Positions 1 to 64,000 of a stretch of DNA of 64,000 bases are shown here, piece by piece. This DNA comes from Candidatus Microthrix parvicella Bio17-1 (GTDB lineage: Bacteria > Actinomycetota > Acidimicrobiia > Acidimicrobiales > Microtrichaceae). The position numbers and the translations under genes were made by a program. The stretch is taken from the NCBI RefSeq assembly GCF_000299415.1, contig NZ_AMPG01000001.1, forward strand, positions 1,550,001-1,614,000, written 5' to 3'. Within the stretch, counting starts at the first letter, position 1, and each line of letters starts with the position of its first letter. The notes beneath the pieces were generated by a model. It made no database searches, had not been told where the DNA came from, and was given only the letters and a program-made list of their open reading frames with translations.

Positions 1-991
1 ATGCCAACACAACCGAGGCGAACGCCTCGTTCACCTCGAACAGGTCGATGTCGTCCACGCTCATCCCGGCACGAGCCAGCACCTTCTGGGTGGAGGGGAT
101 CGGGCCGGTCAGCATGGTCACCGGGTTCACACCGGCCAGCGAGAACGCATGGAAGCGAGCACGGGGGGTGAGGCCCAACTCGGCCGCCTTTTCCTCGGAC
201 ATGATCAGTGCAGCGGAGGCACCGTCGGTGATCTGTGAGCTGTTGGCCGCTGTCACCTTGCCGACGTCGGGCTTGAAGGCGGGCTTCAACTTGGCGAGAC
301 CCTCGGCAGTGGTCCCGGGGCGGATCCCCTCGTCCTGGGTGACCGGCGCATCCTCGATGGTGACCTCGCCGGTCTCCTTGTCGCGGCGGCGACCCTGAAC
401 CGGAATGATCTCGTTGTCGAAGCGGCCCTCGTCGCGAGCCCGTTCGGCGAACTGCTGGGACCGAGCACCGAAGGCGTCCAGGTCCTCTCGGCTGAGGCCC
501 CACTGATCGGCGATCATTTCAGCGGAGATGCCTTGGGGCACCAGGCCACCCTGGTCGATGTAGCGGTCGTTCATGCCCTCGGTGAAGGGAAACCCGACAC
601 CCTTGGAAACCGAGGCACCCATCGGCACCAGGCTCATCTCCTCAACCCCCGCAGCGACGACCACGTCGTAGGCGCCGGCCATAACCCCCTGGGCTGCGAA
701 GGTATAGGCCTGCTGGGAGGAACCGCACTGACGGTCGATGGTGGTGGCGGGCACGGAGTCCGGCCAGCCGGCCGCCAGCACAGCGTTACGGCCGATGTTG
801 AGCCCCTGCGCGCCCACCTGCATGACGCACCCCATGATCACGTCGTCCACCAGCGACGGGTCCAGGTTGTTGCGCTTCTGGAGCGCCATCAGCACCTCGG
901 CCGCCAGGTCCACTGGATGCCATCCCGAAAGGACGCCGTTGCGCCTCCCCCCTGCGGTGCGGACAACATCGACGATCACGGCGTTCGGCAT
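1..991 (-). CDS. Thiolase (acetyl-CoA C-acyltransferase), 3' part outside window
   Basis: Condenses or thiolytically cleaves acyl-CoA in beta-oxidation or related pathways in the cytoplasm. The frame opens at an ATG (991-989) and stays open to the window edge, about 330 residues. It shows the thiolase N-terminal fold and the active-site cysteine in DRQCGSSQQA (near residue 90), followed by the VVAAGVEEMS segment. The NEAFA motif of the C-terminal half is reached just before the edge. A GGGAG ribosome site lies just upstream of the ATG. It diverges from the fatty-acyl-CoA synthetase at 1187, so the two probably share a control region with the palindrome at 1027-1044. The substrate chain length cannot be told. 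The family call is secure. Confidence 0.93.
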   Translation of the reverse strand, partial: MPNAVIVDVVRTAGGRRNGVLSGWHPVDLAAEVLMALQKRNNLDPSLVDDVIMGCVMQVGAQGLNIGRNAVLAAGWPDSVPATTIDRQCGSSQQAYTFAAQGVMAGAYDVVVAAGVEEMSLVPMGASVSKGVGFPFTEGMNDRYIDQGGLVPQGISAEMIADQWGLSREDLDAFGARSQQFAERARDEGRFDNEIIPVQGRRRDKETGEVTIEDAPVTQDEGIRPGTTAEGLAKLKPAFKPDVGKVTAANSSQITDGASAALIMSEEKAAELGLTPRARFHAFSLAGVNPVTMLTGPIPSTQKVLARAGMSVDDIDLFEVNEAFASVVLA

Positions 992-1026
992 GGAGGTGCT
1001 CCCAAGTGAATCTGTGTAGTGGGCTT

Positions 1027-1044
1027 CTTGACTGGGCGGTCAAG
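1027..1044. promoter_or_regulatory. Palindromic operator between thiolase and acyl-CoA synthetase
   Basis: A perfect inverted repeat, CTTGAC-N6-GTCAAG, sits in the 195-bp divergent intergenic region, 35 bp upstream of the thiolase start. Within it TTGACTG/CGGTCAA is nearly symmetric. This shape matches TetR-family operators that control fatty-acid degradation genes in actinobacteria. Binding by such a repressor is inferred; no regulator gene is adjacent. Confidence 0.45.
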
Positions 1045-1186
1045 TCTTCCTCAACCCAACCGGAGGGTCAATCGCAGCGGCCGATTGCACATTGCGACCG
1101 CAGCCTGTGACCCACCGCACATCTGAGGACTACCCTGCTACCTACACGAGAACCCGCACCGGCCGGGTGCAAGGGGAAGGATCACC

Positions 1187-2983
1187 ATGACGCTGACCGA
1201 CGACGAGATTCTTGCAAGAGTCGAGGGCCAGACTGTTCCCACCGCCTTCATGGCCACCGTTGCCGCCTATGGCGACCATGTGGCGCTTCGGTCGATGGTT
1301 GGGGACGGCTGGAGGCAACTCACCTTCAACCAGTACGCCGAACAGGTGGCCACAGCGGCCGCCGGCCTGCGCGCTGTCGGTGTCGGCAAGGGCGACCGCG
1401 TCGTCATCATGATGCGCAACATTCCCGAGTTTCACATCGTCGACCTGGCGACCACGTTTCTGGGCGCAACTCCCATCTCGATCTACAACAGTTCGTCACC
1501 AGACCAGGTGGCATACCTGGTCGGCGACTGTGCCGCCAAGGTCGCGGTCGTGGAGGGCGAGGGCTTCGCGTCGCGTTTCCGAGCCGTGCGCGATCAGCTT
1601 CCCGCTCTCGAGAGCCTGGTGATGCTGAACGACGCCGACGCCGACGCCGACGCCGTGGCGTGGGATGCGTTCATGGCCCACGATCCCCTCGATCTGACCG
1701 TTGAGGTCAACAACGCCTCACCCGAGGATCTGGCCACCGTCATCTACACCTCCGGCACCACCGGTAACCCAAAGGGCGTCATGTTGAGTCACCTCAACAT
1801 CGTGTGGACCGGGGAGTCGCTGCGTGAGACGTTCCCATTTCCCGAGACCGCCGGGGTCAGGGTGATGTCGTATCTGCCGATGGCTCACATCGCCGAGCGC
1901 ATGACGTCGCACTATGCCAGTGCGATCATGGCCTACGACGTGTGTTGTTGCCCAGAGTTCTCCGAACTCACCGCCCACATCGGGGCGGTGCATCCCAACC
2001 TGATGTTTGGCGTGCCCCGGGTGTGGGAGAAGATCCACTCCGGCATCGCCGCAGTGCTCTCCGCCGACCCGGAAAAAGAACAGAAGGTCGCCGAGGCCGT
2101 CGAGGCGGCGCTCCCCATCATGGAGAAGATGGATGCCGGTACTGCGAGCGAAGAGGAGATCGCCACGTGGCAATTCCTCGACGACGTCGCCTTCTCGACC
2201 ATCCGCAACCTCCTGGGTCTTGAGGAACTGCAACTGGCGGTCAGCGGCGCTGCGCCGATCTCCGCCGAGCTGTTGTCTTGGTTCCGAGCCATCGGTGTCA
2301 ACCTGTGCGAGGTTTACGGGATGTCGGAGTCAACCGGCCCGATGACCTTCACCGTCGAAAACCCCAAGGCGGGAACCGTCGGCCCGGCGATTCCGGGATC
2401 CGAGGTCGCTCTGGCCGAGGACGGCGAGGTGATCTTCCGAGGTTCCAACGTGTTCGTCGGCTACCTGAACCAGCCCGAAAAGACCGCCGAGACCATCATC
2501 GACGGCTGGCTGCACTCCGGCGACATCGGCACGCTCGACGACGACGGTTACCTCACCATCGTCGACCGCAAGAAGGAGTTGATCGTCACCGCCGGCGGCA
2601 AGAACATCAGCCCGGCCAACCTGGAGGCTGAGCTGAAGATGATTGACATCGTCGGCCAGGCGGCTGCGATCGGTGACCAGCGAAAGTTCGTCTCCGCCCT
2701 GTTGGTGCTCGATCCCGAGGTTGCCCCGATCTGGGCGCAGCGCAATGGCATCGAGTTCGAGTCGCTCGACGAACTCGCCAAACACGATGCGGTTCGAGCC
2801 CATGTCGACGCAGGCGTCGCGCAGGCGATGGAAGGATTCAACCACGCCGAGGCGGTGAAGCGCTGGGTCATCCTCGGCGACGAGTGGGAGCCCGACTCCG
2901 AGGTACTGACGCCCACCTCAAAACTCAAGCGCCGCGGCATCCTGACCCGCTACGAAGTGGAAATCGAGTCGATGTACGCCTGA
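1187..2983 (+). CDS. Long-chain fatty-acid--CoA ligase (AMP-forming, FadD15-type)
   Basis: Activates fatty acids to acyl-CoA through an acyl-adenylate. It is 598 residues, the usual length for bacterial long-chain synthetases of the FadD15/ACSL type. The P-loop-like AMP motif YTSGTTGNPKG is near residue 188, the YGMSES adenine-binding segment near residue 380, and the hinge and C-terminal lid contain DRKKELIVTAGGKNISP. An AGGGGAAGGA ribosome site precedes the ATG. It is divergent from the thiolase, consistent with a fatty-acid-use role. The chain-length preference is not readable from sequence. Confidence 0.93.
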   Translation: MTLTDDEILARVEGQTVPTAFMATVAAYGDHVALRSMVGDGWRQLTFNQYAEQVATAAAGLRAVGVGKGDRVVIMMRNIPEFHIVDLATTFLGATPISIYNSSSPDQVAYLVGDCAAKVAVVEGEGFASRFRAVRDQLPALESLVMLNDADADADAVAWDAFMAHDPLDLTVEVNNASPEDLATVIYTSGTTGNPKGVMLSHLNIVWTGESLRETFPFPETAGVRVMSYLPMAHIAERMTSHYASAIMAYDVCCCPEFSELTAHIGAVHPNLMFGVPRVWEKIHSGIAAVLSADPEKEQKVAEAVEAALPIMEKMDAGTASEEEIATWQFLDDVAFSTIRNLLGLEELQLAVSGAAPISAELLSWFRAIGVNLCEVYGMSESTGPMTFTVENPKAGTVGPAIPGSEVALAEDGEVIFRGSNVFVGYLNQPEKTAETIIDGWLHSGDIGTLDDDGYLTIVDRKKELIVTAGGKNISPANLEAELKMIDIVGQAAAIGDQRKFVSALLVLDPEVAPIWAQRNGIEFESLDELAKHDAVRAHVDAGVAQAMEGFNHAEAVKRWVILGDEWEPDSEVLTPTSKLKRRGILTRYEVEIESMYA

Positions 2984-2995
2984 GCCACCCGGCAC

Positions 2996-3541
2996 TCAGT
3001 TGAGGTCGGGCCGGGGTGGCGGCTTTGGTTTTGGGGCCGCCACCTTTGCCCCGCGAGGGGAGTCGGTGCGAGGTAGCACACGAGGAGCCCTCGGAGCCTC
3101 GTCGTCGCGTAACGGCGACAACAGGAGATCGATCGCCAGCCACAGGGTCTTGGTGAAGGGCATGCCCCCCACCGAACTCACGAGTGCCCAGCCCATGGCC
3201 AGCGAGGCGAGCGGTACCAGCGGGATGTTCGGCTGGGTCAGGATCGCGCCCACCAGAATGATGCCGAACAGCGAAACGAACGTGACGATCGTGTTCATAC
3301 CGATTGCCCCGATGAAGGTGCCGGGCTCGCGCTCGAACCGCAGCTCGCACCTGGGACACCTCTTCGCAAGGTTGAACCAGCCCGAGAAGAGCCCGCCGGT
3401 GCCACAGACCGGGCACCGGCGTGTGGCACCTCGCATCAGGATGCGCGCAGGAGACACCCCGAGTTGATCCATGGTCGTCGGTGGTTCGCCACCGCTCGCC
3501 TTGGGTCGAGGCTGTCCGGTGCGGGGATCGATTCGGGTCAC
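2996..3541 (-). CDS. DUF983 membrane protein
   Basis: A 181-residue protein of unknown function. The N-terminal part has a zinc-ribbon-like pair of CPxC/CPRC motifs (CPVCGTGG and KRCPRCELRF). Two hydrophobic segments follow (about residues 80-130), then a basic, proline-rich tail. Paired cysteine motifs followed by two membrane helices define the DUF983 family. The gene converges with the ligase, with only 12 bp between stop codons. The start could lie at an internal Met (residue 24). Confidence 0.8.
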   Translation of the reverse strand: MTRIDPRTGQPRPKASGGEPPTTMDQLGVSPARILMRGATRRCPVCGTGGLFSGWFNLAKRCPRCELRFEREPGTFIGAIGMNTIVTFVSLFGIILVGAILTQPNIPLVPLASLAMGWALVSSVGGMPFTKTLWLAIDLLLSPLRDDEAPRAPRVLPRTDSPRGAKVAAPKPKPPPRPDLN

Positions 3542-3668
3542 ATGTCCTCACAAGCGCCGGGGCTGTAGCGGCGCATCCGCCGCTCCCACTCTCCCCCGGC
3601 CCCGCACCACTCTGCCAGTCGCTACGGTGCCAGGGTTGCTCGCAAAGAAGCGCAGGGGGGTTCCACAC

Positions 3669-4535
3669 ATGACCGAGAAGAACCATGAGGGCAGTTCGGC
3701 CTCAGCGGACGAGCCGGTGGTACAGCTTTTATCCGCCCAGTTTGATGCGGTGGTGGCCTTGGCCAACGAGATCCCCGACGCCGACTGGGATCGGGAGACC
3801 GATCTGCCCGGATGGACGGTGCAGGATTGTTTCAGCCACATGATCGGGGTGGAACGCCAGATGCTAGGTCTCGGAGAGGACTCCCCGCCGGTGGCCCACC
3901 TCGCTCATGTCGACGACGACTTCTCTGCCATGGTCGAGGCACCGGTCGAACTGCGGCGCAACCACACACCCACACAGATTCGGGCCGAACTGGCCGAGAC
4001 GTTGGCCAATCGCCGACAAGCATTGGAAGAGCTCGGACCCGACGGGTTCGATGCGGAGTCCTGGACGCCCGCGGGGCCCGGCACCTACCGCGACTTCATG
4101 CTGATTCGGGTGTTCGACCTGTGGATGCACGAGCAGGACGTCCGTCATGGTCTCGACCTTCCCGGCCACCTGGCGGGCCCGGTGGTCGAGTCGGTACTCC
4201 GGCACAACGTTGCAAAGGCGCTGCCGATGATCGTCGGTAAACGGGCCGCCGCCCCGGCCGGCGCCACCGTGGTCGTCAACCTGACCGGTCCCACCGAGGC
4301 GACCTTCGCTGTCGAGGTTCGCGAGGTCTCCGGAAAGAAGCGCGCCTTGTTGGCCGACTCAACCCCGCACGCCCCCACCACCTCGATCCACATCGATGTC
4401 GACACCTTCATGCGCCTCTGCGGAGGACGGGTGGACACCGAAGCAGCCATCGGGGCGAACCCAACGGCGGTCTCCTTCGATGGCGACGACGTGCTGGGCC
4501 GGGCAATCGTGAACACCCTGTCCTTTACCCCCTGA
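3669..4535 (+). CDS. Maleylpyruvate isomerase-family mycothiol-dependent protein
   Basis: A 288-residue protein with the DinB-like four-helix MDMPI N-terminal domain. WTVQDCFSHMIGVERQMLG holds the conserved metal-binding histidine region, and LWMHEQDVR holds the second HExxDxR-type motif. A C-terminal SCP2-like part ends in DTFMRLCGGR. Relatives in actinobacteria use mycothiol as cofactor; the exact reaction here is unknown. The ATG at 3669 is chosen over an upstream in-frame start because an AGGGGGG ribosome site precedes it by 8 nt. It stands alone between convergent and downstream genes. Confidence 0.82.
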   Translation: MTEKNHEGSSASADEPVVQLLSAQFDAVVALANEIPDADWDRETDLPGWTVQDCFSHMIGVERQMLGLGEDSPPVAHLAHVDDDFSAMVEAPVELRRNHTPTQIRAELAETLANRRQALEELGPDGFDAESWTPAGPGTYRDFMLIRVFDLWMHEQDVRHGLDLPGHLAGPVVESVLRHNVAKALPMIVGKRAAAPAGATVVVNLTGPTEATFAVEVREVSGKKRALLADSTPHAPTTSIHIDVDTFMRLCGGRVDTEAAIGANPTAVSFDGDDVLGRAIVNTLSFTP

Positions 4536-4717
4536 GCGCTGCGGCGCCGACGGCCAACCCACACTCCAGTGCCGCAAGAGGTTGGTCGGCGCTCTGGCCC
4601 GTCGGCTCTACCGGGATCAGAATGTGACCAATCACCCGCTGCAGGTGAGGCGAGCGGACAGGTCGTCCGTCATGCTGGGGCGATGGCGGAGACGAACGCA
4701 GTTGGGGCAGGTCGTTG

Positions 4718-6235
4718 ATGGAAATCGAGACAAAACTCGTTCCGCCGCCCGGCTTCGTTGTGCCCGACCTGTCAGGCGCGGTCGAGGGGCTCGGTTTCGC
4801 TGGGAGCGGCACCGACGATGTCAAAGCGTTGTGCCTCGTCGCCCGCTACTTCGACACCGAGGACCTGGCGCTGGCCCGCTCCTCGATCACGCTGCGGCAC
4901 AGGACGGGTCCCGAAGGTGCCCGGTGGACCGTCAAGCTACCGGCGCGGTCACGAAAGGAGCACCATCTTGCGCGACGAGAGATCGACGTCGATGCACCAG
5001 CCACGGAGCCACCCCCGGAAGTGCAGCGGCTCCTGGCCGCTCAGCTGCGGGGCCGAACGCTCCACGTGGTGGCGGAGCTGGTCACCACACGACTGACCCA
5101 ACGCCTGGAGGCTCCGGATGGCACCGGGGTGGTCGAGATCGTCACCGATCACGTCTGTGGAACAAGTGCCGATGGCCGGGTGCTCGAGTTTGACGAGATC
5201 GAGGTTGAGCAACTGCACGGTCGCGGCGCCAAGCAGGCCCGCCGGGCTGTGGTGGCAGCGCTTCGCAACGCCGGTTGTCGGCGTGGTCGGCAACTCCCGA
5301 AGCTGATGCGGGTGTTGGACGCCGAAGGCCTTGGACCGCCCGACGTGGTCCTGCCGAGACTGACATCCGACCCCAACGTGTCCGATGCGGTCGGTTACGC
5401 CCTGGCCCGCTCGGTCGACCAAATCCTGTTCCACGACCCCCGAGTCCGCCTCGGCGGCAACGACGAAGACCTCCACCAGTTCCGGGTGGCGCTTCGCCGA
5501 CTGCGGTCGGACCTGTCCACGTTCGCCGCCCTGCTCGACATGGCGTCGGCCGACTCGCTTCGTCACGAACTCGGGTGGCTGGCGGGCACGACAAGCGCCA
5601 GGCGGGACCTGGATGTCCTTCGCGCCCGCCTGGCGAAGGAACGGGACGAGGTGGCCCCACAGGATGTCGCAGCGCTTGAAGAGTTGCTCTGCCGCTGCGA
5701 CGAGCAGTCCCAGCTGGCCTACGGAATCATTCTCGAAGCACTCACGAGCGAGCGGTACCTGAACCTGCTCGACGTGCTGGTTGATTCCGTCCGGGAATTC
5801 GTCAATCGAACGCAGCCAACGGTCGATGACGCCGAAACCAAACAACACCTCAGGCGGCTGGTGCGGCGACGATGGAGGAAGCTCAACCGTCGGGTTCACC
5901 GTCTCGCCTCTGGCCCAACCCCACATGCGCTGCACCGAACCCGCATCATCACCAAGCGATACAGGGCAGCCGTGCAGGCGGCCGCGCCGATCCTCGGGCC
6001 AGGTTCGGCCCGGCTCGATCGGAAACTCGGTGGATTGCAGGATGTCCTTGGCGACATCCACGACTACGAGGTGGCTCAGGCCTGGCTCCGAAGCGCTGCG
6101 GCCGAACAACCATCGACGGCACTCGTGGCGGGTCAGATGATCGCCTCACTCCGGGCCGATTCGAAACGCCGGTGGAGCGAATGGCCGGAGGCGTGGCAAC
6201 GAGTCAGACAACAACGTCACCGTCTCCGCCGGTGA
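4718..6235 (+). CDS. CYTH and CHAD domain protein
   Basis: Residues 1-200 form a CYTH domain, opening with the EIETK (ExExK) signature of the triphosphate tunnel fold. Residues about 215-505 form a CHAD domain, with helical histidine/arginine-rich motifs (LHQFRVALRRLRSDL, HALHRTRIITKRYRAA). CYTH proteins bind or hydrolyse triphosphates, and CHAD domains bind inorganic polyphosphate. A role in polyphosphate metabolism or granule association is therefore likely and fits a polyphosphate-storing host. The ATG at 4718 is preferred over the TTG codon just before it. The 3' end overlaps the SulP transporter gene, implying co-transcription. Confidence 0.88.
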   Translation: MEIETKLVPPPGFVVPDLSGAVEGLGFAGSGTDDVKALCLVARYFDTEDLALARSSITLRHRTGPEGARWTVKLPARSRKEHHLARREIDVDAPATEPPPEVQRLLAAQLRGRTLHVVAELVTTRLTQRLEAPDGTGVVEIVTDHVCGTSADGRVLEFDEIEVEQLHGRGAKQARRAVVAALRNAGCRRGRQLPKLMRVLDAEGLGPPDVVLPRLTSDPNVSDAVGYALARSVDQILFHDPRVRLGGNDEDLHQFRVALRRLRSDLSTFAALLDMASADSLRHELGWLAGTTSARRDLDVLRARLAKERDEVAPQDVAALEELLCRCDEQSQLAYGIILEALTSERYLNLLDVLVDSVREFVNRTQPTVDDAETKQHLRRLVRRRWRKLNRRVHRLASGPTPHALHRTRIITKRYRAAVQAAAPILGPGSARLDRKLGGLQDVLGDIHDYEVAQAWLRSAAAEQPSTALVAGQMIASLRADSKRRWSEWPEAWQRVRQQRHRLRR

Positions 6236-7920
6236 ACGCCCTACAACGCTGGGCTCCAGGGCTGAGTACCTTCCGACAGTACAAACGCAGGTGGCTGCGG
6301 CCCGACCTGGTGGCGGGCATCGTTTTGGCTGCCATTCTGGTACCGCAGGGCATGGCCTATGCCGAACTGGCCGGGCTGCCACCGGTGACCGGGCTGTACA
6401 CGACGATCGCGTGTCTGGTGGCCTACGCGGTGTTTGGACCCTCGAAGGTGCTCGTGCTGGGGCCGGACTCGTCGGTGTCGCCGTTGATCCTGGCCGCCAT
6501 CACGCCACTCGTCGTCACGGGAGACCCGTCGAGCGCGATCGTGCTGGCCGGGATGCTGGCCGCCCTCGTTGGAATCCTCATGATCGGGCTCGGGCTGGCC
6601 AAGCTCGGTTTCGTCGCGGACCTGCTCTCGAGCGAGGTCCGGGTTGGTTACCTCAACGGTTTGGCGGTGACCATCATCGTGGGCCAGTTGCCCAAGCTGT
6701 TCGGCTTTTCAACCGACGCCGACGGCTTCGTCGACGAGGTCCGTCTGTTTTTGCGCGGCCTCGATCAAACCAACCGCACAACCTTGATCACCGGGCTGTG
6801 TGTCCTGATCGTGCTGTTGGTGTTGCCGCGCTTGACCACCAAGGTGCCGGCGGTGCTGGTGGCCGTCGCCGGAGCCACGGTGGCTTCAGCAGTATTTGAT
6901 CTCGCCGCTTCAGAGGTGACAACGGTTGGGGTGCTTCCCAAGGGTGTTCCCGCACCGTCGTTGCCCTGGAGCGGCTGGTCCGATGTGGTTCCGCTTCTCG
7001 TCGGGGCGGTGGGCATCACCATGGTGTCGCTCGCCGACACCATCGCCACCTCCAGCAGCTTCGCCTCCCGGCACAACGAGGAAGTCGATGCGAATCAGGA
7101 AATGATCGGCATCGGGGCGGCCAATATCGCTGCCGGGTTGTTCCAGGGTTTTTCCGTGTCGGTCAGCGGTTCCCGCACAGCGGTGGCCGATCAATCCGGC
7201 GCCAAGAGCCAGTTGACCGGCCTGGCCGGCGCCGGACTGGTCGCCGCTCTGCTGCTGTTCCTCAACGGTCTGTTGGCCGATTTGCCCCAGACCGCGCTCG
7301 CCGCCGTGATCATCACCGCTGCCCTATCGCTGATGGACCTGGGCGCCCTCCGTCGTTACGCCGCAATCCGTCCTTCGTCCCTGGTCATCAGCCTGGTAGC
7401 CGCCGTCGGCGTCATCATTCTGGGCGTCCTGCAGGGCATCGTTATCGCCATCGTGCTGGCTATTTTGTTGTTCTTCCGGCGCAACTGGTGGCCACATGGC
7501 GCGGTGCTGGGCAACGTCCCGGAGCTGGGTGGTTGGCACAGCGTGGCGGAGCACCCCTCCGCCACACAGCTGCCCGACGTCGTGGTGTTCCGATGGGAGG
7601 CACCGCTGTTCTTCGCCAACGCCGGACAGTTTCGTGACCAGGTGCGCAACCTCGCAAAGGAACGCCGGCCCGACTGGATCGTGCTGCAGTGCGAGGCCAT
7701 CACCGACATCGACGTCACGGCAGCGGAGGTCCTGCGCGACCTCGACGAGGAATTGAACAACAAGGGCGTCCACCTGTCCTTTGTCGAGATGAGGGACAGG
7801 CTGCAGGTCCTGGTCCGCGCCTATGGCCTCAACACAACCCTGGATCAGGAGCACTTCTATCCCAGCCTCGAACGGGCGCTGGCCGATGTCTCCTCCGCCG
7901 ACGGAGACATCGATCCGTGA
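6181..7920 (+). CDS. SulP-family inorganic anion transporter with STAS domain
   Basis: An integral membrane anion transporter (sulfate, bicarbonate or similar) of about 579 residues. The SulP signature PQGMAYAELAGLPPVTGLY occurs at the first membrane segment, and about ten or more hydrophobic segments follow. A C-terminal STAS domain (about residues 460-560) contains TDIDVTAAEVLRDL. It overlaps the CYTH-CHAD gene by 55 nt if it starts at ATG 6181. GTG 6232 would give a GTGA-type 4-nt overlap and a 562-residue protein. The substrate is not predictable from sequence. Confidence 0.9.
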   Translation: MAGGVATSQTTTSPSPPVNALQRWAPGLSTFRQYKRRWLRPDLVAGIVLAAILVPQGMAYAELAGLPPVTGLYTTIACLVAYAVFGPSKVLVLGPDSSVSPLILAAITPLVVTGDPSSAIVLAGMLAALVGILMIGLGLAKLGFVADLLSSEVRVGYLNGLAVTIIVGQLPKLFGFSTDADGFVDEVRLFLRGLDQTNRTTLITGLCVLIVLLVLPRLTTKVPAVLVAVAGATVASAVFDLAASEVTTVGVLPKGVPAPSLPWSGWSDVVPLLVGAVGITMVSLADTIATSSSFASRHNEEVDANQEMIGIGAANIAAGLFQGFSVSVSGSRTAVADQSGAKSQLTGLAGAGLVAALLLFLNGLLADLPQTALAAVIITAALSLMDLGALRRYAAIRPSSLVISLVAAVGVIILGVLQGIVIAIVLAILLFFRRNWWPHGAVLGNVPELGGWHSVAEHPSATQLPDVVVFRWEAPLFFANAGQFRDQVRNLAKERRPDWIVLQCEAITDIDVTAAEVLRDLDEELNNKGVHLSFVEMRDRLQVLVRAYGLNTTLDQEHFYPSLERALADVSSADGDIDP

Positions 7921-7969
7921 CAGGTGCGATGGGCAGACAACGAACCACCGCTGCGCATGGTTTTTCGAG

Positions 7970-8043
7970 TGGAGCTGACGGGACTCGAACCCGTGACTTC
8001 CTGCTTGCAAAGCAGGTGCTCTAGCCAACTGAGCTACAGCCCC
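7970..8043 (-). tRNA. tRNA-Ala (TGC anticodon)
   Basis: A complete cloverleaf on the minus strand. The acceptor strands GGGGCTG and CAGCTCC pair, with one G-T. The D-arm is TAGCTCAGTTGG, the anticodon loop reads CTTTGCAAG with TGC, and the T-arm is GGGTTCGAGTCCC. The discriminator is A and no CCA is encoded. Confidence 0.97.
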
Positions 8044-8158
8044 AAGTGATCCCACATGATACCCCCAACCGCGCCTCGGACCTCCAATGACTTCGGCAAT
8101 GCCTTCAGCCGCTCAGCATCGTCGACAATCGCTGGCCGGGGCCCATCGTGGATGCCCG

Positions 8159-9055
8159 TCAGGCGGTGACGATTCGGCCCTCGGACGGCTGCACGATGAC
8201 GATGCCGTCGCCCTGGAACGTGAGCTGCACCGCCTCTCCGGAGCCGAGACCGATGGCGGCCTTGGCCTTCATGGTGCGGTTCAGGCTGGTCTGCAGGTTG
8301 GAGCTCCACGCCACCACGGCGTCGGTGTCGACAAACGTGGGCGCATCGGTGCGAAGCACCACAGGGTCACCGTCGGTGGTGATGGCCACCCAGCCGGTAC
8401 CCTCAAGCCGGGTATTGAACATGCCACCGGCGGTCATGCCGGCGCCCTTGACCCGCTCGATGTCCCAGCTGAGCGCCGGCTCGAAGGCCAGGATGTTGCG
8501 ACCGTTGGCGGTGAGCCCGGCGCCGTTCAGGTGGATGATGTGCACCTGATTGCCCCGATCGGCCAGGAACAACTCCCCCTGGCCCTTGCAGCGCATCAGC
8601 GGCAGGCCCTCACCGGTGACCGCCTTCTTCATAAACTTGCCCAGGCCTGCGCCCTCGTGATCGAAGTCGATTCGGCCCTGCACGGCCACCATGGAGCCCT
8701 GTTTGGCCAGCACGTCATCACCAAGCACCACCTTCAGCAGGCGGCTGTTTTGCTTGATGACCCGTTGGTTCGACCCCACCTCGGCGTAGCGTTCATCGGT
8801 CAGCAGGTCGGTCTGAATACCAGCCACCGAAGCCGCTGCCCCTGGCGCTGACGTCGGCGCCGCTGCCCCGGCAGGTTGAGCGACCTGGGCCTGCTCGGCC
8901 TGAGCCTGCGGGTTCGCCTGTGTCTCTTGCGGCGCAGATCCTTGGGTTTCGCCGGCCGTTGCAGACCGCGTGTGCTGGGTCCACTGGGTGCCATCCCAGT
9001 AGCGCTGTTGAGAGGCGTCGGAAGGGTCTGGGTACCAAGCGGCAGGGGTGGTCAT
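8159..9055 (-). CDS. AIM24-family protein with N-terminal DUF2510 segment
   Basis: A 298-residue protein. Residues 4-30 carry the DUF2510 signature (WYPDPS..., RYWDGTQWTQH), usual at the N-terminus of actinobacterial membrane-associated proteins. An Ala/Gln/Pro-rich linker to about residue 70 leads to an AIM24 beta-sandwich domain (about 75-298) with glycine-rich repeats such as MRCKGQGELFLADRG. The AIM24 family is of unsettled function; yeast AIM24 is linked to mitochondrial inner-membrane organisation. The ATG at 9055 is chosen because the DUF2510 domain begins there. It is divergent from the hydrolase at 9195. Confidence 0.85.
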   Translation of the reverse strand: MTTPAAWYPDPSDASQQRYWDGTQWTQHTRSATAGETQGSAPQETQANPQAQAEQAQVAQPAGAAAPTSAPGAAASVAGIQTDLLTDERYAEVGSNQRVIKQNSRLLKVVLGDDVLAKQGSMVAVQGRIDFDHEGAGLGKFMKKAVTGEGLPLMRCKGQGELFLADRGNQVHIIHLNGAGLTANGRNILAFEPALSWDIERVKGAGMTAGGMFNTRLEGTGWVAITTDGDPVVLRTDAPTFVDTDAVVAWSSNLQTSLNRTMKAKAAIGLGSGEAVQLTFQGDGIVIVQPSEGRIVTA

Positions 9056-9194
9056 GGGACACCAAGATAGTGGCGCCCGAAGGATCACCAAACCTCCCGG
9101 AACACCCCGAAACCATGCTGAACGGATTCGCAACGCCCGACCATCGACCCAGCCGGCCTTGGGTGAGCCGACGAACGCTCGGTACGGTCGCTTG

Positions 9195-10214
9195 ATGGAC
9201 CGAAGGACCGTTGGACTCGCAGCCGGCGTAGTGGGGGTTGCTGCAATCGCTACGGCTGTGGGGCTGCGGTTGGGCGGTCGCCGGGTTCGCACTCGCGAAC
9301 GGCCCGACATCGACCCGTTGCTGGAACCGCCAACCGGCCTGACCCACCACGAGGTGCCGACCAGCGACGGCGCCATCCTCCACGTCGTCGAGGCGGGGCG
9401 AGGCCGACCGCTGGTACTGCTGCACGGCGTGACCCTGCAATGGTGGACGTGGAATCCGCTCTTCCATCTGTTGTCTGATCGATTTCGGGTGATCGCCTGG
9501 GACATGCGTGGTCACGGCCGGTCCACCACCGGCCACGACGGCGTCACCTTGGATGCCATCGGACGAGACCTGGCCGAAGTGCTGGATCATCTCAACGCCA
9601 CCGACGCCATCGTGATGGGCCATTCAATGGGCGGCATGGCACTGGGGCGTTACGCGGTCGACCATCGAAAGCACTGCTTGGAGCACACATCCGGCCTGGT
9701 GTTTCTCGCCACCGCCGCCACCGAACTGACGCCCCACCGGGTCACGCCGTACCTCGGTGCCGGCGCCGGTGCGTTGGCTGGCATCGCCGCCCGTTCCGAT
9801 CTCCCGGTCGAGCATCTATGGCGACCCGGTGACGTGTCGGCCTCGCTGGTTCGAATTGCCTTCGGTAAGAATCCTTCGGGTGTCGCCATCGAGGCGGTGC
9901 GCCAGATGATCGTCGAAGTTCCCGCCGTCACGTCGATCGAGGCGGGACGGTCCATCCTCGCCCACGACCTGACCGATTCGCTGGCCCGCTACGAGGGCCC
10001 GGCGCTGGTGATCGTCGGCGCCAACGATCACCTCACCGCACCGCGTCTGGCCCGCCGGTTGGCAGCATTGATCCCCCAGGCCGAACTGGTGGAGTTGCCC
10101 GACGTCGGACACCAAGTCATGCAGGAGGCACCCCGGCGCCTGGCCCAGCTGATCGAAACCTTCGCCGCTACCGCTCGCGCAGCGCACCCTCGGCCAGCAA
10201 CTTCTCCAGCGTGA
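9195..10214 (+). CDS. Alpha/beta hydrolase, membrane-anchored
   Basis: A 339-residue serine hydrolase. The N-terminal 25 residues form a hydrophobic anchor (GLAAGVVGVAAIATAVGL) followed by arginines. The alpha/beta core has the oxyanion segment LLHGVTLQWWTW, WDMRGHGRS and the nucleophile elbow MGHSMGG. The acid is in the GANDHLTAP region and the catalytic histidine in DVGHQVMQEAP. The substrate is unknown. The start at 9195 places the anchor at the N-terminus. Its last 47 nt overlap the 3' end of prfC on the opposite strand, an unusually tight convergent arrangement. Confidence 0.85.
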   Translation: MDRRTVGLAAGVVGVAAIATAVGLRLGGRRVRTRERPDIDPLLEPPTGLTHHEVPTSDGAILHVVEAGRGRPLVLLHGVTLQWWTWNPLFHLLSDRFRVIAWDMRGHGRSTTGHDGVTLDAIGRDLAEVLDHLNATDAIVMGHSMGGMALGRYAVDHRKHCLEHTSGLVFLATAATELTPHRVTPYLGAGAGALAGIAARSDLPVEHLWRPGDVSASLVRIAFGKNPSGVAIEAVRQMIVEVPAVTSIEAGRSILAHDLTDSLARYEGPALVIVGANDHLTAPRLARRLAALIPQAELVELPDVGHQVMQEAPRRLAQLIETFAATARAAHPRPATSPA

Positions 10215-11760
10215 GTTCCGGTTGGTCGGCGATCACCCGATCCAGCCAGTACGGGCTCTCGAACAAGGCCAGCAGGACGCCGTCGGACCGCTCCAGCACG
10301 GTCACCCCCGACATTTGGCGCAGCGGTAGCGCCGACTCGGCATCGGTGCGTCGGGCCACCTGATAGGGCGTGGACTCCAACAACGTCGGAGCGCCGAACT
10401 CCTGCTCCAGCCGCCACTTGGCCACATCGAACTGCATCGGTCCCACCGCTGCCAGCGTCGGTGCCTGGTCACCCAGGTCGATGTCGCGCAGCACCTGAAC
10501 AACACCCTCCTCGTCCAGTTGGTTGATACCCCGCCGAAACTGCTTGAAGCGGCTGACATCGGCCGGTCGGGCCACACGAAAGTGTTCGGGGGCGAAGGCC
10601 GGGATCGATGGAAATTCCACCGGCTCGTCGATGTACAGCGTGTCACCCACCCGCAGATCCGTAGCGTTTACCAGGCCCACCACGTCGCCAGGGTAGGCCT
10701 CCTCGACCGTCTCACGATCGGACCCAAACGCGGTATGGGCGTACTTGGTGGCGAATGGCTTCCCGGTGCGAGCGTGGATGGCAACATCGCCACGCTCGAA
10801 ACGACCCGAGCAGATTCGAACATAGGCCACACGATCGCGATGGGCCTTGTCGGTGTTGGCCTGAACCTTGAACACGAACCCGGACAGCGGGGCCTCAAGT
10901 TGTCGGGCACCGCCATCGGCGGTGACCCGTGGGCGAGGCGACGGCACCAGGTCGATCACGGCGTCAAGCAACTTGCGCACGCCAAAGTTGGTCATGGCCG
11001 ACCCGAACAGCGTCGGCGTGGTGATACCGGCCAGAAACGTCTCCACGTCGAACTCGGATCCCACCTCGTCCAGCAGCCCGAGCTCCTCGGTGGCCTGCTG
11101 CCACAGCATGCCGTCCAACTCCTCGGCCCGAGCGGGGTCGACGTCCTCTTCCGGTGCCACCCGCGCACCGCCGGTGGTCCGGGTGTACCGGGTGTAGGAG
11201 CCGTCGCGACGGTCGATGACGCCTCGAAAGTCGGTGTCGGCGCCGACCGGCCAGGTGACAGGCGTGGGGATCAGGCCCAACTGACTCTCGATGTCGTCCA
11301 GGACCTCCAGGGGCTCGCGTGCCGGTCGATCCCATTTGTTGACGAAGCTGAGAAGTGGAAGCCCCCTGTCACGACAAACTTCGAACAGTTTGAGCGTCTG
11401 TGGCTCAATTCCCTTGGCGGCATCGAGCACCATGATGGCGCCGTCGCACCCTGCCAACACCCGATAGGTGTCTTCGGAGAAGTCGCGGTGCCCGGGGGTG
11501 TCCAGCAGGTTGACCACGCAGTTTCGATAGTTGAACTGCAACACGGTTGAGGTGATCGAGATACCTCGCTGCTGCTCCATCGCCATCCAGTCGGAGGTGG
11601 CCGACCGACGGCCGCCCTTGCCCTTGACCGATCCGGCTTCCACCGCGAGCGCACCGCCATACAGCAGAAACTTCTCGGTCAGCGTGGTCTTACCAGCGTC
11701 GGGATGGGAGATGATGGCGAACGTGCGACGTCGGGCCGCTTCGTTGAGAACGTCGGACAT
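10168..11760 (-). CDS. prfC: Peptide chain release factor 3
   Basis: A GTPase that recycles RF1/RF2 from terminating ribosomes. It is 530 residues, matching the usual RF3 length. The G1 motif is HPDAGKTT (near residue 19), G3 is DTPGHRDF, and G4 is NKWD. The RF3-typical insert GSVKGKGGRRSATSDWM and the family-specific DRRDGSYTRYTR region are visible. A long open frame continues upstream, but conserved sequence begins at MSDVLNEAARRRTFAI, so the ATG at 11760 is chosen. Confidence 0.97.
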   Translation of the reverse strand: MSDVLNEAARRRTFAIISHPDAGKTTLTEKFLLYGGALAVEAGSVKGKGGRRSATSDWMAMEQQRGISITSTVLQFNYRNCVVNLLDTPGHRDFSEDTYRVLAGCDGAIMVLDAAKGIEPQTLKLFEVCRDRGLPLLSFVNKWDRPAREPLEVLDDIESQLGLIPTPVTWPVGADTDFRGVIDRRDGSYTRYTRTTGGARVAPEEDVDPARAEELDGMLWQQATEELGLLDEVGSEFDVETFLAGITTPTLFGSAMTNFGVRKLLDAVIDLVPSPRPRVTADGGARQLEAPLSGFVFKVQANTDKAHRDRVAYVRICSGRFERGDVAIHARTGKPFATKYAHTAFGSDRETVEEAYPGDVVGLVNATDLRVGDTLYIDEPVEFPSIPAFAPEHFRVARPADVSRFKQFRRGINQLDEEGVVQVLRDIDLGDQAPTLAAVGPMQFDVAKWRLEQEFGAPTLLESTPYQVARRTDAESALPLRQMSGVTVLERSDGVLLALFESPYWLDRVIADQPELTLEKLLAEGALRER

Positions 11761-11881
11761 GAGCGTGACCTTGCGTCGGGGAGCGGAGGAGCCTGCGCCC
11801 CGTTCGCACTCGATGGTACCGGGCCCGGCTGCAGGGTCCCGGACGGAATCCACCGGGCGGTCACCCGACGGTTTGGTGGCC

Positions 11882-12489
11882 CTACTCCCCCACAGCAGGC
11901 CGGACGGCAAACGTGGCCGAGACGGCAACCTCGCCTCGGCCCGGCGCGTTGGCAAGAACACGGAGCACGCGCGGACCCTCGCTGAGTGTCTCGACATCGA
12001 GCCATTCTGAACCTCCAGAACCGGAGCCATCGCCCTTGGTGCCTCCGCCAACGGAACCGTCTCCCGCAAAGTTCCCGACTTTCGACCCAACTTGTGACGA
12101 CGTCGGCACCGCCCGCTGGAAGCTCCCGCCTCGGCGGGAACGTTTGCTGCTTCCGGAAGGTCCGATGCGGTCGGAGCGGCTGGAGGTGGGGCATTCGGGG
12201 CTGCGGCATTGGTTTGCACGGCATCGCTTTGTACGGCTTCGCCCGTTTGGGTGATTGGATTCCGCACATCAACCATTGAGCCACGATTGGGCTGATCGTC
12301 GAGCGGGAAACCCAACCGGTCTGGGAACGCTGCGACACCGACCTGATTGCTTCTTACATCGAGCGCCTGGGCAGCCAACGGTCCGGCCACGCCTGCCGTG
12401 ACCGCCGACGAAGTCACCAGGGCCAACATGACGCGCACAGAAAACGAACCGGTGAGGGCGAGTCCTGGTCGTCGCGGGAAAGGGCTCAT
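11882..12489 (-). pseudogene. Frameshifted small secreted protein
   Basis: Two abutting frames look like one exported protein. The first (from ATG 12489) has a signal peptide with SFSVRVMLALVTSSAVTAGVAGPLAAQA and then an Ala/Pro-rich stretch to about position 12130. The second frame, entered near 12110-12135, continues with QVGSKVGNFAGDGS and ends at 11882. The switch lies next to a GC-rich inverted repeat (CCCGCC...GGCGGG). It may be a real frameshift or a sequencing error. It follows the response regulator on the same strand by about 110 bp. No domain is recognised. Confidence 0.45.
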
Positions 12490-12598
12490 CACATCTCGTC
12501 GACCGTGGTTGCCAGAGTTCTCACAGTCAGGTTCGACACCCAAGCACTCGAAAACATGGGCAAGACCCTGAACGAACGGGGCGGAATGTGCCTCCGGC

Positions 12599-13237
12599 TC
12601 ACTCTTCTGAATCAAGGTGAATGATGCCTTTGCGCACCGCCGAGAGCACGGCGTGGGTCAGGCTCTGAGTATCCAACCGGCGGTAGATGGCATTGAGGTG
12701 GTTGTACACCGTCTTATGGGAAATCCCCAATTCACGAGCAACCTGCTTCGTGCTCAACCCATCCGCAATGCGCTGCAAGATCTCGACCTGCCGATCCGAA
12801 AGAAGGTCGTTGACCTCGCCGCTCTCATCTGCCGTCCTCAGTATCGACATTGCCAGTTCCACCGACAACACCGTCTCGCCCGCCACCACGTTGCGAATAG
12901 CGTCGATCACCTCGTTCATCGACGTGCCCTTGGTGAGGTAGGCAACCGCTCCGGCCGACAGTGCGGCCCGCGTGCGTGCCACGTCCTCGTGCATGGTCAA
13001 GACCACCACCAGTGTGGTGGGAAACTGCGCCAGAATGCGTTTGCACGACTCCACGCCGTCCAACACCGGCATTTCCAGGTCCATCAGCACGACATCGGGG
13101 CGGGTTTGGGCCACCACTGCCACCGCCTCCTCGCCATCACCGGCCTCGCCCACCACCTCCTCACCGGCGTCTTCAAGGCTGCGTCTGATGCCATCGCGTA
13201 GTACCTGATGGTCATCGACCAAAACAATTCTCGTCAT
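12599..13237 (-). CDS. LuxR/NarL-family response regulator
   Basis: A 212-residue DNA-binding response regulator. The receiver domain (1-120) has the acidic pocket VDDH, the phosphoacceptor Asp in VLMDLEMP (about residue 55), the conserved T in VLTMH and the K in YLTKG. A LuxR-type helix-turn-helix (about 145-205) includes LSDRQVEILQRIADGLSTK. The start ATG overlaps the stop of the histidine kinase gene (ATGA), so the pair is translationally coupled and forms a cognate two-component system. The target genes are unknown. Confidence 0.92.
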   Translation of the reverse strand: MTRIVLVDDHQVLRDGIRRSLEDAGEEVVGEAGDGEEAVAVVAQTRPDVVLMDLEMPVLDGVESCKRILAQFPTTLVVVLTMHEDVARTRAALSAGAVAYLTKGTSMNEVIDAIRNVVAGETVLSVELAMSILRTADESGEVNDLLSDRQVEILQRIADGLSTKQVARELGISHKTVYNHLNAIYRRLDTQSLTHAVLSAVRKGIIHLDSEE

Positions 13238-14463
13238 GTATGAGGTCCTTTCGAATGAAGATCGGCCGTAGAAACGGTAACCGTGGTGCCCACCCCGAGG
13301 TCGCTGGAGATGTTGATGCGAGCACCGATGGCATCCGCTCGTTCTCGCATTCCCATCAAACCATATGAGTTGTCGCGCGCACTCTGGCACCTTTCAAAAC
13401 CCTTGCCGTTATCAGCAACGGTCAGGGCGCCAACTCCTTGAGTCACGTTCCACGTGATCGATACGATCGAGGCCTTGGCGTGCTTCTCCACGTTGTTCAG
13501 CGATTCCTGCATGATGCGAAGCATCTCGGTCTCAACCGGAGGGGTCAACGTCTGGCCGGGGTTGACAACGACGAGGCTCACCGAGAGACCGCTCCGCCTT
13601 TCCAGCCTGACGATCAACTCCTTCGCCTCCCCCACAAAGGTGCGTTGGTCGTTGACCTCCGACCGGAGCTCGCGCAGGGTTTCCCGCAGTTCGTCGAGCG
13701 CTTCGGCCGCTTCCCAGCTCAGCCGGAGCAGCTCCAGGTCATGGTCGGAGCGGCTACTGACGCGCTCCAGCTCCATCTTGAAGTACGTGAGCCATTGGCC
13801 AAGCCGATCGTGCAGATCGCAAGCAATCCTGGTCCGTTCATTTTGAGCCCCCAAGATGCGAAGGTGCCCAAATCGTCGAGAGTTGTCCAAGGTGAGCGCT
13901 GCCAGGTCGGCCAGGCCCGACAACAGATTGGCCTCCCGCTGCCCGTATCCGACGGGGCGGGTCGTCTCGATACCCAGTACACCGACCAGTTCATCGCGCG
14001 CCCTCAACGCGGTGTACATGCCACTGGAGGAGCCTTCGTTCAGACCCTGTTCTCCCTCCAACGAAGGCCACAGGACAGGAGCGAATTGATCGACTGCCAT
14101 GGCCAACGGCTCCGGCAGTTCTTCCGTCTCGGTATTGAGCGAGAACTGAGTTCCCTCGACGAGACGCGGCGTCCACGCCCCGGAGGAGTCTCGCTCCAGC
14201 AAAGCCATCACCTGCGGTTGAAAGCTCTCCAACAGCTGTTGACGCACCGAGTCGATCGCATCGCGCATGTTGAGCGAGTCGGGCAGCGTTCTGGCGATGG
14301 AGTTGAGCGCGCTCAACAGGTCGTTGGTTTCACTGAGCGCGCTCACCCGTCGGCTGAGATTGAGCCGCCGGGCCTCAACGTCAAGCAAACGTTTCCGTCC
14401 GAACCCGACCAGAGACAACCCAGCCAACATTGCCGCTACCGGGACTACCTTCTGCGAGCTCAC
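13234..14463 (-). CDS. NarL-type sensor histidine kinase with GAF domain
   Basis: A 409-residue kinase. A short hydrophobic segment (about residues 6-24) is followed by a linker and a GAF-like sensor region (about 70-200). HisKA_3 carries the phosphoacceptor His in CDLHDRLGQWLTY, and the HATPase domain has ESLNNVEKHA (N box), DNGKGF (G1) and GLMGMRERA (G2). The start is the GTG at 14463, whose G-TGA overlaps the stop of the preceding small membrane ORF. Its own stop overlaps the regulator start. The signal it senses is unknown. Confidence 0.88.
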   Translation of the reverse strand: MSSQKVVPVAAMLAGLSLVGFGRKRLLDVEARRLNLSRRVSALSETNDLLSALNSIARTLPDSLNMRDAIDSVRQQLLESFQPQVMALLERDSSGAWTPRLVEGTQFSLNTETEELPEPLAMAVDQFAPVLWPSLEGEQGLNEGSSSGMYTALRARDELVGVLGIETTRPVGYGQREANLLSGLADLAALTLDNSRRFGHLRILGAQNERTRIACDLHDRLGQWLTYFKMELERVSSRSDHDLELLRLSWEAAEALDELRETLRELRSEVNDQRTFVGEAKELIVRLERRSGLSVSLVVVNPGQTLTPPVETEMLRIMQESLNNVEKHAKASIVSITWNVTQGVGALTVADNGKGFERCQSARDNSYGLMGMRERADAIGARINISSDLGVGTTVTVSTADLHSKGPHT

Positions 14464-14705
14464 TGGTAGGAGGGTTCGGCCGTCAGCACCATGCCCGGGA
14501 TCACCGCTGCCCAACCCAGGCCGGCGCTCAACAGGCCGAGCGCCGGGCCCCGGCCGATTGCCACAATCAGGACCACAGCGACCAACCAGTATCCGAGCGC
14601 TCCCCACCGCAGGGAGTTGACCAGCGGGCCCAGGTTGGCCGCAGCACCGGCGGCAGGCCCAGATTCAGGTTCGAATCGTCCACTCCACCCAGAGGCAAGG
14701 TGCAT
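14460..14705 (-). CDS. Small two-helix membrane protein ahead of the histidine kinase
   Basis: About 81 residues from ATG 14705 (the frame is open to 14888). Two hydrophobic stretches, around ALGYWLVAVVLIVAIG and LGLLSAGLGWAAVIPGMVL, suggest two membrane helices. The TGA stop overlaps the kinase GTG start by 4 nt, indicating translational coupling. It may be the detached membrane-sensing half of the kinase or a separate partner. Another frame upstream also looks partly coding, so a frameshifted longer N-terminus is possible. No family is recognised. Confidence 0.45.
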   Translation of the reverse strand: MHLASGWSGRFEPESGPAAGAAANLGPLVNSLRWGALGYWLVAVVLIVAIGRGPALGLLSAGLGWAAVIPGMVLTAEPSYQ

Positions 14706-14994
14706 CGCAGCGTGGCCAACTCGGCCAGCTCGATTACGCTCGTTGAAAGCATTTTCGACGCAGTCTTTGGGGAAGCTGAGCCTCGCAGGTCGACCTGCAT
14801 GACCCATCGATGCCCAGCCCCGTCGGGGCGCAGAGTGGGCGCGGTCGTTGCCTAGATAGCAGTAAGAGTACCGGCGCTTCCCGTACATCGTTTCGGAGCA
14901 GCTGTGACGCTTGACCTAGTTGGCGTTTCGTATGCTGCGGTCGTCCCGGTTACAAACAGTCAACCGATACCCTTCAAAACAGCGAGGTTGCCAG

Positions 14995-15960
14995 GTGAGC
15001 GATACCTCAACAGTCCCACCCGCCGACGACGATGAGCAGGCGCCCCGTCCCATCACGGAGGCGGTGGCCGGCGCATTTGCGGGTGCCCGGCGCCCCGACC
15101 GGCGCCGACGGGTGAACTCCTCCGGTGTGAACATTTCGGTGGTGGAGTGGGGTGACGCCGATGGTCCCCCGCTGTTGATGGCCCACGGCGGCTTCGACTT
15201 CGCCGAGACGCTCAACGGGTTTGCCCCACTACTTGCCGACGCCGGATGGCGGGTGGTCAGTTGGGATCAGCGCGGTCATGGTGACTCTGACCATGCCGAC
15301 CTGTACTCCTTTCAGGCCGACATCCGCGACGCAGCCGCGGTGCTGCACAGCACCACCGATCGGGCAATCCCCTGGATTGGCCACTCCAAGGGCGGCGTGC
15401 TCACCATGCAGCTCTCCGAGGTGATGCCCCACCGCGTCAGCCACCTGATCAACCTCGATGGTCTGCCGTCGAGGCGCTTCGTTCCCGACGTGGCCGAACA
15501 GCGCAACGCCATGATGTCCGAGGCGGCACTGGCCTGGCTCAACCACCGGGCATCGCTTGAAGGCAAGCAGCGACGGCCCGGCACCATCGAGGGTCTGGCC
15601 CGGCGGCGCGCCCGCATGAACATCCGCATGAGCCCCGAATGGTTGCAGTACCTCGTGACCGTTGGAGCGCGAGAAGACGACGATGGGTGGCGCTGGAAGA
15701 TCGATCCCACGCTGCGGATGGGCGGACTGGGGCCGTGGCGGCCCGAGTGGTCGATGGCTCGGCTGCCAGCTTTGGGTGTGCCCTTTCTTGGGGTGCTCGG
15801 CTTGGAACTGGAGGAGATGGGCTGGGGAACCCGGCCGGGCGACGTCGATGCCTACCTGCCCCCCGGCGCCCGCTTCGAGACGCTCGATGGCGTCGGTCAT
15901 TTTGTTCACATCGAGGCCCCTGAGCTGGTGGCCGACATGATTGGAGAGTTTCTGTCGTGA
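14995..15960 (+). CDS. Alpha/beta hydrolase
   Basis: A 321-residue serine hydrolase. An acidic/arginine-rich N-terminal tail leads into the fold with MAHGGFDFAETL, SWDQRGHGDSDH and the nucleophile elbow GHSKGG (Ser at about residue 142). A late acid region is followed by the histidine in GVGHFVHIEAP. The GTG at 14995 with a GAGG ribosome site 9 nt upstream is preferred over the earlier ATG (14920). Its stop overlaps the start of the second hydrolase-like gene (GTGA), so the two are made together. The substrate is unknown. Confidence 0.85.
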   Translation: MSDTSTVPPADDDEQAPRPITEAVAGAFAGARRPDRRRRVNSSGVNISVVEWGDADGPPLLMAHGGFDFAETLNGFAPLLADAGWRVVSWDQRGHGDSDHADLYSFQADIRDAAAVLHSTTDRAIPWIGHSKGGVLTMQLSEVMPHRVSHLINLDGLPSRRFVPDVAEQRNAMMSEAALAWLNHRASLEGKQRRPGTIEGLARRRARMNIRMSPEWLQYLVTVGAREDDDGWRWKIDPTLRMGGLGPWRPEWSMARLPALGVPFLGVLGLELEEMGWGTRPGDVDAYLPPGARFETLDGVGHFVHIEAPELVADMIGEFLS

Positions 15961-16640
15961 GCCGTTCCTCAGCACCTTCGCCGGTTCCCACCATGATCAG
16001 CCACGGACGTATCAGCCTGGCGCTGCACCGTCTGGTGGACGGTGAGGGTCCCAACCTGCTGTTGCTCCACGGCCTGGGCGAAGCCACACCTGAAGCGCCA
16101 CCGACCCAGGTGGCTCAATCCTGGCAGGGTCCGATCTACGGGTTGGATTTCACAGGCCATGGAGACTCCTCGATACCTCGCGGCGGGGGTTACACCTCCG
16201 AGACCCTGGTGGCCGATGCCGACGCGGCCCTACGCCACGTCGGCTCGGCGGTTCTCGTCGGGCGCGGGCTGGGCGCCTACGTGGCGCTGCTGCTGGCCGG
16301 GCTCCGCTCAGCCCAGGTGCCAGGCGTGGTGTTGTCGGACGGTCCGGGTATCGCCGGTGGTGGCACCGAACCGGGCAGCCCTTCGATCGTTGCCCCGGCG
16401 GAGCAGTGGGCGGGCACCCCCGATCCTTGGGCACTCACCGACCTGGCCACCGACGTGCGCCCACAGGACTACGCCCAGGCCTTCGCTCGGTTCGTGCTGA
16501 CTGCACATCCAAACCGGCACCCGCTGTGGGTATGCGCCCACGTGCGCCCCCCATGGCTGGAGGCGGTGGTTGACGAGGCCGGCGTGTTGGAGGGATCGAT
16601 CCCCGACGCCCTCACCGACCTGGAACGCGACCTGGCCTAA
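15957..16640 (+). CDS. Alpha/beta hydrolase-fold protein lacking the nucleophile serine
   Basis: A 227-residue alpha/beta fold protein coupled by a 4-nt overlap to the preceding hydrolase. It has LLLHGLGEATPE and GLDFTGHGDSS, as in active hydrolases. The nucleophile elbow, however, reads VGRGLGAY, with Gly where GxSxG requires Ser. It is short and lacks a clear catalytic histidine after the C-terminal strand. It may be a non-catalytic partner of the upstream enzyme or act by another mechanism. The fold call is firm; loss of hydrolase activity is inferred. Confidence 0.75.
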   Translation: MSRSSAPSPVPTMISHGRISLALHRLVDGEGPNLLLLHGLGEATPEAPPTQVAQSWQGPIYGLDFTGHGDSSIPRGGGYTSETLVADADAALRHVGSAVLVGRGLGAYVALLLAGLRSAQVPGVVLSDGPGIAGGGTEPGSPSIVAPAEQWAGTPDPWALTDLATDVRPQDYAQAFARFVLTAHPNRHPLWVCAHVRPPWLEAVVDEAGVLEGSIPDALTDLERDLA

Positions 16641-16735
16641 CCGGTTCCGCCAAAAACGCACCCACCCTTGTCCTGGACACGTCCACCCCGAACGACGGGT
16701 GGGCCGCTCGGGTCAACTCCTTCCGCCACGTCGCA

Positions 16736-16999
16736 TCATTCGGTCAAGTCATCCTGAGCCAACTCAGATACCAACTCGTCCACCCGCAGCCGAGTGCCGG
16801 CGATTCGGTCCCGACACACTGCGATCAACCAGGCTGCCCGCTCCACCCGGTCGGCAAGCACGTCAAGATCGACATCGTCTCGTTCAAGTTCGGCAAGGAT
16901 CGTGGACAGTTCGCTCATCGCATCGGCCCACCCCATCTGTGCGTCGGCTGGGTTGACGACGTCCTCATCGCCGGTCGCTGGGGCATCGGTGTCGCTCAT
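16736..16999 (-). CDS. xseB: Exodeoxyribonuclease VII small subunit
   Basis: An 87-residue helical protein that binds the large subunit XseA to form the single-strand-specific exonuclease VII. The central segment MSELSTILAELERDDVDLDVLADRVERA is typical of XseB, with an acidic C-terminus. Its start overlaps the xseA stop (ATGA), a standard operon arrangement. Confidence 0.9.
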   Translation of the reverse strand: MSDTDAPATGDEDVVNPADAQMGWADAMSELSTILAELERDDVDLDVLADRVERAAWLIAVCRDRIAGTRLRVDELVSELAQDDLTE

Positions 17000-18504
17000 T
17001 GGTCATCTCCGGAGTCATTCGTGTGAACGTGGCTGTTCGGCAGGCCGTCTGGGCTCGACCGTTCTGCGGCGGGGTTCGCATCAGGCCGACGACGGTGGCC
17101 GATCCCGGAGACGGTGGCGGCGACCGTGCCGTCGGCGAGGCGGATGCCCAACCGGTCGCCAACCGCCACGTCACTCACGTTGCGCACCAGGCGACCGGCG
17201 CCCCCATTGAAATCCGCGCCCTCGGGCTCCTTGAGCACCATGGCGTATCCCCGGGCCAGCAGGCGCGCCGGATCGACGGCTTCCACCAGGGCCCCGAGGT
17301 GATCGAGTCGTTCTTCGGCGAGGTCCAGTTGCGATCCAACCCGGCCGAGTCGGCGCACGGGTTCGGCGAGCACCGCCTCGGCGCCCCGCAGCACAGCGTT
17401 TGCCATGACCGGCAACCTGGCCGATGCGTTCTGCGCAATGCGCTCGTTGTGGCCCACCGACCGACGAGCCGCCGCCGCCACCCGGGGGAAGGCGGCGGCC
17501 ACGCGAGCGTCTGCCACCTCGGTGGTTCGCACCGCCGCATCTCGCAACCGGGTGCGACGTTCGCCGAAGGAGCGCTCTGCGTCGGTGAGCGAGGCGTCGG
17601 CCACCCGTGCCAGCCGGGCAGCGCACTCCTCGACCTCGTGAGCTCGGGCTGACACCGCCTCGATCAAGGCGCCCGCCACGGCGGTGGGAGTCTTGTAGGC
17701 GCCATGAGCCACCTGGTCGGCCACCGAGGTGTCCACCTCGTGGCCGATACCGGTGAGCACCGGGTGCCCACACGCGGCGATGGCACGCGCCACCACCTCG
17801 GCATCGAACGCGGCGAGGTCGGTGCGGGCGCCCCCGCCCCGAATCAGCACCACCGCATCAGCAGGGCACGAGCCTGCGAGCGAAAGCGCCGCGGCCAGTT
17901 CCTCGGGGGCGTCGACACCCTGCACCCGGGTGTCGATGCTTCTGATTTGAAAGCCCAATCGGCTGAGCTCGAGTTCGTGAAGAAAGTCGGCCTCGGCGGC
18001 CGACCCTCGGCTGGCGATCAACGTCACCCGCAGGGGCAGCGGGTTCAGCGGACGGGCTGCGTTGGCACCGATCAGCCCCTCGTTCTCCAGGCGGCCGAGC
18101 AACGCCGCCCGTTCGGCGGCCAGGCTGCCCAACGTAAACGTGGGGTCGATGCCCACCATCACCATTTGAAACGTGCTGCTGGCGGGGTAGATCGCCACCG
18201 TGCCCCGCAACCGCACGCGCACGCCATCGTCCATGCGCACCTGACCGTGAGCGCGTCGCAGGTGACGGTTGACGCGATCGCGTGCCTTGTTGAACAAGGC
18301 CACATTGATCGTGGCGTTCTGCTTCCGTCCTGTGAGCGGGTCGGTGCGGGCCTCCACCAGGCTGAAGTAGGTGTGCCCGGCCGCTGACGGACGACCCTTG
18401 TTATGGATCTCGCCCTCCACCCACACCTCGCCGGGAAACATTCCGGCAAGGGCGACGTTGGCCTGATCGATCAGCTCTCCGACGGTGAAGGTGGGAGCGG
18501 CCAC
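16996..18504 (-). CDS. xseA: Exodeoxyribonuclease VII large subunit
   Basis: The catalytic subunit of exonuclease VII, 502 residues. An N-terminal OB-fold (about 1-110) contains VWVEGEIHNKGRPSAAGHTYF. The catalytic domain has LPLRVTLIASRGSAAEADF, the RGGGARTDL motif and GIGHEVDTSVAD. A long helical region is followed by the C-terminal LARGYAMV segment. An extra roughly 50-residue polar tail follows the conserved end. It is translationally coupled to xseB. Confidence 0.95.
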   Translation of the reverse strand: MAAPTFTVGELIDQANVALAGMFPGEVWVEGEIHNKGRPSAAGHTYFSLVEARTDPLTGRKQNATINVALFNKARDRVNRHLRRAHGQVRMDDGVRVRLRGTVAIYPASSTFQMVMVGIDPTFTLGSLAAERAALLGRLENEGLIGANAARPLNPLPLRVTLIASRGSAAEADFLHELELSRLGFQIRSIDTRVQGVDAPEELAAALSLAGSCPADAVVLIRGGGARTDLAAFDAEVVARAIAACGHPVLTGIGHEVDTSVADQVAHGAYKTPTAVAGALIEAVSARAHEVEECAARLARVADASLTDAERSFGERRTRLRDAAVRTTEVADARVAAAFPRVAAAARRSVGHNERIAQNASARLPVMANAVLRGAEAVLAEPVRRLGRVGSQLDLAEERLDHLGALVEAVDPARLLARGYAMVLKEPEGADFNGGAGRLVRNVSDVAVGDRLGIRLADGTVAATVSGIGHRRRPDANPAAERSSPDGLPNSHVHTNDSGDDQ

Positions 18505-18567
18505 CGGCGAAGGCTACCGCCCGATCGGGAGGTTGGGTTCCACCGAGCGACAAACCCCGAGGAGTCC

Positions 18568-20451
18568 CTACCCGACCACGGCTTCGACCTCGGGCAGCAT
18601 CGATCCCGAACCCTCCACCAGGGTGCGGTAGAGGGCCGCATACAGGCCCTCTACGGCCAACAGCTCATCGTGTCGGCCTCGTTCGACCACCCTGCCTTCG
18701 TCCAGCACCAGGATCAGGTCGGCGCCGACGATCGTGGAAAGCCGGTGGGCGATCACCAGCGCCGTGCGGCCCAGCAGCGCTGTGCCCAGTGCCCGCTGCA
18801 CGGCTGCCTCGGACTCGGTGTCCAGGCTGGAGGTGGCCTCGTCGAGGATCACGATCGACGGGTCCTTCAGCAGCATGCGGGCGATGGCCACACGTTGCTT
18901 CTCGCCGCCACTCAGCCGGTAACCACGCTCGCCCACCACGGTGTCGAACCCCTGGGGTAACGCCTCGATCACGTGCAGCACCTGTGCGGCACGTGCGGCC
19001 TCGCGCAGTTCCTCGTCGGTGGCATCAGGACGGGCGTAGCGCAGGTTTTCGGCCACGGTGATGTGGAACAGGTGCGGGTCCTGAGGTACCACGCCAATGG
19101 CGGCCCGAAGGCTGTCCTGGGTGACCGACCGTACGTCGTGCCCGTCCACGGTGATGGCGCCGTCGGTCACGTCCCACAGACGGGGCACCAGTGATGCCAG
19201 CGTGGTCTTGCCCGCACCGGATGGGCCGACCAACGCCACGGTCCAGCCGGGCTCGATGGTGGCCGTCACGTCGCGCAGCACCGGGCCTCCCTCGCGATGA
19301 TCCTCCCCCACCGCCTCCAGCGAGGCGATCGACGTGGACTCACTGCCGGGATAGGCAAAGTCGACGTGGTCGAAGGCGAGCGCACCGGCCGGAGCGATCA
19401 GCCCGATAGCGCCCGGCTCATCGGTGATCGGGTTGGGGAGATCCAGCACCTCGAACACCCGGTCAAAGCTCACCAGGGCCCCCATGACGTCCACCCGCGT
19501 ATTACTCAACGCACTGAGTGGCTGGTAGATTCGGGGCATCAAGATGGTAAGCGCTGCAAGCGTGCCCAGCGTCAGTCCACCATTGACCACCAGCATGCCG
19601 CCCAGCCAATAGAGCACACCCAGGGCGACCGTGCCGACCAGTTCGAGTCCGGTCATGAACGTGCGCACGGTCATCGCCTGACGCACCCCGATGTCGCGCA
19701 CCCGGGCGGCCTGACTGTCGAGCGTGGCCTGTTCGTCGTCGTATCGGCCGTACAGCTTCACCAACTGGGCACCCGATGCGCTCAGCCGTTCGGTCAGGCC
19801 GGTGTTCATCTCGGCGTTGAGGTTCATGCCCTCCAAGGTGATGCCGGCCAACCGCTTACCCACCCGGCTGGCCGGGACGAGAAAGAGTGGCAACAGCACC
19901 AAAGACAGCAGCGTGAGACGCCATTCCAACGCAAACACCGTGATCAGTGTGGCGGTGAGGGCTGCGCCATTGGAGGCGACCGACCCGAGCGTGCCGGTGA
20001 GCGCCCGTTGGGCGCCGATCACGTCGTTGTTCATCCGGTTGGTCAGGGCACCGGTGCGGGTGCGGGTGAAAAAGCCCACCGGCATTCGCTGAACATGGTT
20101 GTGGAGCGCGGTCCGAAGGTCGTAGATCAGCCCTTCACCGATACGGGCCGACCACCACCGCTCCAGCAGCGACAGTGCCGCGTTGACCAGTCCTACGGCG
20201 ATCACCGCGGCGGCCAACACAGCCAACTGCCTCGTGTTTTTGTTTGGGATGGTGCTGTCGATCAGTTCCCGAAAGACCAGCGTTGGGATGAGCGCCAGCA
20301 CCGACTCGATGACGATCACCGCGACAAAGGCGATCAGTTGACGACGGTAGGGCCGGGCGAAGGTCATCACCCGGCGGACGGTCTGGCGAGTGGGGCGTTC
20401 GTCCTCGTCGATGCCCATCCGGGCGTTGCGCATGTAGCTGAAAGTGTGCAT
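18568..20451 (-). CDS. ABC exporter (fused permease and ATPase)
   Basis: A 627-residue half-transporter that probably acts as a dimer. The transmembrane domain spans about residues 25-330, with six hydrophobic segments. The nucleotide-binding domain has Walker A GPSGAGKTT, the Q-loop VPQDPHLF, the signature LSGGEKQRVAIAR, Walker B IVILDEATSSLD and the H-loop IAHRLSTI. This is the multidrug/lipid exporter type; the substrate is unknown. It ends about 60 bp downstream of xseA's start and lies 55 bp from the downstream end of the acyl-CoA synthetase gene. Confidence 0.9.
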   Translation of the reverse strand: MHTFSYMRNARMGIDEDERPTRQTVRRVMTFARPYRRQLIAFVAVIVIESVLALIPTLVFRELIDSTIPNKNTRQLAVLAAAVIAVGLVNAALSLLERWWSARIGEGLIYDLRTALHNHVQRMPVGFFTRTRTGALTNRMNNDVIGAQRALTGTLGSVASNGAALTATLITVFALEWRLTLLSLVLLPLFLVPASRVGKRLAGITLEGMNLNAEMNTGLTERLSASGAQLVKLYGRYDDEQATLDSQAARVRDIGVRQAMTVRTFMTGLELVGTVALGVLYWLGGMLVVNGGLTLGTLAALTILMPRIYQPLSALSNTRVDVMGALVSFDRVFEVLDLPNPITDEPGAIGLIAPAGALAFDHVDFAYPGSESTSIASLEAVGEDHREGGPVLRDVTATIEPGWTVALVGPSGAGKTTLASLVPRLWDVTDGAITVDGHDVRSVTQDSLRAAIGVVPQDPHLFHITVAENLRYARPDATDEELREAARAAQVLHVIEALPQGFDTVVGERGYRLSGGEKQRVAIARMLLKDPSIVILDEATSSLDTESEAAVQRALGTALLGRTALVIAHRLSTIVGADLILVLDEGRVVERGRHDELLAVEGLYAALYRTLVEGSGSMLPEVEAVVG

Positions 20452-20506
20452 GTGGTCCGCTCAACGTACTGGGGCTGCCATGTGTTCCCGCAGGCGGCTC
20501 CGCAGA

Positions 20507-22138
20507 TCAATCGAGGCCGAGTTCCTCCTTTGCCAGCACACTGGCCCACGGATAGTCGGGTTTGCCACTGGGTGAGCGCACGATTTCGTCGGTCAGCACC
20601 AGGTGGCGGGGCAGCTTGTACCCGGCGAGATGCGAGCGGCAGTGGTCGGCCAGCGACGCCAACGACGGCGGCGCCTCAAGGTCCCTCGGCTGCACCACGG
20701 CGCAAACCGCCTGGCCCCAGCGGTCATCGGGAACGCCCACCACAATGGTGTCGTACACGGCCGGGTGGGCCTTCAACACGCCCTCGACCTCCTCTGGGAA
20801 GATCTTTTCGCCGCCCGAGTTGATGCAGACCGAGCCCCGCCCCAACAGCGTGATGGTGCCATCGGCCTCCAACCTGGCAAAGTCCCCGGCAACCGCATAA
20901 CGGTTGCCGTCGGCGGCGGTGACAAACGTGGCGGCGGTCTTCACGGGGTCCTTGTAGTAGCCCACCGGGATGTTGCCGCCCCGGGCCAGCTTGCCGATCA
21001 CGCCGGTGCCCGGTTCCATCGGGTTGAGATCGTCGTCCAACACCGCCGCGTCGCGCCCGGCCTTCACCGTCGGCCCTCCCCCGCCGTGGGTGGCTGTCTC
21101 GCCTTTGGTCTGCACGACCATGCCGTTCATGCCGCTCTCCGACGAGCCGATGGCGTCAACGATGATGATGTCGGGCAGCAGATCCAACATCTGTTCCTTC
21201 AGCGACGGGCTGAACACCACTGCGCTGGAGGACACGACGAACAGCGAGGACAGGTCCCAACGGTCGGGCTGTTCGGCCAGGGTTTCCACCAACGGGCGGG
21301 CCATGGCGTCGCCGGTGATGACGATGGTGGTCACCCGGTTGGCCTCGATGGCGTCAAACACCGCTTCGGGGCTGAAGTTGCGAACGAACACCACGGTGTT
21401 GCCCTCGAAGAGAAACCGCAGCGACCCCCATTGCGCGGCGCCGTGCATCAGCGGCGGTGTGTTCAGGGCCACCATCGGTGCGTCGGAGGCCCGTGCCTTG
21501 TCGGCCAGTTCCTGCCCGTGGGTGATGCGTTCGTTGGTGTAGGCGTCCACGCCTCCACCCAGCGCATAGAAGACATCCTCATGGCGCCACACGACACCCT
21601 TGGGCATGCCGGTGGTGCCCCCGGTGTAGAGCACGTAGTGATCGTCGCCGGAGCGTTCCACCTGCGGACGGTCGGTGCTCGCCGCCCCAACTGCGTCTGC
21701 CCACGCGACCGATCCGATCGTGGCGGGGTCGGCATCACTCCCATCCTCGATCGTCACCAGGTGCCGCAACCCGGGCACGCGCTCGGTCACCGACGCGATC
21801 CGGTCGACGTAGCCCCGGTCGTGCACCAACGCCACCAGGTCGGCGTTGTCGAACAGGTAGACCAGTTCGTCTTCGACGTAGCGAAAGTTGATGTTGATCG
21901 GCACGCCACGCACCTTGAACGCAGCGATCATGGCGATCAGCCATTCCACCGAGTTCTGGGCGTAGATGCCGATGTGGTCGCCGGTCCCGATGCCTTCGGA
22001 CAGCAGGTGGTTGGCCAGCCGGTTGGACTCGGCATCGAACTCGGCGAAGGTCAGCGACCTGTCACCGCACACGACTGCGGTCCGATCGGGCACCGCGTCC
22101 ACGGCGCGCTCGAACAGATCTGCGATGTTGAACCCCAT
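20507..22138 (-). CDS. Acyl-CoA synthetase (AMP-dependent)
   Basis: A 543-residue adenylate-forming enzyme. The AMP motif YTGGTTGMPKG is near residue 170, and LGRGSVCINSGGEKIFPEEVE marks the hinge and lid. The C-terminal SGKPDYPWA contains the catalytic lysine. It resembles the actinobacterial FadD group that activates fatty acids or steroid side-chain acids; the exact substrate cannot be told. The ATG at 22138 begins the conserved region. It lies upstream of the ABC exporter on the same strand. Confidence 0.9.
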   Translation of the reverse strand: MGFNIADLFERAVDAVPDRTAVVCGDRSLTFAEFDAESNRLANHLLSEGIGTGDHIGIYAQNSVEWLIAMIAAFKVRGVPININFRYVEDELVYLFDNADLVALVHDRGYVDRIASVTERVPGLRHLVTIEDGSDADPATIGSVAWADAVGAASTDRPQVERSGDDHYVLYTGGTTGMPKGVVWRHEDVFYALGGGVDAYTNERITHGQELADKARASDAPMVALNTPPLMHGAAQWGSLRFLFEGNTVVFVRNFSPEAVFDAIEANRVTTIVITGDAMARPLVETLAEQPDRWDLSSLFVVSSSAVVFSPSLKEQMLDLLPDIIIVDAIGSSESGMNGMVVQTKGETATHGGGGPTVKAGRDAAVLDDDLNPMEPGTGVIGKLARGGNIPVGYYKDPVKTAATFVTAADGNRYAVAGDFARLEADGTITLLGRGSVCINSGGEKIFPEEVEGVLKAHPAVYDTIVVGVPDDRWGQAVCAVVQPRDLEAPPSLASLADHCRSHLAGYKLPRHLVLTDEIVRSPSGKPDYPWASVLAKEELGLD

Positions 22139-22292
22139 CGGGTGGTTCTAGCACCGAATCAGAACAGGTTCTCGTTTCTGGTTGGCCCGGACCAACGCCA
22201 CAACAGTGGATCGTCGAGACGACAAGGTCGGACGAGACACCCGTTGCCTGAGCGGAGTGGCGGCTCCACCCGCCCAGGCAACGCTCGGACGC

Positions 22293-23570
22293 TCAGACGG
22301 TGGGGGGCCAAACGTTCCGGTCGTACTGATCCAGGAACACAGCCATCTGGCCGCGCGTGACCGGCGCGCTGGGCGAGAACGTCGTGGCCGACGTGCCTCC
22401 GGTGACGCCAGCCTCCACCAACCAGGCCACCGGGGTCGCATAGGACGCTTCGGGGTTCACGTCTACAAACCCGGGCGAGCCGACAGGGGCGGGCGAACCG
22501 GCGAGCGCCCACAGGAACGTTGCCATCTGACCGCGGGTCACCTTGGCGCTCGGCCCGAACTTACCGGGAGCAACGCCACCGGTGACTCCCGCCTCCACCA
22601 GCCACGACACCGGTGTGTCGTAGTAGGCGGGCGGGGCCACGTCGTTGAACGTATGGTTGGAAGTGGCTTCGGGCTTGCACTGAAGGTTCCAGAGGAACGC
22701 CGCCATCTGCCCCCGCGTCACGGTCTTGTCCGGTCCAAAGAGGCCGGGTGCCACACCGGACGTGATGTTGGACGCCACCAGCCACGACACCGAGTTGTTA
22801 TAGAACTTGTTGGACGCAACATCGCTAAAGCCGTGCGGCGGTGCGGGGCGGTCTGCCCGGCATGGGTACGGGTCGGTCACCACGTTGGTACCTGGGCCCA
22901 CGTTGGCGACGGGTGCCTCTGGCAGGCAGTCGAGCACCAGCGGTTGTGTGACCTTGTTGTTGTTGAAGAGGATGTTCACCCTGAGGTACACCGAAGCCAC
23001 CAGGCGAACCGGGCCGGGCTGGTAGTTGATGGTGCCCAAGGCCGATGGTGTGGCGCTACCGGAGATCGTGACCGGCGCGCTGACGCCGCCAACGGGCGGG
23101 CTCTTCAGGTTGAGCGGGCTCCATGCCGGCACCGGAAAGCTCTGCTGAATCGCTGCGGGCGACACACCGGCACCTGCCATGTTGACCGTTCCGTAGCCGC
23201 CGGGTTGCACGGTCAGGTTGGCTTCCTTGACGTCCGAGCCGGGAACCACCGGGATCTCAAACTGCGGGATTGCGGCATTCACGCTGAACGACGGGTCCGA
23301 CTTCAACGGCCTGCCGGGCGAGCCGTTGCTCGGCGTGGAATATGCGACGTTCACAGATATCGGATTCGCCGCCAAGGCCGCGTCGAGTTGGTCTCGCACC
23401 ACATCGCGCACCGTGTCGGTGTAGAGACCTTCCACGGTGGGTTCCCCATAGGTGGCGACGCATCGATAGTCGATGTTGGTGGTGCCGGCTGTGGCTCCGG
23501 CGGGGTTGGCGGAGCCGAGACCGACGACGGCGATGGACATCAGCATCACTGCCGAGACGAGCTTGCGCAT
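22293..23570 (-). CDS. Secreted protein with three C-terminal SLH-type repeats
   Basis: A 425-residue exported protein. A signal peptide (residues 1-27, MRKLVSAVMLMSIAVVGLGS) is followed by a roughly 200-residue beta-rich domain of unknown type. Three SLH-like repeats follow (FSDVASNKFYNNSVSWLV, FNDVAPPAYYDTPVSWLV, FVDVNPEASYATPVAWLV, each ending in xTRGQMAxFLW). SLH repeats normally bind wall polysaccharide, so it is probably cell-surface anchored. The start at 23570 gives the proper signal peptide. Confidence 0.85.
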   Translation of the reverse strand: MRKLVSAVMLMSIAVVGLGSANPAGATAGTTNIDYRCVATYGEPTVEGLYTDTVRDVVRDQLDAALAANPISVNVAYSTPSNGSPGRPLKSDPSFSVNAAIPQFEIPVVPGSDVKEANLTVQPGGYGTVNMAGAGVSPAAIQQSFPVPAWSPLNLKSPPVGGVSAPVTISGSATPSALGTINYQPGPVRLVASVYLRVNILFNNNKVTQPLVLDCLPEAPVANVGPGTNVVTDPYPCRADRPAPPHGFSDVASNKFYNNSVSWLVASNITSGVAPGLFGPDKTVTRGQMAAFLWNLQCKPEATSNHTFNDVAPPAYYDTPVSWLVEAGVTGGVAPGKFGPSAKVTRGQMATFLWALAGSPAPVGSPGFVDVNPEASYATPVAWLVEAGVTGGTSATTFSPSAPVTRGQMAVFLDQYDRNVWPPTV

Positions 23571-23784
23571 GGAACATCCTTTGGTGCGGGCGGGTTGACC
23601 TTTCATTGAAGCGCATGCCCAACGTCACATGCCACAAAAATGAGACCTCACAGATGAATCACTGTGACCACCCATCTCCTTCCCCACCTCCATCGTCGAC
23701 TCCGTTGCTTCGGGACCATCGACCCTGGCCGCCGAACGGCATTGGACCTAGGTTCGGTCCGTCGATGACCACGAGGGAGATCCA

Positions 23785-25194
23785 ATGGCCGCAAACCTCG
23801 ATCCGGTGGTTCGGGAGACCGATGCGTTCGCCATGCACATGGAGGAGGACCCGTTGCTGCGGTCAACCATCGTGGCCGTGGCGCTGTTTGACGGCACGCC
23901 CGATTGGGACGTGCTGGTCGATCGGATGGAACGGGCCACCCGGCTGGCCCCCTCGTTTCGCTCGCTCCTCGTTCACCCGCCGTTGCGGCTTGGTCCGGTG
24001 CGGCGCGTCCCAGACCCGGACTTTGATCTCGGCTGGCACCTGCGTCGCGTGGCCGCACCGGCGCCGCACACCCTCGAGGAGGTCATCAACTTCGCCTGCA
24101 CCTCCGGGATGACCGCATTCGATCCGGCACGGCCACTTTGGGAGTTCACGTTGGTGGAGGGCCTCACCGAGGGCCGGTCGGCGCTGGTGATGAAGGTGCA
24201 CCACTCGTTGACCGACGGGATTGGGGCCATCCAACTCGCCCAGCACGTGGTTGACCTTCAACGGGAACCGGCCGACCCCGGACCCATGCCGGATGTGCCC
24301 CCGGCCGACCGCACTTCCACCGCCCGCCTCGCCATCGACTCGATCTCTTCCAATATGTCCCGCACCGCCGCTTTTGCAGGTGACCGGCTCCGCCGCCTTC
24401 CCGGCGACATGGTCGACCTCGCCCGCAACCCGATCGGTGCGGCAAGCCGCAGCCTGAAGGTGGCGGGTTCGATCGCCAACTTCGTCCGACCGGTCACTCA
24501 CACCCTGTCACCCCTGATGACCGGCCGTCGCCTGGCCTGGCGGTACCAGGCACTCGACGTTCCATTTGCGGAGTTGCGACGGGCCGGCCACGCTGCCGGC
24601 GGCACGGTCAACGATGCGTTCATGGCGGCCGTGGCCGGCGGGCTGGCCCGCTACCACGACCGACACGACCAACCCGTCGACGAGTTGCGGGTGACCATGC
24701 CCGTGTCCCTGCGGACAGCCGACGACCAAGAGGGTGGCAACCACATCACCCTCACCCGCATGGTCGTTCCGGTGGGGCTGGACGACCCGGCAGATCGGAT
24801 CCGGGCCATCGACCGCATCAGCCAGGAGTGGCGTCATGAGCCGGCGATCCCCTATTCAAACCTCATTGCCGGCGCTCTCAACCTGCTGCCGCAATCGGTC
24901 ACGGGCGGCATGCTGAAGCACGTCGACTTCCTGGCCAGCAACGTGCCCGGGTTTCGTGACTCCGTCTACGTGGGCGGGGCCCGCGTGACTGGCTTCTATC
25001 CCTTTGGGCCCACCATTGGGGCAAGCGCCAACTTCACGCTCATGTCCTATGCGGGTACGTGCAACGTCGGAGTCACGGCCGACCTCGGCGCGGTGGCCGA
25101 CCCCGAGGCGTTCATTGCATGTCTGATCGAGGGGTTTGAGGAGGTGCTCCAACTCGGCGGGGGCCAAGGCAACAGCTCAAGTCGTCCCACGTGA
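23785..25194 (+). CDS. Wax ester synthase/diacylglycerol acyltransferase (WS/DGAT)
   Basis: Transfers acyl groups from acyl-CoA to diacylglycerol or fatty alcohols, forming triacylglycerol or wax esters at the membrane/lipid-body surface. It is 469 residues, the family's usual length. The catalytic motif HHxxxDG appears as HHSLTDG (residues 139-145). The second conserved region NDAFMAAVAGGL and the NVPG-type segment ASNVPGFRD are present. It stands alone on its strand with a GAGGGAG-like ribosome site. Storage lipid synthesis fits the nearby acyl-CoA synthetases and a lipid-accumulating host. Confidence 0.93.
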   Translation: MAANLDPVVRETDAFAMHMEEDPLLRSTIVAVALFDGTPDWDVLVDRMERATRLAPSFRSLLVHPPLRLGPVRRVPDPDFDLGWHLRRVAAPAPHTLEEVINFACTSGMTAFDPARPLWEFTLVEGLTEGRSALVMKVHHSLTDGIGAIQLAQHVVDLQREPADPGPMPDVPPADRTSTARLAIDSISSNMSRTAAFAGDRLRRLPGDMVDLARNPIGAASRSLKVAGSIANFVRPVTHTLSPLMTGRRLAWRYQALDVPFAELRRAGHAAGGTVNDAFMAAVAGGLARYHDRHDQPVDELRVTMPVSLRTADDQEGGNHITLTRMVVPVGLDDPADRIRAIDRISQEWRHEPAIPYSNLIAGALNLLPQSVTGGMLKHVDFLASNVPGFRDSVYVGGARVTGFYPFGPTIGASANFTLMSYAGTCNVGVTADLGAVADPEAFIACLIEGFEEVLQLGGGQGNSSSRPT

Positions 25195-25228
25195 CGATCA
25201 GCAGCCCCCGAGCTGAGTAGAACCTCGC

Positions 25229-25690
25229 TCACGCTTCCAGTCTGGAGCGTGCCTCGAGTGTTGCGAAGCACGCTTCTGCCGCTTCCCTGCCCTTGCCCTT
25301 CAGGTGCTCGGCAAAATAGCGCTGATGGTCCTCGTGCTCATGGAAGTGATGCGGGGTCAGCACGCAGGAGAGCACCGGCACGCCCACATCGAGTTGAACA
25401 CGCATCAGTCCGCCGATCACTGCATCTGCCACAAATTCGTGCCGGTAGATACCTCCGTCCACCACCAGCCCGGCCGCGACGACGGCATCGAAGCGACCGG
25501 TCGTGGCCAACGCCTTCACGTGGAGGGGCAACTCGAAGGCCCCGGGAACCTCGAACGTCTCGACTGCTGCACGGTCTGGTGTTGCGACCTCAAGAAACCC
25601 ACGGAGAGCCTGATCGACCAGGTCGGCGTGCCACCCGGCCCGAACGAATGCCAACGTGGGAAAGGCTTCAGAGCGGTCGGTTTCGGTCAT
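25229..25690 (-). CDS. ribH: 6,7-dimethyl-8-ribityllumazine synthase, type II
   Basis: Catalyses the penultimate step of riboflavin synthesis. It is 153 residues. Conserved segments include FEVPGAFELPL, VVAAGLVVDGGIYRHEFVA and the type-II (RibH2, Brucella-like) segment CVLTPHHFHEH, which replaces the usual type-I LTxENxEQA motif. No other rib gene is nearby. It lies only 70 bp downstream of the riboswitch-led SLH gene on the same strand, so co-transcription is possible. The ATG at 25690 is chosen because the upstream extension is unlike the family. Confidence 0.9.
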   Translation of the reverse strand: MTETDRSEAFPTLAFVRAGWHADLVDQALRGFLEVATPDRAAVETFEVPGAFELPLHVKALATTGRFDAVVAAGLVVDGGIYRHEFVADAVIGGLMRVQLDVGVPVLSCVLTPHHFHEHEDHQRYFAEHLKGKGREAAEACFATLEARSRLEA

Positions 25691-25760
25691 GAGCTGGCAC
25701 CGTAGAACCTGGTGTGCAGGGGCAGCCAACCATGAACCTGAACGACCGGAAGTGCGGCCG

Positions 25761-27395
25761 TCAGGCCGAAGCCCCGCACGCGGCCTTCCAGAGGAGCTGG
25801 GCCATCTGACCTCGTGTCAACTGGCGGTTGGGGCCGTAGAGACCCGGGGCGACGCCGGCGGTGATCTCGGACTCGACGAGCCAGGAGACAGCGGTGTAGT
25901 AGTAGTCGGTCGGCGCGACGTCGGTGAAGCTGTATGTCTCGGCGGGTTCCGGGCTTCCGGCGGCCTTCCAGAGGAACTGGGCCATCTGACCGCGATTCAC
26001 GACGCTGTTCGGTCGGTAGAGGCCCGGGGCGACGCCGGCGGTGATCTCCGACTCGACGAGCCAGGAGACAGCGGTGTAGTAGAAGTCGGTCGGCGCGACG
26101 TCGGTGAAGCTGTATGTCTCGGCGGGTTCCGGGCTCCCGGCGGCCTTCCAGAGGAACTGGGCCATCTGACCGCGATTCACGACGCTGTTCGGTCGGTAGA
26201 GGCCCGGGGCGACGCCGGCGGTGATCTCCGACTCGACGAGCCAGGAGACAGCGGTGTTGAAGTAGTCGGTCGGCGCGACGTCGGTGAAGCTGTGCGGCGC
26301 GGGTGAGGAGCAAGAGACCGGGCAGTCGGTTTCGATGTGATCGGCCATGGCGGCGTCGACCACCGGGAACGCAACGTCACCCAGGCCCCAAAGGCCCTGG
26401 GTGGTCGAAAAGGTGTCGGGCAGTTCGCTGCCATCCTCCTGTGCCTGGAAGAACAGGCCGCCAACATCGGAGGGGTCCCCGGCCTCGCACGGGATCTGAA
26501 ATGTGCGGAGGGCGGCGAGGCCCTCGGTGTCGGAGGCGCCCGTGACGGTTCGGAGGGCGGCGAGCACCAACCCGGTCGAGCTGGCATCGGCGGGCTCGGT
26601 GGCATCACCGAAGTACGGCCACCCGCCGGTCGAGGTGCGAACGCCGTCGAGCCAGGTCACGGCGTCGTGGTCCGGGGTGACCCCCTGGGTGGCCAGGCCC
26701 ATCAGGGCCATGGCGCTCGAGTTGGTGTCGGGGCCGGAGAAGGCTGCGGCGTCGACGGCGGGACATGGGACGGCGGTGTCGGCCCGGTAGGCCACCCACG
26801 AACCGGTGTCGCACTGCTGGTCGGTCAGCCAGGCTTCACCGTCGGGGTCATCGTTGTTCACCGACGCCAACGCCAACAGCGCCAGGCCCTGGCGGAAGGC
26901 GCCGTCATAGGTTGGGTCGCCGCTGCCGTAGAGGCCGATGTCGGGCGACACTGTCCGCCGGGTGGCCTGGAGGCGTGCGACCAGGTCGGTCCCGCCGGCA
27001 TCGGTCGGATCCTCGCCAAGGGCGACGTTGGCCAGGGTGGCCAGGGCCAGACGGCCGGGGTCGTCCCCGCCGTATGGGGCGACGACGGTGTCGATGTCGT
27101 CGTTGACCGCGTCGAGCATCTGCCGGGCGGTCGGTCCTTCGGCGCCGGCTGCGGCAAGCCCGATAATGCCCTGAAGCGTCATGCCGTAGTCGGCCTGGCC
27201 CGGGCTGTATCCCTCGATCACCCCGTCGGCGTTGACCTGGGCGGCGAGCCAGCCGGCCGCCGACGAGCCCGGGTTGTTCGGCGGCGCCGCAGCGACCGGA
27301 TTGATCAGGCCGAGTGTCAGCAGCACTGCTGCGACGGTCGCCATGGCGGCTGGACGTCGAGCGGGGCGCACTCGCTGGTGGGTGATAGATGACAT
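25761..27395 (-). CDS. Riboswitch-led secreted alpha/alpha-toroid-like protein with SLH repeats
   Basis: A 544-residue exported protein. The signal peptide spans about residues 1-37 (MATVAAVLLTLGLINPVAA). Residues about 40-360 form recurrent helical hairpins with a common Gly/Ala pattern (YGMTLQGIIGLAAAG, FRQGLALLALAS, SSAMALMGLAT, SSTGLVLAALRT). These resemble the alpha/alpha-barrel repeats of squalene cyclases/prenyltransferases and of the cobalamin carriers intrinsic factor and transcobalamin. Three SLH-type repeats (about 370-540) anchor it to the wall. A cobalamin riboswitch lies in its leader. A surface cobalamin-binding role is inferred from these two facts together. A polysaccharide or lyase role is the alternative. 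Confidence 0.8.
   Translation of the reverse strand: MSSITHQRVRPARRPAAMATVAAVLLTLGLINPVAAAPPNNPGSSAAGWLAAQVNADGVIEGYSPGQADYGMTLQGIIGLAAAGAEGPTARQMLDAVNDDIDTVVAPYGGDDPGRLALATLANVALGEDPTDAGGTDLVARLQATRRTVSPDIGLYGSGDPTYDGAFRQGLALLALASVNNDDPDGEAWLTDQQCDTGSWVAYRADTAVPCPAVDAAAFSGPDTNSSAMALMGLATQGVTPDHDAVTWLDGVRTSTGGWPYFGDATEPADASSTGLVLAALRTVTGASDTEGLAALRTFQIPCEAGDPSDVGGLFFQAQEDGSELPDTFSTTQGLWGLGDVAFPVVDAAMADHIETDCPVSCSSPAPHSFTDVAPTDYFNTAVSWLVESEITAGVAPGLYRPNSVVNRGQMAQFLWKAAGSPEPAETYSFTDVAPTDFYYTAVSWLVESEITAGVAPGLYRPNSVVNRGQMAQFLWKAAGSPEPAETYSFTDVAPTDYYYTAVSWLVESEITAGVAPGLYGPNRQLTRGQMAQLLWKAACGASA
25780..26320 (-). repeat. Three tandem ~180-bp units encoding SLH repeats
   Basis: Three consecutive units of about 180 bp encode the SLH-type repeats of the surrounding gene. 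The two promoter-proximal units (about 25963-26322) are almost identical at the DNA level, differing at a handful of positions, which implies recent duplication or gene conversion. The third, C-terminal unit is slightly more divergent. Confidence 0.85.
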
Positions 27396-27454
27396 TGGGG
27401 CCTCTCCCGGGTACGACAGCGGGAGGGTGTCCCGCTCCGAACCGCAATTCCTCG

Positions 27455-27575
27455 ACGGTTAACAGGGGAGCGCACGGGGTCAGGCATTCCGACTCGTGGG
27501 GCGAACCCCACCTACGGCTGCGGGTCAGCGCCGGATTTTGACCGGCTTCCCCTGTCCTCGTGTGATCTCAGCCAG
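27455..27575 (-). promoter_or_regulatory. Cobalamin riboswitch
   Basis: The minus strand of the leader of the SLH/toroid gene shows the conserved cobalamin-aptamer core. This comprises GGGGAAGCCGGTC...AATCCGGC, then GCTGACCCGCAGCCGTAGG, a GC-rich hairpin GTGGGG-TTCG-CCCCAC, and the 3' segment GAGTCGGAATGCCTG. Complementary 8-mers at 27462-27469 and 27548-27555 could form a long-range helix. It ends about 60 bp before the start codon, so control of translation or early termination in response to B12 is expected. Confidence 0.85.
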
Positions 27576-27869
27576 ACAAGCACAGCTGGCGGTTTAACGC
27601 AAGCTGCGGCGAACGGCTGAGCCCGAAGTCACCGCCGCTGCTCAGGTTGTGACTTGGTTCGATCTCGCCGAGGCGCCACGACGGTCGAACCACCACTCGA
27701 GTGGCGCTCGGAGCACCGGATCACACCCATCCTCATCTGTCGCCCCACTCTGAGCCACACCCGCCCAACAACCCACCGGCTCTCACCGATTTCACACCAG
27801 GGATCCGTTCGACACCCTGCGAACGGCATTGGCTGGTGTATCCGCATACTGAGAGGTCATATTCAAACT
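27576..27869. other. Intergenic stretch with no recognised gene
   Basis: Upstream of the riboswitch. It probably contains the promoter for the riboswitch transcript, but no clear -10/-35 pair stands out. No coding pattern is seen. Confidence 0.4.
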
Positions 27870-28244
27870 ATGGATGCCGATGGGGCGAGGAGTGCCACCC
27901 CATCGTTGCTGCCGATCCTACGATCCCAGCAGCAGGCCGAGATCTTGCCATCGATCATGGGCGCGCCGGACGACGAATTCTCGGTGGCCGACTTGGGTCG
28001 GCGGACGGGAGCGCCTTACTTCGGGGGTCTTTCGGCGATCCTCGTACGAGCGTTTCCATCGGCACCCGGCACAGCACTGGCTGACATCGAGGGCATCGAG
28101 CGCGCCTACCTGTTCGGATCGTGGACGGCCCGGTTCACCGGACACGACGGGCGGCGGACGGTCAATGACGAAGGGCCCTTCCACCACACCGTCACCTCCC
28201 GCCCACTGGTGCCAATCGACCTCGACCGAACCCTCGTTAAGTAA
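27870..28244 (+). pseudogene. Decayed HTH-nucleotidyltransferase (MNT-type) gene
   Basis: 124 codons remain. The start LLPILRSQQQAEIL and DDEFSVADLGRRTGAPY match the winged-helix N-terminus of actinobacterial HTH-nucleotidyltransferase proteins. The rest of the helix-turn-helix is missing, and IEGIERAYLFGSWTARFTG follows, the start of the nucleotidyltransferase domain. The GSxxR...DxD catalytic part (the second and third acidic residues) is gone. It is therefore an internally deleted and truncated remnant, probably of an antitoxin-like nucleotidyltransferase. Confidence 0.55.
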
Positions 28245-28655
28245 GGTCCGACGGCCCCGCCGTCGATGACTGCTCTGGTCTGGGAAAGCGCCCGGGTTGC
28301 TGTCGACAGCGCCCGCCCGGCATCCGGTTCGGTTTTCTCTGCTTTGGACGGATCGAAGTACTGGGCCGCGTGGCGGCCCTGGCGGAAGCGTTCATAGATG
28401 GCCTTGTTGAAGTCGTCGGCGGAGATCCGCTCGAGCTCGATCCGACCGACGAGGAACTGGATGGTGTTCGCTCCCTCGGCCCAAGCCAAATCGGGGACCG
28501 TACCAGCGAAGCGATTCGAGAGGCCCGGCCACGGCACTCTCGAGCCAGGCCGCCGCCGACCCACCGATCGGCAACTCCCCAGTGCCCCCATTGTCAAACA
28601 GTCCGACCAACCACGCGACTTGGCTCGACTCACCATTTCCTCGTCCCACCGGGCA
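28245..28655 (-). pseudogene. Frameshifted hypothetical coding remnant
   Basis: Two minus-strand frames look like pieces of one protein. One carries WLVGLFDNGGTGELPIGGSA and the other continues with FLVGRIELERISADDFNKAI and an Arg/Ala-rich helix. The switch is near 28500. The 3' end runs into the antisense of the neighbouring decayed nucleotidyltransferase, so it lacks a natural end. No family is recognised. Confidence 0.35.
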
Positions 28656-28795
28656 GGTCACTTTACGCCCGACACCCTGACAGCGCGGCGCTCAGGGCCG
28701 CTGACGCTGCAGAGGTGCTGCTACGCCTGACTGCGGGTCGACCTGCGAACTCTTCGCATGCAGCTAAATCCGTCGCGTTGCGAGGCTCCGGTGAC

Positions 28796-28993
28796 TCAGG
28801 CGCGGCTCACCGGGAGCCCCCACGTAGCGCCGAGCGCGAAGTTGAAACGGTTGCGCTCGCAGCATTCGTCCCACCTCGCCCGGTCAACCGGCTCGGCCCC
28901 CATCTCCACTGCCAGCATCAGCACGTTCTCGATGAGCACACGGCCGGTCGGATAGTGCGGCGAACTCTTGCCATCCAGATGGAGGTGCGCCAT
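28796..28993 (-). CDS. Short hypothetical ORF, possible gene remnant
   Basis: 65 codons from ATG 28993, with the frame also open further upstream (FDCDRSIESSIIG). The amino-acid composition (HLDGKSSPHYPTGRVLIENV, DRARWDECCERNRF) looks coding rather than random. It is short, unassigned and lies among decayed genes, so it may be the 3' end of a lost gene. Confidence 0.3.
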   Translation of the reverse strand: MAHLHLDGKSSPHYPTGRVLIENVLMLAVEMGAEPVDRARWDECCERNRFNFALGATWGLPVSRA

Positions 28994-29090
28994 GAGCCCG
29001 ATGATCGAGGATTCAATCGATCGATCGCAGTCGAATTCCTCTGATCGGCTCGAAGTGTGTGAGCCCCGGGTCTCGGGCCGGGTGAAGCCC

Positions 29091-29415
29091 ATGGCCACCA
29101 GCGAGGTGACCGACGCTGAGGATGGAACGGCGATCGACGCTGATGTCGGCGACACGATCCTGCTGGCTGTGTTGGATGATCCCACGACCGGCTACCGGTG
29201 GGAGCTCGAGCCCGTGACCGGCGTATCCATCGTGCTGGACGAAGCGGGATACGAGACGTCCAGCGGCGAGGCGGGCAGTGGCGGCGTGGCTACCGAGCCT
29301 GAGCGTCGCCGCCGCAGGAACGACCGCGATCGCCCTAAAGCGATGGCGGCCATGGGAAGGAGACGCCTCCATCCTCAACCGCTTCACCGTGACAGTCGAC
29401 GTGCGGTTGGACTGA
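29091..29415 (+). pseudogene. Chagasin-type (MEROPS I42) protease inhibitor, frameshifted
   Basis: The first frame, from ATG 29091, encodes GDTILLAVLDDPTTGYRWEL, matching the chagasin NPTTGYxW loop, and reaches SGEAGSGGVA near 29290. The +1 frame then carries AAAGTTAIALKRWRPWEGD and ends FTVTVDVRLD at 29413-29415. RPWE is the third conserved inhibitor loop. One base was gained or lost between about 29270 and 29300. Intact relatives inhibit papain-like cysteine proteases. No signal peptide is seen. Confidence 0.65.
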
Positions 29416-29431
29416 CCGCGCTAGTACCCCG

Positions 29432-32209
29432 TCACAACCGGACCACCGGTGTGGGCGTCACCCTGTCGATCATGGAACCATCCCCGAGCTGACCGGAGGA
29501 GTTGGATCCCCAGCAGTACGCCGTACTGTTTTTCTGGAGCGCACACGAATAGGTGCCGCCCGCGGCCACGTCGGTCACCCCGTCGAGCCAGGGCACCGCG
29601 GTGGGTGTTGTTCGGTCGGTGGTGGTGCCGTCCCCGAGCTGCCCGATGTAGTTGTATCCCCAGCAGCCCACGGTGGCGTCCTGTTTGATCGCACACTCGT
29701 GATTACCCCCAGAGGTGATTGAGGCGACTCCGGCGATACCGGTCACGGGGGCTGGCGTCGGTCGGTTGGTGGTGGTTCCATCACCGAGCTGACCGTAGGC
29801 GTTGTTTCCCCAGCAGTCCACGTTGCCGTTCTGTTTGAGCGCACACGAATAGGAGGAGCCAGAGGTGATCGAGGCGACTCCGGCGATACCTGTCACGAGG
29901 GTTGGCGTCAGCAGCTCGGTGGTGGTCCCATCACCGAGCTGCCCATAGTCGTTGTATCCCCAGCAGGCCGCGACGCCGTTCGGCTTGGACGCACACGAAT
30001 GTCTCACGCCGGCATCGATCCCACTCACACCGGAGATGCCGGTCACGGGGGTTGGCGTCTTCTTTAGGGTGGTGGTGCCGTCCCCGAGCTGACCGTGGGC
30101 GTTGCTTCCCCAGCAGTCCACGTTGCCGTTCTGTTTGAGCGCACACGCATGATCGCTGCCTGCGGTGATGGCGGTGACCCCGGTGAGCCCGGTCACCGGT
30201 GTGGGGGTCAAGCGGTTGGTGGTGGTGCCATCACCGAGCTGACCGAGGGAGTTGTCCCCCCAGCAGGCCACGGTGCCGTTTCGTTTGAGCGCACACGAAT
30301 ACTCGCGGCCTGCGATGATGGCGGTGACCCCCGTGAGCCCAGTCACCAGGGTGGGTATCAACCGGTCTGCCGTGGTGCCATCACCAAGCCGACCACTGCC
30401 GTTCTCCCCCCAGCAGACCACGGTTCGGTTCTGTTTGACCGCGCACGTATGCTCCGAACCGGCGCTGATCGCAATCACTCCGGTGAGCCCGGACACCTGG
30501 GTAGCCGTTAACCGGCTGGTGGTGGTGCTGTCACCGAGTTGACCGTCGCCGTTGGCCCCCCAGCACCATGTGGTGCCGTTGTGTCTGAGCGCGCACGAAT
30601 GAGAACCGCCGACGTCGACCGCAGCAACATCGGGCAGCCCGATAACCGGGTAGGGCGTCAAGCGGTTGGTGGTGGTGCCGTCACCGAGCCGACCGTCGCC
30701 GTTGGCCCCCCAACGACGCAAAGTGCCATCCTGTTTCAACGCACACGAATGAGCTTCGCCGGCCGTGACTGCCTTGACTGCGGTGAGGCCGAGCACCGGG
30801 GTGGGCGTCGACCGGTTGGTGGCGGTGCCGTCACCGAGCTGACTGTTGCCGTTGTAGCCCCAACAGGCCACCGTGGCGTCCTGTTTCACCGCACACGAAT
30901 GACTTTTCCCGGCGGCGATAGTGGTCACGCCGGTGAGACCGGACACCGGCGTGGGTGTCTTTCGGTCGGTGGTGGTTCCGTCGCCGAGCCGACCGTTGCT
31001 GTTGGAACCCCAACACACCACGGTGGCATTCTGTTTCAGCGCGCACGTATGGTCGGATCCGGCGCTGATCGCCTTCACTCCGGTCAGCCCGGACACCGCA
31101 ATGGGCACCGACCGATTGGTGGTGGTCCCATCCCCGAGTTGCCCGCTGCCGTTGAGCCCCCAGCAGGCCACCGTGGCGTTCTGTTTGACCGCACAGGTGT
31201 GAGCGGACCCCTCCGCAATGGCGGTCACCCCTGACAGCCCGGACACCGCAGTGGGCACCGACCGATTGGTGGTGGTCCCATCCCCGAGCCGACCGTCACC
31301 GTTGTAGCCCCAACAGAACACGGTGCCGTCCTGTTTTAGCGCACACGAATTAACCGACCCGGCAGCAATTGCGGTCACGCCGGTGAGGCCACTCACGGGT
31401 ATGGGCGTCGACCTGTTTACGGTCGTGCCTTCCCCGAGTTGACCAAATCCATTTCGGCCCCAGCAGAACACGGTGCCGTTCTGTTTCAGCGCACACGAAT
31501 GGTCCGCGCCGGCAGTGATGGCCACGGGTGTGTTCAAACACGACGACCGCCATAAGAACACCGCCATCTGTGCCCGGGTCACCAACTGCGACGGCGAGAA
31601 CTTCCCCGGCGAGGTCCCCGAGGTGATCCCTTCACCGACCAGCCAGATCACCGCATCGGCGAAATACGAATTCGAAGGAACATCGGAGAATCCGTTCGGA
31701 CCCTTCGGCTCCGGCGAGCCGGCAACCCGCCACAAGAACACCGCCATCTGTGCCCGGGTCACCGACTGCGACGGCGAAAATTTCCCCGGCGAGGTCCCCG
31801 AGGTGATCCCTTCACCGACCAGCCACGTCACCGCATCGGCATAATACGAATTCTAAGGAACATCGGAGAATCCGTTCGAACCCAACTGAGCCGGAGCACC
31901 CTCATTGCCCCACAAAAACGCCGCCATCTGAGCCCGGGTCACCGACTGCGACGGCGAGAACTTCCCCGGCGAGGTCCCCGTCGTAATTCCAGCGCTCACC
32001 AGCCAACTGACCGCCACATCAAAATAGGAACCGGTGGGCACATCAGAGAACCCGTGCGGCTCTGGAGCAACACACGAACCACCACCCCCGACATCATCGA
32101 CCCCCCGCACCGCTCCCGGTTCCGCACCCACCGGAGCCCCCAACGCCCCCGTCACGCCCACCACCAGCAACCAAACAACCCACACACGGCGGACGAATTG
32201 ACGAACCAT
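29432..32209 (-). pseudogene. RCC1-repeat/SLH surface protein interrupted by one amber codon
   Basis: One continuous frame encodes a signal peptide (VWVVWLLVVGVTGALGAPVGA) and three SLH-type repeats (FSDVPTGSYFDVAVSWLV and two similar). Fourteen RCC1-like repeats of about 50 residues follow, each with [25 protein letters not shown]. The frame is broken by TAG at 31855-31853, inside the second SLH repeat. The third repeat has TCG at the same codon, so a single substitution explains the stop. RCC1 repeats form a seven-bladed propeller, and fourteen would make two. It may be a recent nonsense mutation, a readthrough site or an error. Without the stop it is about 925 residues. Confidence 0.85.
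29480..31530 (-). repeat. Fourteen tandem ~150-bp RCC1 coding repeats
   Basis: About fourteen units of roughly 150 bp. Each includes the antisense of TGTTGGGG-type codons for CWG, followed by CAGCTCGGTGA(C/T)GG. Spacing is regular and the frame is preserved throughout, so these are protein repeats. Several neighbouring units are closely similar, suggesting expansion by recombination. Confidence 0.85.
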
Positions 32210-32215
32210 GGGAAG

Positions 32216-32380
32216 TCACGCTATGCCCAGATGACCCCAATGTCTACGTCCAACCTCCGAACCCGCAAATAGGGAATCACCTTCGAGGGTCCTGGTGTAG
32301 ATGCCCTGGTAGTCCCGACCGATGCCGCCACCGCCAGGCTGCACCTTTGCGAGCGCCGCCGTCGCTGGCTGGGTGGTCAT
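32216..32380 (-). CDS. Short hypothetical ORF upstream of the RCC1/SLH gene
   Basis: 54 codons from ATG 32380 (TTQPATAALAKVQPGGGGIG, then RDYQGIYTRTLEGDSLFAG). It ends just before the RCC1/SLH gene start on the same strand. The composition looks protein-like, but there is no family match. It may be a truncated 5' end of another gene. Confidence 0.3.
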   Translation of the reverse strand: MTTQPATAALAKVQPGGGGIGRDYQGIYTRTLEGDSLFAGSEVGRRHWGHLGIA

Positions 32381-32532
32381 GCTGAATCCTGATCCCGATT
32401 GACTCGGATGAAGCCGGGTGTCGGCTCACACAATGGTCGGGTCGGAAGCGCGTCCCGAGATGAGCCAGGTTTTCGGTAGATGTAGTTCCGGACTCATTGA
32501 CCTGCCGAGGGCAAGTCCCAAGCTTGGGTAGC

Positions 32533-32796
32533 GTGAGCGCATGGGGGGAACGAGACTTCGAACAGGACTTGGCGAGCACCGCCGCGTCGCTGGTCGAACC
32601 CGGTGAGGAAGTTCAAGGGTCGTGTGTCGCCAATCGCAAGCGCTTCCTGACTGGGAGAGTGGCCCCGCTGATCATCGCCCAGGAACGGCTGATCGCTCAG
32701 GGGATGCGTAGATTCGCAGCTGCCAGCTACCGGGTGAACGTTGACGTATCGAACCTGCCAGACCGCGAACGTAACGGAAACCCGGAGCGATCATGA
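32533..32796 (+). CDS. Hypothetical protein, possibly truncated
   Basis: 87 codons from GTG 32533. The first part (SAWGERDFEQDLASTAASLV, VQGSCVANRKRFLTGR, IAQERLIAQGMRRF) reads as a real, folded protein. The last 25 residues do not, which suggests an altered or truncated 3' end. No function is recognised. A GGGCAAG-like purine stretch is upstream. Confidence 0.4.
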   Translation: MSAWGERDFEQDLASTAASLVEPGEEVQGSCVANRKRFLTGRVAPLIIAQERLIAQGMRRFAAASYRVNVDVSNLPDRERNGNPERS

Positions 32797-33059
32797 CCAA
32801 TTTCATGGCCACGCCGCTGGCGCTCAGCACTGCGTCGGGGAGGGGCAGCCACCTGCAGATCGACGTCGCATGGCGTCGACATCGGTCCCTGACTTGGCCG
32901 TCGACCCGGGCGGCGGCAGCAACGAAGCTCAACTCGGTGACGGCATGGCGGCCTGCCGGGTCATCCCACGCCAGTCACAGGACCGGCGACCTGCATGAGA
33001 GTCACCAGACCGGGTCACACCATCACCTACCCACCTGAGCAGTCCGAGACAGCGACACC

Positions 33060-33459
33060 ACAGGATGCACGCCCTTCGCCACCGCGTCGAAGAATAGCCC
33101 CTCGATGCTGAACCGCCCGAGCGACCCGACCATAGAATCTTGGTTGTAGGTCTGCCCGTGATGGTCAGCTAATGGGTGTCTACGTTCCGGCCCATACTTC
33201 ATACCGAGTGATCCATTCCATGAAGCTCCGCCCAAGCACCCGGGCAACCCTTCTATGACTGCCACCAAGACCGCACCGAAACCCACCCCGAACACGCCGT
33301 TGTACCCGGCAGGCGGGTATCGCGGACGGGTTCCTCTACGAACCGACTGGACAAGCTGTCATCATCGACGGCTGCCACGCGTCAATCGAGAGCACCAACG
33401 CTGAGGTACGCCAGTACGCCGAGCGCGGATTCGCGCCATTCACCACCCGCTCTGCCTGA
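33060..33459 (+). pseudogene. Decayed copy of the small two-gene module at 51.7-52.2 kb
   Basis: Upstream-gene remnants include MHALRHRVEE-stop-PLDAEPPERPDHRILVVG and the end ATGAAGCTCCGCCCAAGCAC. They match the 87-residue gene at 51946-52209 (LDAEPPDRPDVRLLSIG, MKLRPSTRALFL). The same ATGA overlap then leads into ATG 33255. The second gene starts TKTAPKPTPNTPLY and, after a frameshift, ends FAPFTTRSA, matching the gene at 51737. Internal stops and shifts make both parts non-functional. Confidence 0.7.
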
Positions 33460-33580
33460 ACTGCTATTGCTCTTCGACGGCTACAGCGGCGAATGGCTTC
33501 TGGATGCGGTGGCGGGCGGCGCTGAACTCTGCTGCATGGCGACGCAACACCCGGACCGCTTCGCGGCTCAACCGTCTGGG

Positions 33581-36214
33581 TCACGTCCTGCGGCGACGCC
33601 TCACCGTTTGGAGGGCGAGGCCGCCGAGTAGGAGCCCTGCGGCTGCAAGCAGCAGCCCAAGTGGGCCAGTACCGGTGCGGGCCAACGGCAGCGGCGTCAC
33701 CGCGACCGGCTTGGCAACCGGCACGACAACGGGCTTGACCACTGGCCGTGGGGCGGCTGTTGCAACGGGACCGTTGTCCGACGGCGGGTTGTTGTTGCTG
33801 GACGGCGGGTTGTTGTTGCTGGACGGCGGGTTGTTGTTGCTGGACGGTGGGTTGCTGGTCGACGGCGGGGTGCTGGTGGAAGGCGGGGGTGCGCTGACGA
33901 TTTTGACGTCCGCCTCGGCGACGTCGGTGTCGCCTTCCTTGGCCAATGCCAGCCTGCTGGACTTCATCGTTGGGGCCCCAGCGGTGATGCGGACCTTGAT
34001 CTTCCCGTCGAAGGGCTCGCTGTAGACGTTGGTGGTTGTCGACTTGGTGGTTGTCTGGTCGTAGGTGCCGTCTCCGTCGAAGTCCCACTCGTAACTAGCG
34101 ATGGTTCCGCCGGGAACCACCGACACTGAAGCGTCAAGGGATACGGCCTTGGCTGTCGTGCCGCTGTACGGGCCGCCAGCGTCAGCAATCGGCTTCACGT
34201 CGATGTCAGTCATGCAGCTGCGGTAGGGCCCGGTCACGGGCTCGGCGGTTTGGGTTCCGACGACCGCCACCCGCAAGGTTCCGTCCGACTTGCGCAGCGC
34301 CGAAAGCCACTGAGCAGCGGAGGGCTTGTAGTTGGTGTCATCGAGTGGCTCGGACGACTCGATCAGCTTGTTCCCGGTCGCGTCGCGGAGTTCCACGACG
34401 AAGCTGTCGTTCGGGAAATCGCCGCCGTTGCCAGCGTCCCAGGTGAAGGTCGGGATTTTGTCGTCCTTACCCACGCTGGTGACCTTGGGGTCGGCCAACC
34501 TGGGGGCGACGTTCTGGCCCGAGAACACGCAGCTCACCGGGTTGACGTCGCCAGCGCCGCCGAGCCCGATCAGGCGATAGGCGTCCGACAGGGTCCCGGG
34601 GTCGTCCTCGCCGCCTGCCACCAGACGGTCCAAGACGACTTTGTCGCCCAAAGCGACCTTGTCGAGTCCGTCCTCGGGCGTGTCGTAGAGGTCCCACAGG
34701 ACCGACATGACGGTGAACTCGTTGTCTTCGCCAAGCGTACCGCCCTCTTCTAAGTCGTCGGTGATCACTTGGTCTTCGGTGTCCTGGTACTTCGAATCGC
34801 CAGCGTTGGGAACGCCGAGGTCGGCTGCACCCTGGATCTGCAGGAGAGAAACAGCGAAGTAGGTGGGCCAGCCCTCGCCAAAGGCCAGCGGCACGCCGAT
34901 CTCCTTACTCTCCCGGGAGACCGACAGGTTGTCGGCGCTGCTGTGATCGCCGCCGGGGTTGTTCTCGATGTCGAGCTGGTTGGCCACGAAGTGGCCGTAC
35001 TCGTGCAGCATCACGTCCCAGTCGAATCGGTCCAACGACAGCACGTGCAAGTCCTCACCGTCGTAGAACGACCCCTCGGGGTCGGGGTACACGACGTCAA
35101 GGAACCGCAGCCCGCCCGGCACCCGGGTGTCGAGATACTGGGTGCCCAGGTACATAGCGTTCTGCAGCGAGAACGCCGTGTTGTTGTCATCGGTGTTGTT
35201 TGCGGTCAGGTCAACGGTCAGCTCGGTGCCGGAGGGAACCTCGGACTGGACGGGACTTTCGATGAACTGTCCACCGACGCTGAAGTCCTCACCTGCAGCG
35301 AGAACCCGAACGAAGACGTCACGGTTGCCTTGACCGGGGCCGTCGTCGTTGTCGACCGTGGCGCTGTAGGTGCCGTCGAGGCCCGTGGTCACCGTGGTGA
35401 CCAGTTCGGAGTCAACTCCGAGGGGCGGGGTCTCGTCATCGCGGATCTGAACCGGTGCGAATGGCACCGGGTGGGTGCCGCCAGCGGAGTCGGTCCACTC
35501 GATCGTTCCGGACACACACACGTCGGCGCATGGTGCGGCAGCGGACGCCATGGTGGAACCGGTGGCGCCTTGGATCTTCCTGCGCAACGCCGTCGCCGTG
35601 GGGACGTCAACCGTCCCCGCGCTCTCAAGGTGGCTGACCTTTTGGAGACGAAGGTCTTGTTCGCCCGTCTCGCTGACCAGGGTGACCCCGTCGAAGTCGG
35701 TGGCCCACACCTGGTCGGTGATCGACCGGACCGTGCCGGAGGCGTCGGACGCCTTGAGGGTTGCCGACACCGTTGAGATCCCGTCCGATGATGTCGCCTC
35801 GGCTGTTAGCGCACTCGTACTGGTGTCGGAGTCACCGTTGGCCACGTCGACGGTGAACGTGTTGACCATCGAGGATGCAGCCACCGGCTTCGTACGGGTG
35901 CCGACAACATCAACAAGGTCACCTTCAGTCGAAGCGGTCACGCTTGCGGAGGTGAACCCGGCGTCGGGGTTCGAAACGACCTTGACGGTCCCGCCCCCAG
36001 AGGCCAGCGCAGATGCGTCAATATTCACCGTGCCCGGTGCGTACGGCTTGTTGATCAGTTCTGCTGCAGTGTCTCGACCGGTATCGGACGCGTGAGCAGA
36101 CGCCTGGTCGGCGCTCGCTAGGGGTCCAGCAACCACTGCACCAACGAGCATGCTGCCTGCAACAAGACCAATCCCGGTGCGAAGCCGCTGAAACGTCGAA
36201 CTATGACCACCCAT
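33581..36214 (-). CDS. Secreted metalloprotease-like protein with PKD domain and LAxTG sorting signal
   Basis: An 877-residue exported protein. The signal peptide spans about residues 1-36 and is followed by a beta-rich N-terminal region. The zinc motif HEYGH is at 404-408, with a distal glutamate in GEGWPTYF (about 447), as in gluzincin-type peptidases. A PKD-like domain (about 645-740) contains YEWDFDGDGTYDQ. A low-complexity spacer (SSNNNPP repeated) precedes the C-terminal LARTG-hydrophobic helix-RRRRR sorting signal, the LAxTG form used by class E sortases. It is probably wall-anchored and acts on extracellular protein. It is divergent from the lipoprotein at 36301. Confidence 0.85.
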   Translation of the reverse strand: MGGHSSTFQRLRTGIGLVAGSMLVGAVVAGPLASADQASAHASDTGRDTAAELINKPYAPGTVNIDASALASGGGTVKVVSNPDAGFTSASVTASTEGDLVDVVGTRTKPVAASSMVNTFTVDVANGDSDTSTSALTAEATSSDGISTVSATLKASDASGTVRSITDQVWATDFDGVTLVSETGEQDLRLQKVSHLESAGTVDVPTATALRRKIQGATGSTMASAAAPCADVCVSGTIEWTDSAGGTHPVPFAPVQIRDDETPPLGVDSELVTTVTTGLDGTYSATVDNDDGPGQGNRDVFVRVLAAGEDFSVGGQFIESPVQSEVPSGTELTVDLTANNTDDNNTAFSLQNAMYLGTQYLDTRVPGGLRFLDVVYPDPEGSFYDGEDLHVLSLDRFDWDVMLHEYGHFVANQLDIENNPGGDHSSADNLSVSRESKEIGVPLAFGEGWPTYFAVSLLQIQGAADLGVPNAGDSKYQDTEDQVITDDLEEGGTLGEDNEFTVMSVLWDLYDTPEDGLDKVALGDKVVLDRLVAGGEDDPGTLSDAYRLIGLGGAGDVNPVSCVFSGQNVAPRLADPKVTSVGKDDKIPTFTWDAGNGGDFPNDSFVVELRDATGNKLIESSEPLDDTNYKPSAAQWLSALRKSDGTLRVAVVGTQTAEPVTGPYRSCMTDIDVKPIADAGGPYSGTTAKAVSLDASVSVVPGGTIASYEWDFDGDGTYDQTTTKSTTTNVYSEPFDGKIKVRITAGAPTMKSSRLALAKEGDTDVAEADVKIVSAPPPSTSTPPSTSNPPSSNNNPPSSNNNPPSSNNNPPSDNGPVATAAPRPVVKPVVVPVAKPVAVTPLPLARTGTGPLGLLLAAAGLLLGGLALQTVRRRRRT

Positions 36215-36300
36215 TTATCATGTCTCCTCGCTGTGCCCCGGTGGTCTGCGTGCGGGTTGCTGACCCATCCGGATTGTTTTGCGGATAATAAGCTGCTTTC

Positions 36301-36939
36301 GTGCAAACTCACTTCATCCGACACCCCCTTCTGAGCGTGACATTGGTCACGCTGCTTGCGTGCGGGTGCAGCTGCGGCGAGTCAACTGGAAGTCCGACCT
36401 CAAAAACCGAGTCGACGACAGCGGCAACTACAACGACGGACGGTTCCAGCGACTCAACAACTGCGACCTCAGCCGCCGCTTCAACCAAACCGGGTACCGG
36501 ACTCCAGAAGCAGTTGAAACTCTCGAAACAGTTCACGGACGTCGGCACACCGGTGGACTTCGAGGCCCGATTCGAAGCGACGACCCAGGGCGACTCGATC
36601 AGGTTCACCAAGAACAACGACGGAGTAGCTGAACTGGCCGTCGACGTCTCCGCCGAGCTCAGCGCCGACGGAGAACCGACTTCAGTCAACGGAACCGTCA
36701 CGGCGTCCGACAATGGCGCGGGCACGGCCCAGCTCGGCGTCGAGATAACACGCAACGGCAGCGCTCAAGAGACTCGCCTCACCATCTTCGTCGAGGCCGA
36801 CCTGGGATACGCGGCATTCGGTGACGCGAGCGAGTCGGCCACCAGACGCACGCTGGCCGACGGCCTACTTGAGGCCAACGCAATCAACCAAGAGGCCTAC
36901 ACCAAACGAATCGCAGCGATCGAAGGCGCAACTGGCTGA
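36301..36939 (+). CDS. Putative lipoprotein
   Basis: 212 residues from GTG 36301. A signal peptide with lipobox LLACGCSC is followed by a Ser/Thr-rich linker (residues 27-65) and a beta-rich domain (about 75-190) with no known family. A possible -10 (GATAAT, 36283-36288) lies close upstream. It is divergent from the LAxTG metalloprotease and may share its control region. Confidence 0.7.
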   Translation: MQTHFIRHPLLSVTLVTLLACGCSCGESTGSPTSKTESTTAATTTTDGSSDSTTATSAAASTKPGTGLQKQLKLSKQFTDVGTPVDFEARFEATTQGDSIRFTKNNDGVAELAVDVSAELSADGEPTSVNGTVTASDNGAGTAQLGVEITRNGSAQETRLTIFVEADLGYAAFGDASESATRRTLADGLLEANAINQEAYTKRIAAIEGATG

Positions 36940-37211
36940 CACCGCCACCAGTCCCACGTCGCTTCACCGGCATCCCACAAGCGGTGGCGAGTCCCTCGGA
37001 TCTGTCCCATCTCGCGCGTAGCGTCAACTTCCACATCGTCAACGGGCGGTGGCACATTGCCCTCGAACCCGCCAACGTCTTTGGCACTGTCAGGGCGGGC
37101 CTGGCCTTCACCCGGGGATGGCTTATGTGGAGCCGCTATGTGCGGGCTCGGATAGCTGGCTCGCGATGCCAGGGTTGGGTTCGCGAATACCCCCGTCAGG
37201 GATGCTGCTGG
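36940..37211. other. Intergenic, no recognised gene
   Basis: No convincing coding pattern, RNA or repeat was seen between the lipoprotein and the convergent metallopeptidase fragment. Confidence 0.4.
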
Positions 37212-37706
37212 TTAGACGCCGGCGTTCTGTCGTATTTGGTCTGCAAGATCGACCAGTTCGGGGTAGTCCTCAAAGAACGCGACCTTTTGTGCGGCCTGCG
37301 TGTCGGGCTCGACCACGTCCAGGTCACCGTCTTCGTCAGCGTCGCCTGCGAATTCGGTGTCGCCGAAGACGAACATGGCCCAGGACTCGGCGATGTCCTC
37401 GCCGCCGTCCTCCGGGGAGCTGGCGGCGTACTCGGTGACGAAAGCGTCAGCGCTGTAGTCGGCGCCGGGAGGAAATTCCTCGTTGAAGGCGTCCGCGTAT
37501 TCGGTGGTGTCATCGGTGCCGGGCTTCAAGAAGATCAGGTGGCCGGTTTCGTGGACGATCGTCCGTTCAAGTTCGACGCTGGAACCGGAGGTGTCCAAGG
37601 CTAGATAGCGGTCACCGGTTGGCTCTCCGTCGGGGCCCGAAACGTCCTGGAGCGCTCCTGAAGTTGCCGAGAAGTCAACCGCCCAGTGATCCAGAGGGTT
37701 TCGGAC
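37212..37706 (-). pseudogene. Metallopeptidase C-terminal fragment cut at its 5' end by an IS remnant
   Basis: The frame stays open from 37706 to 37212. It encodes VRNPLDHWAVDF, then a loop, the zinc motif VHETGH, a downstream EDIAESWAMFVFGD with the likely third ligand Glu, and ends IRQNAGV. There is no proper start, and upstream sequence changes abruptly to the IS copy at about 37706. This is therefore the 3' portion of a secreted-type metallopeptidase truncated by rearrangement. An internal TTG could only give a 128-residue product. Confidence 0.55.
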
Positions 37707-38945
37707 CTACGCCGAGACCAGTAGCGTCGACGTTTTGTGGACCTGCTTCCCTCGCTTGCACACCTCGTTCTCACCAGAATCGGCTGGGTCTTCGCGACCG
37801 GTGATTCCCGAGACGCTGAGATCCTTGCGCTCCGTCACCAGATCCTCGTGTTGCGACGCCAGGTCGACCGGCCGAAGCTCAACGAAACCGACCGCACGAT
37901 CCTTGCACTCCTGAGCAGCACCACCGATCGCACGCGGCGGGCGGCGACGTTCCTGATTGTCCGACCGGAGACGGTGCTGCGATGGCACCGCCGAGTCGTT
38001 GCACGGCACTGGACCCAACCGCCCACACCCAACACGGGACGTCCACCGATCGACCCGGAACTCAGGAGTCTGACCATCCGCCTCCCCAACGAGGTGCACG
38101 ACTGGGGATCCCGGCGAATCCACGGCGAGCTCGCACGGCTCGGTCACAAACTCGCCGCGTCGACCGTCTGGAAGATCCTCCGCTCCGCCGGGATCGACCG
38201 ACACGCGGTCGAACCGGCCCATTGTGGTCAGAGTTCATCCGCTGCCGGTCGAAAGCCATCCTGGCTACCGGCTTCGCTTGTGTCGACACCGCCTTGCTCC
38301 GCAGGTTCCACGTTCTGTTCGTCATCGAGGTCGGCTCCCGGAAGGCGCACCTTGCGGGGATCACCGCCAACCCAGCTGGCTCCTGGACCACCCAAGCCGC
38401 CCGAAACCTGACGAGCCGCCTCGGCGACCATCACAGGTTCCGGTTCTTGATTCGCGATGGTGCCGGACAATTCACCCGATCCTTCGACGCTGTCCTCGCC
38501 GGATCCACAATCACCGCGACCTGAACACCGCCCCGGTCGCCTCAAGCCAACGCATACGCCGAACGGTGGGTCCGGACACTCCGTCACGAACTCCTCGACC
38601 GCACCATCATCTGAAACGAACACCAACTCCAACAGTTCCTCGAGGAATACCTCGAGCACTACAACAACCGTCGCCCGCACCGAGGACTCCACCAACGAGC
38701 ACCCAACGACACCGCCGACGTCACCCCGATCGGCACAGACCAACCGATCCAACGTCACACAAACTGCGCCGGACTCATCAACGAGTACCGAACCGCAGCC
38801 TGAACCGCTCCCCGGTCAACCAACACCCACCGAAAACGCCGGCCTCAACGCACCCAACAACACCAACCCCATCACCGAAATCCGGCCCAGGCCGCCGGAG
38901 AAGCACCGGACAACTCCTCGGCACGAACACGCATGTGTCCCATCC
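37706..38945 (+). mobile_element. Degenerate rve-type IS (copy 1), transposase broken
   Basis: A DDE/rve integrase-core transposase, about 370 codons in its ancestral form. The helical N-terminus is ILALRHQILVLRRQV, and the core is WSEFIRCRSKAILATGFACVD and FLIRDGAGQF. The C-terminus holds PQANAYAERWVRTLRHELLD. It is disabled by a frameshift near 38215 and two TGA codons (at 38521 and in the ICTGA-type position near 38612), where copy 2 has AGA and TGG. The right terminal repeat is near 38924-38941 (CCGGACAACTCCTCGGCAC). The left terminal repeat is missing, so the left end was deleted. Confidence 0.75.
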
Positions 38946-38962
38946 TGCGAGAACCTGACGGC

Positions 38963-38982
38963 TAGATGGGAGAGATGGGATG
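38963..38982. repeat. GATGGGA-type repeat, match to sequences flanking the integrase
   Basis: TAGATGGGAGAGATGGGATG lies 102 bp before the tRNA-Ser remnant at 39065. A similar sequence lies 105 bp before the remnant at 58625, just upstream of the integrase gene. It is likely an integrase arm site or promoter relic of a fifth, mostly lost element. Confidence 0.4.
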
Positions 38983-39064
38983 CCCCGCTCAGATGGGATC
39001 AGCTGGGGGTGTTCGTGGGAGCCCTTTGGATCGGCTACTCCCCAGTGCCCCGTAGGGCTGCGAA

Positions 39065-39124
39065 TGGCGGAGAGTAAGGGATTTGAACCCTTGAAATGCT
39101 TGCGCATTCAACGGTTTTCGAGAC
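39065..39124 (-). repeat. tRNA-Ser 3' remnant, att site 1 (left end of element D)
   Basis: 60 bp matching the 3' part of tRNA-Ser(CGA) from the anticodon loop to CCA, with a few changes. The 5' half is absent. A conserved arm follows at 39125-39240 (CGGCTGCACAGCC... to the repeated ATGGCCA). Confidence 0.85.
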
Positions 39125-39410
39125 GGCTGCACAGCCCTCCTGTACCACCGAAAACCCCACGAAACCGCGACCGCCTGGCAGTTCCGACGGGTTTCGTACC
39201 CTCATTGAGGGTTCCAATCATGGCCATTTTCATGGCCAAAGCAGGCGGCGACGCGCCGGTGATGGATGCCCTGACTGCGGTACTCCGCAGTTCGTTCAAC
39301 GTGACAAATTCGAGACACGCTGCCGAACGGATGCAGGTCCCGTCAGCTGATCGGATTGGGTGAGTGGCTAAAGCGCGGCGCGGGCAATGGAGAAGGAGAG
39401 CCGTTGGCTG

Positions 39411-41135
39411 ATGAACTCTCTGACGGAAGGTGCTGAATCTCGTACGATCCGTCGTGTGACGTTGGTCGAGTGGCTTCTGGCGCAAGGGGTAGGTCCTGCC
39501 GCGGTGGGATGGCCGGTGTCGTGGACGGCTCAGCGCATGGGGACCTCAGGCAAGCGCTGGATCGACGAGGTGCTCGGCCGGGATGAGGAGACGCTTCGAG
39601 CGTTGTCGGCAGCCTCCGGGGGTGGAGATCTGACCCCGACCGAGCTCTCGGCCCTGAAGGAGCTTCTGAGCGAGGAAGACACATGGATCCGCGTTGCAGA
39701 AGGCACTACCGACGACCTGGAACAGCTCGTTGCGTCCTGCTTTCCTCCTACCCAAACCCGTTCGGCCGAAGAAGGGAAGGACCTCGCTGCTGCCGTTGCG
39801 AACAACCTGTTGGGCTTCCAACTCAGCGACCTAGACGAAGGCATGTTCCGGGAGTACCTCGCAGGGCTGCTCGAACGACTCCGCAAGGACACGCTCCACG
39901 GCGTTGACGAGGCGTTCCTCCAGATCCACGACGATCTCGTGAGCACGCAAGACCAGACCCGCCGCTACTTCGGAAAGCTCTTCGAGTTCCTGCGCGATCG
40001 CCTCCCCCCAGGTCCGGCCGGCGCCCGCGTGCTCCGCATCTACCTCATCGGGATGATCGACTACCTCGATGACGACCCTTGGCCCACACGAGAGGAGGCG
40101 GCTGCCTCCGCACCCAGGCCGAGCGACATCGAGCGCAAACTGACAGTCCGCGACGACGACACCCCAACCAGAGCCCCCGAAACAGCTGACGACGGAGACA
40201 CAGTTGCTGACCGCTCTGACCGGCTTGTGGTCCTCGGCTGGCCCGGGTCTGGAAAGACGTGGTTCGCCAAACGAACAGCTCGCAGGTCCGCACAGACTGC
40301 CCTCGACAGGCTCAACCACGGCGTCCCCGTCGAAGGGATCGAGATTCCGATCTACGCCACCTGCCAGCACTTCTTCGCTGAAGGTGACGGTGTGCGTCGG
40401 GCAGTATTCGCAGCTGCCAAAAGGAGCTTGCCCGATCTCGGGTGCGCCAGATTCACGGACGCAATCGGGACACTGATAGACGAACACGGACACGCATTGG
40501 TCGTGCTCGATTCACTCGACGAAGCCAGTGTCGTCAACGCCAGACGACTCGGATCAGTGACCACCGTCGAAGGTTGGCGGATTCTCATCACCAGTCGCCC
40601 GTCATCTTGGAACCAACAACTCACGATCGACCCAGCGGACGAACGCCACGCCGTCGCGGAACTGCAAGAGCTGAGCTACCCGAAAGATGTCGTGGCCATG
40701 ATCGACGGATGGCTCAAACCCTCAGCGGCAGAGAGGCTCAAACAGCATTTGGCTCAACAACCGGGCCGTGCCCAGCTAGCGCGTGTTCCCTTGATTTGCG
40801 CGCTGTATTGCATCGTCGGAGAAGCCGGCGTGCTACCCGAAACTCATCGCGACCTCTACCGGAAAGCGTCCGCCAAGCTGCTCCACGCCCGTTGGCGAGA
40901 TGAAGAACACGGCTACGTGGACGTCGAAGATGCAGAAAAGCAGCTTCGATCCTGGGCCGCAATCGGACTTGCCCGTCAGGTCGGCACCGTGGGAATCCGC
41001 GCCCTCAAGCTTGGCTTCGCTCAAGTTGGCATTCGACAAATTCGCGTCTCGGAGGCAAGCTCGCTGGAGTCTGCTCATCGAAAGGTCGGCCCCCACCAGG
41101 TTTGCGCGCTCGAAGTTGGTAGCGGTGCATTGTGA
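39411..41135 (+). pseudogene. NACHT/STAND NTPase, 3'-truncated
   Basis: A helical N-terminal region of about 270 residues is followed by a P-loop NTPase. Numbered from the ATG at 39387, Walker A GWPGSGKT lies at 284-291 and Walker B LVVLDSLDEA at 371-380, with sensor ITSRPSSW and a winged-helix segment after it. This is the NACHT order of bacterial STAND defence proteins. Past about 40970 the frame reads antisense to a pentapeptide-repeat gene, so the native C-terminal sensor region is lost. Start choice is uncertain among 39387, 39411 and GTG 39456. Anti-phage use is known for the family; this copy is probably dead. Confidence 0.75.
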
Positions 41136-41407
41136 ATTGAACAGGCTGGCCCCCGCCAAGTTTGCATCCGTGAGGTTAGATTCCTGCAATACGGACAACG
41201 CTAGGTTGGCCCCTCGTAGGTCTGCTCCTGTCAGGTCGGCTGTCCGAGGCGAGCGGTGGCTGCGTCGGCGCTACGAAGATCCGCTCCTCGAAAGTTCGCC
41301 CCGGTCAAGTCCTTCCGCATGTACGGGCCGTCGCGAGTCGTTGCAAAATCCGCCTCGCCTACCAGCACCTCAACTTGTTCTTGAGCTCTCTTCCGACGAC
41401 CAAACAT
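40966..41407 (-). pseudogene. Pentapeptide-repeat protein fragment, frameshifted and 3'-truncated
   Basis: From ATG 41407 (FGRRKRAQEQVEVLVGEADF) into repeats DLTGANFRGADL. A one-base shift near 41235-41250 moves to the frame ADLTGADLRGANL...SNLTDANLAGASL, which ends at LEGADSHGADLTG near 40970. Beyond that the sequence is the antisense of the NACHT gene. Pentapeptide repeats form a right-handed beta-helix. The inverted join with the NACHT gene marks a rearrangement breakpoint. Confidence 0.7.
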
Positions 41408-41489
41408 ACGGCAAATCTTATCAGAGGTGAATGTATTGTAGAGTCGACGCTCCAAGCCAGACCTGAGACGCCGACGATCGCACAACCGA

Positions 41490-41925
41490 ACTACACCACC
41501 AGCCGGGACTCAATCCCACCCGACTGTTGATCACCGCCGACTGTGGCGGGTCGAACGGCTACCGGGTCCGCGCATGGAAATGGCATCTCGCCCGCCTCGC
41601 CGAACGGACCGGACTCGAGATCACCGTCTGCCACTACCCGCCCGGCACCTCGAAGTGGAGCAAGATCGAGCATCGGATGTTCAGCTTCATCACGATGAAC
41701 TGGCGGGGCCGGCCCCTCACCAGCATCTACACCGTCGTCAACCTGATCTCAGCGACGACCACCCAAACAGGGCTCACCATCCAAGCGTCCTACGACGCCC
41801 ACGTGTACCCCAAAGGCGTCAAGATCACCGACACCCAATTCGAGACCATCCCGCTCACCAAACACGACTGGCACAGCGACTGGAACTACACCATTGGGGC
41901 CACACCCCAAACGACTCCCTAATCC
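41490..41925 (+). mobile_element. ISAzo13-family transposase 3' fragment
   Basis: Only the C-terminal third remains. LLITADCGGSNGYRVRAWK holds the catalytic Asp region, KWSKIEHRMFSFITMNWRGR is the family signature, and it ends with the ISAzo13-like GVKITDTQ...WNYTI segment. The N-terminal part and left end are missing. Confidence 0.8.
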
Positions 41926-41937
41926 CGCGGCGGGCCC

Positions 41938-42290
41938 TTACGCCGAGCGATAGGTGCAGACGTTCCTCCACGAACTCCTCGACAGAACCACCATCCAGAA
42001 CGAGCAACAACTCCACCAGCTCCTCGACGAAACCTCGAGTACTACAACTCTCGCCGCCCTCACCGAGGACTCCACCAACGAGCCCCCAACGACACCGAGA
42101 ACGTCACCCCGATCGACAAAGACCAACCGATCCACCGTCAACAACCTCCAAGGAAACCGAACCGCCGCCCCAACCGCTCTCCGGTCAACCAACACCACCG
42201 CAGACGCCAGCTTCAACGCGCCCGACAACACCAAACGACATCACCGAATCAGTTCCAGGTTGCCGAAGAGATATCAGATGACTTCTCGGC
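41938..42290 (+). mobile_element. Right-end fragment of the rve-type IS family
   Basis: Corresponds to the last third of the transposase in copies 1 and 2 (TFLHELLDRTTIQNEQQLHQ, with frameshifts and stops). The shared tail CCGGTCAACCAACACC and the terminal repeat AGATGACTTCTCGGCAC near 42266-42283 follow. It abuts the stop codon of the GHMP kinase-TIR gene. Confidence 0.7.
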
Positions 42291-42306
42291 ACAAACACCG
42301 TCAGCG

Positions 42307-44697
42307 TTAACGTTTTCTCCGACGGATTTCCGCGTCGAAGGCTGCGAGAACCTGCCTCACTACCTCCTCGACGCCATCACTGCTTCGGGCCGCCAGCCGG
42401 TCGGCCAGGAGCGGTGAGTACTGGAGAACCCGCGCCTGGTCCACGTCGTGCCAAATTGGGAGGATAGTCTTCACGCCACTGAGCTGCCGCGTAAAGAGAG
42501 CGTTGAGTTCCTCCTGGGGCCAATCCTTGCGGAAGAAGGCGTCGCTCAGAACTACGATCCCAAACTGGCATGAGGAGATTGCTTCGTCGATTCTCTGTCG
42601 CAAGCTGTCACCGACGGTCAATTCCGCTTCATCAAGCCATACTTTATAGCCACGGCCGCTCAACTCCTCATAGAGCGGTCGAGCTATTGCCTCCTTGTCT
42701 TCCGATGCATGGCTAATGAAGAAGTTCGCGGCTCCTGCCTCCAGGTCGACTGCAGCATTCGACCCGCCCTCCATCTCGGCCAGCTCCGAGCGAGATCGCA
42801 ACAACCATTCGACCAACTCAGCGCCATCGAGTATTGCGCCACCGGCTGAATTCATTAGTACACTCGCGCTGCCGCTTACGGCTTCGTACATCCAAAGATT
42901 TCGAATCTCGCTGAACGCCAACAACCCGGACACGTTAGCATCATCAAGGATGGTTGAATAGTGTACGAAGTCCGGATGCTTCTGTGCAGTATGAAGAGCC
43001 ACGGCTACTTTTCCCAGACTCATTGTAAGAATCTTCCTGCTGGGCAGTTTGAGTTCGGTCTGCGCTCGGCCAGCATCCTTTGGGTAGACCGACTTCGCCA
43101 GGACGTCGAGCATGCCTCGGGCCAGTTCCTCAACGTGGGTCGCAAGCTTAGCAACTGCTCCAGCGAGCGCTGGCGAGTCTGGCTGACGGACAAGCTCTTG
43201 GAGGTACTGAGAGATAGCCGCCTGGAGACGGCGTTGTGTGGGAGACCCCGGAGGAAGGCGATCAGATGCGGCGCGCAACTCAACAGCTTTGCCTGCAATC
43301 CGAATCTGCATCTCCCCGCTCAGCCGATTGAAGAGTGCCTGCTCTGCGGCAGGTAGTTCGTTGAAGACCTGTTCGCTTACACCAACCAGCTCATCCGAGA
43401 GCAGCTCTACCACGAATAGGTCAAGCTCCGGTTCAGGTTTCTCCTTCGCAATTGTGTCCTCCGGGACAGCCGTTTGGAGTTCCTTCTCTGTCGGCCGATA
43501 GGCCTGACCCGATGCAGCAAGCTCCTTGAACCATGCAGAGACGCAAGTCGCAAGGTGATCAGAATCCAGGAGTTCAGCTACTCGCCGCTCCGGAACTTCC
43601 ACCACCTTGGCTCGTGACTCCGCCCCCTGGAGTGAAAGATCGAGTACGCGACTGTCTGCGATGCTCCACCCGCTATCGCGAGCCCGCCCTTCGCTGATCA
43701 ATTCGTCGAACCGTCCGGCTATTGCTTCGATAGCCTTCTCAGCGTTCGTCTGACTCGCAAGTGTCGCAAGTGTCGATCCAGCGCCGCTAATGAACGTACA
43801 ATAGGCGCCCTCTTCCATCGCAGCATCGGAAAGTAGGTCCAAGTCGATCGGGTAGAGTCCGGCGCGCTGGCCCTGATGGAGCCGGTCCTTGGTCAACTGA
43901 TCGAGAAATTCGTACCTTCTAGACGTTAGTGCGGCTGGCAGACACGTTGAACGAGAGACATTGAACGCAGCGTCATCGATGCGATAGTTTGTGCTTTCCA
44001 GCGCCCCGCGAGCCGTCGGCGTGGAAATGCCATGATTGAAAATGGTTACTGCGCACTTTAATGACGGATCATCAATCGGATAACTAAAGTAGTGAAGCTC
44101 TTCAGAGAACCTCGACCGTCCTGTCCCGCTATCCACGAAAACTGAGGTTAAGCCACCAGAGAGAGCGGCACAGATATTGTCCGGACAAGTATCATGGCGC
44201 CGAGCTAGGCTCGCCAGTAGATCGCGCCGTTGCCGATCGTTTTCGATCGTGGTATCGCACGAATGTTGTAGGCGTCGGCTTACTTCTGCCTCGCTGCGGT
44301 ACCACTTGAGAAACTCGAATCCGGCAACCGTTCCCGCAACGCATGCGGACGAACTCGAACCCAATCCACGCTCAGTAGGGAGATTCACCCTCGAACCAAA
44401 GAACATATTTAGCGGCGGAAGGCCTAGTTTCGTTGCATCAGCGAGATACTCGACGGTCGATTTGAAAGATTTTACGAATACATTCGTGACGGGATTCGTG
44501 ATGAGGTCGTCCTGCCGCCCGAACGTAGTCCAGTCGATATCCAGCCTCACCAGAGGTTCCACAACGATGCCGGATCGACGCACTACTACATAGAATTGAT
44601 TCCACCAGTCAAGGCCCAGCGCCAGGCAGTCATAGCCAGCGCCCAAGTTGGCGGTCGTGGCGGGGGCGTCAACGCTAATGACAATGTAGTCTGACAC
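42307..44697 (-). CDS. GHMP (homoserine-kinase-like) kinase fused to a TIR domain
   Basis: A 796-residue fusion. Residues 1-330 match the homoserine kinase branch of the GHMP family: DAPATTANLGAGYDCLAL (10-27), ATP loop LPTERGLGSSSSA (106-118), CPDNICAALSGGL (171-183), STPTARGALESTNY (225-238) and SGAGST (304-309). Residues 335-655 are mostly helical and unassigned. Residues 658-796 are a TIR domain (NFFISHASEDKEAIARPLY) with the WPQEEL motif carrying the likely catalytic Glu (729/730). GTG start with GGGGGA 4 nt upstream. It lies 16 bp downstream of the HAD-like gene. TIR domains of defence systems hydrolyse NAD+ or make signal nucleotides. Here a small-molecule kinase sensor or signal maker coupled to a TIR effector is inferred. 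I know of no named system with this fusion. Confidence 0.88.
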   Translation of the reverse strand: MSDYIVISVDAPATTANLGAGYDCLALGLDWWNQFYVVVRRSGIVVEPLVRLDIDWTTFGRQDDLITNPVTNVFVKSFKSTVEYLADATKLGLPPLNMFFGSRVNLPTERGLGSSSSACVAGTVAGFEFLKWYRSEAEVSRRLQHSCDTTIENDRQRRDLLASLARRHDTCPDNICAALSGGLTSVFVDSGTGRSRFSEELHYFSYPIDDPSLKCAVTIFNHGISTPTARGALESTNYRIDDAAFNVSRSTCLPAALTSRRYEFLDQLTKDRLHQGQRAGLYPIDLDLLSDAAMEEGAYCTFISGAGSTLATLASQTNAEKAIEAIAGRFDELISEGRARDSGWSIADSRVLDLSLQGAESRAKVVEVPERRVAELLDSDHLATCVSAWFKELAASGQAYRPTEKELQTAVPEDTIAKEKPEPELDLFVVELLSDELVGVSEQVFNELPAAEQALFNRLSGEMQIRIAGKAVELRAASDRLPPGSPTQRRLQAAISQYLQELVRQPDSPALAGAVAKLATHVEELARGMLDVLAKSVYPKDAGRAQTELKLPSRKILTMSLGKVAVALHTAQKHPDFVHYSTILDDANVSGLLAFSEIRNLWMYEAVSGSASVLMNSAGGAILDGAELVEWLLRSRSELAEMEGGSNAAVDLEAGAANFFISHASEDKEAIARPLYEELSGRGYKVWLDEAELTVGDSLRQRIDEAISSCQFGIVVLSDAFFRKDWPQEELNALFTRQLSGVKTILPIWHDVDQARVLQYSPLLADRLAARSSDGVEEVVRQVLAAFDAEIRRRKR

Positions 44698-44713
44698 TGG
44701 ATCCCCCGATACC

Positions 44714-45970
44714 CTAAACGAGTCTCAGTTGACGGCTGATAAAGGCGCCAGCGCCCGGTGAGGCTGTATGGGCGCGGTCGGAGTTCGACCGGAGTCCCAA
44801 CGATACGTTGGGCCGATCCGTCATGGCGATTGGCAATGCACCAAGTTCCACGATCGACAGAACGAAATCCGCCATCTCTCGGGAGAGAACTGCTTCGGGT
44901 TCACCCTCCTCACCCTCTCGGCTCCACAACTGCAGCACACGCTCCTCCGCAGAGCGGAACTGAGGGAATGCAGTGGGGCCTCCGTTCTGCAGGATGGTGG
45001 CGCATTGTGTGTACAACGTCCGGAGTCTCGAAAGCTTGTCACGCCAGTTGTGATCATTGTCAATCTTGAAGGCAGAATAGGTCAAGAATTCGATCGGTTC
45101 GACGAATCCCACGTCGTCGCCTCGGTTGACTAGTGTGTCAGTCGACTCGACGGTGCCGCAGTAGATCCCGAGGGTCAGTAGCATTGTGAGGTCTTCATCA
45201 TCGTAGTCTTTACTGAACGTCGTGGCCGATGCGGCGTCGTAGCAGGCGAGCAGCTTCTCAACATGGCTCGGAGTTTGTGAAGAGAAGAGGGATGAATCAA
45301 ACCAGTCATTGCTGAACTCAACAATTGCGCGCCGGCGAGCCTCCTTGACGATCGGGTTGAACAGCGGGCGCGGGCAAAGGTAGGTCCCATCGACGTCAAC
45401 AATTGTGAGGACTCGTCTGTTGCGCGCTACAGCCTGCCCGACGACTTCGTGGAGCACGTCAAGCTGCGACCAGTCTGGAGCGTTGTAGAACAGGGGAGCA
45501 CTTTCCAGGCCTCCGCTCCAACCCTCTGGTACAACACCCCCGGCGAATTCCTGGCCGATCAGGCCCTCGTTGCCGACATAGCAGTGAACTTCATAACGAC
45601 CATCTTGTTCCGCCAGCAGTCGGTGTGTGTTGTAGGCGAATCGTTTATCGCTATTGCCATCGCCGACGAACACCACCGTGACGGGCGTGTCGCGGTATAT
45701 GGAATCAATGATCCCTTCCTTGAGATATACGGCACTCCCGAAGTCAATTTTTCTTGGAATTGGTGGGTGTGTCGATGTGAGAACGCGAGGGAGGCTACGG
45801 TACGATAGAGCTAGAGGGTCGGCCGATTGGATAAACCGGTTTGCGGGAACTTCCAGCTCGCGGGCGATATGACATGGAAGGGCGTCGGAAATCGAGAGAG
45901 CCCCTTCGCTGAGCCCTAGGCGGGTGTTGTCGGCAACCGTAGCCACATAGTCGTCGTAGTTGCTGTTCAT
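44714..45970 (-). CDS. HAD-like protein, partner of the GHMP kinase-TIR gene
   Basis: 418 residues from ATG 45970, chosen for the GAGGGGG ribosome site. A HAD-type aspartate motif is at 192-196 (TIVDVDGTYLCPRP). Another motif, FVGDGNSDKR (102-110), resembles the HAD motif IV loop (GDGxxD) but lies before the aspartate motif, so the domain may be circularly permuted or be two partial domains. The rest is unassigned. It is the first gene of a two-gene operon. HAD enzymes remove or transfer phosphate, so it could reverse or use the product of the downstream kinase domain. The function is inferred only. Confidence 0.65.
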   Translation of the reverse strand: MNSNYDDYVATVADNTRLGLSEGALSISDALPCHIARELEVPANRFIQSADPLALSYRSLPRVLTSTHPPIPRKIDFGSAVYLKEGIIDSIYRDTPVTVVFVGDGNSDKRFAYNTHRLLAEQDGRYEVHCYVGNEGLIGQEFAGGVVPEGWSGGLESAPLFYNAPDWSQLDVLHEVVGQAVARNRRVLTIVDVDGTYLCPRPLFNPIVKEARRRAIVEFSNDWFDSSLFSSQTPSHVEKLLACYDAASATTFSKDYDDEDLTMLLTLGIYCGTVESTDTLVNRGDDVGFVEPIEFLTYSAFKIDNDHNWRDKLSRLRTLYTQCATILQNGGPTAFPQFRSAEERVLQLWSREGEEGEPEAVLSREMADFVLSIVELGALPIAMTDRPNVSLGLRSNSDRAHTASPGAGAFISRQLRLV

Positions 45971-46196
45971 TGTATCCCCCTCAGGATCAGCGAGTTCGTG
46001 CCTTCCTACGATCTCGCTCGACATCCTTGCCTATTGTGTCGCCCGAATCAAATTCGTCCTGTACGTGGCTGATTGATGATGTGGGTGGGCGTTGCGGTGT
46101 TTCCGTAGTGATGTGGGGGGTCTGGTCGGTGGGCTCGGTGCGTCCCCGCGGCCTCTTCGGAGCTTGGCCTCTTTTCGAATTGTCTGCTGGCCTGTG
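45971..46196. other. Upstream region of the HAD/GHMP-TIR operon
   Basis: About 225 bp of lower-GC sequence ahead of the operon, expected to hold its promoter. No clear hexamers, operator or ORF. Confidence 0.3.
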
Positions 46197-46310
46197 CATG
46201 CCGAGAAGTCATCCGCCCTGTGATCGTGAGGATTTCGTGTCTTCGCCGAAGTCGGTGTCGTCGACGCCTCGTGGACTGCTCCCCTCGTTCTCACTCGAAT
46301 CCGCGCGACC
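46197..46310 (+). mobile_element. Solo left end of the rve-type IS family
   Basis: GCCGAGAAGTCATCCG and the following ~110 bp match the left end of copy 2 (59683 onwards) with small deletions. It is the inverted counterpart of the right-end repeats near 38930, 42275 and 61920. No transposase sequence follows. Confidence 0.55.
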
Positions 46311-46700
46311 CTCCGCCATGCGGACCACAATATGGATGCCCATCGGCCGATTTCATGCAGGCCCGATTGCCGGCCCACAGCGGTGGACACTCCAGGGTGA
46401 GTCCCATCACGTGGTGTCGTTCGGGACCAAGTCCGTGAGGGTGGCAGGATCCAGGAGCGCGGGCGATGAGCCCACATTCCAGCCAAGCCTGCACAACGAG
46501 AAGGTCCCGTTCTTCCCGAGGAGACGAGGCTCAGATCCCGGGTCCGCCAAGCCGAGGGACCCCCGTAGTGTCCCCCTCAGGTCAGGGGTACAACGGCCAA
46601 TCCCAAGGGCTCCCCAGAAAACCGTTCTATTCGCGCCAGAATGCCTGTCCGCCGCCAGCCCACCAGATCGGGTACATCCCACTCGTCCCTTGGGTTGTAG
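46311..46700. other. Gene-free right end of element D
   Basis: No convincing gene. It contains CCCCAGAAAACCGTTCTATT (about 46613-46632), repeated near 57170. It ends with CCCACTCGTCCCTTGGGTTGTAG, a variant of the sequence found before the att sites at 51155 and 62128. Confidence 0.4.
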
Positions 46701-46760
46701 TGGCGGAGAGTAAGGGATTCGAACCCTTGGAACACTTGCGTGCTCAACGGTTTTCGAGAC
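46701..46760 (-). repeat. tRNA-Ser 3' remnant, att site 2
   Basis: 60-bp 3' tRNA-Ser segment with the variable-arm variant GGAACACTTGCGTGCTC, shared only with the site at 58625. The conserved arm at 46761-46877 follows, ending in repeated ATGGCCA. Confidence 0.85.
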
Positions 46761-47006
46761 GGCTGCACAGCCCTCCTGTACCCCCAAAAACCCCACGAAA
46801 CCGCATGCTCCTGACAGTTTCAAGGGCTTTCGTTGCCTCATTGAGGGTTCCAATCATGGCCAATCTCATGGCCAACACCCCAGTGATGGCCACCGGTGAC
46901 GGAGGGCAATGTCCGGCTGTTCGCCTCGCTTGGGGGGCCAGCCAAGGGGGGCGCTCACAACGTAACCAGCCGGATTTAGGTCAACGGGGTCGTGTGGCCG
47001 CGCAGT

Positions 47007-47408
47007 TCATGCTTGGAGGTCGACGCGGTCCTTCAACCAGGCAGCCAGCCAAGTTTCGTCGACGTCGTGGGCTGCGACGGCGAGCATCGCTTCGACGGCA
47101 TCATTGGGGTCGGGCCGCCCGTCGTTCCATGACCCGCCGTTGATGTCAATGAACAGAACAAGGCATGCCCACGCTGCCCGCTTGTTGCCGTCCGGCAGCG
47201 GATGGTTCCACGCGATCCGACAGGCCAACACAGTGGCCTTGTCGTGCAGGTCGGGATAGAACTCGGTTTCTCCGAAGCCAGCTTGGGGCGCGTGGAGCGC
47301 AGAGTCCGCGAGATCGACACGGCTTGCGTTGATGAGGGTTGCAGCGGCGACGCCGGTGACCTGTTCGGCGAGAAACCAGAACTCAGCGAGGCTGAGGTAG
47401 CGGGTCAC
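47007..47408 (-). CDS. doc: Doc-type toxin (Fic superfamily)
   Basis: 133 residues. The Fic/Doc motif HPLPDGNKRAAWACL contains the catalytic His, the Asp and the GNKR loop. The overall length matches Doc, which phosphorylates EF-Tu to stop translation. Its start overlaps the stop of the upstream antitoxin (ATGA). It lies at the left end of element C. Confidence 0.9.
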   Translation of the reverse strand: MTRYLSLAEFWFLAEQVTGVAAATLINASRVDLADSALHAPQAGFGETEFYPDLHDKATVLACRIAWNHPLPDGNKRAAWACLVLFIDINGGSWNDGRPDPNDAVEAMLAVAAHDVDETWLAAWLKDRVDLQA

Positions 47409-47614
47409 TTCGCGAGTCGGTCGAGGATCTCCTGGTCACGATCGAGCAGCTTCTTGGCCCGTGCGGTGAAGCTCTCGTCTGCGCGGACCCGATCGATCTC
47501 GGCCGCAAGGGAGTCGATGATCAGCTTGTTGACACTCTCGCCGCGAACCCGGGCGACAGCCTCTGCATCGTCAGCGAGACCGTCCGGCAAACGGACCGTA
47601 GTTTGCTTTGTCAT
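47405..47614 (-). CDS. Ribbon-helix-helix antitoxin
   Basis: 69 residues. The N-terminus KQTTVRLPDGLADDAEAVAR is a ribbon-helix-helix DNA-binding strand and helix; the acidic/basic helical C-terminus would bind the Doc toxin. It is coupled to doc by a 4-nt overlap and probably autorepresses the operon. Confidence 0.85.
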   Translation of the reverse strand: MTKQTTVRLPDGLADDAEAVARVRGESVNKLIIDSLAAEIDRVRADESFTARAKKLLDRDQEILDRLAK

Positions 47615-48040
47615 GACACCATGATATCAAGATGCGCTCCGGCCTCGCATACGTAGGGTTGATATCGCTGCGGCCGACGTCGGGCGCTCACTACATCAAA
47701 CGCCACGGAGACGAGACCCAATGGCGGCCGAAACCCCGGGATCGCCAGCCGGACGCCGATCTACCATGCAATTCATGAACCGTCGGTGGCCTTGGACAAA
47801 GAGAGTGCCCGGCCCCCGACGACAGGAGAGCGGCCCCGCCGGTAGTGCCTCAAGGCCAGCTTCAGACGTCGCGAAACCCTTGCGGTCTATACCCGAAGAC
47901 CTAATCGGTGGGATCAAGTCACTTTCACTGACTGGAACGCCGAAAAAGTTGGGACTTCCGAGGCTGGGCTTGTCAGGCTGGCGGGGTGCCAGCGGTGGCC
48001 GTCATCCTGCCCAGCACGGGGTGAAGGGCCAACCGCCGGA
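47615..48040. other. Intergenic in element C, no confident gene
   Basis: The doc operon promoter is expected near 47630-47660. A 108-codon frame on the plus strand (47721-48044) is Arg/Pro/Gly-rich and not convincing as a protein. Confidence 0.35.
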
Positions 48041-48166
48041 TTAGTGGTCTTCCGCAAGGTGCATGGCACGGGTGAGAAGTTCGGTGAAGGCGTACTCATC
48101 GCTGCCTGCAGCTTTGGACGCTGCGATGTTCGCCTCAGACCCGGATATTGCAGCCGGGTAGCGGGT
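48041..48166 (-). pseudogene. 3' end of a gene cut by the IS1380 element
   Basis: The minus frame reads YPAAISGSEANIAASKAA, then DEYAFTELLTRAMHLAEDH and a stop. It looks like the natural end of a protein. Its upstream part is missing and the IS1380 left end lies directly there. No match on the far side of the IS, so the rest was lost. Confidence 0.35.
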
Positions 48167-48169
48167 TGT

Positions 48170-49797
48170 TGGTGGTTTGACGCGGCAGGTGCCCCTGCTG
48201 GCTGGAAGAATGGAGAGTACGAACAGCTCTATTCGACTAGCGAGAGGAGCACCTGCCAGGTGAATGCTACAGGCGCGTTGTTTGATGCCGGGGAACTGAT
48301 CGGACAGCCCCGCCGCCGGAGTGCTTCGGTGAAGGTCAAGGTGAGCGATGACAAGGTGACCGGGGTGGGCGGGGTGGCGTTGTGGGGACCGATGTTGGAC
48401 AACCTGAACCTGGTCGGTGTCGCCGATGGGCGCCGGTTGCGGCCGATCGGGCCTGGCGGCTACACCGGCGGGGAGTGCTATCGGGCGTTGGTCGAGATCC
48501 TGTTGGCCGGAGGCGATTTCTTGTCGGACCGGTCCCTGTTGGATGGGCCGACCCAACAGTTGCGGGGCGCTCACGTGTTGCCCTCACACGCGACGATGTT
48601 CCGGTTTTGTGGCGGAGCCGATTTTGGTCGGGTCCAGAAAGCCGCGGCGGTGAACCGGACGATGTTGGCTCGGGCGTGGGCGTCGGGTGCGGGACCTTCT
48701 GGTGGGATGGTCACGGTTGATCCCGATGCCACGCTGGTCGACACCTACGGGCCGGACAAGGAAGGTTCGAAGTTCTCCTACCGGGGCGAGGTTGGCTTGT
48801 CACCGCTGATCGGGGTGTGTGGTGAGACCGGTGACGTGCTCGCGATCCGTGCCCGGTCTGGGAATGCCCATCCGGGCCGGGACAACGCCGGGTTCATTCG
48901 AGAGTGTGTGTCGGCGATCCCCGGCCCGGTCCGGGAAACAACGAACCTGTGGGTCCGTGTCGATTCCGCCGGCTACCAACACGCCGTGTTCGACACCGTC
49001 GAGGCGCTGGGTGGGGTGTTCTCCGTGACCGCGCCACAACGGTCCAACGTGAAAGCGAAAGTCCGGGCGTTGGCCACCAACCCTGACACGCAATGGGTGC
49101 CAGCGTTGGCCGGCGAGGCCAAGCGGGGTTCCGAGGTCGCAGAAACACCTTTCGTGATGGGGCAAGGCAAGACCCGGCGCATGTTGCGGATGATCGTGCG
49201 CCGTCAACGCACCAGCGCCGGTGACCAGTTGTCCTTTGATGATCTTGACGGTTGGAGGTTCCATGCGATTGTCACGAACCTTCCCGCCCTGTTCGCACCC
49301 CCAGCAGAGGTCGAGGCCCACCATCGGCTTCGTGGCGGGATCCCCGAGGACACCATCCGGCAACTCAAGGAAGACTTTGGGCTGATCCACGCGCCGGTGA
49401 AGAACTTCTTCGGGAACTGGTTGTGGTGGCACGCCTCTGTGCTTGCTCACAACACCGCCCGCTGGGTCCGTCACCTCGGGCTGCCCCCGACGTTCAAACG
49501 GTGCCGTGGGAAACGGCTCCGCCTCGCGTTCTTCAATGTCGCAGCACGAGTTGTCAACCACGCCGGCGGCCTCGAGTTGCGGCTCCCACGATCCCACGCC
49601 TGGGCCGACGCGTTCATCGAAGCCCTCACACGCATCCGGGCCCTGCCCGCGTTCGCCTGACCCGGCCAGGCACCCACACACCCAGACTCAGCCCGGACAA
49701 CCCGACCACACCACAACCTTCTGCCTCACCGCGCCCCAAAACCAGACAAACACCATTCAACCTCACACCAGAGGCAGCACCCACCCAAACCAGTGGC
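48170..49797 (+). mobile_element. IS1380-family insertion sequence
   Basis: About 1.63 kb with one transposase gene. Ends are approximate: TGGTTTGACGCGGCAGGTGCC at the left and, inverted, TGGTTTGGGTGGGTGCTGCC at the right are imperfect inverted repeats. The right end touches the stop codon of the fic gene. No target duplication was identified. Confidence 0.6.
48260..49660 (+). CDS. IS1380-family transposase
   Basis: 466 residues from GTG 48260, preceded by GAGAGGAGC. DDE-type transposase: VTVDPDATLVDTYGPDKEG holds the first Asp, WVRVDSAGY the second. The C-terminal part has FGLIHAPVKNFFGNWLWWH, with the conserved Glu/His region and aromatic pattern of IS1380 enzymes. The frame is intact, so the element may still move. 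Confidence 0.88.
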   Translation: MNATGALFDAGELIGQPRRRSASVKVKVSDDKVTGVGGVALWGPMLDNLNLVGVADGRRLRPIGPGGYTGGECYRALVEILLAGGDFLSDRSLLDGPTQQLRGAHVLPSHATMFRFCGGADFGRVQKAAAVNRTMLARAWASGAGPSGGMVTVDPDATLVDTYGPDKEGSKFSYRGEVGLSPLIGVCGETGDVLAIRARSGNAHPGRDNAGFIRECVSAIPGPVRETTNLWVRVDSAGYQHAVFDTVEALGGVFSVTAPQRSNVKAKVRALATNPDTQWVPALAGEAKRGSEVAETPFVMGQGKTRRMLRMIVRRQRTSAGDQLSFDDLDGWRFHAIVTNLPALFAPPAEVEAHHRLRGGIPEDTIRQLKEDFGLIHAPVKNFFGNWLWWHASVLAHNTARWVRHLGLPPTFKRCRGKRLRLAFFNVAARVVNHAGGLELRLPRSHAWADAFIEALTRIRALPAFA

Positions 49798-50343
49798 CTA
49801 CACGCCGTTCAAGAACCGGGCTGCAATATCCGGGTCAGAGCTGATCAGTGTCCAGTCGAGGTGAGCGCCATGAACTTCAGCGATCTGGCCGAGGAGGACG
49901 CGCTGTGTCCGGCCGTTGCCTTCCCGGAACGGGTGCGCTTCGTTCATGTCCGAGAGAACGACTGAGAGTCGGGCGGGAAGCTGGCCCCGGCCGGGGTTCG
50001 GTCCAGTGGCGAGGGCACGTATCTGCTCGGCGCAGTAACGGGTGGCGGTGATCAGCATGGAGACCGGGTGGAATCCGTGCCCGTCTTTGGCGATGTCGAC
50101 GGTTCGGAACTCGCCCGCCCAGTCGTAGACGTCACCGAAGAGGTGGCGATGCAGGTTCTGCCAGTGGGTCCAATCCCATGTCCGGAGGACCAGACCAGGG
50201 CTGTTGGCAAGTCGGATTGCGCGGTTGGCGACGACCTCGGCCTCTACGACGGCGAGCAGACCCGCGTCGCGGATTCCGAGCTTGTTGCGAAGGCACTCGG
50301 TTCCGGGCTCCAGGTACGGGTCAACGATGGCGCTCACGGCCAA
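49798..50343 (-). CDS. Fic-domain toxin (VbhT/FIC type)
   Basis: 181 residues. The full Fic motif HPFREGNGRTQR predicts AMP transfer to a target protein. An upstream helix with FGDVYDWAGEFR is the family's flap region. It has no inhibitory (S/T)xxxE(G/N) helix of its own. The gene follows the small VbhA-type antitoxin gene by 6 bp. Confidence 0.9.
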   Translation of the reverse strand: MAVSAIVDPYLEPGTECLRNKLGIRDAGLLAVVEAEVVANRAIRLANSPGLVLRTWDWTHWQNLHRHLFGDVYDWAGEFRTVDIAKDGHGFHPVSMLITATRYCAEQIRALATGPNPGRGQLPARLSVVLSDMNEAHPFREGNGRTQRVLLGQIAEVHGAHLDWTLISSDPDIAARFLNGV

Positions 50344-50349
50344 GTTGAT

Positions 50350-50550
50350 TCAGGCGAAGGGGTGACCGGCAGGTGCTGTGATGCCGTGGCGGGCGAGGAG
50401 TTCCCGACCTGCGGTGTCGGAGTCGATGTGCCCAGCATCGAGTTGGTCAAGAATGCTGATCGCGTCGGGGTGGAGTTCGATGCCTTCGAGCCGGGCATCG
50501 GCGACCGCAGCTGCGACTGCCCTACTGGAGGTCTTCGCGGTGGTAGCCAC
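50350..50550 (-). CDS. VbhA-type antitoxin for the Fic toxin
   Basis: 66 residues. One helix (SRAVAAAVADARLEGIEL) and the segment AGHIDSDTAGRELLARHG match the short VbhA-like antitoxins that insert an inhibitory helix into the Fic active site. It is immediately upstream of the fic gene on the same strand. Confidence 0.75.
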   Translation of the reverse strand: MATTAKTSSRAVAAAVADARLEGIELHPDAISILDQLDAGHIDSDTAGRELLARHGITAPAGHPFA

Positions 50551-51154
50551 CCCAACATTCTACCTGGTCGGTTCCGCTCTTGCCTCCCATGGGGCCATGG
50601 CCGTGAGGAGTCGGCTCGGCGGCGGGGCCGACGGCCAATCGAGGAGCAGCCAGCGGGAGGGAGCGCTGGGACTGAACGCGCAGAACCCCAGCTCACCTCG
50701 TCCGAGGATGGCACCGGGGTTCACTTCCGCTGGCTCGTGCCTTTGGCACTCCCAAGTATCCCCTGGCCTGGCGGATGTGGCAACCCCTTTGGGAGCCACA
50801 TGCGACGTTCAACCAGTCCGACCAAACTCTCGAGCGGGGAGAGATCGGAGACATGGGCAGCCGCCATAGGGTGAGTCCCATCACGAGGTGTAGCTCCTAC
50901 GCGCTATCCGCAGTGGTGACAGAGGTCTGGCTGCCCGGTCCGAGGGAACCAACGCAGGCGTGATGGGGCCCCAACGGAGTGGTACCCGCCAGTGGCTCAA
51001 ATTGCGGTGAAGGAGCGCGTGCTAGCGGGAATCGGATACTCAGCGAATCCTCTGGCCATGAGAGAGCCACCCAAAACTCCGAGGGAATCGAGTTCAGCGG
51101 CGCAGTCCAATGACGGCGAAACCGGCCACTTTCCAGTCGTCCCATGGGATGTAG
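50551..51154. other. Gene-free right end of element C
   Basis: No confident gene. The last 160 bp (about 50990-51154) match the sequence before the intact tRNA-Ser (about 61965-62127). Shared pieces include GAGCGCGTGCTAGCGGGAAT / GAGCGGGTCCTAGCGGGAAT and CCAAAACTCCGAGGGAAT. Confidence 0.5.
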
Positions 51155-51214
51155 TGGCGGAGAGTAGGGGATTCGAACCCTTGGAATGCTTGCGCATTCA
51201 ACGGTTTTCGAGAC
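51155..51214 (-). repeat. tRNA-Ser 3' remnant, att site 3
   Basis: 60-bp 3' tRNA-Ser segment with the same variable arm as the intact tRNA (GGAATGCTTGCGCATTC). The conserved arm follows at 51215-51331. Confidence 0.85.
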
Positions 51215-51331
51215 GGCTGTACAGCCCTCCTCTACCCCCGAAAACCCCCAGAAACCGCGGAGCCCTGGCAATTCTATAGGGTCTCATAGCCTCATTGAGG
51301 CTTCCAATCATGGCCAATTTCATGGCCAAAC

Positions 51332-51736
51332 ACCACGACGATGCGTCGCTGCAGACGGGAGTCGATTTCCCGAGGGCTTGCCGCTGTCGAAGACCGCCAG
51401 AGTCCCCATGGGTGGTCCACGCCAACACAGACCAGATGGGAGGCCCCAGCTCAACCCAAGGTTAGGGATTTCAGCAAGCAGCTCTGAGAGATCTGCGTGA
51501 TCGTGGGCACCGCACGGAGCACCACAGTCCAAACAATCCGAGCAGGCCAGGGATGGGGTCCTCATTTTACGCCGCTGGCTGCAACGTCGCGTGGCGGGCC
51601 CACCCGACTTCTGACAATGACGTCGGATCGGGGAGGGCCGCAGCACGATGTGTTCACAACCCGTGTCCGCGACAAACCTCTCACATCAAGCAGGTTCCAC
51701 CGTATGTGAGATAGCCGAGGACCCGTGTTGGGGTGG
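51332..51736. other. Intergenic in element B, no recognised gene
   Basis: Short frames on both strands lack coding character. No repeat other than the end of the att arm. Confidence 0.35.
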
Positions 51737-51949
51737 TCAGCTGGCGGTGCGGGTGGTGTAGGGACCGAATCCGTGTTTGGTGTATTCGTCGGCTTCGGCC
51801 TCGATCGCTGCGATGGTGGCGTGTTTGCCGTCGACGATCACTGCGGTGCCGGTGGGTTCGTAGAGGTGCCCGTCGGTGTCGGCGAGGTAGTCGCCGTAGG
51901 TGTACAGCGGTGTTTCTGGGGTGGGTGTCGGCGCGGTTTTGGTGTTCAT
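51737..51949 (-). CDS. Small partner protein of a two-gene toxin-antitoxin-like module
   Basis: 70 residues (NTKTAPTPTPETPLYTYGDY, YEPTGTAVIVDGKHA, YTKHGFGPYTTRTAS). Its ATG overlaps the stop of the upstream gene (ATGA). A decayed copy of the same pair occurs at 33.06-33.46 kb with the same overlap, so the two genes travel together. The domain is not recognised; an antitoxin role is inferred from size and arrangement. Confidence 0.6.
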   Translation of the reverse strand: MNTKTAPTPTPETPLYTYGDYLADTDGHLYEPTGTAVIVDGKHATIAAIEAEADEYTKHGFGPYTTRTAS

Positions 51950-52209
51950 AGGAACAGGGCCCGTGTGCTCGGGCGGAGCTTCATCGAGTGGATCACTTGA
52001 TGTGAAGTATGCGACGGAATCACCGCGACTTCCAGTAGCTGCCCGTTTCGGGCCGGGCCGATGCTCAATAGCCGGACGTCGGGACGGTCCGGTGGTTCGG
52101 CATCGAGGTGCCACTGGCCGATCGCGTTTCGGAGCGCGTGAAGGGTGTCGGCCTCGTCGATGTCATGGCGGAACGCGATCCGCGAGAACAGGTAGACCGG
52201 CTCGTTCAC
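51946..52209 (-). CDS. Putative small toxin, BrnT/DUF4258-like
   Basis: 87 residues from GTG 52209 with GGGGAG 6 nt upstream. The order is IDEADTLHALRNAIGQW, RPDVRLLSIGPARNGQLLEV, then VIHSMKLRPSTRALFL. A helix, a GxxxxGxLLEVxV strand pair and a terminal HxMKxRP segment resemble BrnT/DUF4258-type RNase toxins. It is coupled to the gene at 51737. The assignment is by pattern only. Confidence 0.6.
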   Translation of the reverse strand: MNEPVYLFSRIAFRHDIDEADTLHALRNAIGQWHLDAEPPDRPDVRLLSIGPARNGQLLEVAVIPSHTSHQVIHSMKLRPSTRALFL

Positions 52210-52651
52210 TTGGTGCTCCCCGGCCGTTCTGCGTCGTTCACCACTCCAGCATGACCCACAACCGCCCCTGCCTCTGGGACTGCGAGCACGACCAGTAGCC
52301 GGCAGGACTGACCTGGGCGACGAAGGCGAGGAATGCGATGAGCACGTCTTGAGGTAGTGGGTTGTGGCCTCAGATTGGTGAGACGAGGCGTTCGCCACGT
52401 ACGACGGTGCCTGCGATAGCGGTGTGCCGGTCGAGGTCAGCGGGGCCGGCAGTGCCGGCGGGCGCAAATTTGGAATCGACCAAATTCTGGGGAACTCGAG
52501 CGGCTCGGCGGCCGTCGGAGTAAGTATGGGATCGCTGCAACGAGTCGGAGACCGTCACGCCCGCATACCCGTGCTGTCGCGGCGCGTGACCGCCGCTGTC
52601 TTAGCGGAGGCGGTACTCGGCGGGCACTGCTTCCAGGAGAGGATGCCTGCG
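52210..52651. other. Intergenic in element B, no recognised gene
   Basis: Frames here are Ser/Arg-rich and look random. The promoters of the leftward toxin pair and the rightward secreted protein are expected here. Confidence 0.35.
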
Positions 52652-53287
52652 ATGACCAGCAGCGCCGTACCCGGCAAACGCCGTCTTCTTGGCGTGTTCG
52701 CTTCCCTTGTCGGGATGATGGCTGCCGGTCTGGTTTCCGCACCCCCGGCTTCCGCCGACTGTTCGGGCCCATCAATGTCGTTCAGCCCTCAGGATGTGGA
52801 TCGAGGTGGCGAAGTGACCGTGACCGGCGAAGCGTGGGGTGACAACTGCTACGACACCGGTCCGCCACCAAACGGCGAAGGGGCGCTAGGTCGCCCGACA
52901 ACCGACATCGAGATCATCCTCACCCAAGACGACACAGAATGGGTGCTGGGGACCGTTGACGCAGACAAACAGTACGGATTTGAAGTGCAGATGGTTGTCC
53001 CCGCCGACGCATCGCCGGGCGACGCCCAACTGCACGCACGAAAAACCGGGACCGCTCCGAACATTCCCTACGTTGAGCCGAGGCTTCGGATCAGCGACGC
53101 ACCGGCAATCACGCCCCCATCCACCACCGCACCCAAACCGGCTCCGCCACCACCGGAGTCAACGACCGTCGGCCAAGACCAGCCCAACCCAGAAGCGTCG
53201 AGAACGGTTGCTCCCTGGCTCATCGCCGTCGCCGCTGCGCTGGTAGTTGTCGCAGCGGTGGTGGTGCTTCAACGAAAATCGGTGTAG
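52652..53287 (+). CDS. Secreted, membrane-anchored hypothetical protein
   Basis: 211 residues. A signal peptide (RRLLGVFASLVGMMAAGLVS, cleavage near PASA-D) is followed by a beta-sandwich-like domain with MSFSPQDVDRGGEVTVTGEAW. A Pro/Thr-rich spacer (about 145-180) and a C-terminal helix (VAPWLIAVAAALVVVAAVVV) with a short basic tail complete it. AGGAGAGG lies 9 nt before ATG 52652. The layout suggests a wall-spanning surface protein carried by element B. Confidence 0.7.
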   Translation: MTSSAVPGKRRLLGVFASLVGMMAAGLVSAPPASADCSGPSMSFSPQDVDRGGEVTVTGEAWGDNCYDTGPPPNGEGALGRPTTDIEIILTQDDTEWVLGTVDADKQYGFEVQMVVPADASPGDAQLHARKTGTAPNIPYVEPRLRISDAPAITPPSTTAPKPAPPPPESTTVGQDQPNPEASRTVAPWLIAVAAALVVVAAVVVLQRKSV

Positions 53288-53431
53288 GGCATGGCACCTC
53301 AACGGTGGGATGGGTGGGGCGCTCAACACCTGCAGCCAGCGAAGCCCCGGTATCATGGGGAGAACTCCCCGAGGCCCCTGCCGCAAGGTACGCCTCTGGG
53401 TTTGATCGTTCTGGGCACCTACAACTAACCC

Positions 53432-54879
53432 CAATACCGTCCAGTTAAGGGAGGATGGTGATGAGGGGTGGACCGTCGGGTTGGGGCCAGAGTGCGTGGC
53501 GGACGCGTTTGACGTGCCAGCTGACGTATTTGCGTTTGACGACCCGTGGGTTGGTGCGGAGCCGTCGGGGCGGGTTGAGCCGGTGGGCGAGCCTGCGGAT
53601 TGCTTGGGTCCAGCGGCTTTCAGTGTGCTGAGGGGGGAAAGTCGCCCGGTTGGGCGATGGTGGCACGAGCGATGTTGATGGCAGCAACGAAAGAGACCCG
53701 GTCCGGGTCTCGGCCGGCGTGGTGGGCGGCTTCACACATCAACGTTCTGATGGCGTAGTGGCAACACAGGTGCCCCCAGATCTCTTGGTGGACCATGTCC
53801 GGCGACCTCGACCGGAGGACCACCCTCGCTCCGCGCTGATGGGTTTTCAACTCGTCGAAAGCTGTTTCGATCTCCCATCGTTGGGTGTACGCCACAGCGA
53901 GTTCTTGGGCTCCGATGTCGCCCGGGTCCATCACGGTGGTGAACAGCCGGATCTCCGAGGGTTCTTGGCCGGTATGGTTGTCGACGGTGTAATCGATCAG
54001 CCGAACCCGGAACGCCTTGCCCCGGCTGATCCCAGGGGTTTTCGGTGGGCGGATCTCCACGACCCACGACCCGTCGCAGAGTTCCTCAACCGGGCGGGGT
54101 TTGATCGATTTCGAGACCCGCCACAACAGATCCGCACCGGTCGATGCGGCCTGTTGCCACAACGCAGCACTGTAGAAACCGCGATCTGCGAGCAGCATCA
54201 TGTCCGGGGCCAGCCGGTCGATCAACGGCCCGGCCAGTTCGCGTTCACCAGCCGAGTACACACCGATCTCCGCGTCGAACATCGCGTGGGTGCCACACTC
54301 AGCGACCGCAACAACCCGGGCCTGGGGGAACGCGGACCGTTCGCCTTTGTTCACCCCCGGCCGCCCAAAGAACCCGTCGTTGGCCGGGCTGTCATCAAGA
54401 TCGAACGTGGTCCCATCAATCGCGACCAAACGACGGCCAGCCAAAAACGACCCCGGCGTATCAACCGTTGCGAGCGGGCCGGTCACCTGACGGAACAACT
54501 GCTCCACCGGCGCGGACCCAAGACGTTGACGGGCCTGGGAGATCGCCGACTTCGTCGGCAACTTCCAGGCGTCCTCCCACCCCGAAGTCCACGACAACCC
54601 GTCGGTCAACAACGCCAACACATCCACATACGAGCCGTCCGCGTAGAGGGCCATGCCCATCGAGTAATAGGCCATCACCCACGCCGGTAACGCCCGGTGG
54701 CGTTGCTCCTTCGCACCCGCCTCCAAGATCACCCGATCAACAGCATCTGGCGGGAACGCCCTCATCAACACCCCCACCGACACCAAATCCGACAAACGAC
54801 GATCCGACTCGGGCTTCAACTGTCCAGCACGTGGCATCCACCCAAACTACACCAATGTGACCCTAACTGGACGGTATTG
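53432..54879 (-). mobile_element. IS4-family insertion sequence, 1448 bp with 10-bp target duplication
   Basis: Inverted repeats CAATACCGTCCAGTTA at the left and its complement at the right (TAACTGGACGGTATTG) bound the element. CAACTAACCC is repeated perfectly at 53422-53431 and 54880-54889 as target duplication. Perfect repeats indicate a recent insertion. Confidence 0.92.
53445..54837 (-). pseudogene. IS4-family transposase with a frameshift near its end
   Basis: A DDE_Tnp_1 transposase. LVAIDGTTFDLDDSP holds the first Asp, LLADRGFYSAALW the second, and YTQRWEIETAFDELKTHQRG the Y-(2)-R-(3)-E-(6)-K signature. The main frame ends early at GDFPPSAH (stop 53620). The conserved tail (ESRWTQAIRRLAHRLNPPRR, NPRVVKRKY) continues in another frame to 53445. 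The shift is at a C6 run (TTTCCCCCC on the coding strand) near 53634, so a slippage site, a real mutation or an assembly error are all possible. Confidence 0.75.
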
Positions 54880-54889
54880 CAACTAACCC

Positions 54890-55030
54890 ATGGCCGTGGC
54901 CCGCCGGGTGCTTTCGCTCTGTGAGCGGCTTGTCAGCGCGAGGGGGATTGGGTCGCCACAGTTGGCGACGAGGGCCTCCGCACGAAGGGTCTCGTGATGC
55001 GCTGCATCTTCGCCCCCCTGGGCCGTGGGC
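54890..55030. other. Short spacer after IS4, no gene
   Basis: Nothing recognised between the IS4 target duplication and the end of the lipoprotein gene. Confidence 0.35.
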
Positions 55031-56320
55031 CTACAGAACCATGAGTTCAACGGCTCCGCTGCGCTCTTCTTGGTTGGGGGTGTCGCTCGGGTTCGTTGGC
55101 GCTCTGGCTACCACCGCGAAAACACGGTCGCCCACGGCACATGCGGCATTGGGGGACACAAGGCCAGTCTGTTCGAAGGTGGCAATGCTCAGCATCTCAC
55201 CGGCGGGAACGCTGAACGACAGTGTTGTTGACTGCGGGTTCGGTAGGACCTGAGTTGTATCGACAAGGAGGGCGCCTGGCACCGACCCTGCGCAGAACTG
55301 GGCGGTGATCGTAGATGCCTCTGTTGCAGGGCGTTCAGCGAGGCTGCTGACTTCCTTCTCGGTCACGGCATCCGTGGCCATCGTGTCGCCCGTGGCAATC
55401 AGGTTCAAGCCATCTGGTGTTGCAAGGAACTGGGTGGAGGGAGACGCCTCCGAGATTGTCCTGACGACACCGAGATCGTTGGTGGTGTCGAGTCGAAGGA
55501 TCTCAATTTCGGCGGTCGGTGGTCCTTCCGTGCCGCCGGGTTCGAGGGAACTGCCGCCCGACCCGCTCGATCCTGACACGCCTTCGGGCACAGTCAAGCT
55601 TGGTAGCGGCTGCGCTGGAACTGGGGCAACGGGACCGCCGCCGACGGTGACACTGACATCGACCTTTTTGGTTGCCATGACGACCGAACCATCTGGCGCC
55701 GGAGAAACGGCAACGATCCCGCCGCTCGCGTCGTTGTCGGTGAACGTCCCCTCGTCCGTGTCGACTACGAACACCATCGAACTCATCGATACCTCGTCGG
55801 CGACGGTCACCACCGGCGACCCTTCGCCTCGGATGGTGCCGTTCACAACGGGATTCGACCCCATCAGCCCATAGTTTTTCAGTGGGATGACAGCGATAGG
55901 TGCATAGTCACCGCCAGCCTGGAACAACTCCACCGATAGGTCTACAGGCGGACATGGCTCGATGTCAGTGCTGCATGTAAGGACGTGCAGCAGATCGGTG
56001 CCAGCACTGTCGGTGATGAATCCGATGGAGATCCCGTAGGAGCCCGACAGGCTCGGTTGGTTTGAACGCTCACAAGAATCTACGGAACAGGCTCCGGTAG
56101 TGACCGCAGCCTCGACTATTCCACCGACAAGAACACCACCGCCCTTTGGTGCCATCGCAACCTGGATAGGAGGGCCAGAGTCGAACACAACGTCGAGTGA
56201 GACCGCGCCCGGATCGGGGTTGGTGTCGTCCGGCGAGTGCTCTTCGCCGCATCCGCTCAGAAAGGCCACGAAGAGAACGGCGCACGCGCTCACTGCTCGT
56301 CTTGTTGATCGTCGCATCAT
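55031..56320 (-). CDS. Putative lipoprotein, element B cargo
   Basis: 429 residues from ATG 56320 (a second ATG follows at once). A basic start and signal peptide lead to lipobox FLSGCGEE. The rest is beta-rich, with a Gly/Ser/Pro linker (about 255-290) between two halves. No known family. The end SGAVELMVL is natural. Probably a cell-surface protein. Confidence 0.65.
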   Translation of the reverse strand: MMRRSTRRAVSACAVLFVAFLSGCGEEHSPDDTNPDPGAVSLDVVFDSGPPIQVAMAPKGGGVLVGGIVEAAVTTGACSVDSCERSNQPSLSGSYGISIGFITDSAGTDLLHVLTCSTDIEPCPPVDLSVELFQAGGDYAPIAVIPLKNYGLMGSNPVVNGTIRGEGSPVVTVADEVSMSSMVFVVDTDEGTFTDNDASGGIVAVSPAPDGSVVMATKKVDVSVTVGGGPVAPVPAQPLPSLTVPEGVSGSSGSGGSSLEPGGTEGPPTAEIEILRLDTTNDLGVVRTISEASPSTQFLATPDGLNLIATGDTMATDAVTEKEVSSLAERPATEASTITAQFCAGSVPGALLVDTTQVLPNPQSTTLSFSVPAGEMLSIATFEQTGLVSPNAACAVGDRVFAVVARAPTNPSDTPNQEERSGAVELMVL

Positions 56321-56577
56321 TCCAGGCCGGGCCGTAGATCCGAACGCTTCAAGAACGGTCGGGCGGCGTACACGTCCGCGCTTATGTTTGAGTTGGCTTC
56401 GGCCCATCGCGTCGACCGTACCAACACCGGCGCATGGATCGGCTCATGGAGAACCGAACAGGTCCAATCGTTGGTGAGTTGTTGGAGGTGCAGGGATCTT
56501 GGTCCGGCCTCGATTGAGCCGAGCCATATGAGCTGACAGCCAGTTGGCATGAACGGCGAGGCTGGTACCTTCCCTGA

Positions 56578-57024
56578 ATGAAATTCCCGTTGGTTGTTGC
56601 CGTGGCTGGACTGTGCGTTCTGACTGCCGGGTGTGGCGCTGGCGGATCGAGGGCCGACGGGTCGAAGGTGTTTGGCGAACAATCCAAACCTTGCCCAGCA
56701 ACATCGCTCTCAAACGATCTCGATGATCAGATCGCCAAGCAAGGCACTGACTGCTTCATGACCGAGTTCGAAGCTGGCAGTCCCGTCGTCTGGGACGTCG
56801 TGTTCTCCACGACTGAGGGCGACCCAGTCCCGGTCCGGCACGAATTCGACGGGAAGACCGTGACGATCACGACGGACTCGTCGTTCGACGACTTCGGGAG
56901 CGGCGAAGTCGATGTTCAGGTATGCGAAGGGATCCGTCGGGCCGAGGCACTGGTTGAGGGCGTTGGCTGTGGATCATCGAGCGGTGATGGCTTCCGGGCT
57001 GACTCCGTTCCCGGAGCCGATTGA
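56578..57024 (+). CDS. Small putative lipoprotein
   Basis: 148 residues. Signal peptide with lipobox LTAGCGAG, then a compact domain with two further cysteines (SKPCPATSLSND, TDCFMTEF). The last 30 residues become Gly/Ser-rich and may have been altered at the 3' end. It is divergent from the 429-residue lipoprotein, about 255 bp away. Confidence 0.6.
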   Translation: MKFPLVVAVAGLCVLTAGCGAGGSRADGSKVFGEQSKPCPATSLSNDLDDQIAKQGTDCFMTEFEAGSPVVWDVVFSTTEGDPVPVRHEFDGKTVTITTDSSFDDFGSGEVDVQVCEGIRRAEALVEGVGCGSSSGDGFRADSVPGAD

Positions 57025-57262
57025 TCGCAGTGCCCGCCAGGCCCGAACTCAGCTTGTTGCTGACAGCGGGGTGACGGTTACGCCAGCGGAGGGACTGACC
57101 AAATGGGGGGTACCAAGCCACACTGACGGTCACGTCAGCGGTGTACCCGCCGACACCCAAGAATCCCCCCAGAAAACCGTTCTATTCGCACCGGCCTTCC
57201 GGTGATCGAGTCGCCACCGCGCAGTTTCGGGGGTTTTGAGCCCCACGGACACAAATCAGCAT
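57025..57262. other. Intergenic between lipoprotein and integrase
   Basis: Contains CCCCAGAAAACCGTTCTATT near 57169-57188, also present before att site 2. No gene seen. Confidence 0.4.
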
Positions 57263-57284
57263 TTGGATGGGATGTGAGATGGGA
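57263..57284 (+). repeat. Direct repeat downstream of the integrase gene
   Basis: TTGGATGGGATGTGAGATGG-GA, matching 20 of 22 positions of the sequence at 58520-58541, so the pair brackets the integrase gene. Probable integrase or excision-factor binding site. Confidence 0.5.
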
Positions 57285-57347
57285 CGGCCAACAGGCTCGT
57301 TCCTCCAACGTGCGGCCAATGGCCAACGCGGTGGAATCGACGGCTGG

Positions 57348-58502
57348 TCATGGGTTGTCCAGCAGGTCGTCGATGAGTTGTCCGGCGGCTTGGTCGGCTT
57401 TAGTGGTTCGGGCGGCGTAGACGTCGAGTGTCATGGTTGGGCTGGCATGACGGAGGCGTCCGGCGACGGTGCGCACGTCGGTACCATTCGCGATGAGATG
57501 TGTGGCCGTTCCATGGCGGAGGTCATGAAAACGGACACCGTCGAGTCCGTGGGCATCCGCGAGGGTGCGCCAGTCGTAGGTGATCTGGTTGAGCGAGATC
57601 GGATGACCCCAGTCCTGGGATGGGAACACCCACCCGTCGTCGTCGAGCGGGCCGAACTCAGCCTTCTCCGAGACTGCTGTCTGATGGGCCCGCCATGTCT
57701 CGATCGAAGCAACCGTGGCCTCACCGACAGACACGATACCGGTGGTGCGGGTCTTGGTTGGTTTCACCTTCGATGCCGGCCCGCCATCGACGACCGAACG
57801 TTGGAACGTGATCAGCCGTTTGTGGTAGTCGATATCGGACCACTTCAACGCGCCGAGCTCACCTCGGCGGGCGCCGGTAGCGATCGCCAGCCGGATGATG
57901 ACGGCCATTCTCGGGTCGGCCACCTCGATGATCGCCGCCACCGTGTCGAGGTCGGGGACGTTGTGTTGATGGGGCTCGACTCGTGGGGTGTGGGCGATGA
58001 CCGCCGGGTCGTTGGGGATCAGCTGCCAGCGAACAGCTGCGGACAGGGCTGCTCTGAGGATGCTGTGGGCCTTCTTGACCGACTGCGCCGACAGCGGGCG
58101 GCCAGCCTTGCCGCCTTCGGTATGGAGGGTTTGGTAGAAGCGTTCGAGGCGTTCGACTGTCAGCCGGCTGATCCTGACGGTGCCGAGGTGTGGTGAGATC
58201 CAGCCCTCGGCTGTCCGTTGGTGGTCTCGGGCGGTGGTCGGGCTCCAGTCGTTGACATTCGCCGCCTGCCAGCGCTCCAGCAGTCGGTCGACTGTGAGCG
58301 TCGGATCGGACCATCCGGACTCCACACGACCGGCCTCAATCTCCGCGATCAGCTGGCGCATCGTGCGCTCAGCCTCCCGCTTGGAACCCTTCACCGACTT
58401 TGACCGGTATCGCTTCTTTCCGGTGTCGTCAGTGCCTAGGAAAAGTCGGATCTCCCAGGACCCTGATGGCAGCTTTCTGAGTGACCCGCACACGTGTGCC
58501 AC
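57348..58502 (-). CDS. Tyrosine recombinase/site-specific integrase
   Basis: 384 residues. An N-terminal arm-binding domain (GTDDTGKKRYRSKSVKGSKR) is followed by a SAM-like core-binding domain (about 65-165). The catalytic domain has Arg in TGARRGEL (about 212), HDLR (326-329), His in RLRHAS (352) and the nucleophile Tyr in DVYAAR (362). It starts 123 bp from att site 4, the usual place for a tRNA-site integrase. It is the only integrase in the array and could serve the other units in trans. Confidence 0.93.
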   Translation of the reverse strand: MAHVCGSLRKLPSGSWEIRLFLGTDDTGKKRYRSKSVKGSKREAERTMRQLIAEIEAGRVESGWSDPTLTVDRLLERWQAANVNDWSPTTARDHQRTAEGWISPHLGTVRISRLTVERLERFYQTLHTEGGKAGRPLSAQSVKKAHSILRAALSAAVRWQLIPNDPAVIAHTPRVEPHQHNVPDLDTVAAIIEVADPRMAVIIRLAIATGARRGELGALKWSDIDYHKRLITFQRSVVDGGPASKVKPTKTRTTGIVSVGEATVASIETWRAHQTAVSEKAEFGPLDDDGWVFPSQDWGHPISLNQITYDWRTLADAHGLDGVRFHDLRHGTATHLIANGTDVRTVAGRLRHASPTMTLDVYAARTTKADQAAGQLIDDLLDNP

Positions 58503-58519
58503 CCTGTCAGACCCAACCG

Positions 58520-58541
58520 TTGGATGGGATGGCAGATGGGA
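58520..58541 (+). repeat. Direct repeat upstream of the integrase gene
   Basis: TTGGATGGGATGGCAGATGG-GA, 17 bp upstream of the integrase start, the partner of the repeat at 57263-57284. A related sequence at 38963 occupies the same position relative to att site 1. Confidence 0.5.
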
Positions 58542-58624
58542 TGCGACACCAAAAGAGGCACGATTTCGACTGAGTTCGCAACCGCCAAAATCGGCTACTT
58601 CCCAGTTCCCCGTAGGGATGTTGG

Positions 58625-58684
58625 TGGCGGAGAGTAAGGGATTCGAACCCTTGGAACACTTGCGTGCTCAACGGTTTTCGAGAC
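58625..58684 (-). repeat. tRNA-Ser 3' remnant, att site 4
   Basis: 60-bp 3' tRNA-Ser segment with the GGAACACTTGCGTGCTC variant arm. The conserved arm follows at 58685-58801. It separates elements A and B. Confidence 0.87.
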
Positions 58685-58801
58685 GGCTGCACAGCCCTCC
58701 TGTACCCTCGAAAACCCCTAGCAACCGCGACCTCCTGGCAATTTCGAGGGGTTTCGTAGCCTCATTGAGGGTTCCAATCATGGCCATTCTCATGGCCAAG
58801 A

Positions 58802-59015
58802 CGGCACCCGGGCGGTTGCGCCAACTACCCAAGCCGCCCACACCCCCAGCAGTGCGAACATGGACACATGCGGACATCGACGTGGCTGGCGGCGCAGCAT
58901 TGGCGCGGTCGGCTCCGGCTCCGCCCAGTACGGACGCATTCGCTGCGCTGACAAGTCCGTCAACGAACTCCGTCGCTGCCGGATGGCCTTTCGGCGCCAA
59001 CAGGCGTCCCGGCCG
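58802..59015. other. Intergenic in element A, no gene
   Basis: No coding or RNA pattern recognised. Confidence 0.35.
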
Positions 59016-59354
59016 TCAGCCGTCGGCGAGGTCAGCGAGGACTGTGTCGAGCTGCCGGCGAAGCGTCGGGACGTCAGCGCTGATCACCTGACCGATGACG
59101 GCCGGATCGATGTGGAAGTACGCATGAGCCAGAATCACTCGGGTGCCGACGATGTCTCGCCACGGGATCTCCGGATGCGCCGCCTTGACCTCGGCGGACA
59201 TTTTCGAGGCAGCTTCGCCGAGCACCTCGATCCATCGTTGCGCGGCCGCCTGAACGACAGGGTCCACCTCCATACGGTCCGGATCCGCAGCATGCTCCAG
59301 GATCAGGTCGCACATCTCGATCATGTCGAGTACGAGATCGCTGTCTTCTCTCAC
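59016..59354 (-). CDS. hepT: HepT-like HEPN toxin (DUF86)
   Basis: 112 residues, all-helical. The HEPN motif Rx4HxY appears as RVILAHAY and is preceded by IPWRDIVG, typical of HepT. Such proteins are RNases or are AMPylated by their partner. The GTG start overlaps the mntA stop (GTGA). Confidence 0.88.
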
Positions 59355-59647
59355 AGCTCAACAGCGTCGGCCAACACCCGGTCGGCCACGCGCGGCCGAA
59401 GGCCCGCCTCGGTGGTGACATCGACGTCGCAACCGAGGAGCTCCTGGAGATCCATGAGCAGCCCCCCAAGGTCAAACAGCCCGCGCTCGTCGTCCAGTTG
59501 GACCAGGAAGTCGACATCGCTGGTGGGGGTTGAGTCGCCACGAGCTACCGATCCGAACACCCGTACACGATGAGCCCCACGCGCCGCAGCCAACCCGAGG
59601 ATCTCCTCACGGCGAACTCGTAGCTCTTGGAGAGCAGGAACGGCCAT
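59351..59647 (-). CDS. mntA: MntA-like nucleotidyltransferase antitoxin
   Basis: 98 residues from ATG 59647 (GTG 59653 is also possible). The catalytic GSxxR...DxD motif reads [18 protein letters not shown]. In characterised HepT/MntA pairs the antitoxin adds AMP to the HEPN tyrosine and so neutralises the toxin. Its start is only about 30 bp from the left end of the adjacent IS copy, so the promoter may lie in IS sequence. Confidence 0.88.
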
Positions 59648-60568
59648 GACCACAGACTACGGGCCCCATCGACCCTTCAGGCGCCGAGGAGTCATCCGCA
59701 CTGTGGTCCTGAGAATTTTGGGTGTTCGTCGAGATCGGTAGCGTCGATGTCTTGCGGATCTGATTCCCTCGCTTGCACGCCTCGTTCTCACACGAATCGG
59801 CTGGGTATTTGCGGCCGGTGATTCCCGAGACGCTGAGATCCTTGCGCTCCGTCACCAGATCCTCGTGTTGCAACGCCAGGTCGCACGGCTCGGTCACAAA
59901 CTCGCCGCGTCGACCGTCTGGAAGATCCTCCGCACCGCCGGGATCGACCCGACACGCGACCGAACCGGCCCATCGTGGTCAGAGTTCATCCGCTCCCAGT
60001 CGAAAGCCATCCTGGCTACCGACTTCGCTTGTGTCGACAACGCATTCCTACGCAGGTTCCACGTTCTGTTCGCTCCCGGAAGGTGCACCTTGAGGGGATC
60101 ACCGCCAACCCAGCCGGCTCTTGGACCACCCAAGCCGCCCGCAACCTGATGATGAAGCTCGGTGAACATCACCCGTTCAAATTTCTGATCCGTGACGGTG
60201 CCGGACAATTCACCCGATCCTTCGACGCAGTCCTCGCCGGCTCCGGGATCACCGCAATCAGAACACCACCACGGTCACCTCAAGCAAACGCCTACGCCGA
60301 ACGATGGGTCCGGACTCTTCGTCATGAACTCCTCGACCGAACGATCATCTGGAACGAATACCAACTCCGACAGCTGCTCGAGGAATACGTCGAGCACTAC
60401 AACAGCCATCGCCCTCACCGAGGACTCCACCAACGAGCACCCAACGACAGTGCCGACGTCATCCCGATCGGCACAGGCCAACCGATCAAACGTCACACCA
60501 CCTGCGCTGGACTCATCAGCGAATACTGGTGAGCCCCGCGTTTCTCGGACAGTGATCTGTGGCAGCCC

Positions 60569-61447
60569 TTACGCTGCCCGTGTCTCGTCGCGATAGCTGT
60601 CATGCACTTCAACCGGTGTCCGGTAACCGATCCCCGAATGAAGCCTGGAACGATTATACCAAATCTCGATCCAATGCGCAATACCCGAAACAGCCTTTCT
60701 TCGTGTCGGGAACACTGTCCGATAAACGAACTCGTTCTTCAACGAAGCAAAAAACGATTCCGCCATAGCATTATCCCAACACACCCCGGTCTTACCCATC
60801 GACCCAACCATGTCATTTGATGCAAGGAACGCTTTGAACTCCTCAGAGGTGTACTGCGCCCCATGATCCGAATGGAATATGGCATTCGACTGAATGCCGC
60901 CAGCGTCGATCGCGGCCTGCAACGCGTCGGTCACCAGACCGGTGCGCATATGGTCGGCCATCGCGAACCCGACCACCATCTTCGAGAAACAATCGATCAC
61001 CGTCGCCAAGTACACCCACCCTTCCCACGTGCGGATATAGGTGATATCACCGACCAGCTTCACGCCCGGCTCCGCGGCGGTGAAGTCCCGGTCGACCAAG
61101 TCCGCCGTGCTCGGCGTGCCGTCAGGGTCGGTCGTTCGCCTGTATGGCCTGGGCTGACAGGCAACCATGTCACCCTCGACCATCACCCGACGGACCAGTT
61201 CAAGGCCGGCAGCGATCTTCTTGCGGCCCAGCTCGGCATGGACCCGACGGTGCCCGTAGGTGCCATCGGATGCATCGAAGACCTTGCGGACATCGACCGC
61301 CAGTTCCTCGCGTCGTTCCGCGGTTGCTGACAGCGGACGTTTCCGCCAGTCGTAGTAGCCGGACTTCGACACGCCCGCCCATAAACACATCTTGGTGACC
61401 GGGTAGTTCGCCTTCTCGCCGTCGATGAACTCGTACTTCGAGATCAC
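60569..61447 (-). CDS. IS3-family transposase OrfB
   Basis: 292 residues. HTH_21 segment YGHRRVHAELGRKKI and rve core DITYIRTWEGWVYLATVID (first Asp), FHSDHGAQYTS (second Asp), then SFFASLKNEFVYR (Glu). Overlaps OrfA by 4 nt (ATGA). Some IS3 elements produce an OrfAB fusion by frameshifting; no slippery site was identified here. Confidence 0.93.
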   Translation of the reverse strand: MISKYEFIDGEKANYPVTKMCLWAGVSKSGYYDWRKRPLSATAERREELAVDVRKVFDASDGTYGHRRVHAELGRKKIAAGLELVRRVMVEGDMVACQPRPYRRTTDPDGTPSTADLVDRDFTAAEPGVKLVGDITYIRTWEGWVYLATVIDCFSKMVVGFAMADHMRTGLVTDALQAAIDAGGIQSNAIFHSDHGAQYTSEEFKAFLASNDMVGSMGKTGVCWDNAMAESFFASLKNEFVYRTVFPTRRKAVSGIAHWIEIWYNRSRLHSGIGYRTPVEVHDSYRDETRAA

Positions 61448-61734
61448 CGATACTCCTGGGCGAAGAAGGACGCCGCTTTTCCCAAGAACTCGTTTTTCAT
61501 TCGGAGTTCCCGGTTCTCGGCTTGGAGTTCGCAGAATTGGATACGTTCGGCTGGGGTCAAAGGGTCCTCCTCGATCGGGTGGGCATCACGGTACTTGTTG
61601 ACCCACACACCGAGTGTGCCCGGGTTGATGTCCAACTCGTTGGCGACCGTGGCGATCGGCCGGGAACCGTCGATCACCATTTTCACGGCCTCGGCCTTGA
61701 AAGTGTCAGAGTATTTTGTTCGTTTGCGTACCAT
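61444..61734 (-). CDS. IS3-family transposase OrfA
   Basis: 96 residues from ATG 61734. Helix-turn-helix KYSDTFKAEAVKMVIDGS and TVANELDINPGTLGVW, followed by a coiled-coil with ELQAENRELRMKNEFLGKAA. Directly upstream of OrfB. Confidence 0.92.
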   Translation of the reverse strand: MVRKRTKYSDTFKAEAVKMVIDGSRPIATVANELDINPGTLGVWVNKYRDAHPIEEDPLTPAERIQFCELQAENRELRMKNEFLGKAASFFAQEYR

Positions 61735-61935
61735 ATTGGATTCCTTTGTGTCAGTGGATGTTATCAATCACCCACTGTCCGAAATCCTCGGGGCACCCCA
61801 TACCGAACCGCCGCCTGAACCACTCCCCGGTCAACCAACACCACTGCAAGCGCCAGCTTCAACGCGTCCGACAACACAAACCACCTCACCGAGCCAGGCA
61901 CAGGCTGCCGACGAAGTGCCGGATGACTTCTCGGC

Positions 61936-62127
61936 ACCAACACCCACGGAGTGGTCCGCGCCAGTGGTCCAACTTACGGTGACGGAGCGGGTCCTAGCGG
62001 GAATCGGACACTCCGCTAATGCTCTGGCCATGGAAGAACCACCCAAAACTCCGAGGGAATAGAGTTCAGCGGCGCAATCCAGTACATGGTGAAATAGGCT
62101 ACATCCCAGTCGCCCCATGGGTTGTAG
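61936..62127. other. Right end of element A, repeats the end of element C
   Basis: Matches 50990-51154 closely (CTAGCGGGAATCGGA, CCAAAACTCCGAGGGAAT). No gene. Confidence 0.5.
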
Positions 62128-62217
62128 TGGCGGAGAGTAAGGGATTCGAACCCTTGGAATGCTTGCGCATTCAACGGTTTTCGAGACCGTCCCATTCGTC
62201 CGCTCTGGCAACTCTCC
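62128..62217 (-). tRNA. tRNA-Ser (CGA anticodon), integration site
   Basis: A complete 90-nt tRNA with encoded CCA. Acceptor GGAGAGT pairs with ACTCTCC, the anticodon loop CTCGAAA holds CGA, the long variable arm is GAATGC-TTGC-GCATTC, and the T-arm is GGGTTCGAATCCC. Its 3' 60 bp are repeated at four sites to the left, showing it is the attachment gene for the element array. Confidence 0.97.
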
Positions 62218-62402
62218 GTCCGTGATGTTAGTCGGGCGTCTCGTCCCGTTCACACTGGGAATCGCAGCACGGCCGAAGCACCCCGGAAACCGAGTGTTCA
62301 GCGGCACCAGCACACGCGCCTCGGCCAGGCCCGATGCGGAGGGGTTCGCATCCGGCCTGGCCGAGGTCACTGTTGCTGCTGGTGGTATGGAGGTTCAGCC
62401 CA

Positions 62403-63086
62403 TCAGCCGACGATGGCGCCAAGTCCCTGTGTGGTTGGTGCATCGGCAGTGGTGCTTGCCAACGAGTCGTCACTCTTGGCCGGAGCGTCAGCGGGGGCCT
62501 CATCGCCCTTGGCTGGTGCCTCACCATCGGCCGGCGGCGCACCGTCCTTGTCGCATCCGCCGGGCCCACCATGGCCTTCGGGCCGCCCGGCGGTGTTCAC
62601 CCGCTCGGTGATGCGCTCGGTGACGTTGGCCAAACGCTTGTCGGCCTGCGCCTGGGTGAGGTCTCCGGCTGTGACCTGCTCGGCAATATGGGTCTTCGCA
62701 TCGGTGACCATGGCGTCAATCACGGTCTTCGCCTCCACGTCGTGTGCCTTGGCGACATCGGCCAGCGAGGTGTCCTGGTTCAGTTCGGACTTGAGGTCGT
62801 CCACCGACATGCCGACCGCCTTGGCGGCGGCCTCCAAACCGGGCCCGCCCCTGCCGTCCTTGGGCGGGCGATCCGCCTGATCGCCCACCTTGTTCGAGGC
62901 GGTGCCTGCGTCGGCTTGTGTGGGTTGGGTCTGTTCGGTCTTGGCCGTGGTTGAGGTGTTGTCCTGGGCGGAGGCCGGGCCTGCAAGGGCCAGCCCGGTG
63001 ACGCCGAGGCCACCGGCGAGCAGCGCTGCGGCCGCCCACTTCTTGAAGCCCGATGGGGCGGTGTGGTTGGGGGATGCCGTTCTCAT
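62403..63086 (-). CDS. Secreted helical hypothetical protein
   Basis: 227 residues from ATG 63086. Signal peptide FKKWAAAALLAGGLGVTGLA with cleavage near ASA-Q. An acidic linker leads to a helical domain (LEAAAKAVGMSVDDLKSELN, ITERVNT) resembling repeat-type proteins of unknown function common in actinobacteria. The tail is Gly/Pro/Ala-rich. It lies directly beyond tRNA-Ser in core sequence. Upstream in-frame extension lacks signal-peptide logic. Confidence 0.72.
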   Translation of the reverse strand: MRTASPNHTAPSGFKKWAAAALLAGGLGVTGLALAGPASAQDNTSTTAKTEQTQPTQADAGTASNKVGDQADRPPKDGRGGPGLEAAAKAVGMSVDDLKSELNQDTSLADVAKAHDVEAKTVIDAMVTDAKTHIAEQVTAGDLTQAQADKRLANVTERITERVNTAGRPEGHGGPGGCDKDGAPPADGEAPAKGDEAPADAPAKSDDSLASTTADAPTTQGLGAIVG

Positions 63087-63242
63087 GATGTCGTGCCTCT
63101 CTCTGGTGCCCCGAACTCTTCGGGGCATGCACAACCATGAGCAGTCAAGGTTGGAGCCACGTGAGAAACCGACGGTTCTCATCGAACTCCAAGGTTGACC
63201 GCGCCTCAGGCTCGGCGATCAGCAGGATGCAGCGCGGCGGCC

Positions 63243-63740
63243 TCAGGCCCGGCGGTCCCCAAAGAATGCTCGAAGCAACTCGGCCGACTCCAGGGCTCCT
63301 GGCCCGGATACGACATCAAACTCGTAGCCCAGGCGGGGATCTGAGCCAACGTGGTAGCTGGAGCCGAGAGCCCCACCGGCAGGGTCGGGGGCCGCAAACA
63401 CCACCGACCCCACCCGGGCGGCCAGCGCCGCGCCGGCACACATGGGGCAGGGTTCGAGCGTGACCACCAGCGTGGCGTCGCTGAGGCGCCAACCGTCGCG
63501 GGTGGCAGCCGCATCCCGAAGGGCCAACACCTCGGCGTGCGCGGTCGGATCGCCGGTGAGCTCTCGCTCGTTGTGGCGGGCGGCAACGATCCGTCCGTCG
63601 ATCACCACCACCGCACCCACCGGCACGTCACCGTGTTCCAGCGCCGAATGGGCCTCACTCAGCGCCGCCACCATCCACGCACCGATGGTGCCCGGTGCCG
63701 GATGGTCGGGCGATGGCCGACCGAACTCTGCTGCGTTCAC
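63243..63740 (-). CDS. tadA: tRNA-specific adenosine deaminase
   Basis: Converts the wobble adenosine of tRNA-Arg(ACG) to inosine. 165 residues from GTG 63740. Zinc-binding HAE at 68-70 (DPTAHAEVLAL) and PCPMC at 97-101, the order of the deaminase fold. The region GDVPVGAVVV and the FGDRR end are usual for TadA. A Met at residue 23 is an alternative start. Confidence 0.92.
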   Translation of the reverse strand: MNAAEFGRPSPDHPAPGTIGAWMVAALSEAHSALEHGDVPVGAVVVIDGRIVAARHNERELTGDPTAHAEVLALRDAAATRDGWRLSDATLVVTLEPCPMCAGAALAARVGSVVFAAPDPAGGALGSSYHVGSDPRLGYEFDVVSGPGALESAELLRAFFGDRRA

Positions 63741-64000
63741 ATCCGCCAGCCTACGGCCGGCCGTAGCATTTGCCCGGAAGCCCACCGCTGTGGACGAACT
63801 GTGCGGAACGCGGTGGAGAACCAGGCATTCGCGGGGGACAACCAGGAATCTTTGGGGACATCTTGGGGATTGCGAACTGAGCGGTTGACGTACGTTCTTG
63901 AAGGGCGCACAGTGTTCCTTCCACACGGAACGTCGGCGCTCCAAACGGACAACACCAGCAGCGCCTCGGCGCCGAGGTGGATCTGGAGGCTTCGGCCCAC
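63741..64000. other. Window-end region without a recognised gene
   Basis: Upstream of tadA. Small repeats such as AACCAGGCATT / AACCAGGAATC and TTGGGGACATCTTGGGGA are visible. No confident ORF or RNA; a gene may start beyond the edge. Confidence 0.3.

Follow-up and report, generated by a model that had tools for sequence, protein, structure and literature searches.

Cobalamin (B12) carriers of animals, namely transcobalamin, intrinsic factor and haptocorrin, combine an alpha/alpha toroid (PF01122) and a beta-grasp domain in a single chain. Bacterial relatives of this arrangement, the transcobalamin-like SLBB clade, were predicted by Burroughs et al. in 2007 to scavenge B12 at the cell surface, on the basis of signal peptides, surface anchors, toroid plus beta-grasp domains and operons with CbiO/CbiQ, usually in organisms lacking key B12 synthesis enzymes, and it was proposed that animals acquired these proteins from Gram-positives (PMC1796856). 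That clade was described mainly as toroid-SLBB fusions or SLBB proteins in low-GC Gram-positives, planctomycetes and, less often, euryarchaea. ECF-type import of B12 has been described for a transporter with the S component CbrT, where the membrane S component itself is the binding protein (PMC5997447), and in acI actinobacteria without the B12 pathway an ECF module preceded by cobalamin riboswitches has been proposed as a B12 transporter (PMC5301498). In our assessment, how Gram-positive bacteria collect B12 outside the membrane is poorly known, while extracytoplasmic catchers such as BtuF are known from Gram-negatives (PMC5997447).

Here we examined a 64,000-nt stretch of the Candidatus Microthrix parvicella Bio17-1 genome (GCF_000299415.1, contig NZ_AMPG01000001.1, positions 1,550,001 to 1,614,000; hereafter the window), in which a first-pass annotation had noted a cobalamin aptamer in front of a secreted protein with a toroid-like hairpin region and three SLH repeats, and had interpreted the protein as a surface-held B12 scavenger. 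We confirmed the observation, and we found the interpretation to be supported with three corrections: the fold does not by itself point to B12, the protein is probably only one half (alpha) of a two-gene system, and SLH anchoring, although unusual for the family, is ordinary in this genome.

The riboswitch and its gene

To determine whether the leader is a genuine riboswitch, we searched the window against Rfam, and found that the aptamer passes the cobalamin model RF00174, with its 5′ end lying outside the interval proposed in the first-pass annotation, 25761-27575 (Table 1). The signal peptide, of Sec type, was read by eye from the sequence. We also folded the region between aptamer and gene using ViennaRNA, and observed that in the lowest-energy fold of 27380-27470 part of the Shine-Dalgarno-like sequence is paired with the 3′ edge of the aptamer, whereas in the fold of the whole leader this pairing is not formed, so that control of translation is plausible but not shown. 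A second lumazine synthase gene (ribH, PRK12419 type) starts about 70 bases behind the riboswitch-led gene on the same strand. No lumazine synthase match was present in any of 95 related loci (L038-L132, described below), so we did not consider ribH part of the system, and a link to the B12 lower ligand, made from flavin, is only an idea.

Table 1. Coordinates of features in the window and in contigs (C) of the same genome.
Feature	Position (strand)	Evidence and remarks
Cobalamin riboswitch aptamer	window 27462-27599 (-)	RF00174, 39.8 bits, gathering score 31.5; E 1.4e-6 (64 kb, both strands, 4227 families); E 2.2e-8 in the whole-genome search
Presumed expression platform	window 27401-27461 (-)	Mechanism inferred
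Shine-Dalgarno-like GGGAGAGG	window 27401-27408 (-)	GGGAG (27404-27408) pairs with CTCCC (27466-27470) in the fold of 27380-27470 only
544-aa secreted protein	window 25761-27395 (-)	ATG at 27395; signal peptide, predicted toroid, three SLH repeats
Predicted alpha/alpha toroid domain	window 26367-27287 (-)	Residues about 37-343; NF053823, E 2.9e-46, 158.2 bits, below the cut-off of 300; fold match over model residues 2-308
Three SLH repeats	window 25779-26291 (-)	Residues about 369-539; PF00395, three stretches, E 4.5e-34, total 116.6 bits, cut-off 20.8
Second lumazine synthase gene	window 25229-25729 (-)	ATG at 25690
Better-scoring lumazine synthase gene	C4:226875	
Protein with three SLH repeats	window 22293-23606 (-)	No other Pfam domain
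SLH plus RCC1-repeat reading frame	window 29432-32209 (-)	14 RCC1 stretches; in-frame TAG at 31853-31855
Further SLH matches with one in-frame TAG each	C1:333319 and C2:56624	
Second cobalamin riboswitch	C2:293266-293396	Above the cut-off
Beta gene	about C2:293550-294962	First gene after the second riboswitch
Sub-threshold riboswitch match	C1:273242-273329 (-); L007:9243-9330	27.4 bits; followed by a 289-aa ORF without Pfam match

The predicted toroid fold is not diagnostic

We next asked whether the hairpin region alone would identify a cobalamin carrier. AlphaFold2, using 28 aligned sequences, predicted an alpha/alpha toroid with a mean pLDDT of 92.2. When this model was compared with solved structures using VIA-align, squalene-hopene cyclase ranked first (Z 25.3, 265 residues, 3.1 A), while intrinsic factor (3kq4) had Z 20.3 (240 residues, 3.0 A, 19% identity), level with several glycosidases and epimerases (Z 20-21). 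Foldseek listed transcobalamin at E 1e-5, at rank 14 and behind cyclases. The fold therefore fits a cobalamin carrier but does not single it out, and the first-pass annotation's own condition for abandoning its reading (no cobalamin cleft, and a match to a polysaccharide lyase or cyclase) is half fulfilled. Several invariant D, N, R, Q and S residues sit at or near the starts of helices; that these line the ligand mouth is inferred.

Sequence comparison did not point to animal carriers. The window domain had no match to PF01122, and 3 of the 28 aligned members gave only weak hits (best E 0.0013, 18.2 bits against 25). A search of the alpha profiles against solved structures returned cyclases, prenyltransferases and complement proteins, but no transcobalamin. 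In the alignment of swapped-order alphas (see below), 50 of 53 rows were used, three partial ones (L114, L123, L129) being left out. The beta profile gave only weak, chance-like hits (best E 0.023) and no Pfam match (0 of 15). We therefore claim no homology by sequence, and rely on the fold comparison only.

Riboswitch, beta and ECF genes accompany the toroid in relatives

To examine the context of the toroid independently of the riboswitch, we scanned a collection of 84,980 species genomes with a 15-sequence alignment (15 of 16 candidates with the window, L052 being left out), which gave 178 pattern matches, of which 128 were confirmed and the best 80 kept (loci L053-L132). These loci come from Streptomyces, Nanopelagicales and Microthrixaceae among others, so common soil and freshwater actinobacteria would be involved. 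Using a covariance model built from the riboswitches of 11 of these loci, we found a B12 riboswitch upstream of alpha on the same strand in 79 of 80 loci, a pairing beyond chance; in the one miss, L055, the open frame starts at contig base 1. The median distance to the start of the toroid core was 221 nt (range 140-4490); in L098 the beta and ECF genes lie between, and in L064 the beta gene. With Rfam itself, 11 of the 15 earlier relatives passed a gathering score, ten for RF00174 and one (L039) for AdoCbl-II, while two more (L046, L051) scored just below it, L044 starts at a contig end, and none was found for L045. Two B12 riboswitches occur in one locus in L054 and L057 (one before beta and one before alpha) and in L093 (one on each strand).

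A small beta-type ORF was present in the same locus (flanks up to 8 kb) in 65 of 80 loci, and in 46 of 80 there were also at least two ECF subunit types, although many contigs are short. Eleven of the 27 window-type loci have alpha without beta nearby, as in the window. An alpha-beta fusion in one frame was looked for in the 95 loci L038-L132 and not found. Across 61 genomes (the genome under study plus 60 relatives), alpha (E 1e-10) was present in 36 and beta (E 1e-4) in 38, with both in 34, alpha only in two, beta only in four and neither in 21 (Fisher p 2.1e-10, not corrected for relatedness). Of the 36 genomes with alpha, 13 match above 270 bits, while the other 23 match with 48-118 bits and may hold more distant toroids. 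In the two alpha-only genomes (G010, G021) the alpha gene lies at a contig end.

The SLH anchor proved to be unique, with 0 of 85 distinct relatives carrying it; as a positive control, the SLH profile found SLH in the window, in the same genome and in other genomes, but nothing in the 95 loci even at E 10. By a rough script, the other alphas have short tails (40), C-terminal membrane segments (16), lipobox-like starts (7, one doubtful), an FTG end (7) or other tails (15). The seven distinct alphas ending exactly in FTG-stop (L059, L068, L069, L073, L088, L093, L107), most after a Thr/Ser-rich stretch, resemble a sortase motif with nothing behind it; of 3515 ORFs over 150 aa in the loci, ten end so (duplicate contigs included), and all ten are alphas.

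Interestingly, the two halves of the window domain match NF053823 in swapped order. Split profiles applied to the 80 loci showed alpha in window order in 27 ORFs and swapped in 51 (2 undecided), and beta in window order in 16 and swapped in 45 (5 undecided, of 66). In the 59 loci where both could be read the two orders always agreed (15 window-window and 44 swapped-swapped), although shared ancestry may explain the agreement. The window type is found mostly in Acidimicrobiia records, and the swapped type in Streptomyces, Nanopelagicales and others. The window-type beta aligns with animal transcobalamin in one direction over 12-127, so it has the animal order.

The predicted beta fold and the genome under study

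In contrast to the toroid, the predicted beta fold gave a clear separation. Two bad rows (L064, L093) were dropped from the alignment of beta domains. The model of one relative (L057; 15 sequences; pLDDT 86.6) matched haptocorrin (Z 12.9, 100 residues, 1.9 A), transcobalamin and intrinsic factor in all of the first 14 ranks (Z 12.9-11.7), followed by 3u7z (Z 10.6) and then an unrelated beta-grasp protein (Z 8.0). Foldseek agreed, with transcobalamin first at E 1.1e-4. The fold was thus predicted for a relative, and the beta protein of the genome under study, which scores below the cut-off of NF040672 (SCO2322), is linked to it by a match to the same profile (E 2.1e-43).

In this genome the alpha and beta genes lie on different contigs (C1 and C2), and two riboswitches pass the cut-off. 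The beta protein has a long Thr/Pro-rich stretch and a C-terminal hydrophobic segment followed by RRRR. Behind its gene lie EcfT (CbiQ, PF02361, E 8.8e-8), two EcfA (ABC) domains (E 2.5e-52) and an S component, which matches PF12822 ECF_trnsprt (E 2e-4, 21.8 bits against a cut-off of 30.7) and no other Pfam family at E 0.001. CbiC (PF02570) was not found, whereas CobS and five PF02310 B12-binding matches were present. The organism thus probably cannot make the corrin ring and needs imported corrinoid, although one missing biosynthesis gene in a genome that is 95% complete is weak proof of auxotrophy. Sixteen other places in the genome match the SLH part of the protein.

Discussion

We consider it likely that the gene encodes the alpha half of a split, transcobalamin-like B12 capture system. 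In this view, the riboswitch lets the protein be made when cellular B12 is low, the protein is secreted and held on the cell wall by its SLH repeats, and its toroid opening binds a corrinoid together with the separate beta-grasp protein, after which the ECF transporter imports the vitamin. Corrinoid binding, sandwiching between alpha and beta, hand-over to the S component and repression by B12 are inferred, and that the wall-held and membrane-held halves meet is assumed. The case rests on the riboswitch in nearly all loci found by the toroid alone, on the transcobalamin-beta-like neighbour and on the ECF transporter. A bolder form of this reading, about as likely as not, is that a transcobalamin is assembled in trans on a Gram-positive surface, with a wall-mounted alpha and a stalked, membrane-held beta, each under its own B12 riboswitch, closing around one corrinoid, that anchors (SLH, lipobox, C-terminal membrane segment, or none) are exchanged freely, and that both halves were circularly permuted together in a sister lineage, which would make this a natural test of how alpha and beta must meet.

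Among the alternatives, it is possible, though we think it unlikely, that the system captures an incomplete corrinoid (cobinamide) or mixed environmental cobamides, with CobS rebuilding the lower loop inside the cell. The presence of CobS without a detected CbiC is the pattern of a salvager, but nothing here separates the two readings, as the beta model matches intrinsic factor and haptocorrin, which probably differ in selectivity, about equally. A terpene cyclase-like surface enzyme that happens to be under B12 control is very doubtful: the best sequence and fold matches are squalene-hopene cyclases and DGGW-like repeats are kept, but at the position aligned with the presumably catalytic DxDD the family has D-x-N in 28 of 28 aligned members (two have a DxDD elsewhere), the protein is secreted, and in relatives the gene sits with the beta-type partner and an ECF transporter. 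Similarly improbable is uptake of cobalt rather than B12, suggested by the match of EcfT to CbiQ, given the sub-threshold Pfam match of the S component, a transcobalamin-like partner that suits a corrinoid, and the undetected corrin-ring gene. A polysaccharide hydrolase, lyase or epimerase is least likely, since the GH76, GH105 and epimerase toroids that reach Z 20-21 share only 5-13% identity among the matches listed, no Pfam glycosidase match was found in the window protein or above cut-off in relatives (weak pectic acid lyase hits, best E 0.056, in 4 of 50), and the B12 riboswitch is kept.

The kind of system is known as a prediction, and what appears new, in that we did not find it in searches of openly licensed literature, is the two-gene split, its riboswitch linkage across Actinobacteria, the interchangeable anchors including the SLH version, and the paired permutation. 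Compared with the clade of Burroughs et al. (PMC1796856), this is an actinobacterial family with the toroid as its own protein, SLH anchoring, and measured riboswitch linkage. The acI modules (PMC5301498) likewise place an ECF module under cobalamin riboswitches, without, as far as we saw, mention of alpha and beta surface proteins. The NCBIfam families NF053823 (SCO2321) and NF040672 (SCO2322) are homologous to alpha and beta, and their Streptomyces loci show riboswitch, alpha, beta and ECF genes in one order, but both proteins are circularly permuted relative to the window type and the model names give no function; our analysis turns these families and their Acidimicrobiia relatives into testable candidates for a split B12 carrier related in fold to human intrinsic factor. 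With animal transcobalamin, intrinsic factor and haptocorrin the system shares a predicted alpha/alpha toroid and a beta-grasp partner whose predicted fold is closest to these proteins, while it differs in being bacterial, encoded by two genes, wall- or membrane-bound and associated with a B12 riboswitch, and it also gives material for the origin of animal B12 carriers.
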